Assembly: GCA_030425645.1 (NCBI GenBank)
Contig: JAUHZK010000001.1
Coordinates: forward strand, 124,001 to 188,000
Length of the DNA stretch: 64,000 nucleotides
Direction of reading: 5' to 3'
Source: Gammaproteobacteria bacterium
GTDB taxonomy: Bacteria > Pseudomonadota > Gammaproteobacteria > JAPPPA01
A program made the translations under genes and the position numbers. This document shows positions 1 through 64,000 of the stretch, one piece after another; the first letter of the stretch is position 1, and each line of letters starts with the position of its first letter. Under the pieces are notes generated by a model. The model was given only the letters and a program-made list of their open reading frames with translations. It did no database searches and was not told the origin of the DNA.

Positions 1-96
1 TACCGCGTCGGCGATACCGCTTTCTGCGTTCCTCTGGTTGTTGCAGGCGCTAAGCAAGCCGACAAACATTAGGCTGAAAATAACGGCGCGGATCAT
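1..96 (-). CDS. Small lipoprotein, 5' part only (runs off the window)
   Basis: Thirty-two codons are visible from an ATG at 96 on the minus strand; the rest lies outside the window. The start has a good ribosome-binding site (AGGAG about 8 nt upstream). The N-terminus is a short hydrophobic signal (MIRAVIFSLMFVGL) followed by a lipobox-like LLSAC with Cys18, so an outer- or inner-membrane lipoprotein is expected. It lies 10 bp downstream of xerC on the same strand and could be the last gene of the dapF-DUF484-xerC group. Function is unknown because the mature part is cut off; it resembles the short LptM/YifL-type lipoproteins found near dapF, but this is only a guess. Confidence 0.6.
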   Translation of the reverse strand, partial: MIRAVIFSLMFVGLLSACNNQRNAESGIADAV

Positions 97-106
97 GAGC
101 GGACTC

Positions 107-1045
107 CTAGGACTTATTTTTGCCTGCTTTGGTTTGGGCGCGGGGATGGGCTTGGTCGTAAACCTTGGCGAGGTGTTGATAATCCAAATGTGTATATATC
201 TGAGTAGTTGAGATATCCGCATGGCCTAACAGTTCCTGCACAGCGCGAAGGTCGCCGCTAGATTGCAGCATATGGCTGGCAAAACTGTGACGCAGCAAGT
301 GTGGGTGCACCGGTTTATTCACACCGCTGAGTTTGGCCCAGTGATTAAGGCGGGCTTGGATGCTGCGCACGCTTAGCGCCTGGCCGCGTTGGCTGACAAA
401 GAGCGCGCGGCTGTCGCTGCTAGCAATTTGCGGGCGCAGCTTTAGCCAGTTTTGGATGGCTTCTGCCGCCAGTCGGCCAACCGGCACGCGGCGCTGTTTA
501 TTGCCTTTACCGTGACGAATGGTGACGGTACGCTCGCCGGGGTCGTAGTCATAACGTTCTAGTTGCGCCAGCTCACTAAGGCGCAGGCCGGAAGAATAAA
601 ACAACTCCATAATGGCGCTGTCACGCCGTACTAACGGGTTGTTGGTGTCTAGGCTTTGCAGCGGCGCTTCTGCCAGTTGCCCAACCTCTTCTATTTCCAA
701 CACCTGTGGCAATTTTTGTTCGCGTTTTGGGGCTTTAATACCGGCGCTGGGGTCGTGGTCGGCTAAATGATGTTTTTGCAGCCAGCGATAAAAGCCGCGA
801 ATAGATGACAGCAAACGATGTAAGCTGGAGGCGCCTAAGCCGTCTTGGCGACGGGCGGCGATGAGTTCACGAATATGATGGCTTTGTAGCTGTTGCCAAT
901 GTTTTAAACCTTGCTCAGTCAGCAAGGCTTGTAAGTGACCAAGGTCGCGTTGGTAATTGCTAACCGTATGCGGCGACATGCGCCGTTCAGCCAGCAAGTG
1001 TTGCAGGTAATCGGCCAGCTGGTTGGCGGCAGATCCCTTAGCCAT
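107..1045 (-). CDS. xerC: Tyrosine recombinase XerC
   Basis: 312 aa, near the usual length of about 300. XerC acts with XerD at the dif site to resolve chromosome dimers at division. The N-terminal SAM-like core-binding domain covers roughly residues 8-95 and the catalytic domain 110-300. Visible catalytic elements are the Arg in SSGLRLSEL, the Lys in HGKGNKQRRVP, the HLLRHSFASHML box with His and Arg, the LLGHADISTTQ box, and the Tyr in the following QIYTH. The gene starts 2 bp after the DUF484 stop, giving the conserved dapF-DUF484-xerC order. Confusion with xerD is unlikely given this context. Confidence 0.95.
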   Translation of the reverse strand: MAKGSAANQLADYLQHLLAERRMSPHTVSNYQRDLGHLQALLTEQGLKHWQQLQSHHIRELIAARRQDGLGASSLHRLLSSIRGFYRWLQKHHLADHDPSAGIKAPKREQKLPQVLEIEEVGQLAEAPLQSLDTNNPLVRRDSAIMELFYSSGLRLSELAQLERYDYDPGERTVTIRHGKGNKQRRVPVGRLAAEAIQNWLKLRPQIASSDSRALFVSQRGQALSVRSIQARLNHWAKLSGVNKPVHPHLLRHSFASHMLQSSGDLRAVQELLGHADISTTQIYTHLDYQHLAKVYDQAHPRAQTKAGKNKS

Positions 1046-1047
1046 GT

Positions 1048-1743
1048 TTATTCCTGCGGGTATTTGCTGCCGAGAATGCCGCCTAGAACCGCACCAAATC
1101 GTTCCAGCAGGCCGGTTCCGGGGCGGTCGGTAAAGCGCATTTCGTCTTTGCTGCCCAGCGCTAGCAGACCCAAGAACTGTTTTTTGTAATGTAGGCTAAG
1201 GACGCAGGCTGAGGCGACTTCTTCAATATGCTGGCCAAAGCAGCTTAGTACCACGGGTTTGTTGAGGCGTCCCATTAGCGTGTTGGGTTGTTGCCGTAAC
1301 TCGTGCAGCTCGGTTGGAATTTGGTCGCCAAGGCTGCCGGCGCTGTGCCAAGCGTAAAAGTCGACACTGAAATCCTGAGTCATGGCGCGCTCTAGTTCTT
1401 GGAACAGTTGGCGCTCAGTGTTGCACTCGGCCAAGTTAACCAGCAATTTGTGTAGGCGCTGAGTAACGGCTTCATTGTTATGTAAGACATCGAGTGTTTC
1501 TTGGCGCTCAAGCTCTAGTTCGGCAATGCGGTCGCGTAGTGCAGTCAATTGCCGTGCTTGCAGCGAAATGCTGGTGCCGTGATTGCTACCTAGCTCTAGC
1601 TGTCGTAATAGCTCTGGGTTCTCGGTAAAAAACGCCGGGTTAGCCAGCAGCCATTCCGCTACCTGCTGCGGTTCAAAATCGTTAGTCGCGGTTTCTTCCG
1701 TGGCTTCGCCGTTGGCATCCAAAATTTCAGCGGTGTTAGTCAT
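1048..1743 (-). CDS. DUF484 family protein (YigA-like)
   Basis: 231 aa. DUF484 proteins sit between dapF and xerC in many gammaproteobacteria, as E. coli yigA does, and are related to GAF-type sensory domains; no biochemical role is established. Here residues about 25-60 hold the family's N-terminal segment (VAEWLLANPAFFTENPELL), followed by a coiled-coil stretch (about 65-100, LRDRIAELELERQETL) and a GAF-like C-terminal half. It lies 26 bp after dapF and 2 bp before xerC. Cotranscription with both is inferred from spacing. Confidence 0.88.
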   Translation of the reverse strand: MTNTAEILDANGEATEETATNDFEPQQVAEWLLANPAFFTENPELLRQLELGSNHGTSISLQARQLTALRDRIAELELERQETLDVLHNNEAVTQRLHKLLVNLAECNTERQLFQELERAMTQDFSVDFYAWHSAGSLGDQIPTELHELRQQPNTLMGRLNKPVVLSCFGQHIEEVASACVLSLHYKKQFLGLLALGSKDEMRFTDRPGTGLLERFGAVLGGILGSKYPQE

Positions 1744-1769
1744 CTTCTTATTCGCTATGCCGATGGCGG

Positions 1770-2594
1770 CTATAAATCAATTTCTGCATGGTAGACGGTT
1801 TCTGCCGGCCCCGTCATCCATAAGTCTTCACCCTCGCGCCAGCGGATAAATAAGCTGCCGCCGGGGAGTTGGATTTCGGCCTCGTCACCTAAGGTTTCCC
1901 ATAGGTGATTAACGGCCATGGCCGCACAAGCGCCAGTGCCGCAGGCCTGGGTTTCGCCGGCGCCGCGCTCAAATACGCGCAGTTTGGCAACACTAGGGCT
2001 GACGACTTCAACAAAGCCAACGTTGACCCGGTTGGGAAAACTGGGGTGTTGTTCTAGTAGCGGGCCTAAGCGTTCTACCGGGGCGTCATCAACACTGTCG
2101 ACCGGCAATACGATATGCGGATTGCCCATCGACACAGCGCCAAATTCAATATTGCCTAAGCCGTCAGCCACGCTATAACGAGGTGCTTGGTGCTCGCTGC
2201 TAAATGGCAGGCTCGCCGGATCAAAATTTGGCTGACCCATATTAACGCTGACTAAGCCATTGTCTTGATGCTGTAGCAGCAGCGGCCCGCCAGCGGTAAT
2301 GACGCGTAATTCGTCTTTATCGCTTAAGCCTTGTTCGCGCACAAAACGGGCAAAACAGCGCGCACCGTTGCCGCAGTTTTCTACTTCGGAGCCATCGGCG
2401 TTATAAATGCGGTAGCGGAAGTCATAGTCAGCATCGCCGGCTTCCACTAACAACAGTTGGTCAAAGCCAACGCCACGGTGGCGGTCGCCGAGTTGCTGTA
2501 ACTGCTGTGGTGACAGCGAAACTTGCTGGTTAATCGCGTCGATCACCATAAAGTCGTTGCCAAGCCCATGCATTTTGGAAAAGCGTAAAGTCAT
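1770..2594 (-). CDS. dapF: Diaminopimelate epimerase
   Basis: 274 aa, the normal DapF length. It converts LL-diaminopimelate to the meso form for lysine and peptidoglycan synthesis in the cytoplasm. The two catalytic cysteines are visible: [13 protein letters not shown] (about residue 73) and [12 protein letters not shown] (about residue 217). The N-terminus [15 protein letters not shown] is typical. It heads the minus-strand dapF-DUF484-xerC cluster and is divergent from ubiD, whose likely start lies 69 bp away, so that short space must carry both promoters. Confidence 0.97.
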
Positions 2595-2663
2595 AGCGTG
2601 AGTTTAGCAGCTCAAAGCGCCGTGCCAGTGGATTCTTGTCGCGTTCCAACGCACAATCGCGGC

Positions 2664-4145
2664 ATGAAATATAAAGACTTAAGAGATTTCATCGCCCTGC
2701 TGGAAAAGCGCGGCGATTTAAAGCGCATTAAAGCGCCGGTAAAAGCCAATTTGGAAATGACCGAAATCTGTGACCGTTTGCTGCGCGCAGGTGGTCCGGC
2801 GGTGATTTTTGAGAATCCCATTGATGATAACGGTCAGCCCTATCAGTATCCGGTGCTAGCCAATTTGTTTGGTACCACCGAACGCGTGGCTTTGGGTATG
2901 GGCGAAGAAAGCCTAGCCGGCTTGCGCGAGGTAGGTCATACCCTAGCGTTTCTGAAAGAGCCTGAGCCGCCAAAGGGCATGAAAGAGGCTTGGCAGTCGC
3001 TGCCGATATTTAAGAAGGCCTTGGATATGGCGCCAGACGTTGTTGGTAGTGCGCCCTGCCAAGTGCATGAGTGGTCTGGCGATGAGGTTGATCTGTCGCG
3101 TATTCCAGTCCAAACCTGCTGGCCCGGTGACGCCGCGCCGCTAATTACTTGGGGTTTGGTGGTGACCAAGGGGCCGCATAAAAAGCGCCAGAACTTGGGT
3201 ATTTACCGTCAGCAAGTGATCGGCAAGAACAAAGTTATTATGCGCTGGCTGTCGCATCGCGGCGGCGCATTGGATTTTCTGGAATGGCAAAAAGCCCATC
3301 CGGGTGAGCCGTTCCCGGTATCGGTGGCGTTGGGCGCTGACCCGGCGACCATTTTGGGCGCGGTAACACCGGTGCCGGACACGCTCTCTGAATACGCCTT
3401 TGCCGGTTTGTTACGCGGTAGCAAAACCGAAGTGGTGAAATGCCGCGGCAATGACCTGCAAGTGCCGGCCTCGGCCGAGTTTGTTTTGGAAGGCCATATT
3501 TATCCGGACGAGATGGCCGACGAAGGCCCGTTTGGTGACCATACGGGTTATTACAACGAGGTAGACCAGTTCCCGGTCTTTACCGTTGAACGCGTGACTT
3601 TCCGTGAAGATCCGATTTATCACAGCACCTACACCGGCCGCCCGCCGGATGAGCCGGCTATTTTGGGTGTGGCCCTGAATGAAGTGTTTGTGCCGCTGAT
3701 CCAAAAGCAATTTCCAGAAATTGTGGATTTCTATCTGCCGCCCGAAGGCTGTTCTTACCGTGTCGCCGTGGTCAGTATGAAGAAGCAATACCCCGGCCAC
3801 GCTAAGCGCGTGATGCTGGGCGTGTGGTCATTCCTGCGCCAGTTTATGTACACCAAATTTGTGATTGTGGTCGACGACGACGTTGATGCGCGTAACTGGG
3901 AAGATGTGATCTGGGCGATGACCACCAGAATGGACCCTGCTCGTGATACCACGCTAATCGAAAATACGCCGATTGATTATCTCGACTTCGCCTCCCCTGT
4001 TTCCGGCCTAGGATCAAAAATGGGGATGGACGCGACCAACAAATGGCAAGGTGAAACCACCCGTGAATGGGGCGAGCCTATTGTGATGGACGAAGCTGTG
4101 AAAAGCCGCGTTGATGAAATGTGGTCTGAACTCGGGTTGGACTAA
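2664..4145 (+). CDS. ubiD: 4-hydroxy-3-polyprenylbenzoate decarboxylase UbiD
   Basis: 493 aa from the ATG at 2664. An in-frame GTG at 2598 would add 22 residues, but [22 protein letters not shown] matches the usual N-terminus of the family, so 2664 is preferred. UbiD uses prenylated FMN to decarboxylate the ubiquinone precursor. Family features visible are the N-terminal segment, the central [16 protein letters not shown] segment carrying the acidic residues of the active site, and the [21 protein letters not shown] block. Its stop codon overlaps the start of the tautomerase gene by one base (TAATG), so translation is probably coupled. The partner UbiX is not in the window; ubiC and ubiA lie 24 kb away. 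Confidence 0.95.
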
Positions 4146-4342
4146 TGCCCTACGTCAATATCAAAGTCACCAACGAAGGCGTGACGAAAGAGCAGAAGCA
4201 AGCGCTGATTAAAGGCGCAACGCAGCTGCTAGTGGATGTGCTGGGTAAAAACCCTAAAACCACAGTTGTTGTAATCGACGAGGTTGAGACGGATAACTGG
4301 GGTGTTGGTGGAGAGCAAGTAACTGAGTTGCGCAAGAAATGA
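4145..4342 (+). CDS. 4-oxalocrotonate tautomerase family protein
   Basis: 65 aa. The residue after Met is Pro ([12 protein letters not shown]), the catalytic N-terminal proline of the tautomerase superfamily once Met is removed. Length and the beta-alpha-beta pattern fit small 4-OT subunits that assemble as hexamers or dimers of trimers. The start overlaps the ubiD stop (TAATG) and the stop overlaps the next gene's ATG (ATGA), so the three genes are very likely one translationally coupled unit. The substrate is unknown; no aromatic-degradation genes are nearby. Confidence 0.85.
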   Translation: MPYVNIKVTNEGVTKEQKQALIKGATQLLVDVLGKNPKTTVVVIDEVETDNWGVGGEQVTELRKK

Positions 4343-5142
4343 GCGAAGATCAAAACACGAATGCGTATCTAGCAGAACATCATGGCTCGCCTCACTTTCT
4401 GTGGACGATTAGAGCGTCACTCAACTGGCTTCGCAGCAATCGGCAACACTTGTGGTTAAAGACACGGTGGCCTTTTCTACTAATGGTTGCTGTTGGTTTG
4501 TCAGAGCTTTTTTTCGTTGGTGTGGAGTCCCGGCTGGTAAGTATCGTGATAAGCGTTGTAGTGGCGCTGTTTACTGCTCTATTAGCCGTTTCGACTCACA
4601 GGTTGGTCTTGCTTGGTGCTGATAAGGTGCCGGATGGTGGTGTTATCTCGCTGTCCTGGCGAGAGGTAAAGTTCGTGTTATACGAATGGTTGATGTACTT
4701 AGTGTTGTTACTGCCCGTCATAGTGATTTCGCCGATTGGAATGGCTATCGGAGGGCCAGATGCCTTCGACCCCTTTGTCTATAGCGCCGTATACGCTCTT
4801 GTTGCTGCCCTATTATTCTTTCGTTTGTCGTTCATGTTTCCAGCTATTGCGATTGATGAGTCGACTAATGTAAGTATTGCCTGGTACGACTCTAAAGGGT
4901 GGCTGGTCTCATACGGTTTGGGATGCACCCTAGCTTGGTTGGCTGTTTTCTTGCCCGTTGGAATATTAGTTTTTTTGATGAGCTTTGTTCTGCCTAAGGG
5001 CGAGTTACATTTATGGGCGTTAAATGGCTTATTTACAGTCGTCACCGCGGTTGCCGTTTGGGCAACCGTTATTCCGCTTTCTTTAGCGTACGGCAGGGCC
5101 ACGGGAAAGGATCAGTTAAGCGCCTCGGCCAGCGATGAGTAG
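4339..5142 (+). CDS. Predicted integral membrane protein, function unknown
   Basis: 267 aa. After a polar N-terminus of about 45 residues there are about six hydrophobic segments (approximately 48-62, 67-90, 112-135, 145-170, 195-220, 228-250). No family was recognised with confidence. The ATG overlaps the tautomerase stop by 4 bp and the 3' end overlaps the convergent epimerase gene by 31 bp. The codon pattern looks somewhat less GC-biased than ubiD, judged by eye only. Its place in a coupled unit with ubiD suggests a membrane-linked role, but that is inference. Confidence 0.7.
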   Translation: MSEDQNTNAYLAEHHGSPHFLWTIRASLNWLRSNRQHLWLKTRWPFLLMVAVGLSELFFVGVESRLVSIVISVVVALFTALLAVSTHRLVLLGADKVPDGGVISLSWREVKFVLYEWLMYLVLLLPVIVISPIGMAIGGPDAFDPFVYSAVYALVAALLFFRLSFMFPAIAIDESTNVSIAWYDSKGWLVSYGLGCTLAWLAVFLPVGILVFLMSFVLPKGELHLWALNGLFTVVTAVAVWATVIPLSLAYGRATGKDQLSASASDE

Positions 5143-5978
5143 CTGAGCGTCGTTTTAAATTCGGTCCAAACCCGGTCGCTATTTAATCGCTTGGATTCGT
5201 TCATAAATGACAACATCCCCGGCGTAAGCTGTTGTTCAGCTTCGGCGCGTGGGAGTTGTGGTGGCCTTGCAATATCAAAGGCATCAGCAATCTGATTGAA
5301 GTAGTCGGTCATGGTGCTGGGGTGGCCGTCGCTGCAGTTATAGGCGCGCCATTCGCCAGCTTTTACTGGGGCTTGATTCATGGCGGTGACGCAGATGTTG
5401 GCAAGATCGTCTTGGTGGATGCGGTTGGTGTAAGGCGACTCGGCTTCTTTTAATACCGGCAGGCCTTTTTTGAGTCTCGCCAGTGGCCAGCGGCCGGGGC
5501 CATAAATGCCGGGCACGCGTAGAACGACCAGCTCAAAACCATGCTCTTTTGCGGCTATTTGTAGGCATTGCTCGGCGTTCTGTCGTCTTTTTCCTCTATC
5601 TGTTCCGGGTTTGAGAGGTTCTTCTTCGTCGATCCAACGGCCTTGGCAGTCACCGTAGACTGCAGTGGTGCTGATATATACGAAGCGTTTGATATCGCTG
5701 TTACTTAACGCCTGACAAAACCGGTTGATGCGCTCATCAGTGACGCCATGCTTTTGTGGTGGCGCAAACCAATAGATTTGGCCAGATGGGTTAGCGGCGA
5801 GCCAGTCGATGATCGGCTTTTGATCTTGGTCTAGGTCTACCTTGAGCGTTGCTGCCTCGCTATCGGCGGCTGTGCGGCATACAGCCGTGATGTGCTGCCC
5901 TTGCTGGGTATAATGCGAAGCTACTCGGCGGCCTATGTCACCAAAACCTACTATCAAGATATTGCGAATGTCAGTCAC
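5112..5978 (-). CDS. NAD(P)-binding epimerase/SDR-family protein (YeeZ-like)
   Basis: 288 aa, atypical short-chain/extended SDR. The Rossmann nucleotide-binding loop is visible near the N-terminus (ILIVGFGDIGRRVASHY), and a YISTTAVYGDCQGRWIDE stretch resembles the active-site region of NAD-dependent epimerases. The start is GTG at 5978 with MTDIRN following. This start overlaps the divergent reductase start (ATG at 5968) by 11 bp. The 3' end overlaps the upstream membrane-protein gene. The substrate cannot be inferred. Confidence 0.8.
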   Translation of the reverse strand: MTDIRNILIVGFGDIGRRVASHYTQQGQHITAVCRTAADSEAATLKVDLDQDQKPIIDWLAANPSGQIYWFAPPQKHGVTDERINRFCQALSNSDIKRFVYISTTAVYGDCQGRWIDEEEPLKPGTDRGKRRQNAEQCLQIAAKEHGFELVVLRVPGIYGPGRWPLARLKKGLPVLKEAESPYTNRIHQDDLANICVTAMNQAPVKAGEWRAYNCSDGHPSTMTDYFNQIADAFDIARPPQLPRAEAEQQLTPGMLSFMNESKRLNSDRVWTEFKTTLSYSSLAEALN

Positions 5979-6990
5979 CGTTAAATTGGCTCCATCTGGC
6001 CATCAAATTCAGCTTGAAGAAAATGAAAGCATACTGGATGCGGCGCTGCGGCAAGGCGTGATGTTGCCTTATTCCTGTCGTGGCGGTTCCTGCGGCGCCT
6101 GTGAAGGGCGCGTTTTATGTGGCGCCGTGGACTACCCCAATGGCAAGCCGGAGGCGATTACCGCCGAGCAAGCCGCAGCCGGCGTGGCCTTGTTATGTCA
6201 GGCGCGCGCCAAGGTTGATTGCACAGTGCAGGTGTGTGAGTTGGGTGGCGAAGAAGCGGTGCCGCCACGGGTGTTGCCTGCCCGGCTGATGAAAAAAACA
6301 CGCTTAGCGCATGATGTGATGCAGTTGGATTTGCAGCTGCCACCAAATCAGCGCCTACAGTTCCGAGCCGGACAATATATTGATTTGCTGTTGCCGGGTG
6401 GCAAGCGCCGTAGTTTTTCCTTAGCCAATCCGCCAGAGCATGATGACGCCTTGCAGCTGCATGTTCGCGAGGTTCCCGAGGGCTATTTCAGTGGCCAGCT
6501 AGAAGGCCTGCGGGAAAAGTCGGTGCTACGCCTTGAAGGCCCGCATGGTCAGTTCTGGTTACGCAGCGAGCATCAGCGGCCAGCCGTGTTTATTGCCGGC
6601 GGCACCGGCTATGCGCCGTTACGAGCGATGTTAATGCAGGCCTTTGATGCCGGTTATGAGCCGCCAATTCATCTGTTTTGGGGTGTGCGTAGCGAGCAGG
6701 ATCTATATAGCAAAGAAGCCGAAATTTGGGCTGCGCAGCACAAGGGGTTTAGTTTTACACCAGTACTGTCAGAGCCTGATAGTGACTGGCAAGGGCGAAG
6801 CGGCTGGGTGCACAAAACCGTACTGGACAGTTACCCAGCGTTGCAGGGATTTGATGTGTATATGGCTGGGCCGCCGCCGATGATTGAGGCGGCCAAGTCA
6901 GAATTCCTAGCCGCAGGTTTGCCGCAAGATCAGCTGTTTTTTGATTCGTTTGAATATGCGGCGGCCGGCGTGACCGGCAGCTCTAGCTGA
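5968..6990 (+). CDS. 2Fe-2S ferredoxin-type NAD(P)H flavin reductase
   Basis: 340 aa from ATG 5968 (MSVTVKLAPSGHQIQLEE); a longer reading from 5935 would run deeper into the divergent gene. Domain order: plant-type 2Fe-2S ferredoxin (residues 1-90, ligands in SCRGGSCGACEGRVLCG and LLCQAR), FAD-binding barrel (about 100-200, RSFSLANPP), NAD-binding domain (about 205-335, GGTGYAPLRAM and MAGPPPM). This matches oxidoreductases often annotated as CDP-6-deoxy-delta-3,4-glucoseen reductase, a name from one member's role in sugar synthesis. No such sugar genes are present here. Closeness to ubiD mirrors the ubiD-fre pairing of E. coli, so a role in flavin reduction is possible. Confidence 0.85.
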   Translation: MSVTVKLAPSGHQIQLEENESILDAALRQGVMLPYSCRGGSCGACEGRVLCGAVDYPNGKPEAITAEQAAAGVALLCQARAKVDCTVQVCELGGEEAVPPRVLPARLMKKTRLAHDVMQLDLQLPPNQRLQFRAGQYIDLLLPGGKRRSFSLANPPEHDDALQLHVREVPEGYFSGQLEGLREKSVLRLEGPHGQFWLRSEHQRPAVFIAGGTGYAPLRAMLMQAFDAGYEPPIHLFWGVRSEQDLYSKEAEIWAAQHKGFSFTPVLSEPDSDWQGRSGWVHKTVLDSYPALQGFDVYMAGPPPMIEAAKSEFLAAGLPQDQLFFDSFEYAAAGVTGSSS

Positions 6991-8339
6991 TCGTCAGCGA
7001 TGGCGGCGTTATCGCTGTCGTCGCTTTCTTGTTCGCTGCCAATGCACTCTGGGCCGGCAACGTCTGGTTGTGAAAAACGTTCAGTTGCTTCTTCTTCGGC
7101 TTGCGCGGCAGATGGTGCCTTCGGCAGTAGCGGTGTAACAGTATTGCCGCCCATCGACGCCGCAGCGCGCCAAGCATTGGCGGCGGCAGCGCTATTGCCC
7201 TGACTTTCTTCTAGCGCGGCTAGCTCGCGCCAAGCTGATTCTGATGGCGTTGTAGTGGTGAGGTGATTTAACCAGCTACGGGCGCGTCCCCAGAGCTGAT
7301 AGCGAATGCAAACGCGGGCCGCAGTCAGTAATAAGGCTGGCTGATCACCATATTTCTTTAACCACAGCTCGATGGTTTTTAAGGCTTGTTTTTGGCTTAG
7401 ATCGAGCCAGCCATAGAGTGCTACGGCATCTTCATGCCAGGTCTTTTTAACGACTGGCTCAATTAAGCCAGCCGCGATTTGGTCTTCTCCGGCGGCGTGA
7501 TGAGCTTTGGCGAAATGGATCAGGCGGTCAGCGTCTTCACGTTCTGCGCGGCTGGTTTTCTTCCATAGTGCTTGAATATGTTCGGCAGCGATTTCACGCC
7601 GTCCTTCCAATGCCGTTTGGGTGATTTGTTGTAGGCGCTGAATCCATAATTTTTGGCGTAGCTCTAGCATGCTTTGTTTGCCAAGCGCGTGATGCTGTTC
7701 GAGATCGGCTAATAGTTGCTCAAGCTCTTGCCATTCATTGAGTTGGATATGCGTCTGTGCAAGCAGCTTCAACACATAGGGGTGTTTGGGGTTCTTCTCG
7801 CGCAGCCGCCTAAGGGTGGCGAGCGCGTGCACCAGTTGTTTTTCATCTAGCTGCAGTTCGGCTTTCGCTAGGCCAATGGCAATTTCTGCCTGCGGGTTGG
7901 CTTGGTAAGCCTTAGCCAGCCACGCGTCACGGCTTTCGGTGTCATGCGCGCGTTGGGCGGCGCGGGCGGCGCTGAGGTAGTGCACAATTGCTAGTTGGCT
8001 GTCGTGTGCGTGCCGTGACAAGTTCTTTTGCGCCTGTGTCCAATTGCCTTCCGCTAACTGCAATAAGCCTTGTTGTAGCTCGTTGGCGGCGCGGCTGCGT
8101 AAGCGTTTGCGGTTGTAGTCGCGGGTTGCTTTTGGGATGCGGATGGCGCCAATAACCGTGCGCACGGCTATATAAAGCAGGGCAAAGCTCGCGCCTAAAG
8201 CAGCCAGTAGCACAATCAGAGAGGTCTCTAATGAGTAGCTGCCGTAGCTTAGTAGTACATAGCCGCTGTCCTCGCGGATCTGCAGCATTAAGGCAACCGT
8301 GGCGGCGAGCAGTAGGAATAGCAGAATAACCGCGCGCAT
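6930..8339 (-). CDS. hemY: HemY family protein (membrane TPR protein)
   Basis: 469 aa. Proteobacterial HemY is a membrane-anchored, TPR-containing protein of the hem operon; its exact role in heme synthesis is not firmly settled and it differs from the HemY oxidase of Gram-positive bacteria. Two hydrophobic segments occur near residues 1-20 and 40-65, followed by helical repeats (for example GLLQLAEGNWTQAQKNL and LAKAELQLDEKQLVHAL). The acidic, Ala-rich tail (after about 400) is low complexity, and its end overlaps the convergent reductase gene by 61 bp. The start is 3 bp after hemX, so it is the last gene of the hem operon. Confidence 0.92.
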   Translation of the reverse strand: MRAVILLFLLLAATVALMLQIREDSGYVLLSYGSYSLETSLIVLLAALGASFALLYIAVRTVIGAIRIPKATRDYNRKRLRSRAANELQQGLLQLAEGNWTQAQKNLSRHAHDSQLAIVHYLSAARAAQRAHDTESRDAWLAKAYQANPQAEIAIGLAKAELQLDEKQLVHALATLRRLREKNPKHPYVLKLLAQTHIQLNEWQELEQLLADLEQHHALGKQSMLELRQKLWIQRLQQITQTALEGRREIAAEHIQALWKKTSRAEREDADRLIHFAKAHHAAGEDQIAAGLIEPVVKKTWHEDAVALYGWLDLSQKQALKTIELWLKKYGDQPALLLTAARVCIRYQLWGRARSWLNHLTTTTPSESAWRELAALEESQGNSAAAANAWRAAASMGGNTVTPLLPKAPSAAQAEEEATERFSQPDVAGPECIGSEQESDDSDNAAIADDQLELPVTPAAAYSNESKNS

Positions 8340-8342
8340 GGC

Positions 8343-9521
8343 TTATAGACCTTCTTGGCGCAGTTGCCGCAGCATAGTTAATGAGCTGGAGATGTCCGGG
8401 GCCTGGTGGTCTAGATGTTGTTTGGCGAGAGCATCGAGCTCGCTGTCGACCGCCTCTACGGTGCTGCTGCCAGTGTCAAACCAGGTCAATAGCCAGGTTT
8501 GGGCGGCGCGAATACTTTGCTGATACAAGGTGCCTTTGCCACGCAGTGCTGCTAGGCGAGCGGCGTCTAGGCGAACTTGCAGGCCTTGGTAGATAAGCTG
8601 TTCTTCACGGTCAGATAGCCAAGGGCGTAGATTTTTCTCTTGGCGTCGAATAACCACCAAGCCTTTCATTTCTTCCCATAAACCAGCTAAAGCGCTCCGC
8701 CAGCCGGTGGGTTCTGGGCTGGTGGCGGAGTTTGTTTTTACCACGTCGCCATGTGGCTTGGGCCGTGCTGGTAGAGGCAGTTGTTCGGCTTGGTTGGAAA
8801 TGGCCAGTAGGCTGAGGGCGATATTGTCGATGTCTGGCCGTTCGGCCGTTTTCAGGCTCAAGACTTCGGCCGTTAATTGGCTGCGAATAGGCCGAAGTTT
8901 GGGGTGGTCTATTTGTTGTAGTAAGCGATCGGCTTGCCCTAACGCGGTCAGTGCGCCGCTGTATTGATCTTGTAGTTGCAGGCGCATATTCGCTAGCCAA
9001 AGCAGCCATTCGGCTTCGGCTAATTGCCAGCCTGTTTGTTCAACGCCGCTGCGAGCCGACCATTCGGCGAGCGTGGTTTGGATCGCGGCAATGGCGTCGT
9101 GTTGTTGCTGTTGTTGCGTTGCCTGTGCCTTAACCTGGCTTTGTAGTTGCTGGTTTTCGACGTTGTTGGCCGTGGTCGCGTTGCTTTGTGCTTGTTTTAG
9201 TTGCGCGAGAGAGCTTTCTAAAGCCTGTATTTGCTCGACAAGCTGCGCGTGGTTGTCACGGCTGTCGGCTTGGTCGCTTAAGAACTGTTGCGATGCGTTC
9301 CAGCCGAAATAGCCAGCAGCGGCTAAGCCGCCGAGTAGTGCAATGGCCAGTATGACTAGTAGGAAAGCGCCAAAGCGTCTGCGCTTCGGTTGTTTGTCTA
9401 TTTCCGGCAGGGTGATGTCGCCGTCATCCATGGGCGATTCGCGCCACTCGCCCTCCAGCGTATTGGCGGTATCTTCTACCGGAGCATCGTTTGTATCTGT
9501 TTTGTTGTCGTCTTGCGCCAT
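8343..9521 (-). CDS. hemX: HemX-like membrane protein
   Basis: 392 aa. Often annotated as uroporphyrinogen-III C-methyltransferase, but it lacks a SAM-methyltransferase fold; it is the HemX protein of the hemCDXY operon. Visible are an acidic N-terminus of about 48 residues, one transmembrane helix (about 50-72, FGAFLLVILAIALLGGLA), a Gln-rich coiled coil (about 80-145), and a mainly helical C-terminal domain. It follows hemD by 1 bp and precedes hemY by 3 bp. A scaffold or assembly role in heme synthesis is commonly supposed. Confidence 0.9.
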   Translation of the reverse strand: MAQDDNKTDTNDAPVEDTANTLEGEWRESPMDDGDITLPEIDKQPKRRRFGAFLLVILAIALLGGLAAAGYFGWNASQQFLSDQADSRDNHAQLVEQIQALESSLAQLKQAQSNATTANNVENQQLQSQVKAQATQQQQQHDAIAAIQTTLAEWSARSGVEQTGWQLAEAEWLLWLANMRLQLQDQYSGALTALGQADRLLQQIDHPKLRPIRSQLTAEVLSLKTAERPDIDNIALSLLAISNQAEQLPLPARPKPHGDVVKTNSATSPEPTGWRSALAGLWEEMKGLVVIRRQEKNLRPWLSDREEQLIYQGLQVRLDAARLAALRGKGTLYQQSIRAAQTWLLTWFDTGSSTVEAVDSELDALAKQHLDHQAPDISSSLTMLRQLRQEGL

Positions 9522-9522
9522 G

Positions 9523-10269
9523 CTAATGCTGCTCTTGTTGCCAGGCTTGACAAGCGGCTACGAAGGATTCTGTGTCGGGCCCCTTGCTAAGCGTAAAACT
9601 GGCAGTGGGCCAGTGTTGGTTTAGCCGTTCGCCGAGCCGGGGACTGCTCACCAGCCAGTGGCAGTTCTCCAGTTTCGCCGAAGTAGCAGCATCGGATATG
9701 GCAGCCAAATTGTCCAGCGCTTCAGCGCTACTTGCGATCGCTAAAATGGGGTCGGGTTCGGCAAAGCACTGCTTGAGTGCTGCGGCGTCTTGGTTGGCTA
9801 GGCGTCGATAGCTGGCAATGCGGCTAAAGTCTATCTTCCGCGTTGGTAGTACCTGTTCCAGTAAGCCGCGGCCACCTTCGCCGGTTAGCAGCCACGCATG
9901 TATAGCTTGTTTGGGCTGTAATGCGCTGAGTGCCAGCAACCCCTCGCTACCGGGTGTCGCAGCGGTTTGAATCTGTGCAGCCGGAATCTCGGCGTCTAGT
10001 AATGCTTGGGTGCTGCCCTTGCCAACGGCGCAGTAGAGCTGGTTTTTAGGTAGCGCTAGGCCGCTGCGTTGGGCGCCGATAACGGCGTTTGGGCTGGTGA
10101 CAATGATGCAGTCGGCAGTTTTTGTCGGCGCTACTGCTGGTAGCCATTCGATGCTAAACGCTGGGTAATGCCGGCTAGAAAACCCAGCTTCTGCAAGGCT
10201 GGCGCAAAGCGCCTCGCCGCGCGCTTGCGGCGAGCAGACAAAAACCGCGCTACGCTGTGCGGCGGCCAT
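9523..10269 (-). CDS. hemD: Uroporphyrinogen-III synthase
   Basis: 248 aa, the usual size. It cyclises hydroxymethylbilane to uroporphyrinogen III with inversion of ring D. HemD proteins are poorly conserved, so the call rests on the position between hemC (2 bp upstream) and hemX (1 bp downstream) and on family-like segments: IIVTSPNAVIGAQRSGLA, YCAVGKGSTQALLDA and WLLTGEGGRGLLEQVL. It is transcribed with hemC, hemX and hemY. Confidence 0.9.
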   Translation of the reverse strand: MAAAQRSAVFVCSPQARGEALCASLAEAGFSSRHYPAFSIEWLPAVAPTKTADCIIVTSPNAVIGAQRSGLALPKNQLYCAVGKGSTQALLDAEIPAAQIQTAATPGSEGLLALSALQPKQAIHAWLLTGEGGRGLLEQVLPTRKIDFSRIASYRRLANQDAAALKQCFAEPDPILAIASSAEALDNLAAISDAATSAKLENCHWLVSSPRLGERLNQHWPTASFTLSKGPDTESFVAACQAWQQEQH

Positions 10270-10271
10270 AG

Positions 10272-11198
10272 TTAGGCTTTGAGTTCGTCCAAAATGGTTT
10301 GCGCGCCATCCGCAACTAAGGCCTTGGCGACTTCGGTGCCTAGTGCTTGTGCCTGCTCTACCGGGCCGGACAGCTGCGCCTTGATGACTTGGCTGCCGTC
10401 GGTTCTGCCAACTAGGCCCGATAAAGTGATGGTGTCAGATTCGAGTGTTGCGTAGGCACCAATAGGCACCGAGCAGCTGCCGCCAAGATGTTCGCTAAGG
10501 CTGCGTTCGGCGGTTACACAAGCCGTTGTTTGCGGGCAGATCAGCGGCTCTACTAGGCTGGCGACCAGCGGGTCGTTAAGCCGCGCTTCTAGCCCGAGTG
10601 CGCCTTGGCCTACGGCAGGCACCATGGTGTTGGCGTCGAGCCGTTGACGAATCCGGTCTTCTAGTCCAAGTCGCTCGAGGCCTGCGCAGGCGAGCACGAT
10701 GGCCGCATATTGGCCTTCGTCTAGTTTGCGTAAGCGGGTTTGCAGGTTGCCCCGCAATAGCGCGATTTCGAGATCTGGACGTAGCGCCTTAAGCTGGGTT
10801 GTTCGGCGTAGGCTTGCGGTGCCAACGACGGCGCCTTGAGGTAATGCATCAAGGCTGGTGTAGTCATTGGAGACGAAGGCGTCTTCAGGTGTGTGTCGCG
10901 GCAAAATAGCGACTAGGCCAAGCCTGTTGGGCAGTACCGGCGGCACGTCTTTCATAGAGTGCACGGCTAGGTCGGCATCGCCGTCAAGCATGGCGCGCTC
11001 GAGTTCTTTGAGGAAGAGTCCTTTGCCGCCGACTTGCGAGAGCGGTTGGCTCAGTAGTTGGTCGCCGGTGGTGGTCATGGGCAACAGCTGCACCTCTAAA
11101 CCGGGATGCAGTTCTTCCAGCCGGCTGCGAACATGTTCGGCTTGCCAGAGTGCGAGTGGGCTTTTGCGCGTGGCAATGCGCAATAAATCTTTTTGCAT
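10272..11198 (-). CDS. hemC: Porphobilinogen deaminase (hydroxymethylbilane synthase)
   Basis: 308 aa. It condenses four porphobilinogens into hydroxymethylbilane. The Cys that carries the dipyrromethane cofactor is in LGGSCSVPIGAYA (about residue 241); the N-terminal LRIATRKSPLALWQA and the HSMKDVP segment are also typical. It starts 9 bp after algR, forming the algZ-algR-hemC-hemD order known from pseudomonads, and probably shares the algZR transcript. Confidence 0.97.
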   Translation of the reverse strand: MQKDLLRIATRKSPLALWQAEHVRSRLEELHPGLEVQLLPMTTTGDQLLSQPLSQVGGKGLFLKELERAMLDGDADLAVHSMKDVPPVLPNRLGLVAILPRHTPEDAFVSNDYTSLDALPQGAVVGTASLRRTTQLKALRPDLEIALLRGNLQTRLRKLDEGQYAAIVLACAGLERLGLEDRIRQRLDANTMVPAVGQGALGLEARLNDPLVASLVEPLICPQTTACVTAERSLSEHLGGSCSVPIGAYATLESDTITLSGLVGRTDGSQVIKAQLSGPVEQAQALGTEVAKALVADGAQTILDELKA

Positions 11199-11207
11199 AG
11201 TGTGTTG

Positions 11208-11942
11208 TTAGAGCTTGGAGGTGGCCTGCTTGACCTCGGTAACGTGGCGGCGGCTAATTTCAGGTTGGTCTTCGTGATTCTTCAGTACCACATGAAATTG
11301 GCCAGAGTTGCCTCGTGCCAAGCTGGCAATATGGCGGCGAGCCACCAGTGTTTTACGGTGTATGCGGATAAACATTTCGCCGAACTCATCTTCAAGGCTT
11401 TTGAGTGAGTCTTCGATGAGGACTTCGCCTTCGCTGTGTTTGACGGTGACGTATTTTTGGTCGGCTTGGAAATACAAAATCTCTCGTACCGGCACGAGCA
11501 TCATACCGCCACGGTGTTTGGCGGAGATATGCGTGCGCGCGGCACCAAAACTGGTTTCGTTGTTAAGCGCAGATAACTGCGCTTGGGTGACTTGTCGAGC
11601 GCGGCCGAGCGCGTCTTCAAGTTTTTCACGCTGTACGGGTTTTAGTAGATAGCCGAGAGCATGCGCGTCGAAGGCTTCTAGAGCGTAGTCGCCATAAGCG
11701 GTTACAAAAATAACCGCTGGAGGCTTCTCTAGGCTGTTTAGGTGCCGCGTTGCCTCAAGGCCATCAATGCCGGGCATGCGAATATCCATTAGCACCACGT
11801 CGGGCTCAAAGTGCTCAACTTGTTCAATGGCTTCGCGGCCGTTGGCGGCTTCGGCTACAACTTCGGCGTCAGCCATTGTGTCGACTAACCGTAAAATTCG
11901 GGCGCGAGCGAGTGGCTCGTCATCTACTACCAATATGCGCAT
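11208..11942 (-). CDS. algR: LytTR-type response regulator AlgR
   Basis: 244 aa. Residues 1-120 are a receiver domain with acidic residues in VVDDEPLA and the phosphoacceptor Asp in VVLMDIRMPGIDG (about residue 54). Residues about 140-240 form a LytTR DNA-binding domain (FIRIHRKTLVARRHI). In Pseudomonas AlgR controls alginate, type IV pili and virulence genes. Here it lies 3 bp after its kinase gene and 9 bp before hemC. Targets in this organism are unknown; alginate genes are not in the window. Confidence 0.93.
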   Translation of the reverse strand: MRILVVDDEPLARARILRLVDTMADAEVVAEAANGREAIEQVEHFEPDVVLMDIRMPGIDGLEATRHLNSLEKPPAVIFVTAYGDYALEAFDAHALGYLLKPVQREKLEDALGRARQVTQAQLSALNNETSFGAARTHISAKHRGGMMLVPVREILYFQADQKYVTVKHSEGEVLIEDSLKSLEDEFGEMFIRIHRKTLVARRHIASLARGNSGQFHVVLKNHEDQPEISRRHVTEVKQATSKL

Positions 11943-11945
11943 GAC

Positions 11946-13010
11946 TTATCCCTGTGTGTCTCCCGTAACATAAGGGAACCTTAATGTTACTTGATATTGT
12001 TGATCTAACTTTTCTGTTTGCATACTGGCTTGTTTGCCAAATGCCATTTGTAGTCGTTGGCGAATGTTTTCAGTCGCCATGTTATTGCCTTTTTGGCGGT
12101 TGCTGCGTTCGATTTCTGGAATGGGGTTGGTAACCACCATATATAGGCGGTCGCCTTCCGACCAGCCTTCAATTCGTAGGTGGCCGCCATCCGGACATGG
12201 CTCAAAGCCGTGATAAATGGCGTTCTCTACTAGCGGCTGCAGCGTCAATATCGGCAGCTGTGCGTCAGCTGGTAGGCGGTCGGTATCCCAAGTCTGCCGC
12301 ATGCGCGAGCCCAGCCGGTATTGCTCAATATAGAGGTAGCTTTTAGCGGTATTAATTTCGTCTGCTAACGGCACCTTGTGTTGCACATCGGCCAAGCTCA
12401 TTCGGTAAAGGCGCGCGAGGTCTTCAACTGCGTGCTCGGCGGCTTCCGGGTCGGCGCGGGTTAGCTCGGCAATAGTGTTTAGGGTGTTAAACAGAAAATG
12501 CGGCCTGATCCGCGCGGCTAGAGCTTGGCTGCGGGCGATCTGCCCGCGCTCTTGGTTCAGCTGCCAGTTGGCATGAATATAAAAATAACGCAGCGCCAAA
12601 CCGCCGAGAGCGGCGGCCATAATGAGGGTTGATGGCAAGGGCATGTAATGACTTCCCTTCTCAGTCCCGAGCACGGCGTAGCAAACGCCCAGACTAAGCC
12701 CGGTTATCGCCATTAAAAGTGCCCATGCAATCAGATAGGCGGTAGCAATTTTCTGCTTTTTTAATCTCGGTGCAACGACCCTGAGGCTACTGATCCATAA
12801 GCCGCCAACGGCAACACAGAGAGCGAGGGCGCTCCAGAAACTTTGTACTGGGTCAGGGTGCCATGGTGCGCTAGCGGCGCTAATGGCAAAAGCGGCACAG
12901 GCAGCAAAGAACACAAACGCGATAGATACTCGCCGATGTGAAAAGTCGGGGAAGAGTTCTGTCGCCGTTGGTTTCTTGGCGAGTTGCGTTTCGGTGCGAT
13001 TGGTAGGCAT
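11946..13010 (-). CDS. algZ: LytS-family sensor histidine kinase AlgZ (FimS)
   Basis: 354 aa. Several transmembrane segments in the first 155 residues precede a His_kinase domain whose phosphoacceptor motif is IRPHFLFNTLNTIAEL (about residues 168-183). The C-terminal ATPase part includes PLVENAIYHGFEP. The linked AlgR gene follows at 3 bp, giving a complete two-component pair. It is divergent from argH, and the 115 bp between them must hold both promoters. In Pseudomonas this kinase is an unorthodox one that also modulates AlgR without strong kinase activity. Confidence 0.92.
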   Translation of the reverse strand: MPTNRTETQLAKKPTATELFPDFSHRRVSIAFVFFAACAAFAISAASAPWHPDPVQSFWSALALCVAVGGLWISSLRVVAPRLKKQKIATAYLIAWALLMAITGLSLGVCYAVLGTEKGSHYMPLPSTLIMAAALGGLALRYFYIHANWQLNQERGQIARSQALAARIRPHFLFNTLNTIAELTRADPEAAEHAVEDLARLYRMSLADVQHKVPLADEINTAKSYLYIEQYRLGSRMRQTWDTDRLPADAQLPILTLQPLVENAIYHGFEPCPDGGHLRIEGWSEGDRLYMVVTNPIPEIERSNRQKGNNMATENIRQRLQMAFGKQASMQTEKLDQQYQVTLRFPYVTGDTQG

Positions 13011-13125
13011 GAGTGGTTCCTAGAGCTCGATTATAGGCTTGATAAGCGGCCTGACAAGCGGTTTTCGGGAAACCATTTGCTCGCGCTCTGGTAAAATGCC
13101 AACAACTTTTTAGAGATACGCATTC

Positions 13126-14538
13126 ATGTCTTCAACGCACACGCCTGAAAGCCCACAGCAGTCCGCAAACCAACAATGGGGTGGCCGTTTTTCTGAGGGT
13201 GTTGACGCCTTTGTGCAGGCGTTTACCGCATCGGTAGATTTTGACCAAAGGCTATATCGACACGATATAGCTGGCTCGGTTGCGCACGCGACTATGCTAG
13301 CTGAAGTTGGCGTGCTGACTGTTGCAGAGCGTGATCAGATTTTGGACGGCTTGGCACAAGTTAAAGCCGAGATCGAAAGCGGCCAATTTGAGTGGTCGGT
13401 ACCGCTTGAAGACGTGCATATGAATGTCGAGGCACGCTTGACGGCGATTGTTGGTGCGGTTGGCAAAAAGTTGCACACCGGGCGTTCGCGTAACGACCAA
13501 GTGGCGACCGATATTCGCCTCTGGTTACGTGATGAAGTTGATGTCATCGTCTCTGAAATGCGTCGCCTACAACAAGGCTTGTTGGATTTGGCCGAGCGCG
13601 AAGCCAGCAGCATTATGCCGGGCTTTACCCACCTGCAAGTGGCACAACCAGTGACTTTTGGCCACCATATGTTGGCTTGGTTTGAGAACGTTGAACGTGA
13701 TGTGCAGCGTATGCTGGACTTGCGTAAGCGTATTAACGTAATGCCGCTTGGCTCGGCTGCCTTGGCCGGCACTACCTACCCTATTGATCGCACCATTACC
13801 GCTGAACTACTGGGTTTTGATGCCGTGAGTGAAAACTCCTTAGACGGTGTTAGCGATCGTGACTTTGCGATTGAGCTATGTGCGGCCGCTTCAATTTGCA
13901 TGGTGCATTTGTCACGTTTCTCAGAAGAACTAGTGCTATGGACCTCGGCGCAGTTCGACTTTATCGACCTGCCAGACCGCTTCTGCACCGGCAGCTCAAT
14001 TATGCCGCAGAAGAAAAACCCCGACGTACCAGAGCTAGTGCGTGGCAAATCTGGCCGCGTGGTTGGTGCGCTAATGGGCTTGATTACTTTGATGAAAGGC
14101 CAGCCGTTGGCCTACAACAAAGACAATCAAGAAGACAAAGAGCCGCTATTCGATACTGTCGATACGCTACAAGGTAGCTTGCGCGCTTTCGCTGACATGA
14201 TGCCGGCCGTAACCGTTAAGCACGACAACTGCCGCAAGGCTGCGTTGCAAGGTTATTCCACCGCTACTGACTTGGCGGATTATCTAGTGCGCAAAGGTCT
14301 GCCTTTCCGTGACTCGCATGAAGTAGTCGGTAAGTCGGTGGCCTATGGTATTGAGCAAGGTAAAGACCTCTCTGAAATGACCTTGGCAGAGCTGCAACAG
14401 TTTGATGAGCGCATTGAGCAGGACGTGTTTGATGTGCTGACGCTCGAAGGCTCAGTCAGTGCGCGGAATCATTTTGGTGGTACCGCGCCGGCGCAGGTGC
14501 TTGAGGCGGTTAAGCGGGCGCGCGGACGTATCGCTTAA
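13126..14538 (+). CDS. argH: Argininosuccinate lyase
   Basis: 470 aa, usual length. It cleaves argininosuccinate to arginine and fumarate, the last step of arginine synthesis. The superfamily signature [12 protein letters not shown] with the catalytic Ser loop is present (about residues 286-297), as are [12 protein letters not shown] and [13 protein letters not shown]. It is divergent from algZ, as in pseudomonads, and is followed by a non-coding block of about 630 bp holding the inverted repeat pair. Both its start (ATG with AGAGAT upstream) and its end are unambiguous. Confidence 0.97.
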
Positions 14539-14612
14539 TCACTTCGGTGGGAGTCCTGGTGGTTGTTTCGGCCCTAGAAGGTTCTACTCGCTTTCGGTAA
14601 GTGTGTTGGTAA

Positions 14613-14790
14613 GGCCGAGTTACTTTTTTCCTTGGCGAAAAAAGTAACCAAAAAAGCCACCGCCAACTGCGCAGCCGCTACGCGGTTCCTTGCGCTTCTC
14701 GCGGATTTTGGCGGTCGCGGGAACTCGCTTCGCTCAAACAAGCCGCTCCCTCAACCCAAAATCCACTGCGATGCTCAGCTGCGCAAAAGG
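14613..14790 (-). repeat. Structured intergenic repeat, unit A (minus orientation)
   Basis: Read on the minus strand from 14790, this unit has the same architecture as units B and C: an outer stem (GCGCAGC with GCTGCGC), a middle stem (GGATTTTGG with CCAAAATCC), a conserved core containing TGTTTGAGCGAAGCGAGTTC, a GAACC box, then a terminal hairpin (stem arms 14619-14629 and 14638-14648) and the end sequence ACTCGGCC. It is head-to-head with unit B, 53 bp away, so the pair forms a 415-bp block with matching ends GGCCGAGTTACTTTT / GGCCGAGTGACTTTT. It lies between the convergent argH and gltA genes. The open frames through it are not regarded as genes. Confidence 0.8.
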
Positions 14791-14843
14791 GGCCTAGAGG
14801 GAAAGGCTTCACGCTACCAACGCTGCTGGTTAGCAGTACCTTT

Positions 14844-15027
14844 GCCCTTCTATGCGGCCGAGCAACGGAGCTAAATCGAGATAGAGCCTGCGGCCTGTTT
14901 GAGCGAAGCGAGTTCCGCAGGCGCTCGATTTGGCGAGTAGCGCAGGGAACCCCGAAGGGGCCGCATGGTGGGATCGCCTTTCTTTTGGTTACTTTTCTTT
15001 GGCGACGCAAAGAAAAGTCACTCGGCC
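14844..15027 (+). repeat. Structured intergenic repeat, unit B
   Basis: This plus-strand unit is nearly identical to unit C over 129 bp (14844-14972). Visible pairing: outer stem ATGCGGCC (14852-14859) with GGCCGCAT (14959-14966); middle stem AAATCGAG with CTCGATTT; inner stem GCCTGCGG with CCGCAGGC; loop TGTTTGAGCGAAGCGAGTT. It ends with a terminal hairpin (arms 14991-15001 and 15008-15018) and ACTCGGCC at 15020-15027. Together with unit A and the gltA terminator it accounts for most of the 634-bp gap after argH. The rest of the gap (14539-14612 and 15028-15112) shows nothing recognisable. Confidence 0.82.
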
Positions 15028-15112
15028 CGCACTTATAAATCACCCGAAAGCGCACAAAACTTTCTTAAGGCCGAAGCCGACACCTGCAAAGCCTAGCCAC
15101 ACGCCTAAAAAC

Positions 15113-15152
15113 AAAAAAGCCCCGCAACGGCAAAACCATTGCGGGGCTTTTT
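15113..15152. terminator. Bidirectional rho-independent terminator after gltA
   Basis: A perfect 9-bp stem, GCCCCGCAA (15119-15127) with TTGCGGGGC (15139-15147), has an A-run on the left and a T-run on the right, so it can terminate transcription in both directions. It lies 21 bp past the gltA stop (minus strand) and would also stop readthrough from argH. Confidence 0.85.
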
Positions 15153-15172
15153 ATCGCCTAGCGGCGTGGCTT

Positions 15173-16462
15173 CTAACGTTTGTCGATAGAAACGTAATCG
15201 CGCTGAGGAGCACCAGCGTAAATTTGGCGCGGACGGCCAATACGCATTTCTTTGTCGCCCATCATTTCTTGCCAGTGCGCCACCCAGCCTACGGTACGTG
15301 CTACAGCGAACAGTACGGTAAACATGTTGGTAGGAATGCCAAGCGCTTTGTAGATGATGCCTGAGTAGAAATCGACGTTCGGGTACAACTTCTTCTCGGC
15401 GAAGTAGTCGTCGTTCAACGCGGTTTCTTCTAGCTTCATCGCTAGGTCTAGCATTGGGTCGTTAATGCCTAGGTCGTTCAGTACTTCGTGGCAGTAGCTA
15501 CGAATAACCTTAGCGCGTGGATCGAAGTTCTTATAAACACGGTGGCCAAAGCCCATTAGACGGAACGGATCGTTGCGGTCTTTGGCTTTGTTGATATATT
15601 TCTCGGCTTGGCTCATGTCGCCAATCATTTCTAGCTGGTTTAGTACCGCTTCGTTAGCACCACCGTGTGACGGGCCCCAAAGGGTAGCAATACCGGCTGC
15701 GATAGCGGCGTATGGGTTGGTGCCAGCAGAGCCAGCAAGACGCACGGTAGAAGTTGATGCGTTTTGCTCGTGGTCAGCGTGAAGGATGAACAATACGTCC
15801 AAGGCTTTCGCTGCCACTGGGTTTACTTCGTACTCTTCAGCAGGAACGGCAAACAACATGTTTAGGAAGTTGCTGGCGTAATCCAAGTTGTTCTGAGGGT
15901 AGATGAATGGCTGGCCAATGTTGCGCTTAAAGGCAGCGGCAGCAATGGTAGGGATCTTAGCGATCATGCGCGCCGCGAATAGGTTGCGGCTTTCTGGGTC
16001 GCTGATGTCGGTTTCGTCATGGTAGAACGAAGAAAGTGATCCGACTACGCCCAGTAGCATGGCCATTGGGTGTGCGTTGTAACGGAAGCCTTGGAAGAAG
16101 TTCTTCAAGTTCTCGTGGATCATGGTGTGGTTTTGCACACAGGTCTCAAACTTGGTTTTTTCTTCTAAGTTAGGTAGCTCGCCGTTTAGCAACAAGTAGC
16201 ACACTTCTAGGAATGAGCTATTGGCACAAAGGTCTTCGATGGTGTAACCGCGATATAGCAGTTGGCCAGCGGCGCCGTCGATGTAGGTGATCTCAGAGGT
16301 GCAGCTACCAGTAGCGGCGTAGCCAGGGTCGTAAGTAAAGGCGCCAAACTCGCCGGCTACATTTTTAATTTCAATGCAGTCTTGGCCTAGTACGGGGGTG
16401 CGTACTGGTAGTTCAATGCTTTTGCCTTCTGGCGAGGTGAGAGTAAAAGTCTTGTCGCTCAT
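15173..16462 (-). CDS. gltA: Citrate synthase (type II)
   Basis: 429 aa, matching hexameric bacterial citrate synthases. It condenses oxaloacetate and acetyl-CoA at the entry to the TCA cycle. Catalytic parts are visible: [36 protein letters not shown] and the Asp in [15 protein letters not shown]. It lies 44 bp downstream of a malic enzyme gene on the same strand, so the two may be cotranscribed. In pseudomonads gltA is usually next to sdh genes, so this neighbourhood differs. A strong terminator follows. Confidence 0.97.
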
Positions 16463-16506
16463 GTTTCTGAGTTCCTTTCTGTAGCTGCGCTGAGTGCGCG
16501 TGCGGC

Positions 16507-17778
16507 TTAGGCCGCAGACTCCATAGATTCAAGTTTTGGGTAGTGCGCTGGGTAATCTGCCCGCGCTACACCCGATTCAACCGCGGCTTTGGCAACAGCA
16601 GCCGGCACGATGTCGATCAAACGTGGATCAAATGGTGTCGGGATAATGTAGTCGTTACCAAAGCTGAGTTCTTTACGGTTTACCGCTTCCAATACGCTGG
16701 TAGGTACCGGCTGGTGGGTTAGGTCACGCAGGGCGTGAACAGCGGCAATATTCATTTCTGTGGTAATGCGGCGAGCGCGCACATCTAAAGCGCCACGGAA
16801 AATAAATGGGAAGCCCAATACGTTGTTTACTTGGTTCGGGTAGTCCGAACGGCCAGTGGCCATAATCAAGTCGTCACGCACGCTGTGTGCGATCTCTGGG
16901 CGAATTTCTGGGTCTGGGTTAGACAGCGCAAAAACAATCGGCTTAGGTGCCATCGCTTTAACCATTTCTGGGGTGACGGTGTCTGGGCCTGAAAGGCCAA
17001 TAAAGACGTCGGCGCCGGTCATGGCGTCTTCGGCTGAGCGCTCGTCGGTGTCTACTGCAAACTGGGCTTTGTATTCAGGTAGGTCAGTGCGACCACTGTG
17101 AATCACGCCTTTGCGGTCTAGTACGCGTAGGTTTTCTTTCTTGGCGCCAAGAGCCAGCAGTAAATTCAGTGAAGCTACGCCGGCTGCGCCAGCGCCCATG
17201 CACACAATGCGCATGTCTTCGATATTCTTCTCTTGTAGTTGCGCGGCGTTTAATAGGCCGGCCGCTACAATAATCGCGGTACCGTGTTGGTCGTCGTGGA
17301 ATACCGGGATGTCTAACTCTTCAACCAAGGCTTGCTCAATTTCAAAGCAAGTCGGTGCAGAAATGTCTTCTAGGTTGATGCCACCAAAAGTTGGTGAAAT
17401 GCGTTTGGCAGTTTCGATAAAATCTTTCGGGTTGTCGGCGTCGATTTCGATATCGAATACGTCAACGTCAGCAAACTTTTTGAACAGTACTGCCTTGCCT
17501 TCCATTACTGGCTTGCCAGCGAGTGCGCCGGTGTTGCCTAGACCTAGCACGGCTGAGCCGTTGGTCATGACGGCAACCAAGTTGCCTTTGGATGTGTATT
17601 TAAAGGCGTCGTCTGGGTTTTTGGCGATCTTACGGACAGGCTCAGCTACGCCTGGCGAGTAGGCCAGGGCCAGCTCTTCGCTGGTGGTAAACGGTTTGCT
17701 AACCGTAATACCCAACTTGCCGGGTTTTGGAAACTCGTGATAGTCGAGTGCGCGCTGTTCAAAACTGTCTTTTGACAT
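16507..17778 (-). CDS. NAD(P)-dependent malic enzyme, short form
   Basis: 423 aa. It decarboxylates malate to pyruvate, producing NAD(P)H. Sequence is of the MaeB type ([53 protein letters not shown]), but the protein stops after the malic enzyme and Rossmann domains and lacks the phosphotransacetylase-like domain of about 330 residues found in E. coli MaeB. Such short forms are common and functional, so it is not considered truncated. The Rossmann glycine loop is in [15 protein letters not shown]. It precedes gltA by 44 bp. Cofactor preference cannot be settled from sequence by eye. Confidence 0.92.
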
Positions 17779-18032
17779 ATGCCTAGAATCGCCGATTTTG
17801 GACCCATCAGGGTGTGCGGTAGTAACAACCTGCCGCTAGCACGATGTTGCATTGCGACAAGGGGCGGGCATTTTAGGCGTTTTAAGGCCGCTAAACAAGC
17901 TGGGCTTAATAGGGCCTTGGCCGTTATAGCCCAAATTCGAGGTCAATATGTGCGGGCGCAGAGACCCATGGCGCGCGGCGGATTTAGTCTGAAGCGAGCG
18001 GCAAGCGGACCGCTAGCCACCTTTTGTTGCTA

Positions 18033-18287
18033 TTAGTAGTAACCGGGGGTGATGTAAACCGGCTCGTCTGGCACGTAATAAGTACCACCGCTGTTGTCAT
18101 AGGTGCTGCTCATAGATCTGCAGCGGTGTGCATCGTAGTCCCAATATTCATAATCGCCGCACTTGCTGCTGCCGTCTTTGTGGTATTGGCTTCCATAGCC
18201 GCCGCCGTCTGCAGCGGCTTGTGCTGAAAATGCCGCTGCTGCGATAAATAGCAGCGAATTTAATGTAAATTTTTTTGAAATAGCCAT
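18033..18287 (-). CDS. Small predicted secreted protein, unknown function
   Basis: 84 aa. A clear signal peptide (residues 1-26, ending FSAQA before ADGGGYG) leaves a mature part of about 58 residues rich in Gly, Tyr, Ser and Asp. It contains two cysteines (KCGDYEYWDYDAHRC) that could form one disulfide, and ends VYITPGYY. The start has a good ribosome-binding site (GGAG 8 nt upstream). It stands alone between the malic enzyme and hemW genes; the 254 bp after its stop contain nothing I recognise. No family was recognised. Confidence 0.65.
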   Translation of the reverse strand: MAISKKFTLNSLLFIAAAAFSAQAAADGGGYGSQYHKDGSSKCGDYEYWDYDAHRCRSMSSTYDNSGGTYYVPDEPVYITPGYY

Positions 18288-18408
18288 GATGATGGCTCCA
18301 GTTAGTTGGTCTATTCGGTTTTGGGGCGCCTAAGCGAGCCCGGTGCTACGTGCTTAAATGTAGAGCTTGGTTAGAAAATAGTCAAAGAAAGCGATCGTTT
18401 ATTTGGCC

Positions 18409-19566
18409 TTAAGACGCCAAAAACAACTCTAGGAGATTGTTTAGGTAGTCGCGCCCTTTGCCGGTGCGTCGCCAGTAGTTGCCCTGCTTTACCAATAATT
18501 GCTGTTCAATGGCTTCGGCAAAGGCTGCCGACAGGTCTTCACTATTAATGCCGCTGTAGGTTTTCAGTTCGACCGCGTCGAATGGTTCGCTAAGGCGCAG
18601 CCGGTTTAGCATGTATTCAAATGGCAGCGCCTGCGGGCTGATGGCCGCTTTGCTGGCGTAAACCGCGGCGCTGCCGCTGTCGCGCAAGAAATGCGCCGGG
18701 GCTTTTTTCTTGGCGGTGCGAATAATGCTGCCGTCAGCTTGTGTGATCTTGCCGTGTGCGCCGGCACCGATGCCAAGGTAGTCGCCAAAGCGCCAATAGT
18801 TAAGGTTATGGGCGCATTGCTGATTGGGTTTTGCCCATGCCGAGACTTCATAGTTTTCATAGCCCGCTGATTCAAGTTCGCGCTCGCAAATATCCTGTAT
18901 CTCCCAGCTCGCTTCTTCGTCTGGGAGTTGCTCTGGTGGGTATTTGGCGAAAACCGTGTTCGGCTCCATCGTCAGATGGTAATGAGAAATGTGGCTTGGA
19001 TTTAGAGCTGCCGCTTGCAGTACGTCTTCCACCGCCTCGACTTCGGTTTGCCCAGGCAGAGCAAACATTAGGTCTAGGTTGAAATTATCAAAGCCAGCTT
19101 GGCGCGCCGCGGTAGCCGCTTTGATGGCCTCGTCATTGCTATGAATCCGACCGAGGCGTTGCAGGTGCTGTTGATTAAATGACTGCACTCCAATCGAAAG
19201 GCGGTTAACGCCGGCTTCGCGGTAGGCGTCAAAGCGGGCCTGCTCTACGGTGCCGGGGTTGGCTTCTAGGGTGATTTCGCAATTAGCGCTTAGCGGGATT
19301 CGTTGTGCAACGCCTTGCAAAATCTGTTTGATGGCCTCGCCGCTAAAAAGACTTGGCGTGCCGCCGCCAAAGAAAATGCTGTGAATAGGTCGCCCTTGGG
19401 CGTAGTGCTGGTCCTGTTCTAGATCAGCAAGTAAGGCGCTGACGTAGGCGGCCTCTTCAACCTGTCCTTCATGAGAGTTGAAATCGCAGTAAGGACATTT
19501 GCGTACACACCAAGGGATGTGGACGTAAAGGCTAAGCGGGATGTTTTGCGGGTTAGGCGCGCTCAT
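18409..19566 (-). CDS. hemW: Radical SAM heme chaperone HemW
   Basis: 385 aa. The radical SAM cluster motif is HIPWCVRKCPYCDF (Cys20, Cys24, Cys27), followed by FGGGTPSLF and SIGVQSFNQQHLQRLGR. The HemW subgroup, which inserts heme into target proteins, is preferred over true HemN. This is supported by the length and by the neighbour rdgB, with which hemW is coupled in many gammaproteobacteria. Its start overlaps the rdgB end by 14 bp. It is the last gene of the rph-rdgB-hemW group. Confidence 0.93.
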   Translation of the reverse strand: MSAPNPQNIPLSLYVHIPWCVRKCPYCDFNSHEGQVEEAAYVSALLADLEQDQHYAQGRPIHSIFFGGGTPSLFSGEAIKQILQGVAQRIPLSANCEITLEANPGTVEQARFDAYREAGVNRLSIGVQSFNQQHLQRLGRIHSNDEAIKAATAARQAGFDNFNLDLMFALPGQTEVEAVEDVLQAAALNPSHISHYHLTMEPNTVFAKYPPEQLPDEEASWEIQDICERELESAGYENYEVSAWAKPNQQCAHNLNYWRFGDYLGIGAGAHGKITQADGSIIRTAKKKAPAHFLRDSGSAAVYASKAAISPQALPFEYMLNRLRLSEPFDAVELKTYSGINSEDLSAAFAEAIEQQLLVKQGNYWRRTGKGRDYLNNLLELFLAS

Positions 19567-20143
19567 TTAATTGTTGCACCAATGCGCGTAAGGCTTGGCC
19601 GCGGTGGCTGCGCGTGGCTTTTTCTTCGCGGCTGAGTTCGGCTGCGCTACGTTTTAGCTCTGCGTCAAAGAACACCGGATCGTAGCCAAAACCGCCCTCG
19701 CCTTGGCGCGCTTGCAAAATTTCGCCGTGCCAGGCTCCGGTGGCAATTAGAGGCGTGGGGTCTTCGGCGTGGCTAATGTAGGCAATGGCGCAGTAGAAAA
19801 ATGCTGCACGATTACTCTCGCCCTTCAGGTTTTTTAGCAATAGGTCAATATTGCCACCGTCATTGCCATGCTCACCTGCGTAGCGCGCTGAATAAATGCC
19901 TGGCGCGCCGCCAAGTGCCGGCACCGCAATGCCGGAGTCATCGGCCAGCGCTGCCATGCCAGTCGCTTTGGCTGCATGGCGGGCCTTTAAAATGGCGTTC
20001 TCGATAAAGCTAAGCCCGGTTTCCTCGGCGTCTTCAACCTCAAAATTTGACTGAGGTTTAACATCAAAACCCAGCGGCTCCAACATGGCTGAAAGCTCAG
20101 CCAATTTGCCCTTGTTGCCGCTAGCGAGGACGAGCGTCGGCAT
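19553..20143 (-). CDS. rdgB: XTP/dITP diphosphatase RdgB
   Basis: 196 aa. It removes non-canonical purine nucleoside triphosphates from the nucleotide pool. The Ham1/RdgB signature is visible: LASGNKGKLAELSAML at the N-terminus, ALADDSGIAVPALGGAPGIYSARYAGE in the middle and SHRGQALRAL at the end. It lies 2 bp after rph and overlaps hemW by 14 bp, so the three are almost certainly one transcript. Confidence 0.96.
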   Translation of the reverse strand: MPTLVLASGNKGKLAELSAMLEPLGFDVKPQSNFEVEDAEETGLSFIENAILKARHAAKATGMAALADDSGIAVPALGGAPGIYSARYAGEHGNDGGNIDLLLKNLKGESNRAAFFYCAIAYISHAEDPTPLIATGAWHGEILQARQGEGGFGYDPVFFDAELKRSAAELSREEKATRSHRGQALRALVQQLNERA

Positions 20144-20145
20144 TG

Positions 20146-20871
20146 TTATGCAAGCGCCTCAGCTTGGGCGGCGGCGAGCTCTTTAATGCCTTTTTCGGCT
20201 AGCGCCAGCATGGCGTCCATTTCGTCGCGGCGGAAGGCGTGGCCTTCGGCAGTGCCTTGCACTTCAATAAAGCCGCCGGCTTCGTTCATCACTACGTTCA
20301 TATCAGTTTCGGCGTTGGAGTCTTCTGGGTAATCCAAGTCTAAAACTGCTTGACCTTCATACATGCCAACGGAAATCGCTGCAATTTGGCCGAAGATGGG
20401 CTCTTTTTTCAGTTTTTTGTTCGCTTTTAGCCAATTAATGGCGTCAACTAAAGCGACATAACCACCGGTAATGCTGGCGGTGCGGGTGCCGCCGTCGGCT
20501 TGGATAACGTCGCAGTCGATGGTGATTTGCACCTCGCCTAAGGCTTCTAAATCTACCGCGGCGCGCAGTGAGCGGCCGATTAGGCGCTGAATTTCTTGGG
20601 TACGACCACTTTGTTTGCCAGCGCTGGCTTCGCGACGGCTACGTGAGCCGGTGGCACGCGGCAGCATGCCGTATTCGGCTGTGACCCAACCGCTGCCTTT
20701 GCCTTTTAACCAAGGCGGCGTGCGGTCTTCAACCGAGGCGGTGCAAAGTACTTTGGTATTGCCAAATTCAACTAAAACGGAGCCCTCGGCATGACAGGTG
20801 TAGTTGCGGGTGATGCGCACGTCGCGCATTTGGTCGGCATTGCGGCCGCTAGGACGGGACCAGTCAGACAT
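20146..20871 (-). CDS. rph: Ribonuclease PH
   Basis: 241 aa from ATG 20871 ([16 protein letters not shown]), which matches the family N-terminus; a reading from 20937 would add 22 unlikely residues. RNase PH trims tRNA 3' ends using phosphate. Visible family segments are [35 protein letters not shown] and [15 protein letters not shown]. It is divergent from yicC, with 139 bp between the two starts for the promoters. Confidence 0.96.
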
Positions 20872-21010
20872 AGGTGTAGCTTCGCGTTTGATGAGTAAGG
20901 TCGCGCATTTTACCGCGCTGCTTAGCTGCTGGGGCAATGTTATGCTGTGTAGCGGCGCTGGCTGAAAGAAAAGTTGCAGCGGCGTCAGCTTTTAGTCTTT
21001 AGGAAATCAG

Positions 21011-21877
21011 ATGACTCGCAGTATGACAGGGCACGCTCGTGCCGAAACTCGCGCGCCGTGGAGCGCTTTAGCTATTGAAATCCGCTCGGTTAATCAGCGC
21101 TTTTTGGATCTGCATTTACGCCTGCCGGACCCGTTGCGGTTTCTGGAAGCCGATGTTCGCCAAGCCATTGGCAAGCGTATTAGCCGCGGCAAACTGGATA
21201 TCAACTTCTACTTCAACCCGGAAGCGGCAAGCACTACCGAGGTCTCGGTAAATACGGATTTGCTAAAAGCGCTCGATGAGGCCATGAACCAAGTGCATAT
21301 GACCATGCCGGGTGTGCTTTCGCCTAACGCTTTGAACGTGTTGCAGTATCCCGGTGTGGTGCAGCAGCCAGAGTTGGCGCAAGACGATGTCAAAACCGAT
21401 GTGCTGGCTTTGCTGGAACAGGCGCTTGACCAACTTATCGAAAGTCGAGCGGCAGAGGGCGAGCGTTTGGCAGCGATGATTTTAGAGCGTTGTGAAACCA
21501 TTGCCGGTTACGCGCAGCAGGTGCGCGAGGTGGTGCCGCAAATCCGCGAGGCCATGGAAGAGCGCCTGCGTAAACGCTTAGATGCAATTGATGTGGAAAT
21601 AAACGAAGGCCGCATCGAGCAAGAGTTAGTGATGTTTGCGCAGAAGGCCGATGTCGACGAAGAGGTTGATCGTCTAGAAAGCCATATCGCAGCGGTTAAG
21701 CAGGCGCTTAAGTCAAAGCAACCTGTGGGTCGTAAACTCGACTTTTTAATGCAAGAATTTACCCGCGAAGCCAATACTTTGGGTTCTAAGTCCCAAGGTA
21801 TTGAAACCACTAATATTTCGGTTGAGCTAAAAGTGCTGATCGAACAAATGCGCGAACAAGTACAAAATATTGAGTAA
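21011..21877 (+). CDS. yicC: YicC family endoribonuclease
   Basis: 288 aa. MTRSMTGHARAE at the N-terminus and DFLMQEFTREANTLGSKS near the C-terminus are the hallmarks of the YicC/YloC family. E. coli YicC is linked to small-RNA turnover and has been described as an endoribonuclease. It is divergent from rph and ends 13 bp before the gmk start; this rph / yicC-gmk arrangement is common in the class. Confidence 0.93.
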   Translation: MTRSMTGHARAETRAPWSALAIEIRSVNQRFLDLHLRLPDPLRFLEADVRQAIGKRISRGKLDINFYFNPEAASTTEVSVNTDLLKALDEAMNQVHMTMPGVLSPNALNVLQYPGVVQQPELAQDDVKTDVLALLEQALDQLIESRAAEGERLAAMILERCETIAGYAQQVREVVPQIREAMEERLRKRLDAIDVEINEGRIEQELVMFAQKADVDEEVDRLESHIAAVKQALKSKQPVGRKLDFLMQEFTREANTLGSKSQGIETTNISVELKVLIEQMREQVQNIE

Positions 21878-21890
21878 TGGTCGAATAACC

Positions 21891-22520
21891 ATGGCGACAG
21901 CAATCGGTAACCTATTTGTAGTCTCGGCACCTTCTGGCGCCGGCAAAACCAGTTTGATGAGGGCTTTGGAAGAGCGCTTAAATGCTGAGCAGCCGACCGT
22001 TGCCTTTTCGGTCTCCACCACCACACGTGCGCCTCGTCCGGGTGAGGTTGATGGCGTCGACTATCACTTTTCTAGCAAAGACGACTTTGTTGCTAAACGC
22101 AGCCAGGGTGAGTTTTTGGAATGCGCCGAGGTCTTTGATAATTACTATGGCACCAGTCAGGCCAGTGTGAACGCCAACCTTGAGGCCGGCCTTGATGTGA
22201 TTCTGGAAATTGATTGGCAAGGCGCTGAGCAGGTGCGCAAGGCCACAGATTGCATTGGCGTATTTATTTTCCCACCGTCAAAAACTGAGTTAGAAAGCCG
22301 CCTGCGTGGGCGTGGCTCAGATAGTGATGAGGTGATTGCGCGGCGTATGCGTGATGCGGAGTCGGAAATGTCGCATTGGAAAGAGTTTGATTTTGTGGTC
22401 ATCAACGATGACTTCGATACCGCGCTAGAGGAATTGTTGAGCATTTTCCGTAGCCAGCGTCTGCGCCAACCCAATCAAGCGGCGGCGCAGCAGGCCTTAA
22501 TTGAGTCTTTACTCAACTAA
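21891..22520 (+). CDS. gmk: Guanylate kinase
   Basis: 209 aa from ATG 21891 ([16 protein letters not shown]), matching the family length; a TTG at 21870 would extend it into yicC and is not favoured. It phosphorylates GMP to GDP. The P-loop is [12 protein letters not shown], followed by [19 protein letters not shown]. The gmk-rpoZ-spoT order links nucleotide supply with the (p)ppGpp enzyme downstream. Its last codons overlap a probable rpoZ promoter. Confidence 0.96.
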
Positions 22521-22529
22521 GTGTAGAAT
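22501..22529 (+). promoter_or_regulatory. Probable sigma-70 promoter for rpoZ
   Basis: A -35-like TTGAGT (22501-22506) and a -10-like TAGAAT (22524-22529) are separated by 17 bp, followed by a GC-rich discriminator (CGCGCCCC). The -35 lies inside the last codons of gmk and is part of an inverted repeat, TTGAGT-cttt-ACTCAA (22501-22516). The prediction is by eye. Confidence 0.55.
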
Positions 22530-22546
22530 CGCGCCCCTATTTATAT

Positions 22547-22571
22547 CGGCTCCATATCGGGAGCCGTTTTT
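22547..22571 (+). terminator. Terminator-like hairpin in the rpoZ leader
   Basis: CGGCTCC (22547-22553) pairs perfectly with GGAGCCG (22560-22566) and is followed by five T. It lies between the probable rpoZ promoter and the rpoZ start codon, so it may end gmk transcripts, act as a leaky attenuator for rpoZ, or both. Confidence 0.6.
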
Positions 22572-22600
22572 GTCTGTTACGAATTTATGAGGATTGCGGC

Positions 22601-22870
22601 ATGGCACGCATTACCGTTGAAGATTGTTTAGAGAACGTAGATAGCCGCTTTGAGCTTGTATTGGTTGCAAGTAAGCGTGCTCGTCAGCTGGCTAATGGCG
22701 CTGACAGTTCAATTGAATGGTCTAATGACAAGCCAACCGTACACGCACTGCGTGAAATTGCTGCTGGTGACGTTACCAAAGATATTTTGGACGAAGTTGA
22801 GAACCCAGTAATGATGGATATGCCTGAGCAAAGCGAAGGCGAAGAAGTGGTGATCTCGGTAGACGTTTAA
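22601..22870 (+). CDS. rpoZ: RNA polymerase omega subunit
   Basis: 89 aa. [19 protein letters not shown] and [13 protein letters not shown] are the characteristic conserved N-terminal region of omega, which helps fold beta-prime and forms part of a ppGpp-binding site. The start has TGAGGA upstream. It lies between gmk and spoT, as in E. coli. An intrinsic terminator follows, so spoT probably depends on readthrough or on its own promoter. Confidence 0.96.
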
Positions 22871-22910
22871 GTCTGAACCAAAGCTGGCCGCTTCGGCGGG
22901 CCGCTGATAA

Positions 22911-22956
22911 AACCCTGCGCTGTTAGCCTAACTCGCTAATGTCGCGGGGTTTTTTT
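22911..22956 (+). terminator. Probable rho-independent terminator after rpoZ
   Basis: AACCCTGCG (22911-22919) pairs with CGCGGGGTT (22943-22951) with one G-U pair, followed by a run of T to 22956. The 23-nt loop holds a small GTTA/TAAC hairpin. A preceding CCGC-TTCG-GCGG hairpin (22888-22899) has a stable UUCG-type loop. Confidence 0.65.
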
Positions 22957-23012
22957 ATGGAGTTTGCTTAACTTTGCTTGCCGTTTGCGGCTAACTCTGC
23001 TGAAGTTAGCGG

Positions 23013-25364
23013 GTGACACAAATTCCTGAAAAACTAGAGCAACAACACGCAGTCGAAGCCGACGCCGCACAAACAGCTGCCTTGAACAAGGACCAGCTAG
23101 ATATGTTTGTGGAAACCAATAGCCATGTGAAACAGCATGCGGTAACCCATGAGGGCGCTGCGGAGATGCCCGCCGACGAGGCTGGCATGGCGCTGTTAAT
23201 GCGTACCCTAGCGAGTTATATGGACGATGAGCTGCTGGATGAAGTAGAACGAGCCTGTGACACCGCCCGCTCGGCGCACTCAACGCAGTTTAGAAAGTCT
23301 GGTGAGCCCTATATCACTCACCCCGTTGCCGTGGCTCAGGTATTGGCCAATATGCGCATGGATTACCAAACCATTTGCGCGGCCCTTATGCACGATGTAA
23401 TTGAGGATTCTGAAGCTGACCGTGCCTTGTTGGCAGAGCGCTTTGATGAAACCATCGCCAACTTGGTGGAAGGGGTATCCAAGATTGGCAAGCTCGACAC
23501 GCGTTCGGCCAAAGCGACGCAAGCGGCTAACTTCAGCAAGATGCTGATGGCGATGAATGATGATATTCGCGTCATCATCGTTAAGCTGGCCGACCGCCTC
23601 CACAATATGCGCACCTTGGGCGCGATGCCGGCGCATAAAAAGCGTGAAAAATCACTCGAGACCTTAGAAATTTACGCGCCGATGGCGAACCGCCTAGGCA
23701 TGAATAATATGCGGGTTGAGCTAGAAGATTTGGCCTTCTCTCATATTCACCCGCTGCGTTACCAAACCCTCAAAAACCAAGTTGAGATGGGCAAGGGTAA
23801 CCGCGACGAGCTGATTGATGAGGTTTGCGAACAGGTCGGCAGCGCTCTGAGCGAGCAAGGTATCGAAGCCCGTGTTTATGGCCGCGAAAAACATTTGTAC
23901 GGCATTTATCGGAAAATTCGGCGCAAGCTACATGAGAAGCAGATGGAAGGTTTGCGGCATGCGCGTAACGACTTTTTTAAACATGTAAATGACGTCTACG
24001 GCGTGCGGCTTATTGTTGAGGATCTGCACGATTGCTACCGCGCGATGGGCGTTGTGCATAATCTCTATCGGCCGCTATTGGCGCGCTTTAAAGATTACAT
24101 TGCGATTCCTAAAGCCAACGGTTATCAGGCCTTGCACACCGGATTCTATGGCCCCAAAAGCCTGCCCTTCGAGTGCCAAATTCGCACCACAGAAATGGAC
24201 CAAGTCGCCGAAAGTGGCGTAGCTGCGCATTGGCGTTATAAAAACGGTGAAGATGGTGGCGCAGCGCCTACGCGTCGATGGCTGGGTGATCTGTTGGAAC
24301 TGCAACAGGCAACCGGCGATTCAGAAGAGTTTCTTGATAACGTCAAGATCGACCTGTTCCCAGATGAAGTTTATGTCTTTAGCCCTAAAGGCGATGTTTT
24401 CCGTTTGCCACGTGGCGCGACAGTGATCGACTATGCCTATGCCGTGCATACCGGCTTGGGCAACAAAGTATACGGCGCGCGAGTAGACGGTAAGCGCGTG
24501 CTGCTGCGCACCGAGTTGCGCTCGGGCCAGCGCGTGGAATTACTCACCGATCCAAATGCACATCCAGAACCGGCGTGGATGAACTTTGTGGTCACGGCGA
24601 AGGCGCGTACCGCTATTCGCCAATACCAGAAGTCCTTACACAAAGAAGATGCCGAGCGCATTGGGCGGCAGATGCTACAAAACGCCTTGGTGGTGCATAG
24701 CCACAAGCTGACATCGGTCGGCCCGGCGATGGACCAAGTGCTAAAAGAGTGGCAGCTGAAGACCCGCGAGTCCTTGTATATGGATATTGGTTTGGGCCGT
24801 CGCGTGGCCCCACTTGTTGCCAAACGCTTGGCTGACCATATGCAGAATATGCAGGCCGATAGTGGCTCGCGTTTGAGTTTGAGCGACATATTCCGGCGTA
24901 AGCCGAAGGCTGATAGCCGTAAGCCGTTAATGATTAAAGGCTCCGAAGGCCTCGCCGTGCAAACCGCTAAATGTTGCCACCCGGTGCCGGGAGATCCGAT
25001 CGTCGGTTACCTAAGTTCTGGCCGTGGCGTTGTGGTTCACCATGCGCAGTGCCGAACGCTATCAGGTGTTGAAGATCAGCCAGAGCGCTGGGTAGAGGTG
25101 GATTGGGACCCAGACCAAGGCTTTGACTTTGTGGTGCCGGTTGATATTCAGGTATCCAACCAACGTGGCGTCTTGGCTCGAGTTGCGGCGGCCATATCGG
25201 CGGCCTCGGCCGATATTGAGAATGTACAAGTCGTAGACAAGGAACGCGCGCGCTCGTCATTGCGGTTTGTGATTCGAGTGCGCGACCGTCGCCACCTTGC
25301 AGACGTATTCCGTACCATTCGTAATACCTCTCAGGTTAAGCGCGTCACGCGCGTTCGCGGTTAG
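23013..25364 (+). CDS. spoT: Bifunctional (p)ppGpp synthetase/hydrolase SpoT
   Basis: Up to 783 aa from GTG 23013; family members are about 700 aa. Domains: HD hydrolase (about 80-230; MHDVIED and DRLHNMRTL intact, so hydrolase activity is expected), synthetase (about 290-410; YGREKHLYGIYRKI, FKDYIAIPKANGYQALHT), TGS (about 450-510) and C-terminal ACT (about 705-783). The GTG has no ribosome-binding site and is preceded by a perfect hairpin. ATG 23103 has AAGGA 10 nt upstream, and ATG 23187 or 23199 would match homologue lengths, so the true start is unsettled. The gmk-rpoZ-spoT context argues for SpoT rather than RelA. Confidence 0.95.
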   Translation: MTQIPEKLEQQHAVEADAAQTAALNKDQLDMFVETNSHVKQHAVTHEGAAEMPADEAGMALLMRTLASYMDDELLDEVERACDTARSAHSTQFRKSGEPYITHPVAVAQVLANMRMDYQTICAALMHDVIEDSEADRALLAERFDETIANLVEGVSKIGKLDTRSAKATQAANFSKMLMAMNDDIRVIIVKLADRLHNMRTLGAMPAHKKREKSLETLEIYAPMANRLGMNNMRVELEDLAFSHIHPLRYQTLKNQVEMGKGNRDELIDEVCEQVGSALSEQGIEARVYGREKHLYGIYRKIRRKLHEKQMEGLRHARNDFFKHVNDVYGVRLIVEDLHDCYRAMGVVHNLYRPLLARFKDYIAIPKANGYQALHTGFYGPKSLPFECQIRTTEMDQVAESGVAAHWRYKNGEDGGAAPTRRWLGDLLELQQATGDSEEFLDNVKIDLFPDEVYVFSPKGDVFRLPRGATVIDYAYAVHTGLGNKVYGARVDGKRVLLRTELRSGQRVELLTDPNAHPEPAWMNFVVTAKARTAIRQYQKSLHKEDAERIGRQMLQNALVVHSHKLTSVGPAMDQVLKEWQLKTRESLYMDIGLGRRVAPLVAKRLADHMQNMQADSGSRLSLSDIFRRKPKADSRKPLMIKGSEGLAVQTAKCCHPVPGDPIVGYLSSGRGVVVHHAQCRTLSGVEDQPERWVEVDWDPDQGFDFVVPVDIQVSNQRGVLARVAAAISAASADIENVQVVDKERARSSLRFVIRVRDRRHLADVFRTIRNTSQVKRVTRVRG

Positions 25365-25447
25365 TCACCCCTACGCAAATCGGCAGCCCAAAGGCGCTCG
25401 CATCTTTTAAACTGCGCCTTTATTTCGACTAACTGAGGTTGCCCTAA

Positions 25448-25828
25448 ATGAGCCGTCAAATTATTCAGACCGACAAGGCCCCTGCGGCTATTGGTACGTA
25501 TTCGCAAGCCGTGCGCGTTAACAATACGGTTTATATGAGCGGTCAGATTCCTCTAGACCCTGCGTCTATGGAGCTAATTGACGGTTTTGAGAATAGTGTT
25601 CGTCGAGTGTTTGAGAATCTCACCGCAGTTGCAGAAGCCGCGGGTGGTTCGTTGGCAGATATCGCCAAGCTGAATATCTTTCTTACCGATTTGGGCAACT
25701 TCGCTACCGTAAATGAAATTATGGCGGAGTATTTCCAACAGCCGTACCCTGCTCGCGCGGCGGTAGAAGTCGCGGGCCTGCCGAAAGGTGCGGAAGTAGA
25801 AATGGACGCGGTATTGGAGCTGCCTTAG
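25448..25828 (+). CDS. ridA: RidA family reactive intermediate deaminase
   Basis: 126 aa. Rid proteins hydrolyse reactive enamines and imines made by PLP enzymes. The start [22 protein letters not shown], the segment GQIPLDP and the conserved Arg in [19 protein letters not shown] are typical of the RidA branch. The ATG follows TGAGG. It sits between spoT and recG, a placement seen in many gammaproteobacteria. Confidence 0.94.
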
Positions 25829-25846
25829 GGCACCAAATACGGCGTT

Positions 25847-25914
25847 AAAATGGCCCCGAAGCCGGCTAGAATGCTCATTTACGTGTCTGTAAACTCCGCT
25901 TCTTCGGCCATTTT
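25847..25914 (+). repeat. Imperfect inverted repeat between ridA and recG
   Basis: AAAATGGCC (25847-25855) pairs with GGCCATTTT (25906-25914), and inside it GAAG (25858-25861) pairs with CTTC (25902-25905) after a 2-nt bulge. The gap of 128 bp between ridA and recG is largely occupied by this potential hairpin. No T-run follows, so it is not a classic terminator. Confidence 0.5.
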
Positions 25915-25956
25915 GGCCTTGTCTTTGGCACCCTAAGTCACCTCATAAAGTTTTTT

Positions 25957-28047
25957 GTGGCGTTTCCCGCTAAACAACCACAGCCATTTCATCAGCGCCC
26001 TATTGCCGCGCTTAAGGGCGTGGGGCCAAGTATTGCCGCCAAGCTAGAAAAGCTGGGTTTGCGGACGGCTTTTGATTTGCTATTGCATTTGCCGCTGCGC
26101 TGGCAAGACCGAACTCGCATTACGCCGATTGGGGCTTTGGTGGTGGGTGATAGCTGCGTAGTGCAGGGTGAAGTGCTGCACAGCGAAATCACTATCCGCA
26201 AGCGGCGGATGTTGCTGGTGCAAATCAGTGACGGCACCGGTATGCGCTTAATGCTGCGCTATTTTCGTTTTAGCAAGGCGCAGCAGGACAATCTGCCGCG
26301 CGGCAAAGTGGTGAGAGTGTTTGGCGAGGTGCGCCGCAGCGCGGTCGGTTTTGAAATGATCCATCCCGAAGTGCGCAGTATTTCCGAGGATAAGCCGCTC
26401 GCGTTAGAGGCCAGCCTAACCCCGGTCTATCCAGCTACTGAGGGTCTAAGTCAAAATAAGTTACGCAGCTTGATCGAAGGATTGCTAGTAGAGCTACGTC
26501 AAAAACCCGCACTGCTGCATGACCCCTTGCCTGCCACCGCACGGCAACAAGCGCCAGCCTGTAGCTTGGTTGAGGCGCTATTAAATCTGCACCAGCCGCC
26601 GCCGGATGTTTCGCAGCGACCTTTGTTAGCCGGTGAGACTCAATGGCAACAACGGCTCGCCTTTGACGAGTTATTGGCACATGCCTTATCCATGCAACAG
26701 CGCCGAGCGATGGCGCACTCGCAGCAAGGTGTGGCCTTGGCTCGGGTGTCTACGCAGCGGCAACAATTTCTGGCGGGCTTAGGTTTTACGCTGACTTCTG
26801 CTCAGCAGAAGGTCGCAGCCACTATAGAAGATGATCTGACACGGCCGCAGCCGGCGATGCGTTTGGTGCAAGGTGATGTTGGCTCCGGCAAAACCGTAGT
26901 GGCCGCATTAGCGGCTTTGCAGGCGATCGCCAATGGCGAGCAAGCCTTATTAATGGCACCAACCGAATTGCTCGCTGAGCAACATGCTGCCAACTTCAAT
27001 AAATGGCTGGCACCCTTAGGGGTAGAACCTGTCTTATTGCGAGGGCGCAGTAAAAAGGCCGAACGTGAGGCCGCCTATGCCGCGCCGATGGTGGTCGGCA
27101 CGCATGCCTTGTTTCAGGCCGATATGGCTTTTAAAAATCCGGCGGTGGTGATTGTTGATGAACAGCACCGTTTTGGCGTGCACCAGCGTTTGGCGCTGCG
27201 TGATAAACGTGAAGATGGCCGTTTGCCCCATCAAATAATTATGACGGCGACACCGATCCCGCGAACCTTGGCCATGACCGGCTATGCCGATTTAGATTAT
27301 TCGGTGATTGACGAATTACCCCCGGGCCGGCAGCCGATTAAAACCGTGGTAATGGCGAATGAGCGGCGGCTAGAGCTGGCAGAACGCATTGGTGCGGCCT
27401 GTGCAGCGGGTGAGCAAGCCTATTGGGTTTGCACCTTAGTGGAAGAGTCAGATGCATTGCAGGCCGAAGCGGCCGAAGATGCTGCTAGTTGGTTGGCAGA
27501 GCAATTGCCAGATGTGCGCGTTGGCTTAGTGCATGGCCGTTTAAAACCAGAGCAAAAAGAGTTGGTAATGCAGGCTTTTAAGGCCGCTGAGCTCGACTTG
27601 CTGGTGGCGACTACGGTGGTAGAAGTCGGTGTTGATGTGCCTAATGCCAGCTTAATGATTATTGAGAATGCCGAGCGCCTTGGTTTGGCTCAGCTGCATC
27701 AGCTGCGCGGGCGTGTTGGCCGTGGCAGCCGCCAGTCGCATTGCGTTTTAACCTATCAAGCGCCGTTGTCGGAAAACGCGAAAACGCGTTTGAACACCAT
27801 GCGCGACACCACAGACGGCTTTGCAATTGCCGAAGCAGATTTAAAGATCCGCGGCCCCGGTGAGGTCATGGGCACTAAACAGTCCGGCGAGATGAATTAC
27901 AAAGTAGCGGATTTAGAACGCGACCGTCATTGGCTGCCCGTGGTTAAAGACTTAGCGCTAGAATTGCTAAATCAGGAGCCTGCCGCCGCCACGATTTTAG
28001 TGGAGCGCTGGATGGGCGCCAAAACTCAATACGCAGATGTTGGATAG
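25957..28047 (+). CDS. recG: ATP-dependent DNA helicase RecG
   Basis: 696 aa, starting at GTG 25957 with a weak ribosome-binding site. RecG regresses stalled forks and processes branched DNA. An N-terminal wedge/OB domain (about 60-170) precedes the helicase core: Walker A GDVGSGKTVVAALA, motif II VDEQHRFG (DEQH instead of DEAD, normal for RecG), motif III TATPIPRTLAM, and motif VI QLHQLRGRVGRG. It ends 3 bp before ubiC. Confidence 0.96.
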   Translation: MAFPAKQPQPFHQRPIAALKGVGPSIAAKLEKLGLRTAFDLLLHLPLRWQDRTRITPIGALVVGDSCVVQGEVLHSEITIRKRRMLLVQISDGTGMRLMLRYFRFSKAQQDNLPRGKVVRVFGEVRRSAVGFEMIHPEVRSISEDKPLALEASLTPVYPATEGLSQNKLRSLIEGLLVELRQKPALLHDPLPATARQQAPACSLVEALLNLHQPPPDVSQRPLLAGETQWQQRLAFDELLAHALSMQQRRAMAHSQQGVALARVSTQRQQFLAGLGFTLTSAQQKVAATIEDDLTRPQPAMRLVQGDVGSGKTVVAALAALQAIANGEQALLMAPTELLAEQHAANFNKWLAPLGVEPVLLRGRSKKAEREAAYAAPMVVGTHALFQADMAFKNPAVVIVDEQHRFGVHQRLALRDKREDGRLPHQIIMTATPIPRTLAMTGYADLDYSVIDELPPGRQPIKTVVMANERRLELAERIGAACAAGEQAYWVCTLVEESDALQAEAAEDAASWLAEQLPDVRVGLVHGRLKPEQKELVMQAFKAAELDLLVATTVVEVGVDVPNASLMIIENAERLGLAQLHQLRGRVGRGSRQSHCVLTYQAPLSENAKTRLNTMRDTTDGFAIAEADLKIRGPGEVMGTKQSGEMNYKVADLERDRHWLPVVKDLALELLNQEPAAATILVERWMGAKTQYADVG

Positions 28048-28050
28048 TCG

Positions 28051-28617
28051 TTGTCGGTAGAACCCTTAAATCACCCCTTAGGATTGCGTTGGCATACGCC
28101 GCGGCAAGCCCGCCTGCGCTGGCGTCAGGATATTGACGCCAAGACCTGGCAACGTTTGTTAGACCGTGGTTCATTAACGGCACAGGTCCGCGCGCAAGCT
28201 AGTAGTGATTTCCATGTGCAGCTATTGGCGCAACATAATGGCCGCCCGAGCCCTGAAGAGGCGCAGGCCCTAGGTATGCATCGGGCTGCCGGTGCCATTG
28301 TGCGCGAGGTAAAACTCTATGCCGACCAGCGCCCCTTGGTGTTTGCGCATACGGTGATACCGCTAGCCTCGGTGCGTGGCAAATATCGGCATTTATTGCA
28401 GCTGGGTACGCGGCCCTTGGGCGCGGCGCTATTCAGTGACCCACATATCTGCCGTGGCCCAGTCGAATTAACCTGCTTACATGCAGGTGACTTGCTCTGG
28501 GATAAGGTAGTGGCTGATATTGAAACCCCTGCCTATATCTGGGGGCGGCGTTCAGCCTTTTATTTGGCTGGTCGCCCTATACTGGTCTCCGAATTTTTCT
28601 TGCCCGGTTGGACATGA
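28051..28617 (+). CDS. ubiC: Chorismate lyase UbiC
   Basis: 188 aa, starting at a TTG 3 bp after recG; no ATG or GTG fits better. It converts chorismate to 4-hydroxybenzoate plus pyruvate, the first committed step of ubiquinone synthesis. Family-like segments are [24 protein letters not shown] and [22 protein letters not shown]. It is 7 bp upstream of ubiA, giving the classical ubiCA pair. Confidence 0.92.
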
Positions 28618-28624
28618 GTACCTC

Positions 28625-29479
28625 ATGAGTCGTTGGAAGCAAAACCCCTATATCCGCTTAATGCGGCTTGATCGCCCTATCGGTAATTTCCTACTGCTTT
28701 GGCCTACGCTATGGGCGTTGTGGGCGGCTGCTGGCGGTCTGCCGAAGTTAGATGTATTGCTGGTTTTTGTGCTCGGTGTGTTGCTGATGCGCGCCGCCGG
28801 TTGTGTGATTAATGATTACGCTGACCGTGATTTTGATGGCCAGGTGGAGCGCACCAAACACCGCCCGTTAGCGACCGGTGAAGTCACCGCCAAGCAAGCA
28901 TTGGCTTTATTTGCCGTGTTGGGGCTGATTGCGTTTGCTTTGGTGCTGACGCAAAACTGGCTCACTATCCAGCTGTCGTTTGTGGGTATGGCGCTAGCTG
29001 CGCTCTACCCGTTCACTAAGCGCGTTACGCATTTGCCACAGTTTGTTCTTGGCGCGGCTTTTGGCTGGGCCACGCCGATGGCCTTTGCCGCACAAACGGG
29101 TGAGTTGCCGCCGATCACTTGGTTAATGTTTGGCATTACCTTGGTTTGGACGGTTGCTTACGACACCATGTATGCGATGGTGGATCGCGCTGACGATTTA
29201 AAAGCGGGCATCAAATCAACCGCCATTTTATTTGGTCGTTTTGACCGCTTGGCGATTGGTCTGCTGCAGGCCTTCACTCTAGGGTTGTTGTTTTTGGTCG
29301 GGCAGATTCAGGGTTTAAATGAGTGGTTCTTTTTGTCCTTATTGCTAGCCGGTTTATTGGCGGCTTACCAGCAATATTTAATTAAAGACCGTGAGCGCGA
29401 CCTCTGCTTTAAGGCCTTCTTAAACAACAATCACTTTGGTGCTGTGGTCTTTTTGGGTTTATTGCTGGGTCTAAATTAA
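28625..29479 (+). CDS. ubiA: 4-hydroxybenzoate octaprenyltransferase UbiA
   Basis: 284 aa from ATG 28625 ([20 protein letters not shown]), matching the family; an earlier in-frame start at 28520 would lie inside ubiC. It is an integral membrane prenyltransferase that attaches the polyprenyl tail to 4-hydroxybenzoate. The two Asp-rich motifs are visible: [19 protein letters not shown] and [17 protein letters not shown]. About eight to nine transmembrane helices are expected. It is coupled to ubiC. Confidence 0.96.
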
Positions 29480-29500
29480 CGTGGCCTAGGCACTTGTATT

Positions 29501-29517
29501 TTTGTGCAGTGCACAAA
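29501..29517. promoter_or_regulatory. Palindromic operator candidate upstream of the ABC1 kinase gene
   Basis: TTTGTGCA-G-TGCACAAA is a perfect 8-1-8 palindrome. A -10-like TACAAT (29524-29529) follows at a suitable distance from the TTGTGC half-site, and the next gene starts at 29561. A regulator that could bind it was not recognised. Confidence 0.5.
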
Positions 29518-29560
29518 TATAAGTACAATATCCTTATTCATGACTTTTTAGGGCGGCGCT

Positions 29561-30886
29561 ATGGCGAACCCACTATCTAATACTTTTTCTAAAATCACCG
29601 ACAGCAAAGCCTTTGGCTTGGCGCGTGACGGTGTCGCATCCGCCAGCCGCGTTGGCCAAACCGCGGCCGTGCTTGGCGTGACCGGCGTTGATTGGTTGCG
29701 TGGCGACCGCCCGCCAGTGCCTAAGCTGTTGCGTCAAACCTTTGAAAAGCTCGGCGCGACTTACATCAAGCTAGGTCAATTTATTGCCAGCTCGCCGTCG
29801 CTATTCCCCATTGAATATGTGCGCGAGTTTGAGGGTTGTTTAGATAGCGTTAGGTCGCTGCCTTGGGGCGTCATCGAGAAGGTGCTACAAGAGCAGTATG
29901 ACCGCCCGCTAGAGCAAATTTTTAGCCATATTGATAAAGAGCCGTTGGCCTCTGCCTCAATTGCACAGGTGCATTCGGCGCGTCTGGTTACTGGCGAAGA
30001 CGTGGTGATTAAGGTGCAAAAGCCGGGTGTGCAAAACATTCTGCTAACTGACTTTAATTTCCTTTACGTCGCCATGCGCGTAATCGAGAAAATTACACCT
30101 GCCGTATCGCGCGCCTCCTTGGGCGACATCATTGGTGATATTCAGGCCACTATGTTGGAAGAGTGTGACTTCCTCAAAGAAGCCAGCAACATCGAAATGT
30201 TCGACAAGTTTCTAAAAGACTCGAACAACCAGATGTGTTGCGTACCGCAGCTCTACCGCGAGTTTTGTACGCCGCAAGTGTTGGTGATGGAACGCTTTTA
30301 TGGCGTGCCGTTGACCGACTTAGAGTCAATTAAGAAATACAGCAAGAACCCAGAGTTCACGCTGATTAGTGCTCTGAATACTTGGTTTAGCAGCCTTACC
30401 GAGTGCCAGTTCTTCCATGCTGACCTACACGCCGGCAACTTGATGGTGCTGACCGATGGCCGCGTAGGTTTTATCGACTTTGGTATTGTCGGTCATATCC
30501 GCAAAGAAACTTGGGGTGCCCTAGTTAACTTTATCGGCGCCCAGCAAAGCATGGACTACCAGGTCATGGCCGAGAGCATGGTCACTATTGGCGCGACCGA
30601 CCAAGATGTCGATACCAAACAGCTGGCGCAAGACCTGCGCCGCGTAGTGTCTGCGCTGGATGGTATGGATACGCCGGACATGATGAACGGCTTTGTTGAT
30701 GAACATCAGATCAACGAAATGATGTTTTCAATTATCGAAACCGGCAAAAAATACGGCATTAAATTCCCGCGTGAATTTGCCCTACTGGTAAAACAGTTCC
30801 TCTATTTCGACCGCTACGTAGAACTAATGGCACCGGATATGGAAATGTTTGGGGACGACCGAATAAACCTACTCGGTGGTATCTAA
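29561..30886 (+). CDS. ABC1/AarF/UbiB-family atypical kinase
   Basis: 441 aa. Family motifs are visible: KLGQ in TYIKLGQFIASS (the KxGQ motif), the Ala-rich loop ASIAQVHSA, the Lys in DVVIKVQKPG, FHADLHAGNLMVL and VGFIDFG (DFG). E. coli UbiB is about 546 aa and carries two C-terminal transmembrane helices; this protein lacks them, so it is more likely an ADCK-like paralogue than UbiB itself. Proximity to ubiCA suggests a quinone- or lipid-linked role, but it has its own upstream region with a palindrome. The unit C repeat follows its stop. Confidence 0.88.
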   Translation: MANPLSNTFSKITDSKAFGLARDGVASASRVGQTAAVLGVTGVDWLRGDRPPVPKLLRQTFEKLGATYIKLGQFIASSPSLFPIEYVREFEGCLDSVRSLPWGVIEKVLQEQYDRPLEQIFSHIDKEPLASASIAQVHSARLVTGEDVVIKVQKPGVQNILLTDFNFLYVAMRVIEKITPAVSRASLGDIIGDIQATMLEECDFLKEASNIEMFDKFLKDSNNQMCCVPQLYREFCTPQVLVMERFYGVPLTDLESIKKYSKNPEFTLISALNTWFSSLTECQFFHADLHAGNLMVLTDGRVGFIDFGIVGHIRKETWGALVNFIGAQQSMDYQVMAESMVTIGATDQDVDTKQLAQDLRRVVSALDGMDTPDMMNGFVDEHQINEMMFSIIETGKKYGIKFPREFALLVKQFLYFDRYVELMAPDMEMFGDDRINLLGGI

Positions 30887-30920
30887 GAAAAAAACCGCAT
30901 AAGTTCAGGGCGAACCCCTC

Positions 30921-31096
30921 GCCCTTTGTGCGGCTGAGCAACGGAGCAAAATCGAGATTGAGCCTGCGGCCTGTTTGAGCGCAGCGAGTTCCGCAGGCGC
31001 TCGATTTTGTGAGTGGCGCAAGGAACCGCGAAGCGGCCGCACGGTGGGTAAAGCATTTTTTCGTCTATTTTTGATGCCTCAAAAATAGACTCGGCC
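30921..31096 (+). repeat. Structured intergenic repeat, unit C
   Basis: The first 128 bp (30921-31048) match unit B closely. Pairing is kept: outer stem GTGCGGC with GCCGCAC, middle stem CAAAATCGAG with CTCGATTTTG (perfect 10 bp), inner stem GCCTGCGG with CCGCAGGC. The terminal hairpin is a perfect 10-bp stem, GTCTATTTTT (31063-31072) with AAAAATAGAC (31081-31090), of unrelated sequence to those in A and B, then ACTCGGCC. It fills most of the 307-bp gap between the convergent ABC1 kinase and small membrane protein genes. The remainder (31097-31193) shows nothing recognisable. Confidence 0.82.
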
Positions 31097-31193
31097 TTCG
31101 GTAGTATCTAAACGCAATCGAGTTGCCTTTCCGGGGCCGAAACCCAGCCGAAGTTAATTTCCAGAACAAAGTCGTAGCTTAAATCGACTGTTT

Positions 31194-31487
31194 CTATTGC
31201 CCTGTGGGTATGTCTAGAGCGATAAATACTCCGATGATGACTAAAACAACTACTCCAAAAGCCGCAAAATATTTGTAAAAGCTCTTTAAGTGCCTCTTTC
31301 CTTCGGCATCGTAACTAGAAGGCGTGAGCGCCAATATAAACGGTAATAAGTTCTGGGCTAAAGCTCGTCGCTTATTGGCAACATGGGGCCGCATTTTAAG
31401 GAAGTGGCTACCAGCGGATAAGAACAACCAGAGTGCGAGTCCCCAAACTAAAAGCCCAACGGTGATCGTTAACTCTTCAAGGCTCAT
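31194..31487 (-). CDS. Small predicted membrane protein
   Basis: 97 aa with hydrophobic segments at about 8-25 and 74-92 and a basic middle part. No family was recognised. It lies 23 bp downstream of the DUF6524-like gene on the same strand and is probably cotranscribed with it. Coding status rests on length, the membrane pattern and the neighbouring gene, and is not certain. Confidence 0.55.
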   Translation of the reverse strand: MSLEELTITVGLLVWGLALWLFLSAGSHFLKMRPHVANKRRALAQNLLPFILALTPSSYDAEGKRHLKSFYKYFAAFGVVVLVIIGVFIALDIPTGQ

Positions 31488-31510
31488 GGGTTTGTTCTAG
31501 CAACGAGCGA

Positions 31511-31921
31511 TTACTGGTCTACATCATCAGTATCCACCTGCCCGCTTAAGCGGCGGCGCACATGCGACCAGCTCATGCCCACGGCCAAAATACCGCTGGT
31601 GGCAAACAACACAATCCAAGTCACCACATTCAGGTTCTCGCCGCTGAGCCAGCCTTTATCAAATAGCAGCCAGACAATGCAGGCAAAGATAGCGCCGAGC
31701 AGTGCAATGCCGACTGGGCCAAGTGAGCGCATAGTGGCGCGGGTATAAATGACCCAGCCAATAATCAGGCCGAGTGCGGAAATGGCTTTCTCAGGGGTGA
31801 AGTGTGGTGCCGTGCTCACCCAGTGGATGAAGCTGTAGCCGGTTGGATTCCAAGTAAACAACACCAGCAAACTGGCAAATAGCAGTCTTAGTAGAAAGCT
31901 GCCCCAAGTGAATTTAGCCAT
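31511..31921 (-). CDS. Predicted four-helix membrane protein (DUF6524-like)
   Basis: 136 aa with about four transmembrane helices (approximately 8-24, 45-60, 70-88, 98-118) and a polar C-terminus (SGQVDTDDVDQ). The N-terminus WGSFLLRLLFASLLVLFTWNPTG resembles the DUF6524 family, recalled rather than searched. Its function is unknown. It is divergent from the thiolase gene, so the palindrome at 32021-32040 could influence both. Confidence 0.65.
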   Translation of the reverse strand: MAKFTWGSFLLRLLFASLLVLFTWNPTGYSFIHWVSTAPHFTPEKAISALGLIIGWVIYTRATMRSLGPVGIALLGAIFACIVWLLFDKGWLSGENLNVVTWIVLFATSGILAVGMSWSHVRRRLSGQVDTDDVDQ

Positions 31922-32020
31922 TTATGTCCCCCAACAGACTGATAACGATGGTGGCAAAGCATACACCGCAGTGCCGATAAAATCCTACTGCGATTATTGA
32001 CTCTAGCGCCAATCTGACAA

Positions 32021-32040
32021 TACCAAGCAAGCGCTTGGTA
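32021..32040. promoter_or_regulatory. TetR-type operator candidate upstream of the beta-oxidation genes
   Basis: TACCAAGC-AAGC-GCTTGGTA is a perfect 8-4-8 palindrome. Its right arm contains a -35-like TTGGTA (32035-32040); a -10-like TATACA starts at 32057 after a 16-bp spacer, so a bound repressor would block the promoter of the thiolase gene. Such sites are typical of TetR-family regulators of fatty-acid degradation; the regulator itself is not in the window. Confidence 0.6.
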
Positions 32041-32107
32041 AATTCAAATCGATGGCTATACACTGCTTGCGCTATTTTTAATTGCACAGCGATCAATTGG
32101 AGTGAGC

Positions 32108-33316
32108 ATGCAAGACGTATACATTTATGACGCGGTGAGAACACCGCGCGGCAAGGGTAAAAAAGATGGCTCCTTACATGAGGTGCCAGCGGTTGATTTG
32201 CTAAAGAACCTATTAGAGGCACTGCGCGACCGTAATGATTTAGATACCAGTTTGGTAGATGACGTGGTGCTGGGCTGCGTAACTCCCGTAGGTGAGCAAG
32301 GCGCTGATATCGCCCGTACCGCTGTGCTTTACGCAGGTTGGGACCAGTCAGTGGCTGGTGTGCAACTCAATCGTTTCTGTGGCTCCGGCCTAGAAGCCGT
32401 GAACTTGGCGACCGCGAAAATCGGTTCTGGCCTTGAAGACATGGTGGTTGCCGGTGGTGTTGAAGCGATGAGCCGTATCCCAATGGGCTCTGACGGTGGC
32501 GCCATGGTGATGGATACTGCGGTTAGCCAATCTATGGGCTTTATTCCCCAAGGCGTGTCGGCCGATTTAATCGCCACCTTGGAAGGTTATAGTCGTGAGC
32601 AGCTAGACGCTTTCGCAGCGGAATCACATCGTCGTGCCGCAGAAGCACAGGCCGATGGCCGTTTTGATAACACGATCGTTCCGGTAAAAGATCGTGCGGG
32701 TTTAACCGTATTAGATAAAGACGAAACCATTCGTCCGCAAACCAGTGTGGAATCACTGAGCGCACTAAGAGCCTCGTTTACCCAAATGGGCGAAATGGGC
32801 TTTGACCATGTGGCCAAATTCAAATACCCAGAAGTCGGCGAAATGACCCATGTGCATCATGCTGGCAATAGCTCTGGCATTGTTGATGGCGCTGGCCTTG
32901 TGCTGCTGGGCAGCAAAGAAGCTGGCGAAAAAGCCGGCTTAAAACCGCGCGCCAAAATTCGCCAAGTGGCGGTGACCGGCTCTGAACCCACCATTATGTT
33001 GACTGGTATTGCACCGGCCTGCCGCAAAGCCTTGGATAAGGCGGGCATGACCGTCGACGACATCGATCTAGTAGAAATCAACGAAGCCTTCGCGGCGGTG
33101 GTTTTAAAAGCCACTGATGACCTAGGCATTCCGCTAGACAAAGTTAACGTCAACGGCGGCGCTATCGCCATGGGCCACCCCTTGGGTGCCACCGGTGCCA
33201 TTATTTTGGGCACCTTGGTTGATGAGCTAGAGCGTCAAAACAAAAAAACCGGCATGGCGTCACTATGTATTGGTGGCGGCATGGGTGTAGCAACAATTAT
33301 TGAAAGGGTTGCATAA
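32108..33316 (+). CDS. Acetyl-CoA C-acyltransferase (thiolase)
   Basis: 402 aa from ATG 32108 ([22 protein letters not shown]), with GGAG 6 nt upstream; the GTG at 32102 overlaps that site. It performs the last step of fatty-acid beta-oxidation. The acyl-accepting Cys is in [13 protein letters not shown], and the two C-terminal active-site blocks are [16 protein letters not shown] and LCIGGGMG. It is 3 bp upstream of the multifunctional partner gene. The order, thiolase first, resembles fadI-fadJ rather than fadB-fadA, but an exact assignment was not made. Confidence 0.93.
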
Positions 33317-33319
33317 GAC

Positions 33320-35464
33320 ATGGCAATCACAACAACTAAAGACCAAGACAATATCGTAACCATCACCATGGACTTGCCCGGCAAGCCCATGAACGTGCTG
33401 AATGACGAGCTAATGGTGCCAATGGCGGAAGCGATTGATGGCATTCTGGCCGACATTGATAACACCAGTGGCATCATCCTCGCCAGCGGCAAAAAAGACT
33501 TTATTGCCGGTGCTGATATTGAAATGCTGATCGCGCTCGACACCACTGAGAAGGTGTTCGATATGGTCGAAAACATGAAGGCCATGCTGCGAAAGTTAGA
33601 GACCTGCGGTAAGCCGGTCGTGGCAGCCATGAATGGCACCACGCTAGGTGGCGGGTATGAAGTCGCCTTGGCGGCACATCGCCGTATCTGCATTAACAAC
33701 CCGCGTACCCAGATTGGTTTGCCAGAAGTCAAAATTGGCGCTTTCCCCGGTGGCGGTGCCACAGCGCGTTTGCCGCGCATGATTGGTATTCAACAGGCCA
33801 TGCCGCTGATGCTGGAAGGCAAAACCCTACGCCCTGAAAAAGCCTTGGCTGCAGGCTTAATCGAAGAGTTGGCGGTTGACGCTGATGACTTGATGGCCAA
33901 AGCCAAAGCTTGGATTAAAGCTAACCCAAGCGTGCAGGCACCTTGGGACGTAAAAGGTTTTAAATTCCCGGGTGGCGATGCCAATAACCCGCGCAATGTG
34001 CAAATGTTGGCGATTGCGCCAGCCATGTTGCACGCCAAAACTTGGGGCAACTACCCAGCGCCTGAAAACTGCATGAAGGCGATTACCGAAGGTTCGCGGG
34101 TAGATTTTGATACCGCTTGCCGGATCGAAAGCCGCTTATTTGCTGCCACCATTGCTGACCAAACCAGCAAAAACATGATGTCGACGCTGTGGTTCCAGCT
34201 TAATGCCATCAAACGCGGCGCGTCGCGCCCCGATGGCATTGAACCGAAGAAAGTCCAGAAGCTCGGTGTTTTGGGCTGTGGACTAATGGGTGCAGGTATC
34301 GCATTCGTGTCAGCCAAAGTTGGCATTGAAGTGGTGATGAAAGACGTTAGCCAAGAAGCGGCTGAAAAAGGCAAAGACTGGTTTAAAGGCGTCACCGATA
34401 AACAGGTTGCACGTAAACGTATGACCCAAGAAAAAGCCGACGAAATTCTCGGTCGTATGCACCCTACCGGTGATTACGACGATTTGGCCGGCTGTGATTT
34501 GGTGATTGAGGCGGTATTTGAAGATCGCGAACTAAAAGCCAATGTCACCCAAGCGACTGAGGCAGTATTAGGTGAAGACGCGGTGTTCTCATCCAATACC
34601 TCTACCTTGCCAATTACCGGCTTGGCTGAAGCCTCACGTAAGCCAGAAAACTTTATTGGCCTGCACTTCTTCTCGCCGGTAGAAAAAATGCCGCTAGTAG
34701 AAATCATCAAAGGCGAAAAAACCAATGATGAAACCCTAGCCCTAGCGTTTGACTACGTGCTGCAAATTAAGAAAACCCCGATTGTGGTGAATGACAGCCG
34801 TGGCTTCTACACCTCACGCGTGTTCTCGTCTTACGTAAACGAAGGCATGGCGATGTTGGCCGAGGGCATTGATGCGCAGATGATTGAGAACGCCGGCCTA
34901 ATGACTGGCATGCCAATGGCACCGCTAGCATTAACCGATGAAGTGGCGATTTCGCTATGTCACCACATCATGGCGCAGACGGCGAAAGACATGGAAGCCG
35001 AAGGCAAAACCATGCCAGACACGCCGGCGGTGGCCGTAGTTAATAAGATGGTTGAAGAGCTAGACCGTCCCGGTAAGCGTGCGACCAAAGGCTTTTACGA
35101 TTATCCGGAAGGTGGTAAAAAAGCTTTATGGCCGGGCCTTAAAGAGCACTTTAATGCGACTCGCAAAGATGTTGACATCAACGAGCTACAAGAGCGTCTG
35201 CTGTTTATTCAAGCCAATGAAACCGCACGTTGCTACGAAGAAGACGTGGTTTGCTCGCTACCCGATGCCAATATTGGTTCCATCTTCGGTTGGGGTTTTG
35301 CGCCTTGGGCAGGTGGTACCTTGCAGTACATCGAGCACGTGGGCCTACATCGTTTTATCGAGCGCAGCCAAGAATTGGCGGCTCAATTTGGCGAGCGCTT
35401 TAAGCCTGCTGAGATCCTGCTGAAAATGCAGGCGGAAGGTAAGAGTTTTAAATACGAGGCTTAA
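33320..35464 (+). CDS. Beta-oxidation multifunctional protein (enoyl-CoA hydratase / 3-hydroxyacyl-CoA dehydrogenase)
   Basis: 714 aa. The N-terminal crotonase domain (about 1-190) has AGADIEML and GGGYEVALAAH, with the Glu in GLPEVKIGAFPGGG. The 3-hydroxyacyl-CoA dehydrogenase domains follow (about 310-700), with LGVLGCGLMGAGIAF as NAD-binding loop and HFFSPVEKMPLVEII. Together with the thiolase it would run the last three steps of the beta-oxidation cycle. It resembles FadJ/FadB alpha subunits. A bidirectional terminator follows. Confidence 0.94.
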   Translation: MAITTTKDQDNIVTITMDLPGKPMNVLNDELMVPMAEAIDGILADIDNTSGIILASGKKDFIAGADIEMLIALDTTEKVFDMVENMKAMLRKLETCGKPVVAAMNGTTLGGGYEVALAAHRRICINNPRTQIGLPEVKIGAFPGGGATARLPRMIGIQQAMPLMLEGKTLRPEKALAAGLIEELAVDADDLMAKAKAWIKANPSVQAPWDVKGFKFPGGDANNPRNVQMLAIAPAMLHAKTWGNYPAPENCMKAITEGSRVDFDTACRIESRLFAATIADQTSKNMMSTLWFQLNAIKRGASRPDGIEPKKVQKLGVLGCGLMGAGIAFVSAKVGIEVVMKDVSQEAAEKGKDWFKGVTDKQVARKRMTQEKADEILGRMHPTGDYDDLAGCDLVIEAVFEDRELKANVTQATEAVLGEDAVFSSNTSTLPITGLAEASRKPENFIGLHFFSPVEKMPLVEIIKGEKTNDETLALAFDYVLQIKKTPIVVNDSRGFYTSRVFSSYVNEGMAMLAEGIDAQMIENAGLMTGMPMAPLALTDEVAISLCHHIMAQTAKDMEAEGKTMPDTPAVAVVNKMVEELDRPGKRATKGFYDYPEGGKKALWPGLKEHFNATRKDVDINELQERLLFIQANETARCYEEDVVCSLPDANIGSIFGWGFAPWAGGTLQYIEHVGLHRFIERSQELAAQFGERFKPAEILLKMQAEGKSFKYEA

Positions 35465-35486
35465 GCTGGTTATTTAAAGCAATAAA

Positions 35487-35515
35487 AAGGCCGCGTATTT
35501 ACGCGGCCTTTTTTG
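35487..35515. terminator. Bidirectional terminator between the multifunctional gene and hisE
   Basis: AAGGCCGCGT (35487-35496) pairs perfectly with ACGCGGCCTT (35501-35510) around a 4-nt loop, with A-run and T-run on the two sides. It serves the plus-strand beta-oxidation genes and minus-strand hisE. Confidence 0.85.
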
Positions 35516-35531
35516 TGATGCTTAGCGCCGA

Positions 35532-35846
35532 CTATTCGCTGCGGCTGGCTTTTTCTTCCAGGCCTGAAAGGCCAAAACGACGATCTAGTTCTTTTAATAC
35601 CGCGTCTGGTGACAGGTCTTGTTGCGCCAATAGCACCAGCGTGTGGAACCATAGATCGGCGACTTCATAGACAACGTTATCTTTATCGCCGTCTTTGGCG
35701 GCCATTACCACTTCGGTGGCTTCTTCGCCGATTTTCTTGAGGATTTTGTCGAGGCCTTTGCTATAAAGCTGGGCGACATAGGAGCTGTCCGGATCAGCGT
35801 CTTTGCGTTGTTCCAAGACGTCGGCGAGTTGCTGTAAGGTATTCAT
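35532..35846 (-). CDS. hisE: Phosphoribosyl-ATP pyrophosphatase
   Basis: 104 aa, a stand-alone HisE (second step of histidine synthesis), not fused to HisI. Visible are the MazG-like fold pattern [41 protein letters not shown], split across about residues 27-70 with the metal-binding EEATE and D/E residues. It is 8.5 kb from hisF-A-H-B, with the restriction island in between. HisI is not in the window. Confidence 0.93.
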
Positions 35847-35920
35847 GCCGCGCAGTTTAGCAGCGCTGCTGCCGCTGGCCTATCCCTGACTGTAAGCCTT
35901 CTGATTTAGATGGAGTTCTG

Positions 35921-36703
35921 ATGACTGTTTTTGCCCGTAATGCCGTTGTTCTTGCTGTGCTGGCGACCTTGTTGAGCCTATTGGGGTTAACTGGCATCTG
36001 GGGTATTGATGGCAACGATGCCGAGCGTGTCCGTTTTGGTGTCGCCGAGCTGGCGTTAATGCTGTTATTGATCATTAATGGCTTTGCCATCAAGCGCCAT
36101 ATTTACCAGCAGCCTTCTAGTTTGTTAGCGCAACAACTGTCTTGGTTATGCCTGCTGTCCCTAATGCTGTGTTTTGTTGGCGATGTGGTTAATCGCAATT
36201 TTGCGCAGCAGTTTTATCAGTACGGCAGCGTGGTAAAGCATGACTATTTGGCTGACTCGGTGTTTTTCTTTGCCCCCGGTTATTTGCTATTGCTAGTGGC
36301 CGTGGGCCGCGTTGCTCAAGCGCGTGGAGTGAGTGCCCAATTTATGTCGGTGACCGCTGCCGTAGCCGCGGTACTCGCCGCTTTGAGCTTTATTAATATG
36401 GCTGACTTTGATGCGGGCCAGCGCGTATTAGGTATTACTGGCAGTTATGCGGTTTTGATTGCTGTTGTTGGCGTCGCTAGCCTGTGGTTATTAAAAGCCT
36501 ATGGCGCGGCAACAGCGCCGGCCGGTATCCGTTGGGCAGCATTGGGCTTGGCGCTAGCGGCCATTGCCGATGCCTTGATTGGTTCGTTATGGATATACGG
36601 CAATAATGGCGAGGGTTTCTTCCCCGCCATTAGTTACGTGAATTGGATTGTTTATTTCGCCTCGCAGGCGATGGTGCAGCAGCTGCCGCTGGCCGTTAAA
36701 TGA
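35921..36703 (+). CDS. Predicted multi-pass membrane protein, unknown function
   Basis: 260 aa with about eight hydrophobic segments distributed over the whole length; charged residues are few. The start has GGAG upstream. No family was recognised with confidence; the helix number and size recall YhhN/TMEM86-like proteins, but no signature was identified. It is divergent from hisE, and its 3' end faces hsdM with only 15 bp between, marking the edge of the restriction island. Confidence 0.65.
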   Translation: MTVFARNAVVLAVLATLLSLLGLTGIWGIDGNDAERVRFGVAELALMLLLIINGFAIKRHIYQQPSSLLAQQLSWLCLLSLMLCFVGDVVNRNFAQQFYQYGSVVKHDYLADSVFFFAPGYLLLLVAVGRVAQARGVSAQFMSVTAAVAAVLAALSFINMADFDAGQRVLGITGSYAVLIAVVGVASLWLLKAYGAATAPAGIRWAALGLALAAIADALIGSLWIYGNNGEGFFPAISYVNWIVYFASQAMVQQLPLAVK

Positions 36704-36718
36704 TCGCGGCGAAATAAC

Positions 36719-38191
36719 CTAAGTTAATGCCGCTTCTATCTCCCGGAAGGCTGCCAGGCCTGCTTCAAGGTTTTCCACTATTTCTTCCGCTATTTCGTCC
36801 GGGTCCGGCAAATTGTCCAAATCCGCCAGTGACTTATCTTTCAGCCAAAAGATATCCAAACTGGTCTTGTCGCGCGCCAGCACATCCTCGTAGCTGTATT
36901 TGCGCCAACGGCCTTCTGGGCTTTCTTCACTCCAGGTTTCAGCTCGGCCTTCTATGTCGCCCGGTTGATAGCACTCAATAAAGTCTTTTAAGTCTTCTAG
37001 CCGCAGCGGTTTCTTTTTTAGCGTGTGGTGAATGTTGGTGCGGTAGTCGTAAAACCAAATGTCCTTGGTCCAAGGCTTTTCGGCGGCTGGCTTGTTGTCA
37101 AAAAACAATACATTCGCCTTTACGCCTTGGGCGTAGAAAATACCCGTAGGCAACCGCAAAACCGTGTGCAGGTTCGTGGTGGCAAGTAGCTTCTTACGCA
37201 CCGTTTCGCCCGCGCCGCCTTCAAACAACACATTGTCTGGCACTACCACCGCCGCTTTCCCGGTGGACTTCAGCATGCTGCGAATATGCTGCACAAAATT
37301 GAGTTGTTTGTTCGATGTGGTTGCCCAAAAGTCTTTGCGGTTATAGGTTAAGTCGTCCTTTTCTTGCTCGCCGGCTTCGTTGGTCACCGTCATGGAGGAT
37401 TTTTTGCCGAACGGCGGGTTTGCCAGCACGTAATCCACTTTAATGGGGCTTTCCGCCACCAAGGCGTCGGTCGACGCAATCGCTGGTTCGCCGTCCATCT
37501 CGCCAATATTGTGTAAAAACAGGTTCATTAAGCACAGGCGGCGGGTATTCGCGACAATCTCATTGCCGTAGAAGGTGCGGTCTTTTAGTGCGGCTTTTTC
37601 TTCTTTGTCTAAGTCATGCTGCTCAACAATAAAGTCATAGGCTGCCAGTAAAAAGCCGCCCGTGCCTGTGGCCGGATCGGCAATGGTTTTGCCCGGCTCC
37701 GGGCGCACGCACTCCACCATCGCTTTAATCAAAGCGCGGGGCGTAAAGTACTGGCCTGCGCCCGATTTGGTGTCCTCCGCGTTCTTTTCTAATAAGCCTT
37801 CGTAAATTTCACCCTTTACGTCTACACCAGTCATGGTCCAGTCGGTGCTGTTAATCATTTGCACCAGCTTGTACAGCTTGGCGGGGTCTTGAATTTTGTT
37901 TTGCGCCTTAGTGAAAATCTGCCCCAACATGCCCGGCTTAGTCCCTAGCGTTTGCAGCAGCCGCACGTAGTGCACCTCGAGCTCTGCGCCTGTTTCTGCG
38001 AGCAAACTGCTCCAGTTGAATTCTGCAGGAATGCCTACATCACGGTTGTAGGGCGGCTGGGAATATTCGTCCGCCATTTTCAAAAAGATTAAATAGGTAA
38101 TTTGCTCTAAATAATCGCCATAGCTCACACCGTCGTCTTTAAGTACGGTGCAAAAATTCCAAATGCGGGAAACAATAGTCGAAGCATTCAT
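36719..38191 (-). CDS. hsdM: Type I restriction-modification DNA methyltransferase subunit HsdM
   Basis: 490 aa from ATG 38191 (MNASTIVSRIWNFCTVLKDDG); a TTG at 38230 would add 13 residues and is less likely. N6-adenine methylase with SAM-binding motif ADPATGTGGFLLAAYD (about residue 158) and catalytic ANPPFGKK. The N-terminal HsdM domain covers about 1-125. With HsdS it methylates the target, and with HsdR it forms the nuclease. Unlike the usual M-S-R order it is the last gene here, separated from darG by 185 bp, so it may have its own promoter. It is convergent with 35921-36703. Confidence 0.95.
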   Translation of the reverse strand: MNASTIVSRIWNFCTVLKDDGVSYGDYLEQITYLIFLKMADEYSQPPYNRDVGIPAEFNWSSLLAETGAELEVHYVRLLQTLGTKPGMLGQIFTKAQNKIQDPAKLYKLVQMINSTDWTMTGVDVKGEIYEGLLEKNAEDTKSGAGQYFTPRALIKAMVECVRPEPGKTIADPATGTGGFLLAAYDFIVEQHDLDKEEKAALKDRTFYGNEIVANTRRLCLMNLFLHNIGEMDGEPAIASTDALVAESPIKVDYVLANPPFGKKSSMTVTNEAGEQEKDDLTYNRKDFWATTSNKQLNFVQHIRSMLKSTGKAAVVVPDNVLFEGGAGETVRKKLLATTNLHTVLRLPTGIFYAQGVKANVLFFDNKPAAEKPWTKDIWFYDYRTNIHHTLKKKPLRLEDLKDFIECYQPGDIEGRAETWSEESPEGRWRKYSYEDVLARDKTSLDIFWLKDKSLADLDNLPDPDEIAEEIVENLEAGLAAFREIEAALT

Positions 38192-38376
38192 AATGTTATT
38201 TTCAATAAGGGGCTCATTGGCATTTAGCAACCATGCGACCTATAGTCCGCTTCTAGGCGGGTAAATCCTAAGTGGTATCTTCCATCGGCGGGTGACGAGC
38301 TTAGAGACATTTGGCCCAGCAGGGGCTGTCTTTTTTGCCTGTGCATTTTAATTTTGGGCAATTAGACTGCTTTGAA

Positions 38377-39492
38377 TCACATGCTGGCAAAAGCGATATC
38401 ATCACAGATATCAAGGCGCAACCAATTCAGCATTTCCAGATTTCGCATTGATTCAATAACCGAGCTTCGTTTGGGCTCCTGCGCCCATTTTGATTTCCAC
38501 GACGCAATGAAATCCAAAACATCCTGCTCGCTTGCCGCGTTGGTGCTGCTTCCAGCTTTGACTTCACGGGCGGCAAATAAAATGGTGGTAACCTCTTCTG
38601 CCTGATCGGTTGTCTTTATTCGGCTGAACAAATCTACCGTTTTTGAAATCTTAGACTCGTATTGTGCTAATTCGGCGGCAAATTTCGCCTTTTCAGTTTC
38701 AAAGTTCGCAGAAACCTTGAGAGCGGTCATTCGGCCAAGCTGGCCTTCAGTAATCAAGTTTGCATTCGCAAACGTGCCCAATGCCGCCTTTACGTCATCT
38801 GAAAAAGGCCCATAGGAACCTTTCTTGAAATCGAAACCGGTAGCAACGCCTTGTTCGGTAAAGATGTAACAAATTTTCTGGAATATCGTACGCCCGACAG
38901 GGTTGGCATAAGGTTGTTGCTGCAACCGGTTCACGACTTCAAGCAATGCAACCAATGCAGGCGTCAGTTGGGCATTCTTATGCCCCTTTTTGTCCTCGTC
39001 TAAGTTTAGTTGGCCAGACAAAAAGCGTACTTCAAGCTGCTGTTTAGGCGTGCCAAAGGGCGCATAAATCTCAACATCTATATCTAGCCTACTCAGTGTT
39101 TTATACATAAGTGGGCCTACATCTTTCCACTCCAGCCCGCCATTGCCGCAGCCAAGTGGCGGAAACGCAATAGACCGGATGCCCCAAGTTTTATAGTCGC
39201 GCTCAAATGCGGCCAAGCCATCAACCACATATTGCAGCCGCGAAGGCGAACGCCAATGCTTCTTGGTAGGAAAATTCAGGACGGAAATGCCCAAAATATC
39301 TTCATAAAGGTAAGGCGCGCCAGGCTGAACCTCTCCGCGGTCACAGCGCGACACATAATCGTTGAACATCCCTGGGAACTGCTTTTTGAACACAGCGGCA
39401 ACGCCCTTGCCCATTACACCCACACAATTCACGGTGTTCACCAGCGTGGCTGCCTCACTTTGGAACATGTCGCCAATCAGCACTTTGATCAT
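38377..39492 (-). CDS. darG: DarG-type antitoxin (macrodomain DNA ADP-ribosyl glycohydrolase)
   Basis: 371 aa. Residues 1-155 form a macrodomain (VNTVNCVGVMGKGVAAVFKK, AFPPLGCGNGGLEW) that in DarG removes ADP-ribose from DNA. Residues about 170-371 fit the DarG C-terminal domain that binds and inhibits the toxin (FDFKKGSYGPFSDDVKAAL). It starts 2 bp after darT, so the pair is coupled, toxin first. DarTG systems of other bacteria act as phage defence. The position inside an hsd operon suggests co-expression with restriction. Confidence 0.9.
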   Translation of the reverse strand: MIKVLIGDMFQSEAATLVNTVNCVGVMGKGVAAVFKKQFPGMFNDYVSRCDRGEVQPGAPYLYEDILGISVLNFPTKKHWRSPSRLQYVVDGLAAFERDYKTWGIRSIAFPPLGCGNGGLEWKDVGPLMYKTLSRLDIDVEIYAPFGTPKQQLEVRFLSGQLNLDEDKKGHKNAQLTPALVALLEVVNRLQQQPYANPVGRTIFQKICYIFTEQGVATGFDFKKGSYGPFSDDVKAALGTFANANLITEGQLGRMTALKVSANFETEKAKFAAELAQYESKISKTVDLFSRIKTTDQAEEVTTILFAAREVKAGSSTNAASEQDVLDFIASWKSKWAQEPKRSSVIESMRNLEMLNWLRLDICDDIAFASM

Positions 39493-39494
39493 GT

Positions 39495-40082
39495 CTAATC
39501 CCTGAAAAACTGCTGGGGGTTAATAGTGATGGGCATTGTAAACCCCAGCTCGGTCAATTGCTGAGCCACCGCATCGGTGGCAACTACAGCGCCGGTTATA
39601 AATTCAATCGGTACAACATTCGGCACCAACACCTCGGCGCCTTTCGCCGAACTGTGCTTCCATTCAGCGATTTGATTGTCGGGGTGGCGCCAGTCCCAAG
39701 CATAAATGTAATCGAGATCCATACCTGAGACTGCGTTTGGGGGATAAAACGCGACATATTTGCTGGAGGCGTTTTGATCTGTAATCACCACTCCGGCCAG
39801 CTCAAGCACACCAGTGGACACCGTTAACACGCAAAGCTCTTCAGCCATATCCCGGCGCGACGACATCATTGGGTTTCTAGCATCAAAGAACAAGTTGGCA
39901 TATTGGTGCAGCCTCAGACCTCCGTAGACCCGTACTCGCGAACGCCTATCCTGCACATGAGCCATGGATACGTCGGCATGGTTAAATGCAGTTGCTTGCT
40001 CATGGCTCAAAATCCCATTGGCCAATACCGACGGAATATTGGCAATTGGCATAATGTTCTGAAATTCGCGTAGCTCAGCCAT
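39495..40082 (-). CDS. darT: DarT-type ADP-ribosyltransferase toxin (DUF4433)
   Basis: 195 aa from ATG 40082 (MAELREFQNIMPIANIPSVL); a longer reading from 40124 would run further into hsdS. DarT modifies bases in single-stranded DNA with ADP-ribose from NAD+. Family features: MPIANIPSVLANGILSHE, VQDRRSRVRVYGGLRLHQY with FFDARNPMM, and a probable catalytic Glu150 in AKGAEVLVP. Its start overlaps the hsdS end by 8 bp. It is slightly short for the family. Subtype cannot be fixed by eye. Confidence 0.88.
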   Translation of the reverse strand: MAELREFQNIMPIANIPSVLANGILSHEQATAFNHADVSMAHVQDRRSRVRVYGGLRLHQYANLFFDARNPMMSSRRDMAEELCVLTVSTGVLELAGVVITDQNASSKYVAFYPPNAVSGMDLDYIYAWDWRHPDNQIAEWKHSSAKGAEVLVPNVVPIEFITGAVVATDAVAQQLTELGFTMPITINPQQFFRD

Positions 40083-41511
40083 TGGCGGCCTCAGTAACTT
40101 CAGGGGACACCAACTCGCCGGCAAAGGCCTTTTTCAGGATGCTTTGGCGTAGGGCTTCGGCTTTTTGTAGATTTTGGATGAGGGTGGTTTCCAGCTGCTC
40201 GACAACCGAGAGGCTGGATTCGATTGCTTGGATGATTTGTTGTTGTTCGGCGGGGGAGCATATTGATACCGGCACTTCCGACAGCGCTTCGCCTGTAAGA
40301 TGTTTAATAGTAGTTCCGGTAAAATGCTTTGCTAGCGCGCCATTGTCGGCAAGTAGCCAAAGTTTGTAGTACAGCCATTCAGGCGCAACTAGACCTATCG
40401 GAACTCGAACACGATGTAGCGCTTTTTGGAAGCGCATTTCCGATGCCTGGCCTTGCCAAATAGCACACCGACCTGGCTCACCACCTTCACAAACAATTAG
40501 GTCTCCGTTTTCTAAGCCGTATCTCTCATTTTCGCTTGGCTCAAACTTCATATCTAGCAAATCATCTAGATCAAAGCTTCCCCAGCGAACATTGACATTT
40601 CTTAGGTACGGCATTGGAGTGCCCGTATTCTTTTTCTTATCCAGCATCTTACCGAGGGCCGCTTCCAAGCATAGAGTACTGAATGAAGTTTCGGCCCAAC
40701 TACTAGGCAGTTCAGGGCTAGTGGAATAACGAGGAGATTTAGGTACCAGCCTTTTGGGCCTAACTGGCTTCTTCCCCTCTTTCCCGTTCGCTTCCCAGTT
40801 TTTGACGGCTTGTTGCCAGTTGCTGAGTTGTCGTTGGTAGCGTTGTTGGCGTTCTTGCTGGATTTGCTGCAGTAGGGTTTCGGCGTTGCCGACTTTGTCG
40901 GGATTTGCGGCCCGCCATGGCTCGGTGAGCTTGCCTTCAAAGGCGTGCTTGAGTACGGATTGGCGGTAGATTTTGAGTTGTTGTTGGGTGGTTTTTAGCG
41001 CTTCTACGCCCTTATCCAGCTCGGCGAACAGGGCTTCGATTTTTTCTACTATGCGGTGTTGTTCTAAAATATCTGGCATTGGCACCTCAATAGAGGCAAT
41101 TTGTTTCGTCGATATATTCGGTTGTGCTCCCCCGTAAGCAATTTTTTCTATCTGACGCTTGGCCTCGTGCAGGAAGTAGTACAGATAGGCTTGAGAAAGC
41201 ACTTTTTCATCAAGCGATCTAAGCCTTCCTACTCGCTGATTTAGATACGCTGCATTGCTTCCAACAAATCGGCCAAACTTTCCCGTTGTAGCCCCTGACA
41301 AGGCAATCAACAAATCTCCTTTTTTTATTTTGAATCGCTCGAACTCGCTTCTTGCATCTATACATGCACTGTTTTGGGTGGAAATTTGTCCTTCATGGAT
41401 ATCAGAAATGCGTACCACAGGAACGCCGGAGTCTGTGAATTCCTTGGACTTAAACGCGAAACCGTTTGAGATCTGGCAGACGCTACCAAGCGTTACGCCT
41501 TGTGCCATCAC
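40075..41511 (-). CDS. hsdS: Type I restriction-modification specificity subunit HsdS
   Basis: 478 aa with the two-target-recognition-domain layout: TRD1 (about 5-150), conserved helical spacer with EQHRIVEKIEALFAELDKG (about 150-200), a long charged Gln/Lys-rich linker (about 205-255), TRD2 (about 270-415) and a second helical region (PAEQQQIIQAIESSLSVVEQL). The bipartite target cannot be predicted. It overlaps hsdR by 4 bp (ATGA) and darT by 8 bp, so all are tightly coupled. Confidence 0.93.
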   Translation of the reverse strand: MMAQGVTLGSVCQISNGFAFKSKEFTDSGVPVVRISDIHEGQISTQNSACIDARSEFERFKIKKGDLLIALSGATTGKFGRFVGSNAAYLNQRVGRLRSLDEKVLSQAYLYYFLHEAKRQIEKIAYGGAQPNISTKQIASIEVPMPDILEQHRIVEKIEALFAELDKGVEALKTTQQQLKIYRQSVLKHAFEGKLTEPWRAANPDKVGNAETLLQQIQQERQQRYQRQLSNWQQAVKNWEANGKEGKKPVRPKRLVPKSPRYSTSPELPSSWAETSFSTLCLEAALGKMLDKKKNTGTPMPYLRNVNVRWGSFDLDDLLDMKFEPSENERYGLENGDLIVCEGGEPGRCAIWQGQASEMRFQKALHRVRVPIGLVAPEWLYYKLWLLADNGALAKHFTGTTIKHLTGEALSEVPVSICSPAEQQQIIQAIESSLSVVEQLETTLIQNLQKAEALRQSILKKAFAGELVSPEVTEAANG

Positions 41512-44318
41512 GCCACCAATGCCTCATTCAGTTCATCAATCACTGCATCCATCTGCTCCCCAAAACGCTGATAAAACCCACCTAGGCCGCCATGCTGGTT
41601 AAAGGGCTCCAGTTCGCAGTCATCCCGCTCAAAGTGAAAGCTGTGGGCAATATGGTCGCGCACCATGCGCAGCCAGTGCATTTGTTCTTCGCTGAATTTG
41701 GGGCCGTCGCCCTGTTGTTTTCTCCATACCCAGTCGGCAAAGCGTTTTTCTACGGTGTCGCTGTAGGGGTTTAGGGTTTGGTCGATGCCGCAGGCGCGGC
41801 GCACGAGAGAGACGAGTACGGCCAGTTCTTTTTCCGGCGCGGTTTTGCTGCTGAGCTGGTCTAGCTGGGCGTAGGCATCCCATATGCGTAGCGGCGCCAG
41901 ATGTGGGCGCTCAGATTTTAGGGTTTGCAGCAGACCTTTAATCATTTTAAAGCTGAGGTTTTTACGGCGCTGGGGCTGCGAGTAGAACAGGCTTAGGGCA
42001 GTGATGTCGTCGCGGTGGCTTTGTAGGTACTGTTCAAACTCGCTCACGGTGGCTTGCTGCTTTTCTGTCACGCTGGTTTTCCAGCCGCTTTCAAGCACTT
42101 CGTCTAGGTTGTGTTCGTCTAGGGTTTGTTCGTGTTGGCGTTGAATGTCTGTAATGAGTTCAATTACGGGCATGGACAGCGGCTTAACTGCCGCTTCAAT
42201 AAGTTGCTTGCGGGTTTGTTCAATTTCTAGGCTGGTAATGGTGCCGCTGTTTTGCCGATCAGGGTTTTGCAGAATGGCTTGTTCAATTTGGTCTGGCTCG
42301 ATAGCTGCCAAAAGGCCTTTAGCAATAGTTTGTACGCTGCAATCGGGGTGGCCGTTTTCAGCCAGTGTTTGTTCAATTTGGTGTTTTTGCTGTTGGTTGA
42401 GTTGGCGGTCTATCCGCGCTAGACGGCCTGCGGCACTGGCAATGCTGTCGTCATCGCGCGCACCGCCCATCATTACGCCGGTGAGTAGGTCTTTGGTGGA
42501 TACACTCGGCTTGGTTTCCAACGGGCGGTTGTCGGTTTTAATGGATTCGGTTACGCCAACCGCGTCTATCAGTACGTAGTGAGTTTTGGCTTGGGCGTCT
42601 TCGCCACAGGCGCGTTTCATGGCTTCGCTGTCGGCCACGCGGGTGCCGCGGCCTTTCATTTGCTCGTAGTAGTTCTTGCTTTTTACGTCGCGCATAAACA
42701 GCAGGCATTCCAGCGGTTTTACGTCGGTGCCGGTGGCAATCATGTCTACGGTGACGGCGATGCGCGGCATGTAGTCATTACGAAAACTATTGAGTACCGA
42801 TTTGGGGTCTTCTTTTGACTGGTAGGTGACTTTTTTGCAGAAGTCGTTACCGGCGTTAAATTCCTGCCGTACAAGATTGATGATGTCGTCGGCGTGGCTG
42901 TCGGTTTTGGCAAAAATGAGCGTTTTGGGAATGGTTTTTAGGCTGCGTTGTGGGCCTTCGCCTTCGGTGGGGCGTTGTGGAAAGATATCAGGCAGGGCTT
43001 GGCGATAGCTTCTGAGCACGGTGCGAATCTGGCTTTCGTTGACCACGGAGCGGTCCAGTTCTTTGCCTTGGTATTCAACTTCGTCGTTGCTGTCCCAGCG
43101 TTGTTTGCGGGTAAGTTTGTGGCGTTTGTAGTGGCCGCGTTCTACTTTGGCGCCTTGTTCGGTGATTTTGGTGCGGATGATGTATTCCTCGCCCGCAACG
43201 TTTACGCCGTCTACCACCGCTTGTTCATGGGTGTATTCGCTAACCACGTTTTGCTGAAAAAAACCGTAGGTGCGGCTGTCGGGCGTGGCGGTGAGGCCAA
43301 TTAGAAAGCCATCAAAATATTCCAGCACTTGTCGCCAAAGGTTGTAAATGCTGCGGTGGCATTCGTCGATGACAATAAAGTCGAAGAACTCCAGCGGTAC
43401 GGTTGCGTTGTAAACCACCGGCAGCGGCTCTTTGCGGCCGAGTTTGAGCTCATTGGGGTTGATGTCTTCGGCGCTGTCTTCCAACTCTTCACCTTTGAGC
43501 ATGGCGTAGAGGCGCTGAATGGTGCAGATAACCACTTGTGCGTCGGTTGGCACATGAGCCGATTTGAGGCGGTTAACGGTATATAACTCGGTGAATTTAC
43601 GCGTGTCGTCGGTTGGCACGTAGGTCATAAATTCTTGTTCGGCTTGCTCACCCAAGTTTTTGGTATCAACCAAAAACAGGATGCGTTTGGCGCCAGCATG
43701 TTTTAACAGGCGGTAAATAGACGTAACGGCGGTGTAGGTTTTACCGGCGCCGGTGGCCATTTGAATAAGTGCCCGTGGTTTATTTTGTTTGAAACTAGCT
43801 TCTAGGTTGGTGACGGCGGTGATTTGGCAATCCCGCAGGTTTTTGCTGTCAAGCGCTGGAATGTTTTGTAAACGGTGGCGCAGTGGCGGTACTTGTAGCC
43901 ACGACTGTAGGGTTTCTGGGCGATGGAAGTTGAAGACTTCTCGGGAACGCGGGTTTGGATCGCGCGCGTCAGAAAAATGGGTAACCGTGCCGGTAGATTC
44001 ATACAAAAAATGTACCGCGGTGCCGGGGGCAATAAATTTGAACTCAGACGAGGCGTAACGCTGGGACTGTTCGGCCACGCTGTGTAGCTTAAAACCGAGG
44101 TCTTCACGCTTGGCTTCAACTACGCCGCAGAGTTGAGCGTCTACAAATAGCGCGTAATCGACGGGGCCAGTACTGGTTTGATATTCCCGTACGGCTACAC
44201 CGAGGGAGGCATTGGGGTTTAGCTCAGAAAAGCTTTGCAGTACCCAGCCCGCCTGTTGCAGCAGGGCATCAATTTGATCGCGGGCTATTTGTTCTGGGGT
44301 TTGGTTGGCTGTTGTCAT
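41508..44318 (-). CDS. hsdR: Type I restriction enzyme endonuclease/translocase subunit HsdR
   Basis: 936 aa from ATG 44318 (MTTANQTPEQIARDQID); an alternative TTG/other codon at 44348 is not favoured. N-terminal PD-(D/E)xK nuclease: the Asp in PVDYALFVDA and EAK in GVVEAKREDLGF. SF2 translocase motor: Walker A MATGAGKTYTA, motif II VIDECHRS, motif III GLTATPDSRT, and MKGRGTRVAD. C-terminal helical domain ends near 936. It is the first gene of the island and starts 60 bp after the hisF stop, on the same strand, so hisF transcripts may read into it. Confidence 0.95.
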   Translation of the reverse strand: MTTANQTPEQIARDQIDALLQQAGWVLQSFSELNPNASLGVAVREYQTSTGPVDYALFVDAQLCGVVEAKREDLGFKLHSVAEQSQRYASSEFKFIAPGTAVHFLYESTGTVTHFSDARDPNPRSREVFNFHRPETLQSWLQVPPLRHRLQNIPALDSKNLRDCQITAVTNLEASFKQNKPRALIQMATGAGKTYTAVTSIYRLLKHAGAKRILFLVDTKNLGEQAEQEFMTYVPTDDTRKFTELYTVNRLKSAHVPTDAQVVICTIQRLYAMLKGEELEDSAEDINPNELKLGRKEPLPVVYNATVPLEFFDFIVIDECHRSIYNLWRQVLEYFDGFLIGLTATPDSRTYGFFQQNVVSEYTHEQAVVDGVNVAGEEYIIRTKITEQGAKVERGHYKRHKLTRKQRWDSNDEVEYQGKELDRSVVNESQIRTVLRSYRQALPDIFPQRPTEGEGPQRSLKTIPKTLIFAKTDSHADDIINLVRQEFNAGNDFCKKVTYQSKEDPKSVLNSFRNDYMPRIAVTVDMIATGTDVKPLECLLFMRDVKSKNYYEQMKGRGTRVADSEAMKRACGEDAQAKTHYVLIDAVGVTESIKTDNRPLETKPSVSTKDLLTGVMMGGARDDDSIASAAGRLARIDRQLNQQQKHQIEQTLAENGHPDCSVQTIAKGLLAAIEPDQIEQAILQNPDRQNSGTITSLEIEQTRKQLIEAAVKPLSMPVIELITDIQRQHEQTLDEHNLDEVLESGWKTSVTEKQQATVSEFEQYLQSHRDDITALSLFYSQPQRRKNLSFKMIKGLLQTLKSERPHLAPLRIWDAYAQLDQLSSKTAPEKELAVLVSLVRRACGIDQTLNPYSDTVEKRFADWVWRKQQGDGPKFSEEQMHWLRMVRDHIAHSFHFERDDCELEPFNQHGGLGGFYQRFGEQMDAVIDELNEALVA

Positions 44319-44378
44319 TGTTGTGGCCAGCTCCTTCGATGACCACATTGTATGCCTTGGCTAGGCTTGTTAACAGTC

Positions 44379-45152
44379 TTATAGCCGCACTTCGATTTTG
44401 CGGTTCTTCATGCACTGTTTGGCTTCGCCAACGGTGTGCTCACCAAAATGGAAAATACTCGCTGCGAGTACCGCATCGGCGCCGCCGATTTCAACGCCGT
44501 CGGCTAGGTCATCGAGTTTGCCAACACCGCCGCTGGCAATCAGCGGAATATTGACGTGGCGGCCAATTTCTTGCATTAGCTCGTTATCGAAACCTTCACG
44601 GGTGCCATCGCGGTCCATGCTGGTTACTAATAGTTCGCCAGCGCCGTATTCAGCCATTTTCTTTGACCATTCAATGGCGTCTAGGCCAGTTTTTTTACGG
44701 CCGCCGTGGGTAAAGATTTCCCAGCGGGGTGCTTCTTTCTTTTTGTTAACGCGTTTAGCGTCAATCGCTACCACGATGCATTGGTTGCCAAAGCGGCTAG
44801 AGGCTTCGCGCACAAATTCGGGATTGCTCACCGCAGCGGTGTTAATGCTGACTTTGTCGGCACCGGCATTGAGCATACGGCGGATGTCGGCGCATTCGCG
44901 GATGCCACCGCCGACGGTTAGCGGAATAAAGATTTGGCTGGCTACGGCTTGTACGACTTCAACCATGGTGGCGCGGTCGTCCGAGCTAGCAGTAATATCG
45001 AGGATGCAAACTTCGTCAGCACCTTGGTCGTTATAACGACGCGCAACTTCTACCGGGTCTCCGGCATCACGCAGGCCTAAAAACTTAACGCCTTTAACAA
45101 CGCGGCCGTTGTCGACATCGAGGCAGGGAATAATGCGTTTAGCTAAGCCCAT
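44379..45152 (-). CDS. hisF: Imidazole glycerol phosphate synthase, cyclase subunit HisF
   Basis: 257 aa TIM barrel. Catalytic Asp residues are in [14 protein letters not shown] (Asp11) and [14 protein letters not shown]. With HisH it produces IGP and AICAR in histidine and purine metabolism. Its start overlaps the hisA stop by one base (TAATG). It is the last his gene of the hisB-H-A-F set, and hsdR follows 60 bp downstream. Confidence 0.97.
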
Positions 45153-45898
45153 TACTGCGCAAGCTCCTGTTTAACCAAAGCCGCGGCCTGTTGTAGGTCT
45201 AGCGTGCCTTCGTAAATAGAGCGGCCCAAAATAGAACCGGCGACGCCCTGTTGGCGCACCGCGAGTAGCTGCTCGATATCAGAAATATCTTTAATACCAC
45301 CGGAGGCAATCACAGGAATACCGCAAGCCGCAGCCAATTCGGCGGTAGCTTCAACATTGCAGCCGCTGAGCATGCCGTCGCGGCTAATGTCGGTGTAAAC
45401 GATGCTGCTAACGCCGGCGTCAGCGAATTCTTTGGCGAGGTCTACCGCCAGTACTTCGGCGGTGTCAGCCCAGCCATCGACTGCGACTTTACCGTCGCGA
45501 GCGTCTAAGCCGACGATGATATGGCCGGGGAATTCGCGGCAGGCTTGGCGTACAAATTCCGGTTCGCGCACGGCTTGTGAGCCAATGATGCAGTAAGTAA
45601 TGCCGGCATCAAGATAAGCGGCGATGGTGTCGCTATTGCGAATGCCGCCGCCGATTTGCACAGGGATATCGCCGGAAATTTTGCAAATGCTGCGAATCGC
45701 GTCGTCGTTAACTGGCTTGCCAGCGAAGGCGCCGTTTAAGTCGACAAGGTGTAAACGTTGTGCGCCTTGGTCGAACCAGCGCTGCGCCATTTCCGCGGGA
45801 TTGCTGCCGTACACGGTGGCATCTTCCATGCGGCCTTGTTTTAGGCGTACGCATTCGCCGTCTTTTAAATCAATCGCGGGGATTAGTTCAAACCTCAT
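45152..45898 (-). CDS. hisA: Phosphoribosylformimino-5-aminoimidazole carboxamide ribotide isomerase HisA
   Basis: 248 aa from ATG 45898 ([19 protein letters not shown]); an in-frame start at 45922 is inside hisH and unlikely. TIM barrel related to HisF; catalytic Asp in AIDLKDGE and in [12 protein letters not shown]. It lies 11 bp after hisH and overlaps hisF by one base. Confidence 0.97.
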
Positions 45899-45909
45899 GG
45901 GCTGCTTTC

Positions 45910-46560
45910 CTAGGGGTTCCAAGCGCAGAAGTTGCTGAGTAACTGAAGGCCGGCGTCGGCACTTTTTTCTGGGTGAAACTGTGTCGCAAAGACGTTGTCT
46001 TTTCCGAGCGCGCAGCAGTATTCATGCGGGTATTCGGCCGTTGCTTGCACAATGCTTTGATCGTCTGGCGTGACGTAGTAGCTGTGTACAAAGTAAAAGC
46101 GGGTGCCGTCTTTAATGCCTTCCCATATTGGGTGGCTAGCAAACTCAGGTTTGATGGCGACTTTGTTCCAACCCATTTGCGGTACTTTTAAGCGCTCGTT
46201 GCTAACGGGGTCGCGTTGGCCGTCTTCAAAACGGGTCACGCGGCCGTGGAATAAACCTAGCGCGTCATGGCCGTCGTTTTCTTCTGAATGATCCAGCATG
46301 GATTGCATGCCAACACAGATGCCGAGTAGCGGCTTTTGCGTGGCGACTTCGCGCACCGCTTGGTCAAGGCCAAGGCGCTCAAGCTCGCCCATGCAGTAAC
46401 CAATGCCGCCAACGCCGGGGAAAACGACTTTGTCGGCACGCATGATTTCGTCAGGGTCATAAGTCACTTGTACGCGTTGCGCCACGGCTACGCGCTCAAG
46501 TGCTTTTGCTACGGAGTGCAGATTGCCCATTCCGTAGTCAACAACAGCAATGGTGTACAT
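45910..46560 (-). CDS. hisH: Imidazole glycerol phosphate synthase, glutaminase subunit HisH
   Basis: 216 aa. Class I glutamine amidotransferase with nucleophile Cys in [12 protein letters not shown] and catalytic His and Glu in [10 protein letters not shown]. It feeds ammonia to HisF. It starts 32 bp after hisB, with a perfect hairpin over the junction, and precedes hisA by 11 bp. Confidence 0.96.
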
Positions 46561-46581
46561 CGAGTGTTAAATCCGCAAAAG

Positions 46582-46609
46582 CAAAAGGCGCTTTATAAAG
46601 CGCCTTTTG
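46582..46609 (-). terminator. Perfect 28-bp palindrome over the hisB stop codon (terminator or attenuator)
   Basis: CAAAAGGCGCTTTA is followed directly by its exact reverse complement, and on the minus strand a T-rich stretch (TTTTGCTTTTG) follows. The last four codons of hisB and its TAA form one arm. Only 32 bp separate hisB from hisH, so transcription of hisH-A-F from upstream must pass it. Confidence 0.7.
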
Positions 46610-47186
46610 TAGAAGGTAATGTGTCGCCCATGCGTGGATCCATTTCGGTAGCCATGCGTAGGGCGCGACCAAAGGCTTTAAAAATCGTTTCTGCTACGTG
46701 GTGCGCATTGCGGCCGCGTAGGTTGTCGATGTGCAGGGTGACACCGGCGTGATTAATAAAACCTTGGAAAAATTCAAAGATTAGATCGAGATCAAAATCA
46801 CCCACGCGTGCGCGCGGGTAATCAACGCCGTATTCGATACCTGGGCGACCAGAGATATCCAAAACAACGCGAGATAGTGACTCGTCTAATGGCACATAGG
46901 CATGACCGTAGCGGCGGATGCCTTTTTTGTCGCCAATCGCTTTGGCAAAGGCTTGGCCGAGGGTAATGCCAACGTCTTCGACGGTGTGGTGCGCATCAAT
47001 TTCCAAGTCGCCATTGGCGTTGATATCTAGATCAAACAAACCGTGGCGGGCCACTTGGTCCAGCATGTGGTCAAAGAACGGTACGCCGGTAACGAATTTA
47101 GCTTCGCCGGTGCCGTCTAAATTGATAGAAACCGTGATTTGGGTTTCTTGGGTATTGCGCTCAACAGTCGCGGTGCGTTGGCTCAT
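46593..47186 (-). CDS. hisB: Imidazoleglycerol-phosphate dehydratase
   Basis: 197 aa, the single-domain dehydratase without the N-terminal phosphatase found in E. coli HisB. Metal-binding motifs are [11 protein letters not shown] and [14 protein letters not shown]. It dehydrates IGP to imidazole acetol phosphate. First gene of the hisB-H-A-F run; 99 bp separate it from dtd upstream, enough for its own promoter. Confidence 0.97.
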
Positions 47187-47285
47187 AAGGCTTACCTATT
47201 GGGGTGCCATTACAAAAGAGGCGGAATGATACTCCTGTGCGCGCCGAGTTTGAACCTTTTGTTGCAATGCCGCATGACAGGCGGC

Positions 47286-47723
47286 CTAGCAACGCAGCTG
47301 AAAGGTGACCGGGCCATCGTTGGTAAGTGCCACTTGCATATGGGCACCAAATTGTCCGGTTTGCACTGTGTGGTGTTGCTGGCGGGCTTGGTCGCAGAGG
47401 TAGGCAAACATCAGGCGCGCGGCATGCGGTTCCATGGCGGTGGAAAATCCGGGGCGGTTGCCGCGCTCGGTATCGGCGGCGAGCGTGAACTGCGAGACCA
47501 GCAAAAGCCCACCGTTTATGTCTTTCACAGAGCGATTCATTTTGCCGTCGGCATCCTCAAAAATACGGTAATTGAGGATGCGTTCCAGCAGGCGGTCGGC
47601 TTGTTTTTGTTCGTCGGCGCTTTCAATGCCGACAAAAACCAGCAGGCCCTGATCGATAGCGCCAACGGTATTGGCTTCAACCGTGACGCTGGCCTGAGTG
47701 ACTCTTTGTAGTAGCGCGATCAT
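47286..47723 (-). CDS. dtd: D-aminoacyl-tRNA deacylase
   Basis: 145 aa. It removes D-amino acids from mischarged tRNAs. The active-site motif SQFTLAADTERGNRPGF and the N-terminus MIALLQRVTQASV are typical. Its start overlaps the stop of the upstream SDR gene by one base (TAATG), so the two are coupled. Confidence 0.95.
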   Translation of the reverse strand: MIALLQRVTQASVTVEANTVGAIDQGLLVFVGIESADEQKQADRLLERILNYRIFEDADGKMNRSVKDINGGLLLVSQFTLAADTERGNRPGFSTAMEPHAARLMFAYLCDQARQQHHTVQTGQFGAHMQVALTNDGPVTFQLRC

Positions 47724-48505
47724 TAGTGCTTAACGATGTCGCGGACAACAAAACCGAATAGCACTGAATTCCATTTGCGCGGCAACAAGCGGGTGAAAAA
47801 CACGTTGGCGCGATTTAAAAATCCAGCGACCCATGTGCGTTTGCGGCCTAGGCCTTTAAGCGCGCCCGACACTACCGGCTTGGCTTTCATGGTCAGCAAG
47901 TTGGAGATAAGTCCGTCGTAGGTGGCAAACTCGGTATAGGTTGATCCGGGGCAGAGTGCCAGTACATCTATGCCATGTGGTTTTAACTCGGCGCCAAGCG
48001 CTTCGGCCAGTTTCAGGTCGAATGATTTGGAGGCGGAGTAGTTGGCCCAAAACGGTATGCCAGCAAAACCAGCAATTGAGGCGGTAAAGATAATGCCGCC
48101 CCTTTTTCGGGCACGCATACCTTGGCCGTAATGGTGAGCAAGGATTACGGCAGCCCGGCAGTTAACATCTACTAGCCGAATTTCCGCCTCAAGGTCGTTG
48201 TCGAGAAAATCGCCGTTATTGGTGAAGCCAGCATTGTTAATCAACAAGCCAATTTCTAAGTCCTCAGTTTGGTCGGCCACAGGTGGCAAAAAGTCTGGGT
48301 CGGCAAGGTCGGCGCTGACGGCGCGATATTCAATGCCATATTGTTCGCTCAGGCTTTTACCTAGCGCCTCAAGGCGCTCGGTGCGGCGTGCTAATAAGAC
48401 CAAATTTAGCCCTTTGGCGGCTAGTTGTTTCGCAAATTCTTCGCCTAGGCCGGCAGAAGCGCCGCTAATCATGGCCCAAGGGCCGTATTGTTGTTTGAAA
48501 TCCAT
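47723..48505 (-). CDS. SDR family NAD(P)-dependent oxidoreductase
   Basis: 260 aa classical short-chain dehydrogenase. Nucleotide-binding loop SGASAGLGEEFAKQLA, structural LLINNAGF, and catalytic Tyr-x3-Lys in FWANYSASKSF with an upstream Ser (FTASIAG). The substrate is unknown. It is divergent from typA and coupled to dtd downstream. Confidence 0.9.
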   Translation of the reverse strand: MDFKQQYGPWAMISGASAGLGEEFAKQLAAKGLNLVLLARRTERLEALGKSLSEQYGIEYRAVSADLADPDFLPPVADQTEDLEIGLLINNAGFTNNGDFLDNDLEAEIRLVDVNCRAAVILAHHYGQGMRARKRGGIIFTASIAGFAGIPFWANYSASKSFDLKLAEALGAELKPHGIDVLALCPGSTYTEFATYDGLISNLLTMKAKPVVSGALKGLGRKRTWVAGFLNRANVFFTRLLPRKWNSVLFGFVVRDIVKH

Positions 48506-48554
48506 GATTTATCCCGCTTTTTGATTTGTTGCGTATTTATTGTGCAATGCCGCG

Positions 48555-48560
48555 TATAAT
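48555..48560 (+). promoter_or_regulatory. Probable -10 element of the typA promoter
   Basis: A perfect TATAAT is followed by a GC-rich stretch (GCGCGCCC), as in promoters under stringent control. No canonical -35 at 17 bp is obvious; TTGCGT (48529-48534) would need a 20-bp spacer. The leader to typA is about 70 nt. Confidence 0.5.
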
Positions 48561-48636
48561 GCGCGCCCATTTTATGGCTGCCAAGTGTTGGTGGCCGATT
48601 TAAATCCGCCACGCCTTTTAGGTCGGTACCCTTTTT

Positions 48637-50463
48637 ATGTCTATCGAAAAAATTCGCAATATTGCCATTATCGCCCACGTTGACCATGGCAAAACTACGC
48701 TTGTTGACCAGTTGTTGCAGCAGTCTGACACCTTGGACGAACGTGCCAAGCTTGAAGAACGCGCCATGGACAGCAATGACCAAGAGAAAGAGCGTGGCAT
48801 TACCATTTTGGCTAAATGTACCGCCATTAAATGGCGTGACTACCGTATTAATATCGTAGACACACCGGGCCACGCCGACTTTGGTGGCGAGGTAGAACGT
48901 GTATTAAGCATGGTTGATTCGGTGGTGCTGCTGGTTGATGCGCAAGATGGCCCAATGCCACAAACGCGCTTTGTAACCGAAAAAGCCTTTGCCTTGGGTT
49001 TGCAGCCAATTGTTGTGATTAACAAAATTGATCGCCCATCGGCTCGCCCAGATTGGGTGTTGGATCAGACCTTTGATCTGTTTGATCGCCTTGGCGGTAC
49101 CGACGAGCAACTTGATTTTGCCACCGTGTATGCCAGTGCTTTGAACGGTTACGCCGGTCATGAAGATGACGTGCGTGACGGCAATATGGATGCCTTGTTT
49201 GAAACGATTGTTGAGCAAGTGCCGCCGCCAACAGTGGACTTGGATGGGCCTTTCCAGATGCAAATTTCGCAGCTGGACTACAACAGCTTCCAAGGTGTGA
49301 TTGGTATTGGTCGTGTGAAACGCGGCAAAATCAGCACCAACTCACCAGTGGCTGTGGTTGACCGCGAAGGCAATGCCCGTAAAGGCAAAATCCTGCAGAT
49401 CATGAACTTCATGGGCCTTGAGCGTGTTGACTCAAATGAAGCTCAGGCGGGCGATATTGTTTGTATTACCGGCCTTGATCCGCTGAACATTTCTGACACC
49501 GTTTGCCATCCGGATAGCCCAGAAGCGCTAACGCCGTTAAGCGTCGATGAGCCAACCATCAGCATGACCTTCGGCGTTAACAAGTCGCCGTTTGCTGGTA
49601 AAGAAGGCAAGTTCATTACTAGCCGTCAGATTAAAGACCGCCTAGAGCAAGAGCTTAAGCACAACGTAGCGCTGCGTGTTGAGCCGACCGAAGATCCAGA
49701 CCGCTTCAAAGTGTCTGGCCGTGGTCAGCTGCACCTTGGCGTATTGATCGAAAACATGCGCCGCGAAGGCTTTGAGCTAGCGGTATCGCGTCCACATGTA
49801 ATTGTGCATGAGCTAGAAGATGGTTCTAAAGAAGAGCCGTACGAAATGGCGATGTGTGACGTTGAAGACCAGCACCAAGGTTCGGTGATTGATGCGCTTA
49901 ATCAGCGTAAAGGTCAGCTGAAAAATATGGAGCCAGACGGCAAAGGCCGTGTGCGCTTGGAGTATTTGATTCCATCTCGCGGTTTGATCGGTTTCCAAAC
50001 TGACTTTATGTCGATGACTTCAGGCACCGGTATTTTGACGCATGTATTTGAGCATTACGGCCCTTACGTCGGTGGCCGCTTTGGTCAGCGCCACAACGGT
50101 GCCATGGTCTCGAATGCGCAAGGTAAATGCTTGGCTTATTCGCTATTTAACTTGCAAGAGCGCGGCCGTTTGTTCGTCAATCACGCGCAGGAAGTTTACG
50201 AAGGCCAGATTATCGGTATTAACAGCCGTGACAACGATATGGTTGTGAACGCCCTTAAAGGCAAGCAGCTGACTAACGTACGTGCTGCCGGCACTGACGA
50301 AAACTTGGTACTAACACCGCCGATCGATCTGACGCTTGAGCGTGCTTTAGAGTTTATTAACGACGATGAGCTGGTGGAAATTACGCCAGAATCAGTGCGT
50401 GTACGTAAGCTTTACTTGCAAGAGCATGAGCGTAAGAAGCATGCCCGTGCGGCGGCTGAGTAA
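48637..50463 (+). CDS. typA: Translational GTPase TypA/BipA
   Basis: 608 aa. EF-G-like ribosome-associated GTPase needed for ribosome assembly and growth under stress or cold. G-motifs: [14 protein letters not shown] (G1), [15 protein letters not shown] (G3), [11 protein letters not shown] (G4). The C-terminal unique domain includes [15 protein letters not shown] and [18 protein letters not shown]. It is monocistronic, divergent from the SDR gene. Confidence 0.97.
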
Positions 50464-50464
50464 G

Positions 50465-50941
50465 CTATAAGCTGTACCAGCCATAATGGTTGCCGGCAAT
50501 TGCGGCGGCGGCCATTAATAGCAGCAGAATAAACCAGCCCTTGGGGCTGGTTTTTTCGTTTATGGCATCTTCACCTACGCGTTTGCCGGCAATATCCGGC
50601 GGTGGTGGTGCGATTTCGCGGCGCAACAAAGCCATATTGCGTTGGTTGGCGCGCCAGCCAATATCAAACAGGTCGCCAATCACCGGTACTAAGCCGACCA
50701 CGAACTCAAGGCCGATATTAAAGGCCATTTTGCCGAGAATTTTGTTGCTGGCGCCGGCGGCTTTGGCTTCGCCCATTAGGTAAAGCGAGATAAGCGCGGT
50801 GGCGGCGTCGCCAATGCCGGGAATAAGGCCAATCAGGGAATCGAGGCCGAAGCGGATGTCGGTGCCGGGGATTTTCCAGCGAGCGTCGAGTAAGGCGGCG
50901 AGTTTGTCTAGGCGTTGTAGGGTGGAATAGCTATCGGTCAT
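50465..50941 (-). CDS. DUF4112 domain-containing protein
   Basis: 158 aa. The family pattern is visible at residues 14-52 (LAALLDARWKIPGTDIRFG and LIGLIPGIGDAATAL) followed by a second PVIGDLFDIGWRAN block, with one hydrophobic C-terminal helix (about 136-155). The function of DUF4112 is unknown. It is 1 bp from the end of typA (convergent) and 12 bp downstream of the acyltransferase gene on its own strand. Confidence 0.85.
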   Translation of the reverse strand: MTDSYSTLQRLDKLAALLDARWKIPGTDIRFGLDSLIGLIPGIGDAATALISLYLMGEAKAAGASNKILGKMAFNIGLEFVVGLVPVIGDLFDIGWRANQRNMALLRREIAPPPPDIAGKRVGEDAINEKTSPKGWFILLLLMAAAAIAGNHYGWYSL

Positions 50942-50953
50942 AAAACGTGTGGC

Positions 50954-51751
50954 TTAGGCGCGGGGTAGTTTTTCAGGTTGGCCACGCATGACGCCGGTTG
51001 ACGGTGGTGTGCCAAGGTGGATTTCTTGCCATTTAACAAACAGCCCGTAGACATGGTTAGTTAGTGCTTCCTTGCCGTCGAACAAGCTTGGGTCGATGGG
51101 GTCGTAAATATGGAAGTGTACGGTGTGGTTGCGGGTGGTCAAAATATCCCAAATTTTTTGTGGCAGGGTTTGGTCTGCCCATTCAAAGTCTTCTTCAGCC
51201 TCGTAGTGAATAAAGGTCGGCACGATGGGGGTGCTGGTGTTGTGGGCAATTTCAAAACTGCCGTAGTGGAAAAAGTCTCTTAACTTGCGGCCGTAGCAGC
51301 CGCCCTCGGGAAATACCGCAATGCAGGCACCTTCGCGCAACCGCGCTTCGGTGGTTTCTGCCGCTTGGCGTCTTGAGGCTTTATCTTCGCGACTAACAAA
51401 GATGGTGTCTGCGGCAATCGCAATGCGACCGACGAACCACCATTTTTTGACCTCTATCTTGCCAATCGCGCGCACGGGGAAGACCGCCGGAATGCCGACA
51501 TCTTCAAAGGCTGAAGGGTGATTGGCCATGACTATATAGCGTGAAGGCAGGCTGCCAGCGTAATGTTGGTGGATATGTAGGTCGACACCCAGCGCGCGGA
51601 CAAAACACCAGTTCCAGCGTTGATAGAGTTTGGGGTACCAGCTGCGCAAGGGTTTGGGTAGCCAGGCGAGTAACCACATGGCTATTGAGAACAGCGCTAG
51701 ATCAATCCAAGCGATAATGAGCTTGGCAAAGTGGCCTGTGTAGTAAAACAT
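50954..51751 (-). CDS. 1-acyl-sn-glycerol-3-phosphate acyltransferase-like protein
   Basis: 265 aa from ATG 51751 (MFYYTGHFAKLI). A longer frame to 52240 exists but runs antisense through the patatin gene and is rejected. LPLAT family: an N-terminal membrane helix (about 8-30), motif I NHPSAFEDVG and motif III AVFPEGGCYGRK. Motif I has Glu where HX4D normally has Asp, followed by Asp; activity may still be normal. A run of ten G on its coding strand ends four bases before the start codon. Confidence 0.85.
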   Translation of the reverse strand: MFYYTGHFAKLIIAWIDLALFSIAMWLLAWLPKPLRSWYPKLYQRWNWCFVRALGVDLHIHQHYAGSLPSRYIVMANHPSAFEDVGIPAVFPVRAIGKIEVKKWWFVGRIAIAADTIFVSREDKASRRQAAETTEARLREGACIAVFPEGGCYGRKLRDFFHYGSFEIAHNTSTPIVPTFIHYEAEEDFEWADQTLPQKIWDILTTRNHTVHFHIYDPIDPSLFDGKEALTNHVYGLFVKWQEIHLGTPPSTGVMRGQPEKLPRA

Positions 51752-51755
51752 ATTG

Positions 51756-51765
51756 CCCCCCCCCC
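51756..51765. repeat. C10/G10 homopolymer between divergent genes
   Basis: Ten consecutive C on the plus strand (G10 on the minus strand) lie at the ribosome-binding position of the acyltransferase gene and 35 bp before the patatin start. The 49-bp intergenic space also holds CGTTATAACG (51778-51787), a perfect 10-bp palindrome. Confidence 0.8.
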
Positions 51766-51800
51766 TATTTTTTTGTTCGTTATAACGTTCCGGTTTGTAA

Positions 51801-52580
51801 ATGTCCAAAACAGAGATCAAAACAACAGAGACCACCACGCTTGGCGATTGGTTGGCGGCAGACGATTTTGGCTTAACCATGTCATCGGGTTTTTTTGGTT
51901 TCTTTGCCCACTGCGGCATGTTGAATGCCTTGTTAGATGCAGGACTTAAACCTAGCCGTTGTTCTGGCTCAAGCGCTGGTGCGCTAACAACGGGTTTGTG
52001 GGCGGCGGGTGTGCCAGCGCCGGAGATGCGTGATCGGCTGTTTGAGCTGACTCGCCAAGACTTCTGGGACCCAAAGCCAGGCTTGGGAGTGTTGAGAGGC
52101 AGAAAGTTCAGGGCCGTATTGGAGTCGATGCTGCCGGTTAACAAGATTGAAGACTGCCCAACGCCTTTGGCTTTATCGGTATACAACGCTTTTCGGCATC
52201 GCACGGAAGTGCTCGAGCAAGGCAATTTGGCGGCGGCCATTCAAGCCAGCTGTACGGTGCCGATTATGTTTCACCCGGTTTGGATCGAACGTCGGCCATA
52301 TCTTGATGGTGGCATTCTAGATCGCCCGGGGTTGGTGGGCATGCCGTCGGGCTCGCGGGTTTTGTATCACCATATTTTGTCGAAGTCGGCTTGGCGTCGT
52401 AAGAACGGCGCGCATACAGTGATTCCACAACGGCCGGGTTTGCAGGCGCTAGCATTAACTGCCCTGCCTAAGTCTGGGCCGTTTAAAATGGAAGTTGGCC
52501 GCGAGGCCTACGCGCTGGCCTATGAAAAAACCCAGCAAGCTTTAGCCATGCCGGTAGATGGAACCGCTCTTTATGTCTGA
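51801..52580 (+). CDS. Patatin-like phospholipase family protein
   Basis: 259 aa. Nucleophile motif GSSAG (in RCSGSSAGALTTGL, about residue 55) and the catalytic Asp in YLDGGILDRP (about residue 172). The Gly-rich oxyanion-hole segment, usually GGGxxG, is degenerate (SSGFFGFFAHCG). It would hydrolyse acyl esters of lipids. It is divergent from an acyltransferase gene; the pairing of a lipase and an acyltransferase suggests acyl-chain remodelling, which is inference. Its stop overlaps the trmL start. Confidence 0.85.
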   Translation: MSKTEIKTTETTTLGDWLAADDFGLTMSSGFFGFFAHCGMLNALLDAGLKPSRCSGSSAGALTTGLWAAGVPAPEMRDRLFELTRQDFWDPKPGLGVLRGRKFRAVLESMLPVNKIEDCPTPLALSVYNAFRHRTEVLEQGNLAAAIQASCTVPIMFHPVWIERRPYLDGGILDRPGLVGMPSGSRVLYHHILSKSAWRRKNGAHTVIPQRPGLQALALTALPKSGPFKMEVGREAYALAYEKTQQALAMPVDGTALYV

Positions 52581-53058
52581 TGGTAAGCAACCTTGGTTGC
52601 ACGTAGTGCTGCATGAACCAGAAATCCCGCCGAATACCGGCAACGCCATCCGGCTTTGCGCCAATACTGGTGCGCGTTTGCATTTGATCCACCCATTGGG
52701 ATTTTCGATCGATGAAAAAGCGGTGCGGCGCTCTGGTATGGATTACCGCGAAATGGCGCCGGTTGAACATCACGATAGCTATCAGGCTTTTCTCGACAGC
52801 GTTAAACCGCAGCGTGTTTTTGCGATTGAAACCGGCGGCCAGCGGTCTCATGTTGAGGTTGAGTATTTGCCCGGCGATGCGCTGATTTTCGGTAATGAGG
52901 GCAGTGGCCTGCCGCAGTCGGTGATGGATAAGTTGCCGAATGGCGAAGTGTTGACCTTGCCGATGATGCCCAATACGCGCAGCCTTAACTTGTCGAACAC
53001 GGTGGCAATCGCGGTTTATGAAGCCTGGCGTCAGCAGGGCTTTAGACTGCCCGAATAA
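52573..53058 (+). CDS. trmL: tRNA (cytidine(34)-2'-O)-methyltransferase TrmL
   Basis: 161 aa from ATG 52573 (MSDGKQPWLHVVLHEPEIPPNTGN). SPOUT methyltransferase modifying the wobble base of leucine tRNAs. Motifs: EIPPNTGNAIRLCANTG, FGNEGSGLP and SLNLSNTVAIAVYE. Start overlaps the patatin stop by 8 bp. Confidence 0.94.
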   Translation: MSDGKQPWLHVVLHEPEIPPNTGNAIRLCANTGARLHLIHPLGFSIDEKAVRRSGMDYREMAPVEHHDSYQAFLDSVKPQRVFAIETGGQRSHVEVEYLPGDALIFGNEGSGLPQSVMDKLPNGEVLTLPMMPNTRSLNLSNTVAIAVYEAWRQQGFRLPE

Positions 53059-53209
53059 GGCCTAAATATCGGGTGATTATGGGGCAGAACGGACTAACCT
53101 TTCGTTTGGTTTGTCTGTTAATCGCGTAGTTTTACGCTATGATTGCCATCCTCTTTGCAGCATCTGCACTGGGGATAGGGTTTCACTGCAAACAATTTTG
53201 GGGATTAAC

Positions 53210-54295
53210 ATGAACTTATCAAAACGAGTGCGCCAAGGCGCGCTGGTCGCCGTGGTGGCGACGCTTTCTGCTGGCTGTGCCAACACCGGGACTTCTAATG
53301 GCAACTTAGAAGCACGTATTGCCAAGCTTCAACAAGAGAACGAAGCACTGCGTGACGCGGTTGTAGCGGGTAACAACCGTCCGGCACCAGCGCCGGCTCC
53401 TGCCAGCAATAGCGCTGACTTGCCGCCTAATGCACAAGCCGGCGAATGCTATGCACGTGTACTAGAGCCAGCAACTTATGAAACACGCACTGAGACCATC
53501 ACCGTGCGTGAGGCGTCAGAGCGTGTTGAGCTAACTGAGCCAGAGTACGAGTGGGTAGAAAAAACCGTTGTTGTTAAAGAAGCTTGGGAAGAAGTGATTG
53601 AAGTCACCCCTGCCCAGTACGAGTGGATTGAAGAAGCGGTTATCGTTGAAGAAGCTAGCGAACGCCTAGAAGTGGTTGAAGCGGTATACGAAGAACGCAC
53701 TGAAGAAGTGCTAGTTAAGCCGGCTTACACTACTTGGAAGCCAGGTCGCGGTCCGATTGAGCGTGTAGATAACGCTACTGGCGAAATCATGTGCTTGGTT
53801 GAAGTGCCAGCTGAATACAAAACTGTGACTCGCACCGTTTTGGTTTCTCCTGAGGCGACTCACCGCATCGCGATTCCTGCGCAGACCGAGCTGGTTAAGC
53901 GTCAGGTAATGACGAAAGCACCTGAGGTAACTCGTATTACCCACCCTGCTGAAACTAAGACTATCCAAGTTAAGCAGTTGGTTCGCGCGCCACAGGAAAT
54001 TCGCATTCCAGTGCCTGCTGAAACCAAAACCATTACTCAAGAGTACAAGGTTAGCGATAGCGAGCTACGCTGGCGCACCGTGCTTTGCGAAACCAATATC
54101 ACTGGTGACGTAACTAAGCAGTTGCAACAAGCGCTTAAGATCCGTGGTTATGACCCAGTATGGATTGACGGCGTATACGGTAAGAAAACCGCTGACGCTG
54201 TGACTCAGTATCAAAAAGATAACGGCATGGCTTCTGGTGGTTTGACCTTTGAAACCCTAGACAAGCTAGGCGTTCAGTATCGTCGCGCGATCTAA
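53210..54295 (+). CDS. Repeat-containing lipoprotein with peptidoglycan-binding domain
   Basis: 361 aa from ATG 53210, with GGGGA upstream; an earlier start at 53111 lacks support and would bury the signal. Lipoprotein signal (residues 1-23) with lipobox LSAGC, a short coiled coil (LEARIAKLQQENEALRDAV), a Pro/Ala linker, then a long beta-rich region (about 80-285) made of Val/Glu-rich repeats of about 14-30 residues with recurring YEWVEK, YEWIEE, EASERLE and PAETKTI blocks. The C-terminal part (about 295-361) is a PG-binding-1 type fold (LQQALKIRGYDPVWIDGVYGKKTADAV). It probably spans outer membrane and peptidoglycan. A terminator follows. Confidence 0.8.
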   Translation: MNLSKRVRQGALVAVVATLSAGCANTGTSNGNLEARIAKLQQENEALRDAVVAGNNRPAPAPAPASNSADLPPNAQAGECYARVLEPATYETRTETITVREASERVELTEPEYEWVEKTVVVKEAWEEVIEVTPAQYEWIEEAVIVEEASERLEVVEAVYEERTEEVLVKPAYTTWKPGRGPIERVDNATGEIMCLVEVPAEYKTVTRTVLVSPEATHRIAIPAQTELVKRQVMTKAPEVTRITHPAETKTIQVKQLVRAPQEIRIPVPAETKTITQEYKVSDSELRWRTVLCETNITGDVTKQLQQALKIRGYDPVWIDGVYGKKTADAVTQYQKDNGMASGGLTFETLDKLGVQYRRAI

Positions 54296-54317
54296 TTTAG
54301 TTCGATAGTGACAATCA

Positions 54318-54353
54318 AGCCCTCGCTGCTGAAAAGTAGCGGGGGCTTTTTTT
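54318..54353 (+). terminator. Rho-independent terminator after the lipoprotein gene
   Basis: AGCCCTCGCT (54318-54327) pairs with AGCGGGGGCT (54338-54347) with one G-U pair and is followed by seven T. It lies 22 bp after the stop codon. Confidence 0.85.
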
Positions 54354-54393
54354 ATGCGGTGTCAGTTATGTCGTCTTGCTGATGTCGTCTTAC

Positions 54394-55146
54394 TTACGTG
54401 ACTTTGCAAAGCACATAAACCTCAACGCTAGCTGCGCCCGCGTCTAATAATGCTTCTGATAGCACCTGTGCGCTACTGCCGGTCGTCATAACATCATCGA
54501 CAATGGCGATATGCTGGCCATCTAGTCTGCTCTCAATGGCAAAGGCGCCTTTCAGGTTTTTTAACCGCTGCTGGCGATTTAATCCGGACTGCGCGGGTGT
54601 TTCGCGGATGCGTTTGGCGGTGCTTAATAGCGGGCGTTGGTAGGCCTGAGCCAGAGCCGAAGCCAAGACCGCGGCCTGATTAAAGCCGCGCTCACGTAAA
54701 CGGGTTTTATGCATCGGCATGGCGACAAAAGCATCCGCTGGTGGCGACGGTAGTCGCTGCTTAAGCTGCTTGCTAAAGATCGCCGCTAGGTCTTTGCCTA
54801 GCGCTAGGTCCTGACCAAATTTAAAACGCTTAATGGCTTGGTCTAGCGGCCAGCCCCATTGCCAAAGCACATGAGTTTGGGCAAAGGCGGGTGCTTGGGC
54901 CTGGCAGTGTTGGCAATCGCTTTGGCTGCTGCTTAGGGTTTCAGCGCAAACCGGGCATAAGCTGCCGGCGCTCGGAAACTGCTGTACGCAGGCATTGCAA
55001 ATATTCTGTGGCGAAACCTGTAGTTGTTCACAGAGTCGGCAGCGCCTCGGTAATCGCTGCTGAGTTGCTCGCCAGAGTTGTAAACTTTTAATCCGCAATG
55101 GGTTTACAATGCCAGCCACTTTTAAAAACCCCGTTGATATAGCCAT
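54394..55146 (-). CDS. comF: ComF family protein
   Basis: Up to 250 aa. N-terminal zinc-ribbon-like region with four CxxC pairs (CRLC, CNAC, CPVC, CQHC) and a C-terminal phosphoribosyltransferase-like domain with [11 protein letters not shown]. Homologues act in DNA uptake (ComF) or gluconate use (GntX). The only ATG is at 55146 and its bases overlap the bioB ATG on the other strand; the BirA operator would then lie inside codons 13-23. Downstream GTG (55119) or TTG (55098) starts are possible. Confidence 0.85.
55078..55109. promoter_or_regulatory. BirA operator of the biotin operon
   Basis: TTGTAAAC (55078-55085), 16 bp, GTTTACAA (55102-55109): a perfect inverted repeat that matches the known proteobacterial BirA site (TTGTAAAC-N14 to N16-GTTTACAA). 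A -10-like TACAAT (55105-55110) overlaps the right arm. It lies 35 bp before the bioB start. Biotin-bound BirA should repress bioB-F-H-C-D, and perhaps comF. Confidence 0.9.
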
Positions 55147-56173
55147 GAGCCAATCCCCTAGCCCTGCTTGGAATCGCGAGCAAGTTGCCGACCTCTACGC
55201 CTTGCCCTTTAGCGACCTATTGTTTCAGGCGCAAACCGCGCACCGTCAATATTTCGATCCCAATCAGGTTCAGGTTAGCACGCTACTGAGTATTAAAACC
55301 GGTGCCTGTCCTGAGGATTGTGCCTACTGCCCGCAAAGCACTCGCTTTAACACTGGCCTAGAAAAAGAGCCCTTAATTGATGTCGAAGAGGTGCTGCAAA
55401 AAGCTCAAAAAGCCAAAGACGCTGGCAGCACGCGTTTTTGCATGGGCGCGGCTTGGCGTAGTCCTAAAGATCGTGACATCCCTAAATTGGCCGCGATGAT
55501 CAGCGGCGTTAAGGAAATGGGTATGGAAACTTGTATGACTCTAGGCATGTTGAGTCAGAGTCAGGCCCAGGCCTTGGCGGAATCCGGTTTGGACTATTAC
55601 AACCATAACCTCGATACCTCGCCCAAATACTACAAAGAAATCATTACCACGCGTTGTTACCAAGACCGTCTAGATACTTTGGCAGCGGTGCGTGAAAGCG
55701 GCATGAAAGTTTGCTGTGGCGGCATTTTGGGCATGGGCGAAGCGCGTCAAGATCGGATTGGTTTGCTGGTAGAGCTAGCGAATATGCCAACGCCGCCGGA
55801 AAGTGTGCCGATTAATATGCTGGTTAAGGTCGCGGGCACGCCGTTGCAAGATGAGGACGACTTTGATCCGATTGAGTTTGTGCGCTGCATTGCTGTGGCC
55901 CGTATTTTGATGCCGCAATCGCATGTGCGTTTGTCGGCCGGCCGTGAAGAAATGAGCGAAGAGTTACAGGCGCTGTGTTTTGCTGCGGGTGCTAACTCCA
56001 TTTTCTATGGCGAAAAGCTGCTCACTACCGGTAATCCGGATACCGAAAAAGATATGGCGCTATTTGCCAAGTTGGGCATTCAGCCTGAGCCAGTTAAGGC
56101 AGATCCAAAAACCACCGAAATTCGTTTGGAACGGCCAACGGATAGCGTTGAGCCGCAGCTTGCAAACGTCTAG
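55145..56173 (+). CDS. bioB: Biotin synthase
   Basis: 342 aa from ATG 55145; an earlier in-frame ATG at 55109 would start on the BirA operator. Radical SAM enzyme inserting sulfur into dethiobiotin. The cluster motif is [11 protein letters not shown], followed by [28 protein letters not shown]. First gene of the biotin operon; the bioF ATG follows its stop immediately. Confidence 0.97.
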
Positions 56174-57325
56174 ATGTCGACGCAGCAAGCGGCGGTGCTA
56201 GAAGATCCGCTGGCGCAATTAAAAGCCGCGGGGCTTTATCGTCAGAACAAAACCTTAAGCCAGCGGCAGGGCCATCAGGCGATGTTGGATGGCCGTGCCG
56301 TTACTTTGTTTTGTAGCAATGATTATCTGGGTTTGTCACAACACCCAGAGGTGGTGCGAGCCCTTCAGCAGAGTGCTGACGACTGGGGAGTTGGCTCCGG
56401 TGCGGCGCATTTAATCAGCGGCCATCATGGTCCGCATGCTGAGCTTGAAGAAGCCTTTGCTGACTTTATGGGCTACGAGGCGGCGCTGCTATTTTCAACT
56501 GGTTATATGGCCAACTTGGGCGTCATTTCGACGTTTGCTGGCCGTCACGATGTGGTGTTGCAGGACAAACTCAACCACGCCAGTTTGCTGGATGGCGCTA
56601 AATTGGCCGGCGCTAAACTGAGCCGTTATCGCCATGCAGATATGCAGCACGCAGCGACAAAGTTGCCGGCTAAGTTATTGGCGAGCGATGGCGTGTTTAG
56701 CATGGATGGTGATATTGCGCCGTTAGCGGAGTTGGCGGCATTGGCAAAACAGCAACAAACGCCATTATTAGTTGATGACGCGCATGGTTTTGGCGCATTG
56801 GGGCCGCAGGGTCGTGGCAGTGTTGCCGCCGCCGGATTGACAGCCGCCGATGTGCCCTTGCAGTTGTGTACCTTAGGTAAGGCTGGCGGCACCTTTGGCG
56901 CTATCTTGCTGGGTTCGCGCAGTGATATTGAGCGCTGCGTAAACACGGCGCGCAGCTATATCTATACCACTGCCTTGCCGGCTGCGATGGCCAGCGCCTC
57001 GCTGGCGGCGCTCAACGTGCTGCGGCGAGCCGACGACTTGCGGCAAAAGTTGCAGGCCAATATTGGCTTGTTTCGCCAAGGCTCAGAGCAACTCGGTTTG
57101 CCGTTGCTGGCGTCGTCTACGGCGATTCAGCCACTGTTAGTGCCGGGTAATCAAGCGGTAATGGCAGCATCGCAGCAGTTATTAGAAGCTGGATTTTTAG
57201 TAACCGCTATTCGCAGTCCAACCGTGGCAGTTGGCGCTGAGCGTTTACGCATTACCTTAAGTGTCGATCACGGCGAAGACGATATTAACCGCCTCCTTGA
57301 TGCTCTAGCTGAGGCTTGTAAGTAA
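56174..57325 (+). CDS. bioF: 8-amino-7-oxononanoate synthase
   Basis: 383 aa PLP enzyme that condenses pimeloyl-ACP with L-alanine. The PLP lysine is in LCTLGKAGGTFGA, with DDAHGFGALGPQGRG upstream. It directly abuts bioB and precedes bioH by 2 bp. Confidence 0.96.
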   Translation: MSTQQAAVLEDPLAQLKAAGLYRQNKTLSQRQGHQAMLDGRAVTLFCSNDYLGLSQHPEVVRALQQSADDWGVGSGAAHLISGHHGPHAELEEAFADFMGYEAALLFSTGYMANLGVISTFAGRHDVVLQDKLNHASLLDGAKLAGAKLSRYRHADMQHAATKLPAKLLASDGVFSMDGDIAPLAELAALAKQQQTPLLVDDAHGFGALGPQGRGSVAAAGLTAADVPLQLCTLGKAGGTFGAILLGSRSDIERCVNTARSYIYTTALPAAMASASLAALNVLRRADDLRQKLQANIGLFRQGSEQLGLPLLASSTAIQPLLVPGNQAVMAASQQLLEAGFLVTAIRSPTVAVGAERLRITLSVDHGEDDINRLLDALAEACK

Positions 57326-57327
57326 AG

Positions 57328-58098
57328 ATGAAGTTACATATTCAAACCAGCGGCAACCCTGAGAACCCGCCGCTAGCACTGTTGCATGGCTGGGGGCTGC
57401 ATGGTGACTTTTGGCCGGAGTTGGTTGAGCAGTTGTCGCAGCATTGTTACTGCTACAACATTGATCTGCCGGGCCACGGTCAAAGTCCAGCTTGTACTTG
57501 GACCTTGACGCATCTGAGTCAAAAGTTAGCGCAGCTGCTGCCGCCGCAGCTGCTATTGCTGGGTTGGTCTTTAGGCGGTATTGCTGCGCAGCATTTTGCC
57601 TTGAACTACCCCATGCATATTAAAGCCTTGGTGTTGGTGGCGAGCACGCCGCGTTTTTTGCAAGCGCCGGATTGGCCTCATGCGGCGAAACCAGCGGCTT
57701 TTGAGCAGCTCTCTAAAGATATGCATACGAGCTTTGAAAGCACCGTCGGTGATTTTATGAAGCTGACCTTGCTGAGCGGTGAGCGGCCCAAAGTAAAGTG
57801 GACCGAGCTTAAGCGTCGCGCGTTTATGCACGAGGCTCCCAACGCGAAAGCGCTGCAAAGCGGCTTAAACATTCTGGCGGCGACTGATTTTCGTTTTCAT
57901 GTTGAGCGTATCTACGCGCCAACGCTCTGTATCTCTGGCAGTCATGACCGGCTTACGCCGCCGCAGGCCAGTGAATTTATGCAGCAAACTATTCCGAACT
58001 GCGATTGGGAAAATATTGAAGGTGCGGGTCATGCGCCGTTTATGTCTCATCCCGACGCGTTTCAAGAGGTTTTGGGTGCGTGGCTGGCGCAGCGTTAA
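57328..58098 (+). CDS. bioH: Pimeloyl-ACP methyl ester esterase BioH
   Basis: 256 aa alpha/beta hydrolase. Catalytic Ser in LLGWSLGGIAAQ, Asp in SGSHDRLTPP and His in EGAGHAPFMSHP. It removes the methyl group installed by BioC, ending pimeloyl synthesis. In E. coli bioH lies apart from the operon; here it is inside, as in pseudomonads. Confidence 0.95.
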   Translation: MKLHIQTSGNPENPPLALLHGWGLHGDFWPELVEQLSQHCYCYNIDLPGHGQSPACTWTLTHLSQKLAQLLPPQLLLLGWSLGGIAAQHFALNYPMHIKALVLVASTPRFLQAPDWPHAAKPAAFEQLSKDMHTSFESTVGDFMKLTLLSGERPKVKWTELKRRAFMHEAPNAKALQSGLNILAATDFRFHVERIYAPTLCISGSHDRLTPPQASEFMQQTIPNCDWENIEGAGHAPFMSHPDAFQEVLGAWLAQR

Positions 58099-58103
58099 CT
58101 CCT

Positions 58104-58877
58104 ATGCGGCTCGATAGTGCGCGTGTGGCGCGTAATTTTGGTGGTGCTGCGCAGCGTTATGACCAATATGCGGCGTTGCAACGTGATATTGCCGCGCAGT
58201 TGCGGCTGCAGTGGCCGCGTTTGCCTAACCCGGCGACCGTAGTTGATTTGGGTTGTGGCACAGGCCATGACAGCGAATGGCTTAGCCGCGAACACCGGCT
58301 ACATTTAGTGGATATCGCGCCCGAGATGGTGGCGGCCGCAGCTGAGCGTTGTGCGATGCCGGCGCAACAGCACTGCTGCGATGTCAGCTGCTTTGGTGAG
58401 CTTGGTTTGAGCGCGGATGCGATATGGACCAGCAGTATGTTGCAATGGGCGACCGATATGCCGCTGGCGGCAGAGGCGATTGCGGCCAATTTGAAGCCCG
58501 GCGGTAGCCTCTTGGCTAGCCTCTTTACGGCCGGTTCGCTGACGGAACTGGCGCAGGCATGGGCTACGGTTGACGACGCTGAGCATGTATTGCCTTTGCC
58601 TGCCATTGACGGCACCCGGCAGGCTTTTGAGGCGGTGGGTTTGAGAATTAGTTGGCAGCAACCTTTTACTAGGCAGTTACATTTCGACAGCTTGGGCGAT
58701 ATTGGCCGCCATTTACGTGGTTTGGGTGCTACCAACGCCTTAAAACAACGCAAAAAGGGCTTGATGGGACGTCAACAATTGGCTCGTTTGACGGCGGCTT
58801 TGGAGCCGTTTCGTGACGAGCAGGGTATTGCGCTAACGTGGAACGCGTGGTTATTTAAAGCGGAGAAAGCAGCATGA
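58104..58877 (+). CDS. bioC: Malonyl-ACP O-methyltransferase BioC
   Basis: 257 aa from ATG 58104 (MRLDSARVARNFGGAAQRYDQYA); a GTG at 58080 would overlap bioH. SAM motif VVDLGCGTGHDSEWL. It methylates malonyl-ACP to start pimeloyl synthesis on the fatty-acid machinery. It overlaps bioD by 4 bp. Confidence 0.94.
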   Translation: MRLDSARVARNFGGAAQRYDQYAALQRDIAAQLRLQWPRLPNPATVVDLGCGTGHDSEWLSREHRLHLVDIAPEMVAAAAERCAMPAQQHCCDVSCFGELGLSADAIWTSSMLQWATDMPLAAEAIAANLKPGGSLLASLFTAGSLTELAQAWATVDDAEHVLPLPAIDGTRQAFEAVGLRISWQQPFTRQLHFDSLGDIGRHLRGLGATNALKQRKKGLMGRQQLARLTAALEPFRDEQGIALTWNAWLFKAEKAA

Positions 58878-59563
58878 GTGCGTGGTTTGTGACCGGAACG
58901 GATACTGGCTGTGGCAAGACTGCTGTCAGCGTCGCCTTGGTGCAGGCGCTTAAAGCTTCGGGTACTGCGGTGGGCTATAAGCCAGTGGCCGCGGGTTGCG
59001 AGATGATTGATGGCTGGTGGCAGAATGAAGACGCCCTCGCCTTGCAGGCGGTGAGTGATTTGGCTCCCGCTTATGAGCGCATTAATCCTTATGCGCTTCC
59101 GGCTGCGATTGCGCCCCATGTGGCGGCTGAGCAGCAGGGTTTGGTGTTGTCGCTAGACGAAATTCGTGCTGGCTTTGAAAGCTTGCAGGCCGATTACGAC
59201 CATGTGGTGGTTGAGGGTGCTGGCGGTTGGCGAGTGCCGTTACATTTGCAAAGTGGCCGCTGTTTTTCTGAGATCCCATCAGTGTTGCGCGTGCCGGTGA
59301 TTTTGGTGGTCGGCGTTAAGCTGGGATGTATCAATCATGCGACTTTGACGGCAGAGCAGTTGGTGGCCGCCGGGGTGCCGGTGGCGGGCTGGGTGGCCAA
59401 TACCGTAGAGCCTGATATGCCGGCTGAAAAAGACAACCTAGAGACCTTAAAGTTGATCTTGTGTGAGCGCATGAAAATGCCTTTAATCGCGCAATTTGGC
59501 TATCGGCCAAACGGTCAGTTGCCAGCTGGCTCAATAAACTTAGCACCGTTATTGCGCCCGTAA
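58874..59563 (+). CDS. bioD: ATP-dependent dethiobiotin synthetase
   Basis: 229 aa. P-loop TGTDTGCGKTAVSVAL, and VVEGAGGWRVPL. Closes the ureido ring of dethiobiotin with CO2 and ATP. Last gene of the operon; bioA is not in the window. A 210-bp gap leads to coxB and holds no recognisable gene. Confidence 0.96.
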   Translation: MSAWFVTGTDTGCGKTAVSVALVQALKASGTAVGYKPVAAGCEMIDGWWQNEDALALQAVSDLAPAYERINPYALPAAIAPHVAAEQQGLVLSLDEIRAGFESLQADYDHVVVEGAGGWRVPLHLQSGRCFSEIPSVLRVPVILVVGVKLGCINHATLTAEQLVAAGVPVAGWVANTVEPDMPAEKDNLETLKLILCERMKMPLIAQFGYRPNGQLPAGSINLAPLLRP

Positions 59564-59773
59564 CTGCGTCAGATCGGCATTTCGCTGTCGAAAATAGCTG
59601 AACAAAAGCCTTTTTAAGTTGTCCCGCGGGGCTGTGGTCACTAGAATAGTGCCACTTTTGGGCAGTTGACCGCGTTTGATGTGCGGTAATTGCCGTTGGG
59701 AGCAAGAGGGTTTCGCCAGCATCTAGCGATGGTCAAGCCGCTCTAATCATTCAAACTTAGCCAGGAGCACCAC

Positions 59774-60646
59774 ATGTCTTCAGCTTTTATGTCCCGTGCC
59801 GGGGCGCTGATGAGCAAGCTCGCTATCGCAGCCAGCTTAGGCATGGTTAGCCAAGCCGCAACCGCCGAATACGCCTTAAACATGCCAGTGGGCGTGACCG
59901 AAATTAGCCGTGAGGTCTATGACCTACACATGTTGGTGTTTTACGTCTGCTGCGTTATTGGCGCAGTAGTGTTTGGCGCAATGATTTATTCGATCATTGC
60001 TCACCGTAAGTCCAAAGGCGCGAAAGCCGCCAACTTCCACCACAGCACCGTGGTAGAAATTGTTTGGACTGCGATCCCGTTCGTTATTTTGATGGCTTTG
60101 GCGCTACCTGCCGCTAAAACGCTAGTGAAGATGGAAAATACCCGCGGCGCGGAAATGTCCATCAAAGTTACTGGCTACCAGTGGAAATGGCAGTACGAGT
60201 ACATCGATGAAGACGTGAGCTTTTACAGCACCTTGTCGCAAGACTCTAACTTCGCGCGTCAGAAAAACTCAGGTGTTGATCTAGAAAGCGTTGATAACTA
60301 CTTGCTAGACGTAGACAACCCATTGGTTGTACCTACCGACACCAAAATCCGTTTGCTGCTAACCGCTGCTGATGTAATCCACGCTTGGTGGGTGCCGGAC
60401 TTTGCGGTTAAGAAAGACGCGATTCCTGGTTACATCAACGAAACCTGGATGCAGATCGACGAGCCTGGCACTTACCGCGGCCAGTGTGCGGAGCTTTGTG
60501 GCCGTGACCACGGCTTTATGCCAGTGGTTGTGATCGCCAAGACCCCAGAAGAATATCAAGCATGGCTGGCTGCCCAAAAGGGTGCCGAGTCAGCCCTTAA
60601 TGGGGCCGCCATTGCTACCGAACAAAACGTTGCCCTCGCGCAATAG
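59774..60646 (+). CDS. coxB: Cytochrome c oxidase subunit II
   Basis: 290 aa. N-terminal signal-like segment (about 1-30), two transmembrane helices (about 50-75 and 95-115) and a periplasmic CuA cupredoxin domain with GQCAELCGRDHGFMPVV and the His in VIHAWWVPDF. It accepts electrons from cytochrome c. It has AGGAG upstream of the ATG and heads the cox operon. Confidence 0.96.
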   Translation: MSSAFMSRAGALMSKLAIAASLGMVSQAATAEYALNMPVGVTEISREVYDLHMLVFYVCCVIGAVVFGAMIYSIIAHRKSKGAKAANFHHSTVVEIVWTAIPFVILMALALPAAKTLVKMENTRGAEMSIKVTGYQWKWQYEYIDEDVSFYSTLSQDSNFARQKNSGVDLESVDNYLLDVDNPLVVPTDTKIRLLLTAADVIHAWWVPDFAVKKDAIPGYINETWMQIDEPGTYRGQCAELCGRDHGFMPVVVIAKTPEEYQAWLAAQKGAESALNGAAIATEQNVALAQ

Positions 60647-60673
60647 TTGAACCCGTATTAGGAGTTATCAAAG

Positions 60674-62275
60674 ATGAGTCACGCAGAAGCACACGATCAT
60701 CACCACGGTCCTGAGCCGGGTTTCATGCGTTGGTTGAAAACCACCAACCACAAAGACCTAGGTGCGCTATACCTTATGTTCTCACTGGCGATGTTTATCG
60801 TCGGTGGCCTTATGTCACTGGTTATCCGCGCTGAGCTATTCACGCCGGGCATGCAGTTTGTAGATCCTCAGTTCTTCAACAGCATGACCACCATGCACGC
60901 GCTGTTTATGATCTTTGGTGGCGTAATGCCAGCCTTTACCGGTCTTTCAAACTACCTGATTCCAATTCAGCTTGGCGCTCCAGATATGGCGCTGCCACGT
61001 ATTAACAACATGGGCTTCTGGATTCTTCCAATCGCTTTCGGCATGTTGCTAAGCACGCTGTTCATGGATGGTGGCGCACCAGCAGGTGGTTGGACGCTAT
61101 ATCCACCACTGTCTATGCAGACCGGTGATGCGATGCCGTTCCTTGTATTCTCAATTCACTTGATGGGTATCTCGTCAATCACTGGCGCTATCAACGTAAT
61201 TGTGACCATTCTTAACCTGCGCGCACCTGGCATGGACCTAATGAAAATGCCATTGTTCTGCTGGACTTGGTTGATTACTGCTTTCCTATTGATTGCGGTA
61301 ATGCCTGTTCTAGCGGGTGCGGTAACCATGTTGCTAACTGACAAGTACTTCGGTACTACCTTCTTCGCAGCAGCAGGTGGTGGTGACCCAGTGATGTTCC
61401 AGCACATCTTCTGGTTCTTCGGTCACCCTGAGGTATACATCATGATCCTGCCTGCCTTCGGTGTGGTATCTCAGATCATTCCTACCTTTGCTCGTAAGAC
61501 GCTATTTGGTTACAGCTCAATGGTTTATGCGACAGCCGCGATTGCGTTCTTGTCGTTCATCGTATGGGCTCACCATATGTTTACCGTTGGTATGCCAGTA
61601 GCGGCCGAACTATTCTTTATGTTCGCGACCATGCTGATTTCTGTGCCTACCGGTGTGAAAGTATTTAACTGGGTAGCAACCATGTGGCGTGGCAGCATGA
61701 CCTTTGAGACACCAATGCTGTTCTCACTGGGTTTTGTAATCCTGTTCACCATTGGTGGCTTCTCTGGCCTAATGCTGGCGATGACTCCAGTTGACTTCCA
61801 GTACCACGATTCGTACTTCGTAGTAGCTCACTTCCACTATGTATTGGTGCCTGGTGCGGTATTCAGCTTGTTCGCAGCGGTTTACTACTGGCTGCCTAAG
61901 TGGACCGGCACTATGTACAACGAGAAGCTAGGCAAGCTGCACTTCTGGTTGTCTACCATCTTTATTAACGTGTTGTTCTTCCCGCAGCACTTCCTAGGTT
62001 TAGCAGGTATGCCGCGTCGTATTCCTGACTACAGCCTTCAGTTTGCGGAATTCAATTTCATGAGCTCGGTTGGCGCGTTTGCCTTCTTCATCACTCAGTT
62101 CATCTTCTTGTACAACCTCATTACCACCTGCCGTGGTAAGTGGGAGAAGGCAACTGATCAAGTTTGGGAAGGCGCTAAAGGCGTTGAGTGGGAAATGCTT
62201 CCTTCTCCACTGCCATACCACACCTTCGAGCAACAGCCAGACTTGTCTGACTACGAGCCACACCCTACTCACTAG
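60674..62275 (+). CDS. coxA: Cytochrome c oxidase subunit I
   Basis: 533 aa, twelve-helix heme-copper oxidase of the aa3 type. Low-spin heme His in TTMHALFMIFGG, CuB/active-site segment FWFFGHPEVYIMILPAFG with the Tyr-linked His, HHMFTVG and YFVVAHFHYVLVPGAVFS. K- and D-channel residues look intact. RBS AGGAG upstream. Confidence 0.97.
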   Translation: MSHAEAHDHHHGPEPGFMRWLKTTNHKDLGALYLMFSLAMFIVGGLMSLVIRAELFTPGMQFVDPQFFNSMTTMHALFMIFGGVMPAFTGLSNYLIPIQLGAPDMALPRINNMGFWILPIAFGMLLSTLFMDGGAPAGGWTLYPPLSMQTGDAMPFLVFSIHLMGISSITGAINVIVTILNLRAPGMDLMKMPLFCWTWLITAFLLIAVMPVLAGAVTMLLTDKYFGTTFFAAAGGGDPVMFQHIFWFFGHPEVYIMILPAFGVVSQIIPTFARKTLFGYSSMVYATAAIAFLSFIVWAHHMFTVGMPVAAELFFMFATMLISVPTGVKVFNWVATMWRGSMTFETPMLFSLGFVILFTIGGFSGLMLAMTPVDFQYHDSYFVVAHFHYVLVPGAVFSLFAAVYYWLPKWTGTMYNEKLGKLHFWLSTIFINVLFFPQHFLGLAGMPRRIPDYSLQFAEFNFMSSVGAFAFFITQFIFLYNLITTCRGKWEKATDQVWEGAKGVEWEMLPSPLPYHTFEQQPDLSDYEPHPTH

Positions 62276-62390
62276 GGCGTGGTATGGCGCTGGCTCCGCG
62301 TTTTAGGGGCCAGCCTATCGTCGGATGTCTTATTGCCTCGGCACTAAGGCATCCCGCAATAGGCTTAGATCAACGTAAAGAGTAAGAAAA

Positions 62391-62939
62391 CTGAGCGAAA
62401 CCGCGAATCTCAAAAACGACACCCGCAATGCAACCCTGCGTTTAGTAGGCGCTGTGTTGGCGATGTTCGCTTTTGGTTATGCCCTCGTTCCTCTTTACGA
62501 TCTGGTTTGTGAAATTACCGGCTATAACGGCCGTAATTCAGCCACTACCACGGTGGCTGATGTTAGTAGTTTCGAACCAGATGTGAGCCGAACAGTAAAA
62601 GTTGAGTTTGTGACCAGTGTTGGCACCGATTTGCCATGGAAATTCTGGACCACATCCAACAGCATTCAATTGTATCCGGGTGAAATGACCACGGTGCAGT
62701 TTTATGCCACGAACAAGGCGACAGAAACGCGTATTGGCCAGGCCATACCGGGTGTGTCGCCTACTTTGGCTTCAAAGTATTTCCGTAAAACGGAATGTTT
62801 CTGCTTTAACGAGCAGCCTTTTGAAGCCGGACAAACTCGGGAAATGCCGGTGACGTTTTTGGTCGACCCTGCACTTCCTGATGATGTAGATACAATTACT
62901 TTGTCGTATACGTTTTTTAAAGCGCCCGACAAAGGCTAG
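62391..62939 (+). CDS. ctaG: Cytochrome c oxidase assembly protein CtaG, probable CTG start
   Basis: 182 aa if it starts at CTG 62391 (reading [18 protein letters not shown]). The copper-binding signature CFCF is in [12 protein letters not shown], and the membrane anchor is [26 protein letters not shown] at 62454 or ATG at 62463 would cut the anchor short. No ATG or GTG exists between the upstream stop (62376) and 62454; AAAGAG lies 8 nt before the CTG. CtaG delivers copper to CuB. It lies between coxA and coxC. Confidence 0.88.
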
Positions 62940-62976
62940 AAAAGTTAACTAGACCCAACCGGAAAAGGATACCGCC

Positions 62977-63897
62977 ATGGCGCATTCCGCAGAAAACAAC
63001 CAGGACATTTATTACGTCCCTCACGAAGGCAGCCTGTGGCCAGCCATTGCCATTGTTGGCATGTTTGGCACCACCGTTGGCGCCTCTATGATGATGAACG
63101 AAAGCAGCTTTGGCGCGCCGCTAATGTACGCGGGCATCGCGGTACTGCTATTCATGTTCTACGGCTGGATTAAGCAAGTTGCTGGCGAAAGCATGAGCGG
63201 CCTATACAACAAGCGTATGGACCTTTCTTTCCGCTGGAGCATGGGCTGGTTTATCTTCTCTGAAGTGATGTTCTTTGCGGCCTTCTTCGGTGCGCTTTGG
63301 TACGCACGTGCTATTTCAATCCCATTCATTGGTGGTGAAGGCAATAACCTAGCAACCAACTTGTTCCTATGGGACGGCTGGGAAGCTCACTGGCCAACTA
63401 ACGGCCCGGCAGAATGGGGCGGCATCTTTCAAACGGTAGCGCCTTGGGGCGAATGGGGCCACGGTTTCAAAGAGTGGTTTAACCACAGTTTGCCGTTGGT
63501 TAACACCATGATTCTTCTAACTTCCGGCGTAACGCTTGAGTGGGCGCATCACCGCCTACTACAAGGCAAGAACGGCCGCGCCGCGATCATGTTGGGTATT
63601 ACCTCTGCACTAGGTGTGTGGTTCCTATACCTGCAGGCTTCTGAGTACGCACACGCTTACGCAGACCTGAACCTAACACTAGAAAGTGGCATTTACGGTT
63701 CAACCTTCTACATGTTGACCGGTTTCCACGGTATGCACGTTACCCTAGGTACCATCATGTTGATCGTGATCACCATTCGTACCGCAATGGGTCACTTCAG
63801 CAAAGAGCAACACTTCGGCTTCGAAGGTGTGGCTTGGTACTGGCACTTTGTTGACGTGGTATGGCTGGGTCTATTTATCTTTGTGTATATCCTTTAG
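62977..63897 (+). CDS. coxC: Cytochrome c oxidase subunit III
   Basis: 306 aa with seven transmembrane helices. Family segments: RWSMGWFIFSEVMFFAAFFGALWYA (read across about 83-107), GFHGMHVTLGTIML and AWYWHFVDVVWLGLFI. Subunit III stabilises the oxidase and has no redox centre. It closes the visible cox operon, and a strong terminator follows. Confidence 0.96.
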   Translation: MAHSAENNQDIYYVPHEGSLWPAIAIVGMFGTTVGASMMMNESSFGAPLMYAGIAVLLFMFYGWIKQVAGESMSGLYNKRMDLSFRWSMGWFIFSEVMFFAAFFGALWYARAISIPFIGGEGNNLATNLFLWDGWEAHWPTNGPAEWGGIFQTVAPWGEWGHGFKEWFNHSLPLVNTMILLTSGVTLEWAHHRLLQGKNGRAAIMLGITSALGVWFLYLQASEYAHAYADLNLTLESGIYGSTFYMLTGFHGMHVTLGTIMLIVITIRTAMGHFSKEQHFGFEGVAWYWHFVDVVWLGLFIFVYIL

Positions 63898-63915
63898 CGG
63901 AAATACATAAGACAT

Positions 63916-63943
63916 AAAAAAGGCGCCTTTCGGCGCCTTTTTT
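63916..63943. terminator. Strong terminator after coxC
   Basis: Perfect 12-bp stem, AAAAAAGGCGCC (63916-63927) with GGCGCCTTTTTT (63932-63943), around a TTTC loop. It ends the cox operon. Confidence 0.88.
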
Positions 63944-63975
63944 GTTTTTGCTGACTGTGATTCTATTGATTCAGC

Positions 63976-63994
63976 ATGCCGGAAAGTCCGGCAT
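63976..63994. terminator. Hairpin near the right edge
   Basis: ATGCCGG (63976-63982) pairs with CCGGCAT (63988-63994) around 5 nt. It may terminate a minus-strand gene beyond the edge; no T-run is visible in that direction within the first bases. Confidence 0.35.
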
Positions 63995-64000
63995 ATAAAA

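Follow-up and report, generated by a model that had tools for sequence, protein, structure and literature searches.

Several families of small repeats resemble parts of the element described here. REP sequences are palindromes of 20–50 nt that carry a GTAG-type tetranucleotide 5′ of the hairpin, and the RAYT/Y1 genes associated with them are often flanked by the repeats (PMC8266576). The R0–R200 repeats, compared here by description and reported from three P. fluorescens strains only, are likewise intergenic inverted-repeat elements between convergent genes, some of them MITE-like, and their Tail-repeat-Tail bias was read as marking the least harmful location (PMC2718517). According to a 2011 report (PMC3110155), BRE is an intergenic repeat of 75–91 bp found in Bordetella, Rhodoferax, Polaromonas, Acidovorax and Delftia, whose copy number varies by locus and which is possibly mobile. 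Integron gene cassettes carry attC sites, which are recognised as folded single-stranded DNA, leave their stem sequence free and serve to mobilise single genes. Finally, d(GCGNAGC) mini-hairpins (Hirao, Yoshizawa) are known from chemistry and as parts of aptamers, as described in PMC4686876.

The locus presented here lies in a window of 64,000 nucleotides (the whole stretch of DNA that was analysed), where a head-to-head repeat pair at ~14556–15085 separates the convergent genes argH and gltA. It is comparable to REP, BIME and REPIN sequences in being an extragenic, intergenic pair of inverted palindromes with species-specific stems and a Tail-repeat-Tail bias, of which one strand is probably recognised as folded single-stranded DNA; two inverted copies, the spreading unit of REPINs and BIMEs, are also what we find here. 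The first-pass annotation's description of the repeat as REP/BIME-like thus holds for its character but not for REP proper, because size, GTAG guide and RAYT linkage all fail: the unit is ~240 nt long with several hairpins, a conserved loop stands in place of the guide, inspection of the aligned units revealed no GTAG at the 5′ side of the long hairpin (H1), and no RAYT was detected in two element-rich genomes. Unlike REP, the element also has a cap that is identical across phyla and cargo between its units. Compared with integrons, there are two inverted units here rather than one attC per cassette, there is no array, no integrase was noticed among the loci read, and visual inspection of the base of H1 revealed no GTTRRRY pair (R′/R″ boxes). 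The H1 of Comamonadaceae copies is similar to BRE in size and taxa, and one genome carries two units in direct tandem, ~106 bp apart (G094 L183:967–1210), that resemble the variable-number BRE arrays of Bordetella. BRE may be the H1 of our paired repeat in a partial earlier description, compared by size and host range alone; the BRE text as read (PMC3110155) is silent on structure, cap, pairing rule, DNA loops and cargo.

On its own strand, each unit runs from H1 through a small hairpin (H2) flanking H1 on the 3′ side and a terminal hairpin (H3, of the GTTACTTTTCTTTG...CAAAGAAAAGTAAC type) to a closing arm, GGCC...GGCCGAAAC. H1 by itself accounts for 125 nt and consists of three stems, two purine-rich internal loops and the cap. 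The whole element (units A and B, 14556–15085) lies between argH (13126–14538, plus strand) and gltA (15173–16462, minus strand). In unit A, on the minus strand, the branched H1 occupies 14663–14788, as delimited by a covariance model and by covariation (139.7 bits, E = 7.6e-35, for a unit that belongs to the training set), and its apical cap TGTTTGAGCGAAGCGAGTT, located by core pattern match at 14722–14740, encloses GCGAAGC with a GNA triloop. Reading the sequence further gives H2 at 14675–14685 (CCGC-GTA-GCGG, a GNA triloop with C-G closure), H3 (GTTACTTTTTT...AAAAAAGTAAC) at 14619–14648, and an outer end of GGCC/GGCC arms followed by GAAAC at 14570–14616. Unit B, on the plus strand, has its H1 at 14848–14972 by the same two approaches (148 bits, E = 4.2e-37, again for a training-set member), with an outer stem at 14852–14858/14960–14966, a middle stem at 14873–14880/14924–14931, an inner stem at 14887–14894/14915–14922 and the cap TGTTTGAGCGAAGCGAGTT at 14896–14914 (core pattern match); H2 (CCCC-GAA-GGGG, 14950–14960), H3 (GTTACTTTTCTTTG...CAAAGAAAAGTCAC, 14988–15021) and the outer end (GGCC...GGCCGAA, then CACCTG, 15024–15085) were again read from the sequence. 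A short spacer at 14789–14847 separates the 5′ ends of the two units at the position occupied by cargo in other genomes, and the two outer ends repeat each other in inverted orientation (GGTNGTTTCGGCC...). Unit C is single, with H1 at ~30924–31048 on the plus strand (148.2 bits), downstream of an ABC1/UbiB-like gene, and its H3 is GTCTATTTTTGATGCCTCAAAAATAGAC.

The positions and strands that the first-pass annotation gave for units A and B were confirmed, as were the shared core (3 occurrences in the window against 0.01 expected), the outer stems (GCGCAGC/GCTGCGC in A, ATGCGGC/GCCGCAT in B and GTGCGGC/GCCGCAC in C) and the middle stems (GGATTTTGG/CCAAAATCC in A, AAATCGAG/CTCGATTT in B). The feature exceeds the extent it had delimited by the terminal hairpin and closing arm of each unit, and the cross-phylum cap, the presence or absence of units at orthologous sites and the gene-enclosing pairs lay beyond its view. 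Its judgement that the pair encodes no protein also stands: the open frames overlapping units A and B, at 14678–15055 (minus, 125 aa) and 14930–15364 (plus, 144 aa), have no Pfam match and are almost certainly spurious, a likely source of false gene calls. Taken with its flanks, the H3 of unit B shares 80–92% identity with sequences on plasmids from Paraburkholderia, Pasteurella and Aeromonas. Separately, H3-like modules occur unannotated at at least 40 places per record in Paraburkholderia megaplasmids (NZ_CP012748.1 and others), with no intact cap upstream in the two copies inspected.

To quantify compensatory change, we used an alignment (A2) of 27 units drawn from this genome and the congener G001, and counted covariation on A2 only because a cross-genus MAFFT alignment puts the stems out of register. 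In A2, 95.2% of cells are paired, compared with 80.4% in shuffles, and pairing falls to 34–43% when partners are slid by 1–3 columns. Two-sided changes affect 123 cells, against 38.8 in shuffles, and occur in 17 of 30 pairs; the covariation score of 0.428 (0.171 in shuffles) was reached by none of 500 shuffles. RNAalifold independently predicted 39 pairs, 21 of them with two-sided changes. The constant parts are the cap and the purine internal loops, while the stems vary freely. The H1 structure is thus under selection, bearing out the earlier reading of the stem differences as compensatory changes that maintain a folded single strand. Rfam covariance models gave no match to the repeat, in keeping with the earlier failure to assign it to a named family, and the betaproteobacterial toxic small RNA of Rfam, considered as a candidate, was rejected because cmscan found no match.

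At least five phyla (Pseudomonadota, Bacillota, Bacteroidota, Nitrospirota and Desulfobacterota) share an identical cap, TGTTTGAGCGNAGCGAGTT, on stems that are unrelated in sequence. A scan with the pattern GC.TGTTTGAGCG.AGCGAGTT, using one genome per species, returned at least 111 matching stretches, compared with a chance expectation, by our own arithmetic, of ~0.5 in 257 Gb. Among the matches listed are Burkholderiales, Pasteurellaceae, Thiotrichales, Desulfobacterales, Nitrospirales, Clostridium, Lachnospiraceae, Negativicutes and several Bacteroidota; in these, the stems have a host-like base composition and no common sequence, and ~35 pairs span the cap in the multi-phylum copies, compared with 9 after shuffling of the 3′ arm. 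A covariance model trained on the window's genus only still detects copies in Clostridium (4e-8), Butyrivibrio (5e-8), Haemophilus (1e-7) and Bacteroidetes (6e-5). Because 17–19 non-coding bases are identical in Clostridium, Bacteroidetes and Proteobacteria on stems without shared sequence, the cap demands a reader. A phage collection contained no match to the repeat, and many of the ~20 structured copies in IMG/VR contigs resemble host DNA of Pasteurellaceae or Bacteroidetes type; a phage origin was rejected on both grounds.

Covariation that preserves pairing does not discriminate RNA from single-stranded DNA, the two options that the first-pass annotation had offered; the selection on folding stands, and the chemistry of the loops narrows the choice by pointing to DNA. 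The cap GAGCGNAGCGAG contains GCGNAGC, a hairpin whose RNA version lacks the stability of its DNA counterpart. In PMC4686876, GNA and GNNA loops carried by two or more G-C pairs are described as extraordinarily stable DNA mini-hairpins, with a Tm of 78 °C for GCGAAGC, and the same motif type is present in the cap and in H2, here as a genomic repeat. GNA triloops in H2 number 16 in this genome against 0.3 expected, and 24 against 1.4 elsewhere, which places them 17- to 50-fold above shuffles, while GNRA is not enriched. C-G closure is found in all 61 GNA loops compared with 8 of 26 other triloops. The four-base cap loops follow a similar rule: GTTA (eight times) and GCTA (once) in this genome and GGTA, GATA, GACA, GTCA and GTTA elsewhere are all GNYA, and GNRA never occurs. 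Furthermore, the flanking GA/GA and GA/GNA internal loops, as deduced from the A2 columns, are consistent with sheared G-A motifs. Based on the GNA/GNYA loops and their C-G closure, we infer that the folded molecule is probably single-stranded DNA. On the cap strand, G-T mismatches outnumber A-C mismatches (48 versus 25, p = 0.0095; p = 0.12, not significant, in distant taxa alone), which argues that one strand is under selection rather than a double-stranded cruciform.

Could the repeat instead be a structured RNA, that is, a transcribed 3′-UTR, terminator or small-RNA element that has multiplied as a repeat under selection on the RNA? The one-strand tolerance of G-T is equally compatible with RNA, the sites lie at 3′ ends of genes (13 of 16 between convergent genes), and according to PMC3110155 a betaproteobacterial repeat of similar size overlaps small RNAs of Bordetella. 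The RNA fold has a z of −2.4, although energy folding (z of −1.9 and −2.4) did not separate DNA from RNA and was discarded as an uninformative discriminator. Against these points, the loops are GNA/GNYA with C-G closure and not GNRA or UNCG, Rfam holds no counterpart, and each paired unit is read antisense from the neighbouring gene. Moreover, gltA has its own strong terminator at 15114–15152, directly beyond the edge of the element, and the pair itself contains just a single, weak terminator-like site. We consider the structured-RNA explanation unlikely.

The exact core, with a loop of one or two bases allowed, matches 28 times genome-wide, compared with no matches to a reversed control pattern. 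A covariance model of the kind proposed in the first-pass annotation, built here from the 27 units of this genome and G001, detects 37 units in this genome and 13 in the congener; copies within one genome are related, so these counts represent non-independent events. All 13 pairs in this genome are head-to-head (−,+) and none is tail-to-tail, and in named genomes elsewhere, taking the nearest inverted cap within 6 kb, 19 pairs are head-to-head and 2 tail-to-tail, with head-to-head spacing mostly of 207–306 bp, Lachnospiraceae included. Single units exist beside the pairs. Directly upstream of several single C-type units, on their left side (L156, L157, L160 and L152), lies a CCCTTCGACAAGCTCAGGGCGAGCGG hairpin, possibly a short partner end or else an independent repeat. 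In L162, the left partner of the unit at 1539–1663 is an A-type unit broken inside its cap by a nested hairpin (CAAAACGGCAGGACTGCCGTTTTG) and further sequence, which is a different repeat inserted into it.

The flanks of 15 sites were sought in G001. Four orthologous sites could be aligned there without a unit, and three further orthologous regions lack the core, giving seven sites in all. In the congener, the entire argH-gltA pair is inverted as one block (81% identity over 486 bp, window positions 14541–15016). Empty sites in the sister species and the inverted pair at argH-gltA together indicate that the element moves, and the pair is likely the unit that does so. Inspection by eye revealed no clean target-site duplication, the empty-site alignments being too diverged to show one.

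Thirteen of the 16 sites (one uncertain) lie between convergent genes. This strong bias would also suit a host-domesticated bidirectional structure at convergent gene ends, acting in termination, in topology or as a barrier to converging transcription, rather than an active mobile element; the same bias in P. fluorescens was interpreted as one of least-bad location (PMC2718517). Such a role is difficult to reconcile with the high turnover between two congeneric species, with cargo-bearing pairs and with the presence of covariance-model matches in only 64 of 377 sampled genomes of the class, and we regard it as distinctly improbable. A MITE whose outer inverted ends are used by a DDE transposase to move it in double-stranded form, with the inner hairpins secondary, would account for those ends, for the whole-pair inversion and presence/absence, and for cargo flanked by inverted units, but is very improbable given that the internal cap and not the element tips is the most conserved sequence, that compensatory changes run all along H1, that no target duplication was recognised and that single units exist.

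In several genomes, inverted units enclose genes. Pairs that surround 1.1–3.8 kb of DNA with a gene inside were found in G035 (three), G074 and G337, and in nine genomes with mapped units, wide pairs (0.4–4 kb) have the (−,+) arrangement in 5 of 6. Three wide pairs analysed in detail have flanking units that are 80–86% identical over 162–264 nt around a unique interior of ~1–2 kb, and the likeness between units ends 3–17 nt upstream of H1, which identifies them as true inverted repeats around unique DNA. The cargo of G337 is an FRG-domain protein (Pfam E = 1.2e-18) that matches the PADLOC phage-defence candidate PDC-S15 (8e-41); this gene lies between two 80% identical inverted units (G337:C63 L226:953–2566), and the locus is possibly a mobile defence cassette. 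G074 carries a 470-aa protein of no known family, and G035 carries proteins of 315, 96 and 143 aa, also of no known family, together with a pentapeptide-repeat protein and a 200-aa unknown. In this genome, the 0.36-kb interior of pair C10 contains a 53-aa frame only. The cargo cases are few.

Because REPINs are moved by single-copy RAYTs, a Y1 transposase is the obvious candidate for the mobilising enzyme. This genome has a single-copy Y1 gene of the IS200-like/RAYT type (201 aa; L136:1261–1866; G000:C2 near 414125) adjoining glmU. Its 3.3-kb locus contains no core and is not flanked by the element, so the link to a REP-associated transposase raised by the first-pass annotation was not borne out. 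In the 377-genome class sample, Y1 genes are present in 53 of 64 genomes with the element and 207 of 313 without, a weak enrichment (p = 0.008). Neither G074 (11 units on one closed contig) nor G067 (25 exact caps) yielded a Y1 gene, and on present evidence a RAYT/Y1 enzyme is thereby rejected as an obligatory partner. The sole adjacency seen is in G058 (C11 L245:4633–5812), where a Y1_Tnp (RAYT-like) gene starts ~280 bp past a unit in the same orientation; at this locus, the Y1-adjacent unit and the next inverted unit enclose a gene for a trypsin-like peptidase that matches LmuA in PADLOC. A search for proteins recurring near the element (80 loci) yielded only widely shared families or apparent spurious frames of the repeat. 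The mobilising enzyme could belong to a different class or be provided from outside, and by analogy an HUH-type nuclease is a tentative candidate for the protein that recognises the cap.

We favour, with about an even chance of being right, a REPIN-like giant paired element of single-stranded DNA hairpins that is mobile and able to carry genes. In such an element, the two head-to-head units would form the ends of a mobile, mostly non-coding sequence. On the cap strand, each unit would adopt a single-stranded DNA fold: a long three-stem hairpin topped by the fixed cap (d(GCGNAGC) inside TTT-GA...GA-GTT), then on its 3′ side a small hairpin with a GNA loop, and behind this the terminal hairpin. 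The interior would usually be a short spacer and could hold a gene, while a protein, by analogy an HUH-type single-strand nuclease acting in trans, would recognise the cap. The element would spread at low frequency, with insertions surviving best between convergent genes. A bolder version, which we put forward as doubtful, is that these repeats represent a previously unrecognised multi-phylum class of gene-carrying elements, with large single-stranded DNA folds as ends and an invariant GNA-hairpin cap, in which a cap-reading nuclease would act in trans to place accessory genes one at a time, phage-defence candidates among them, at intergenic sites of convergent type, and the A/B pair would be an empty pair left behind. 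The cap and H3 sequences had no relevant match in the open-access literature, and the claim to novelty is limited by the possible identity with BRE and by subscription journals, which lie outside that scope.

The paired repeat may explain spurious small ORFs called on such repeats. It offers a natural example of the laboratory d(GCGNAGC) mini-hairpin serving as a biological mark, and its distribution, cargo and enzyme are directly testable with the covariance model and the exact-cap pattern. The element also points the way to a mobile-element system with a possible part in moving defence genes.
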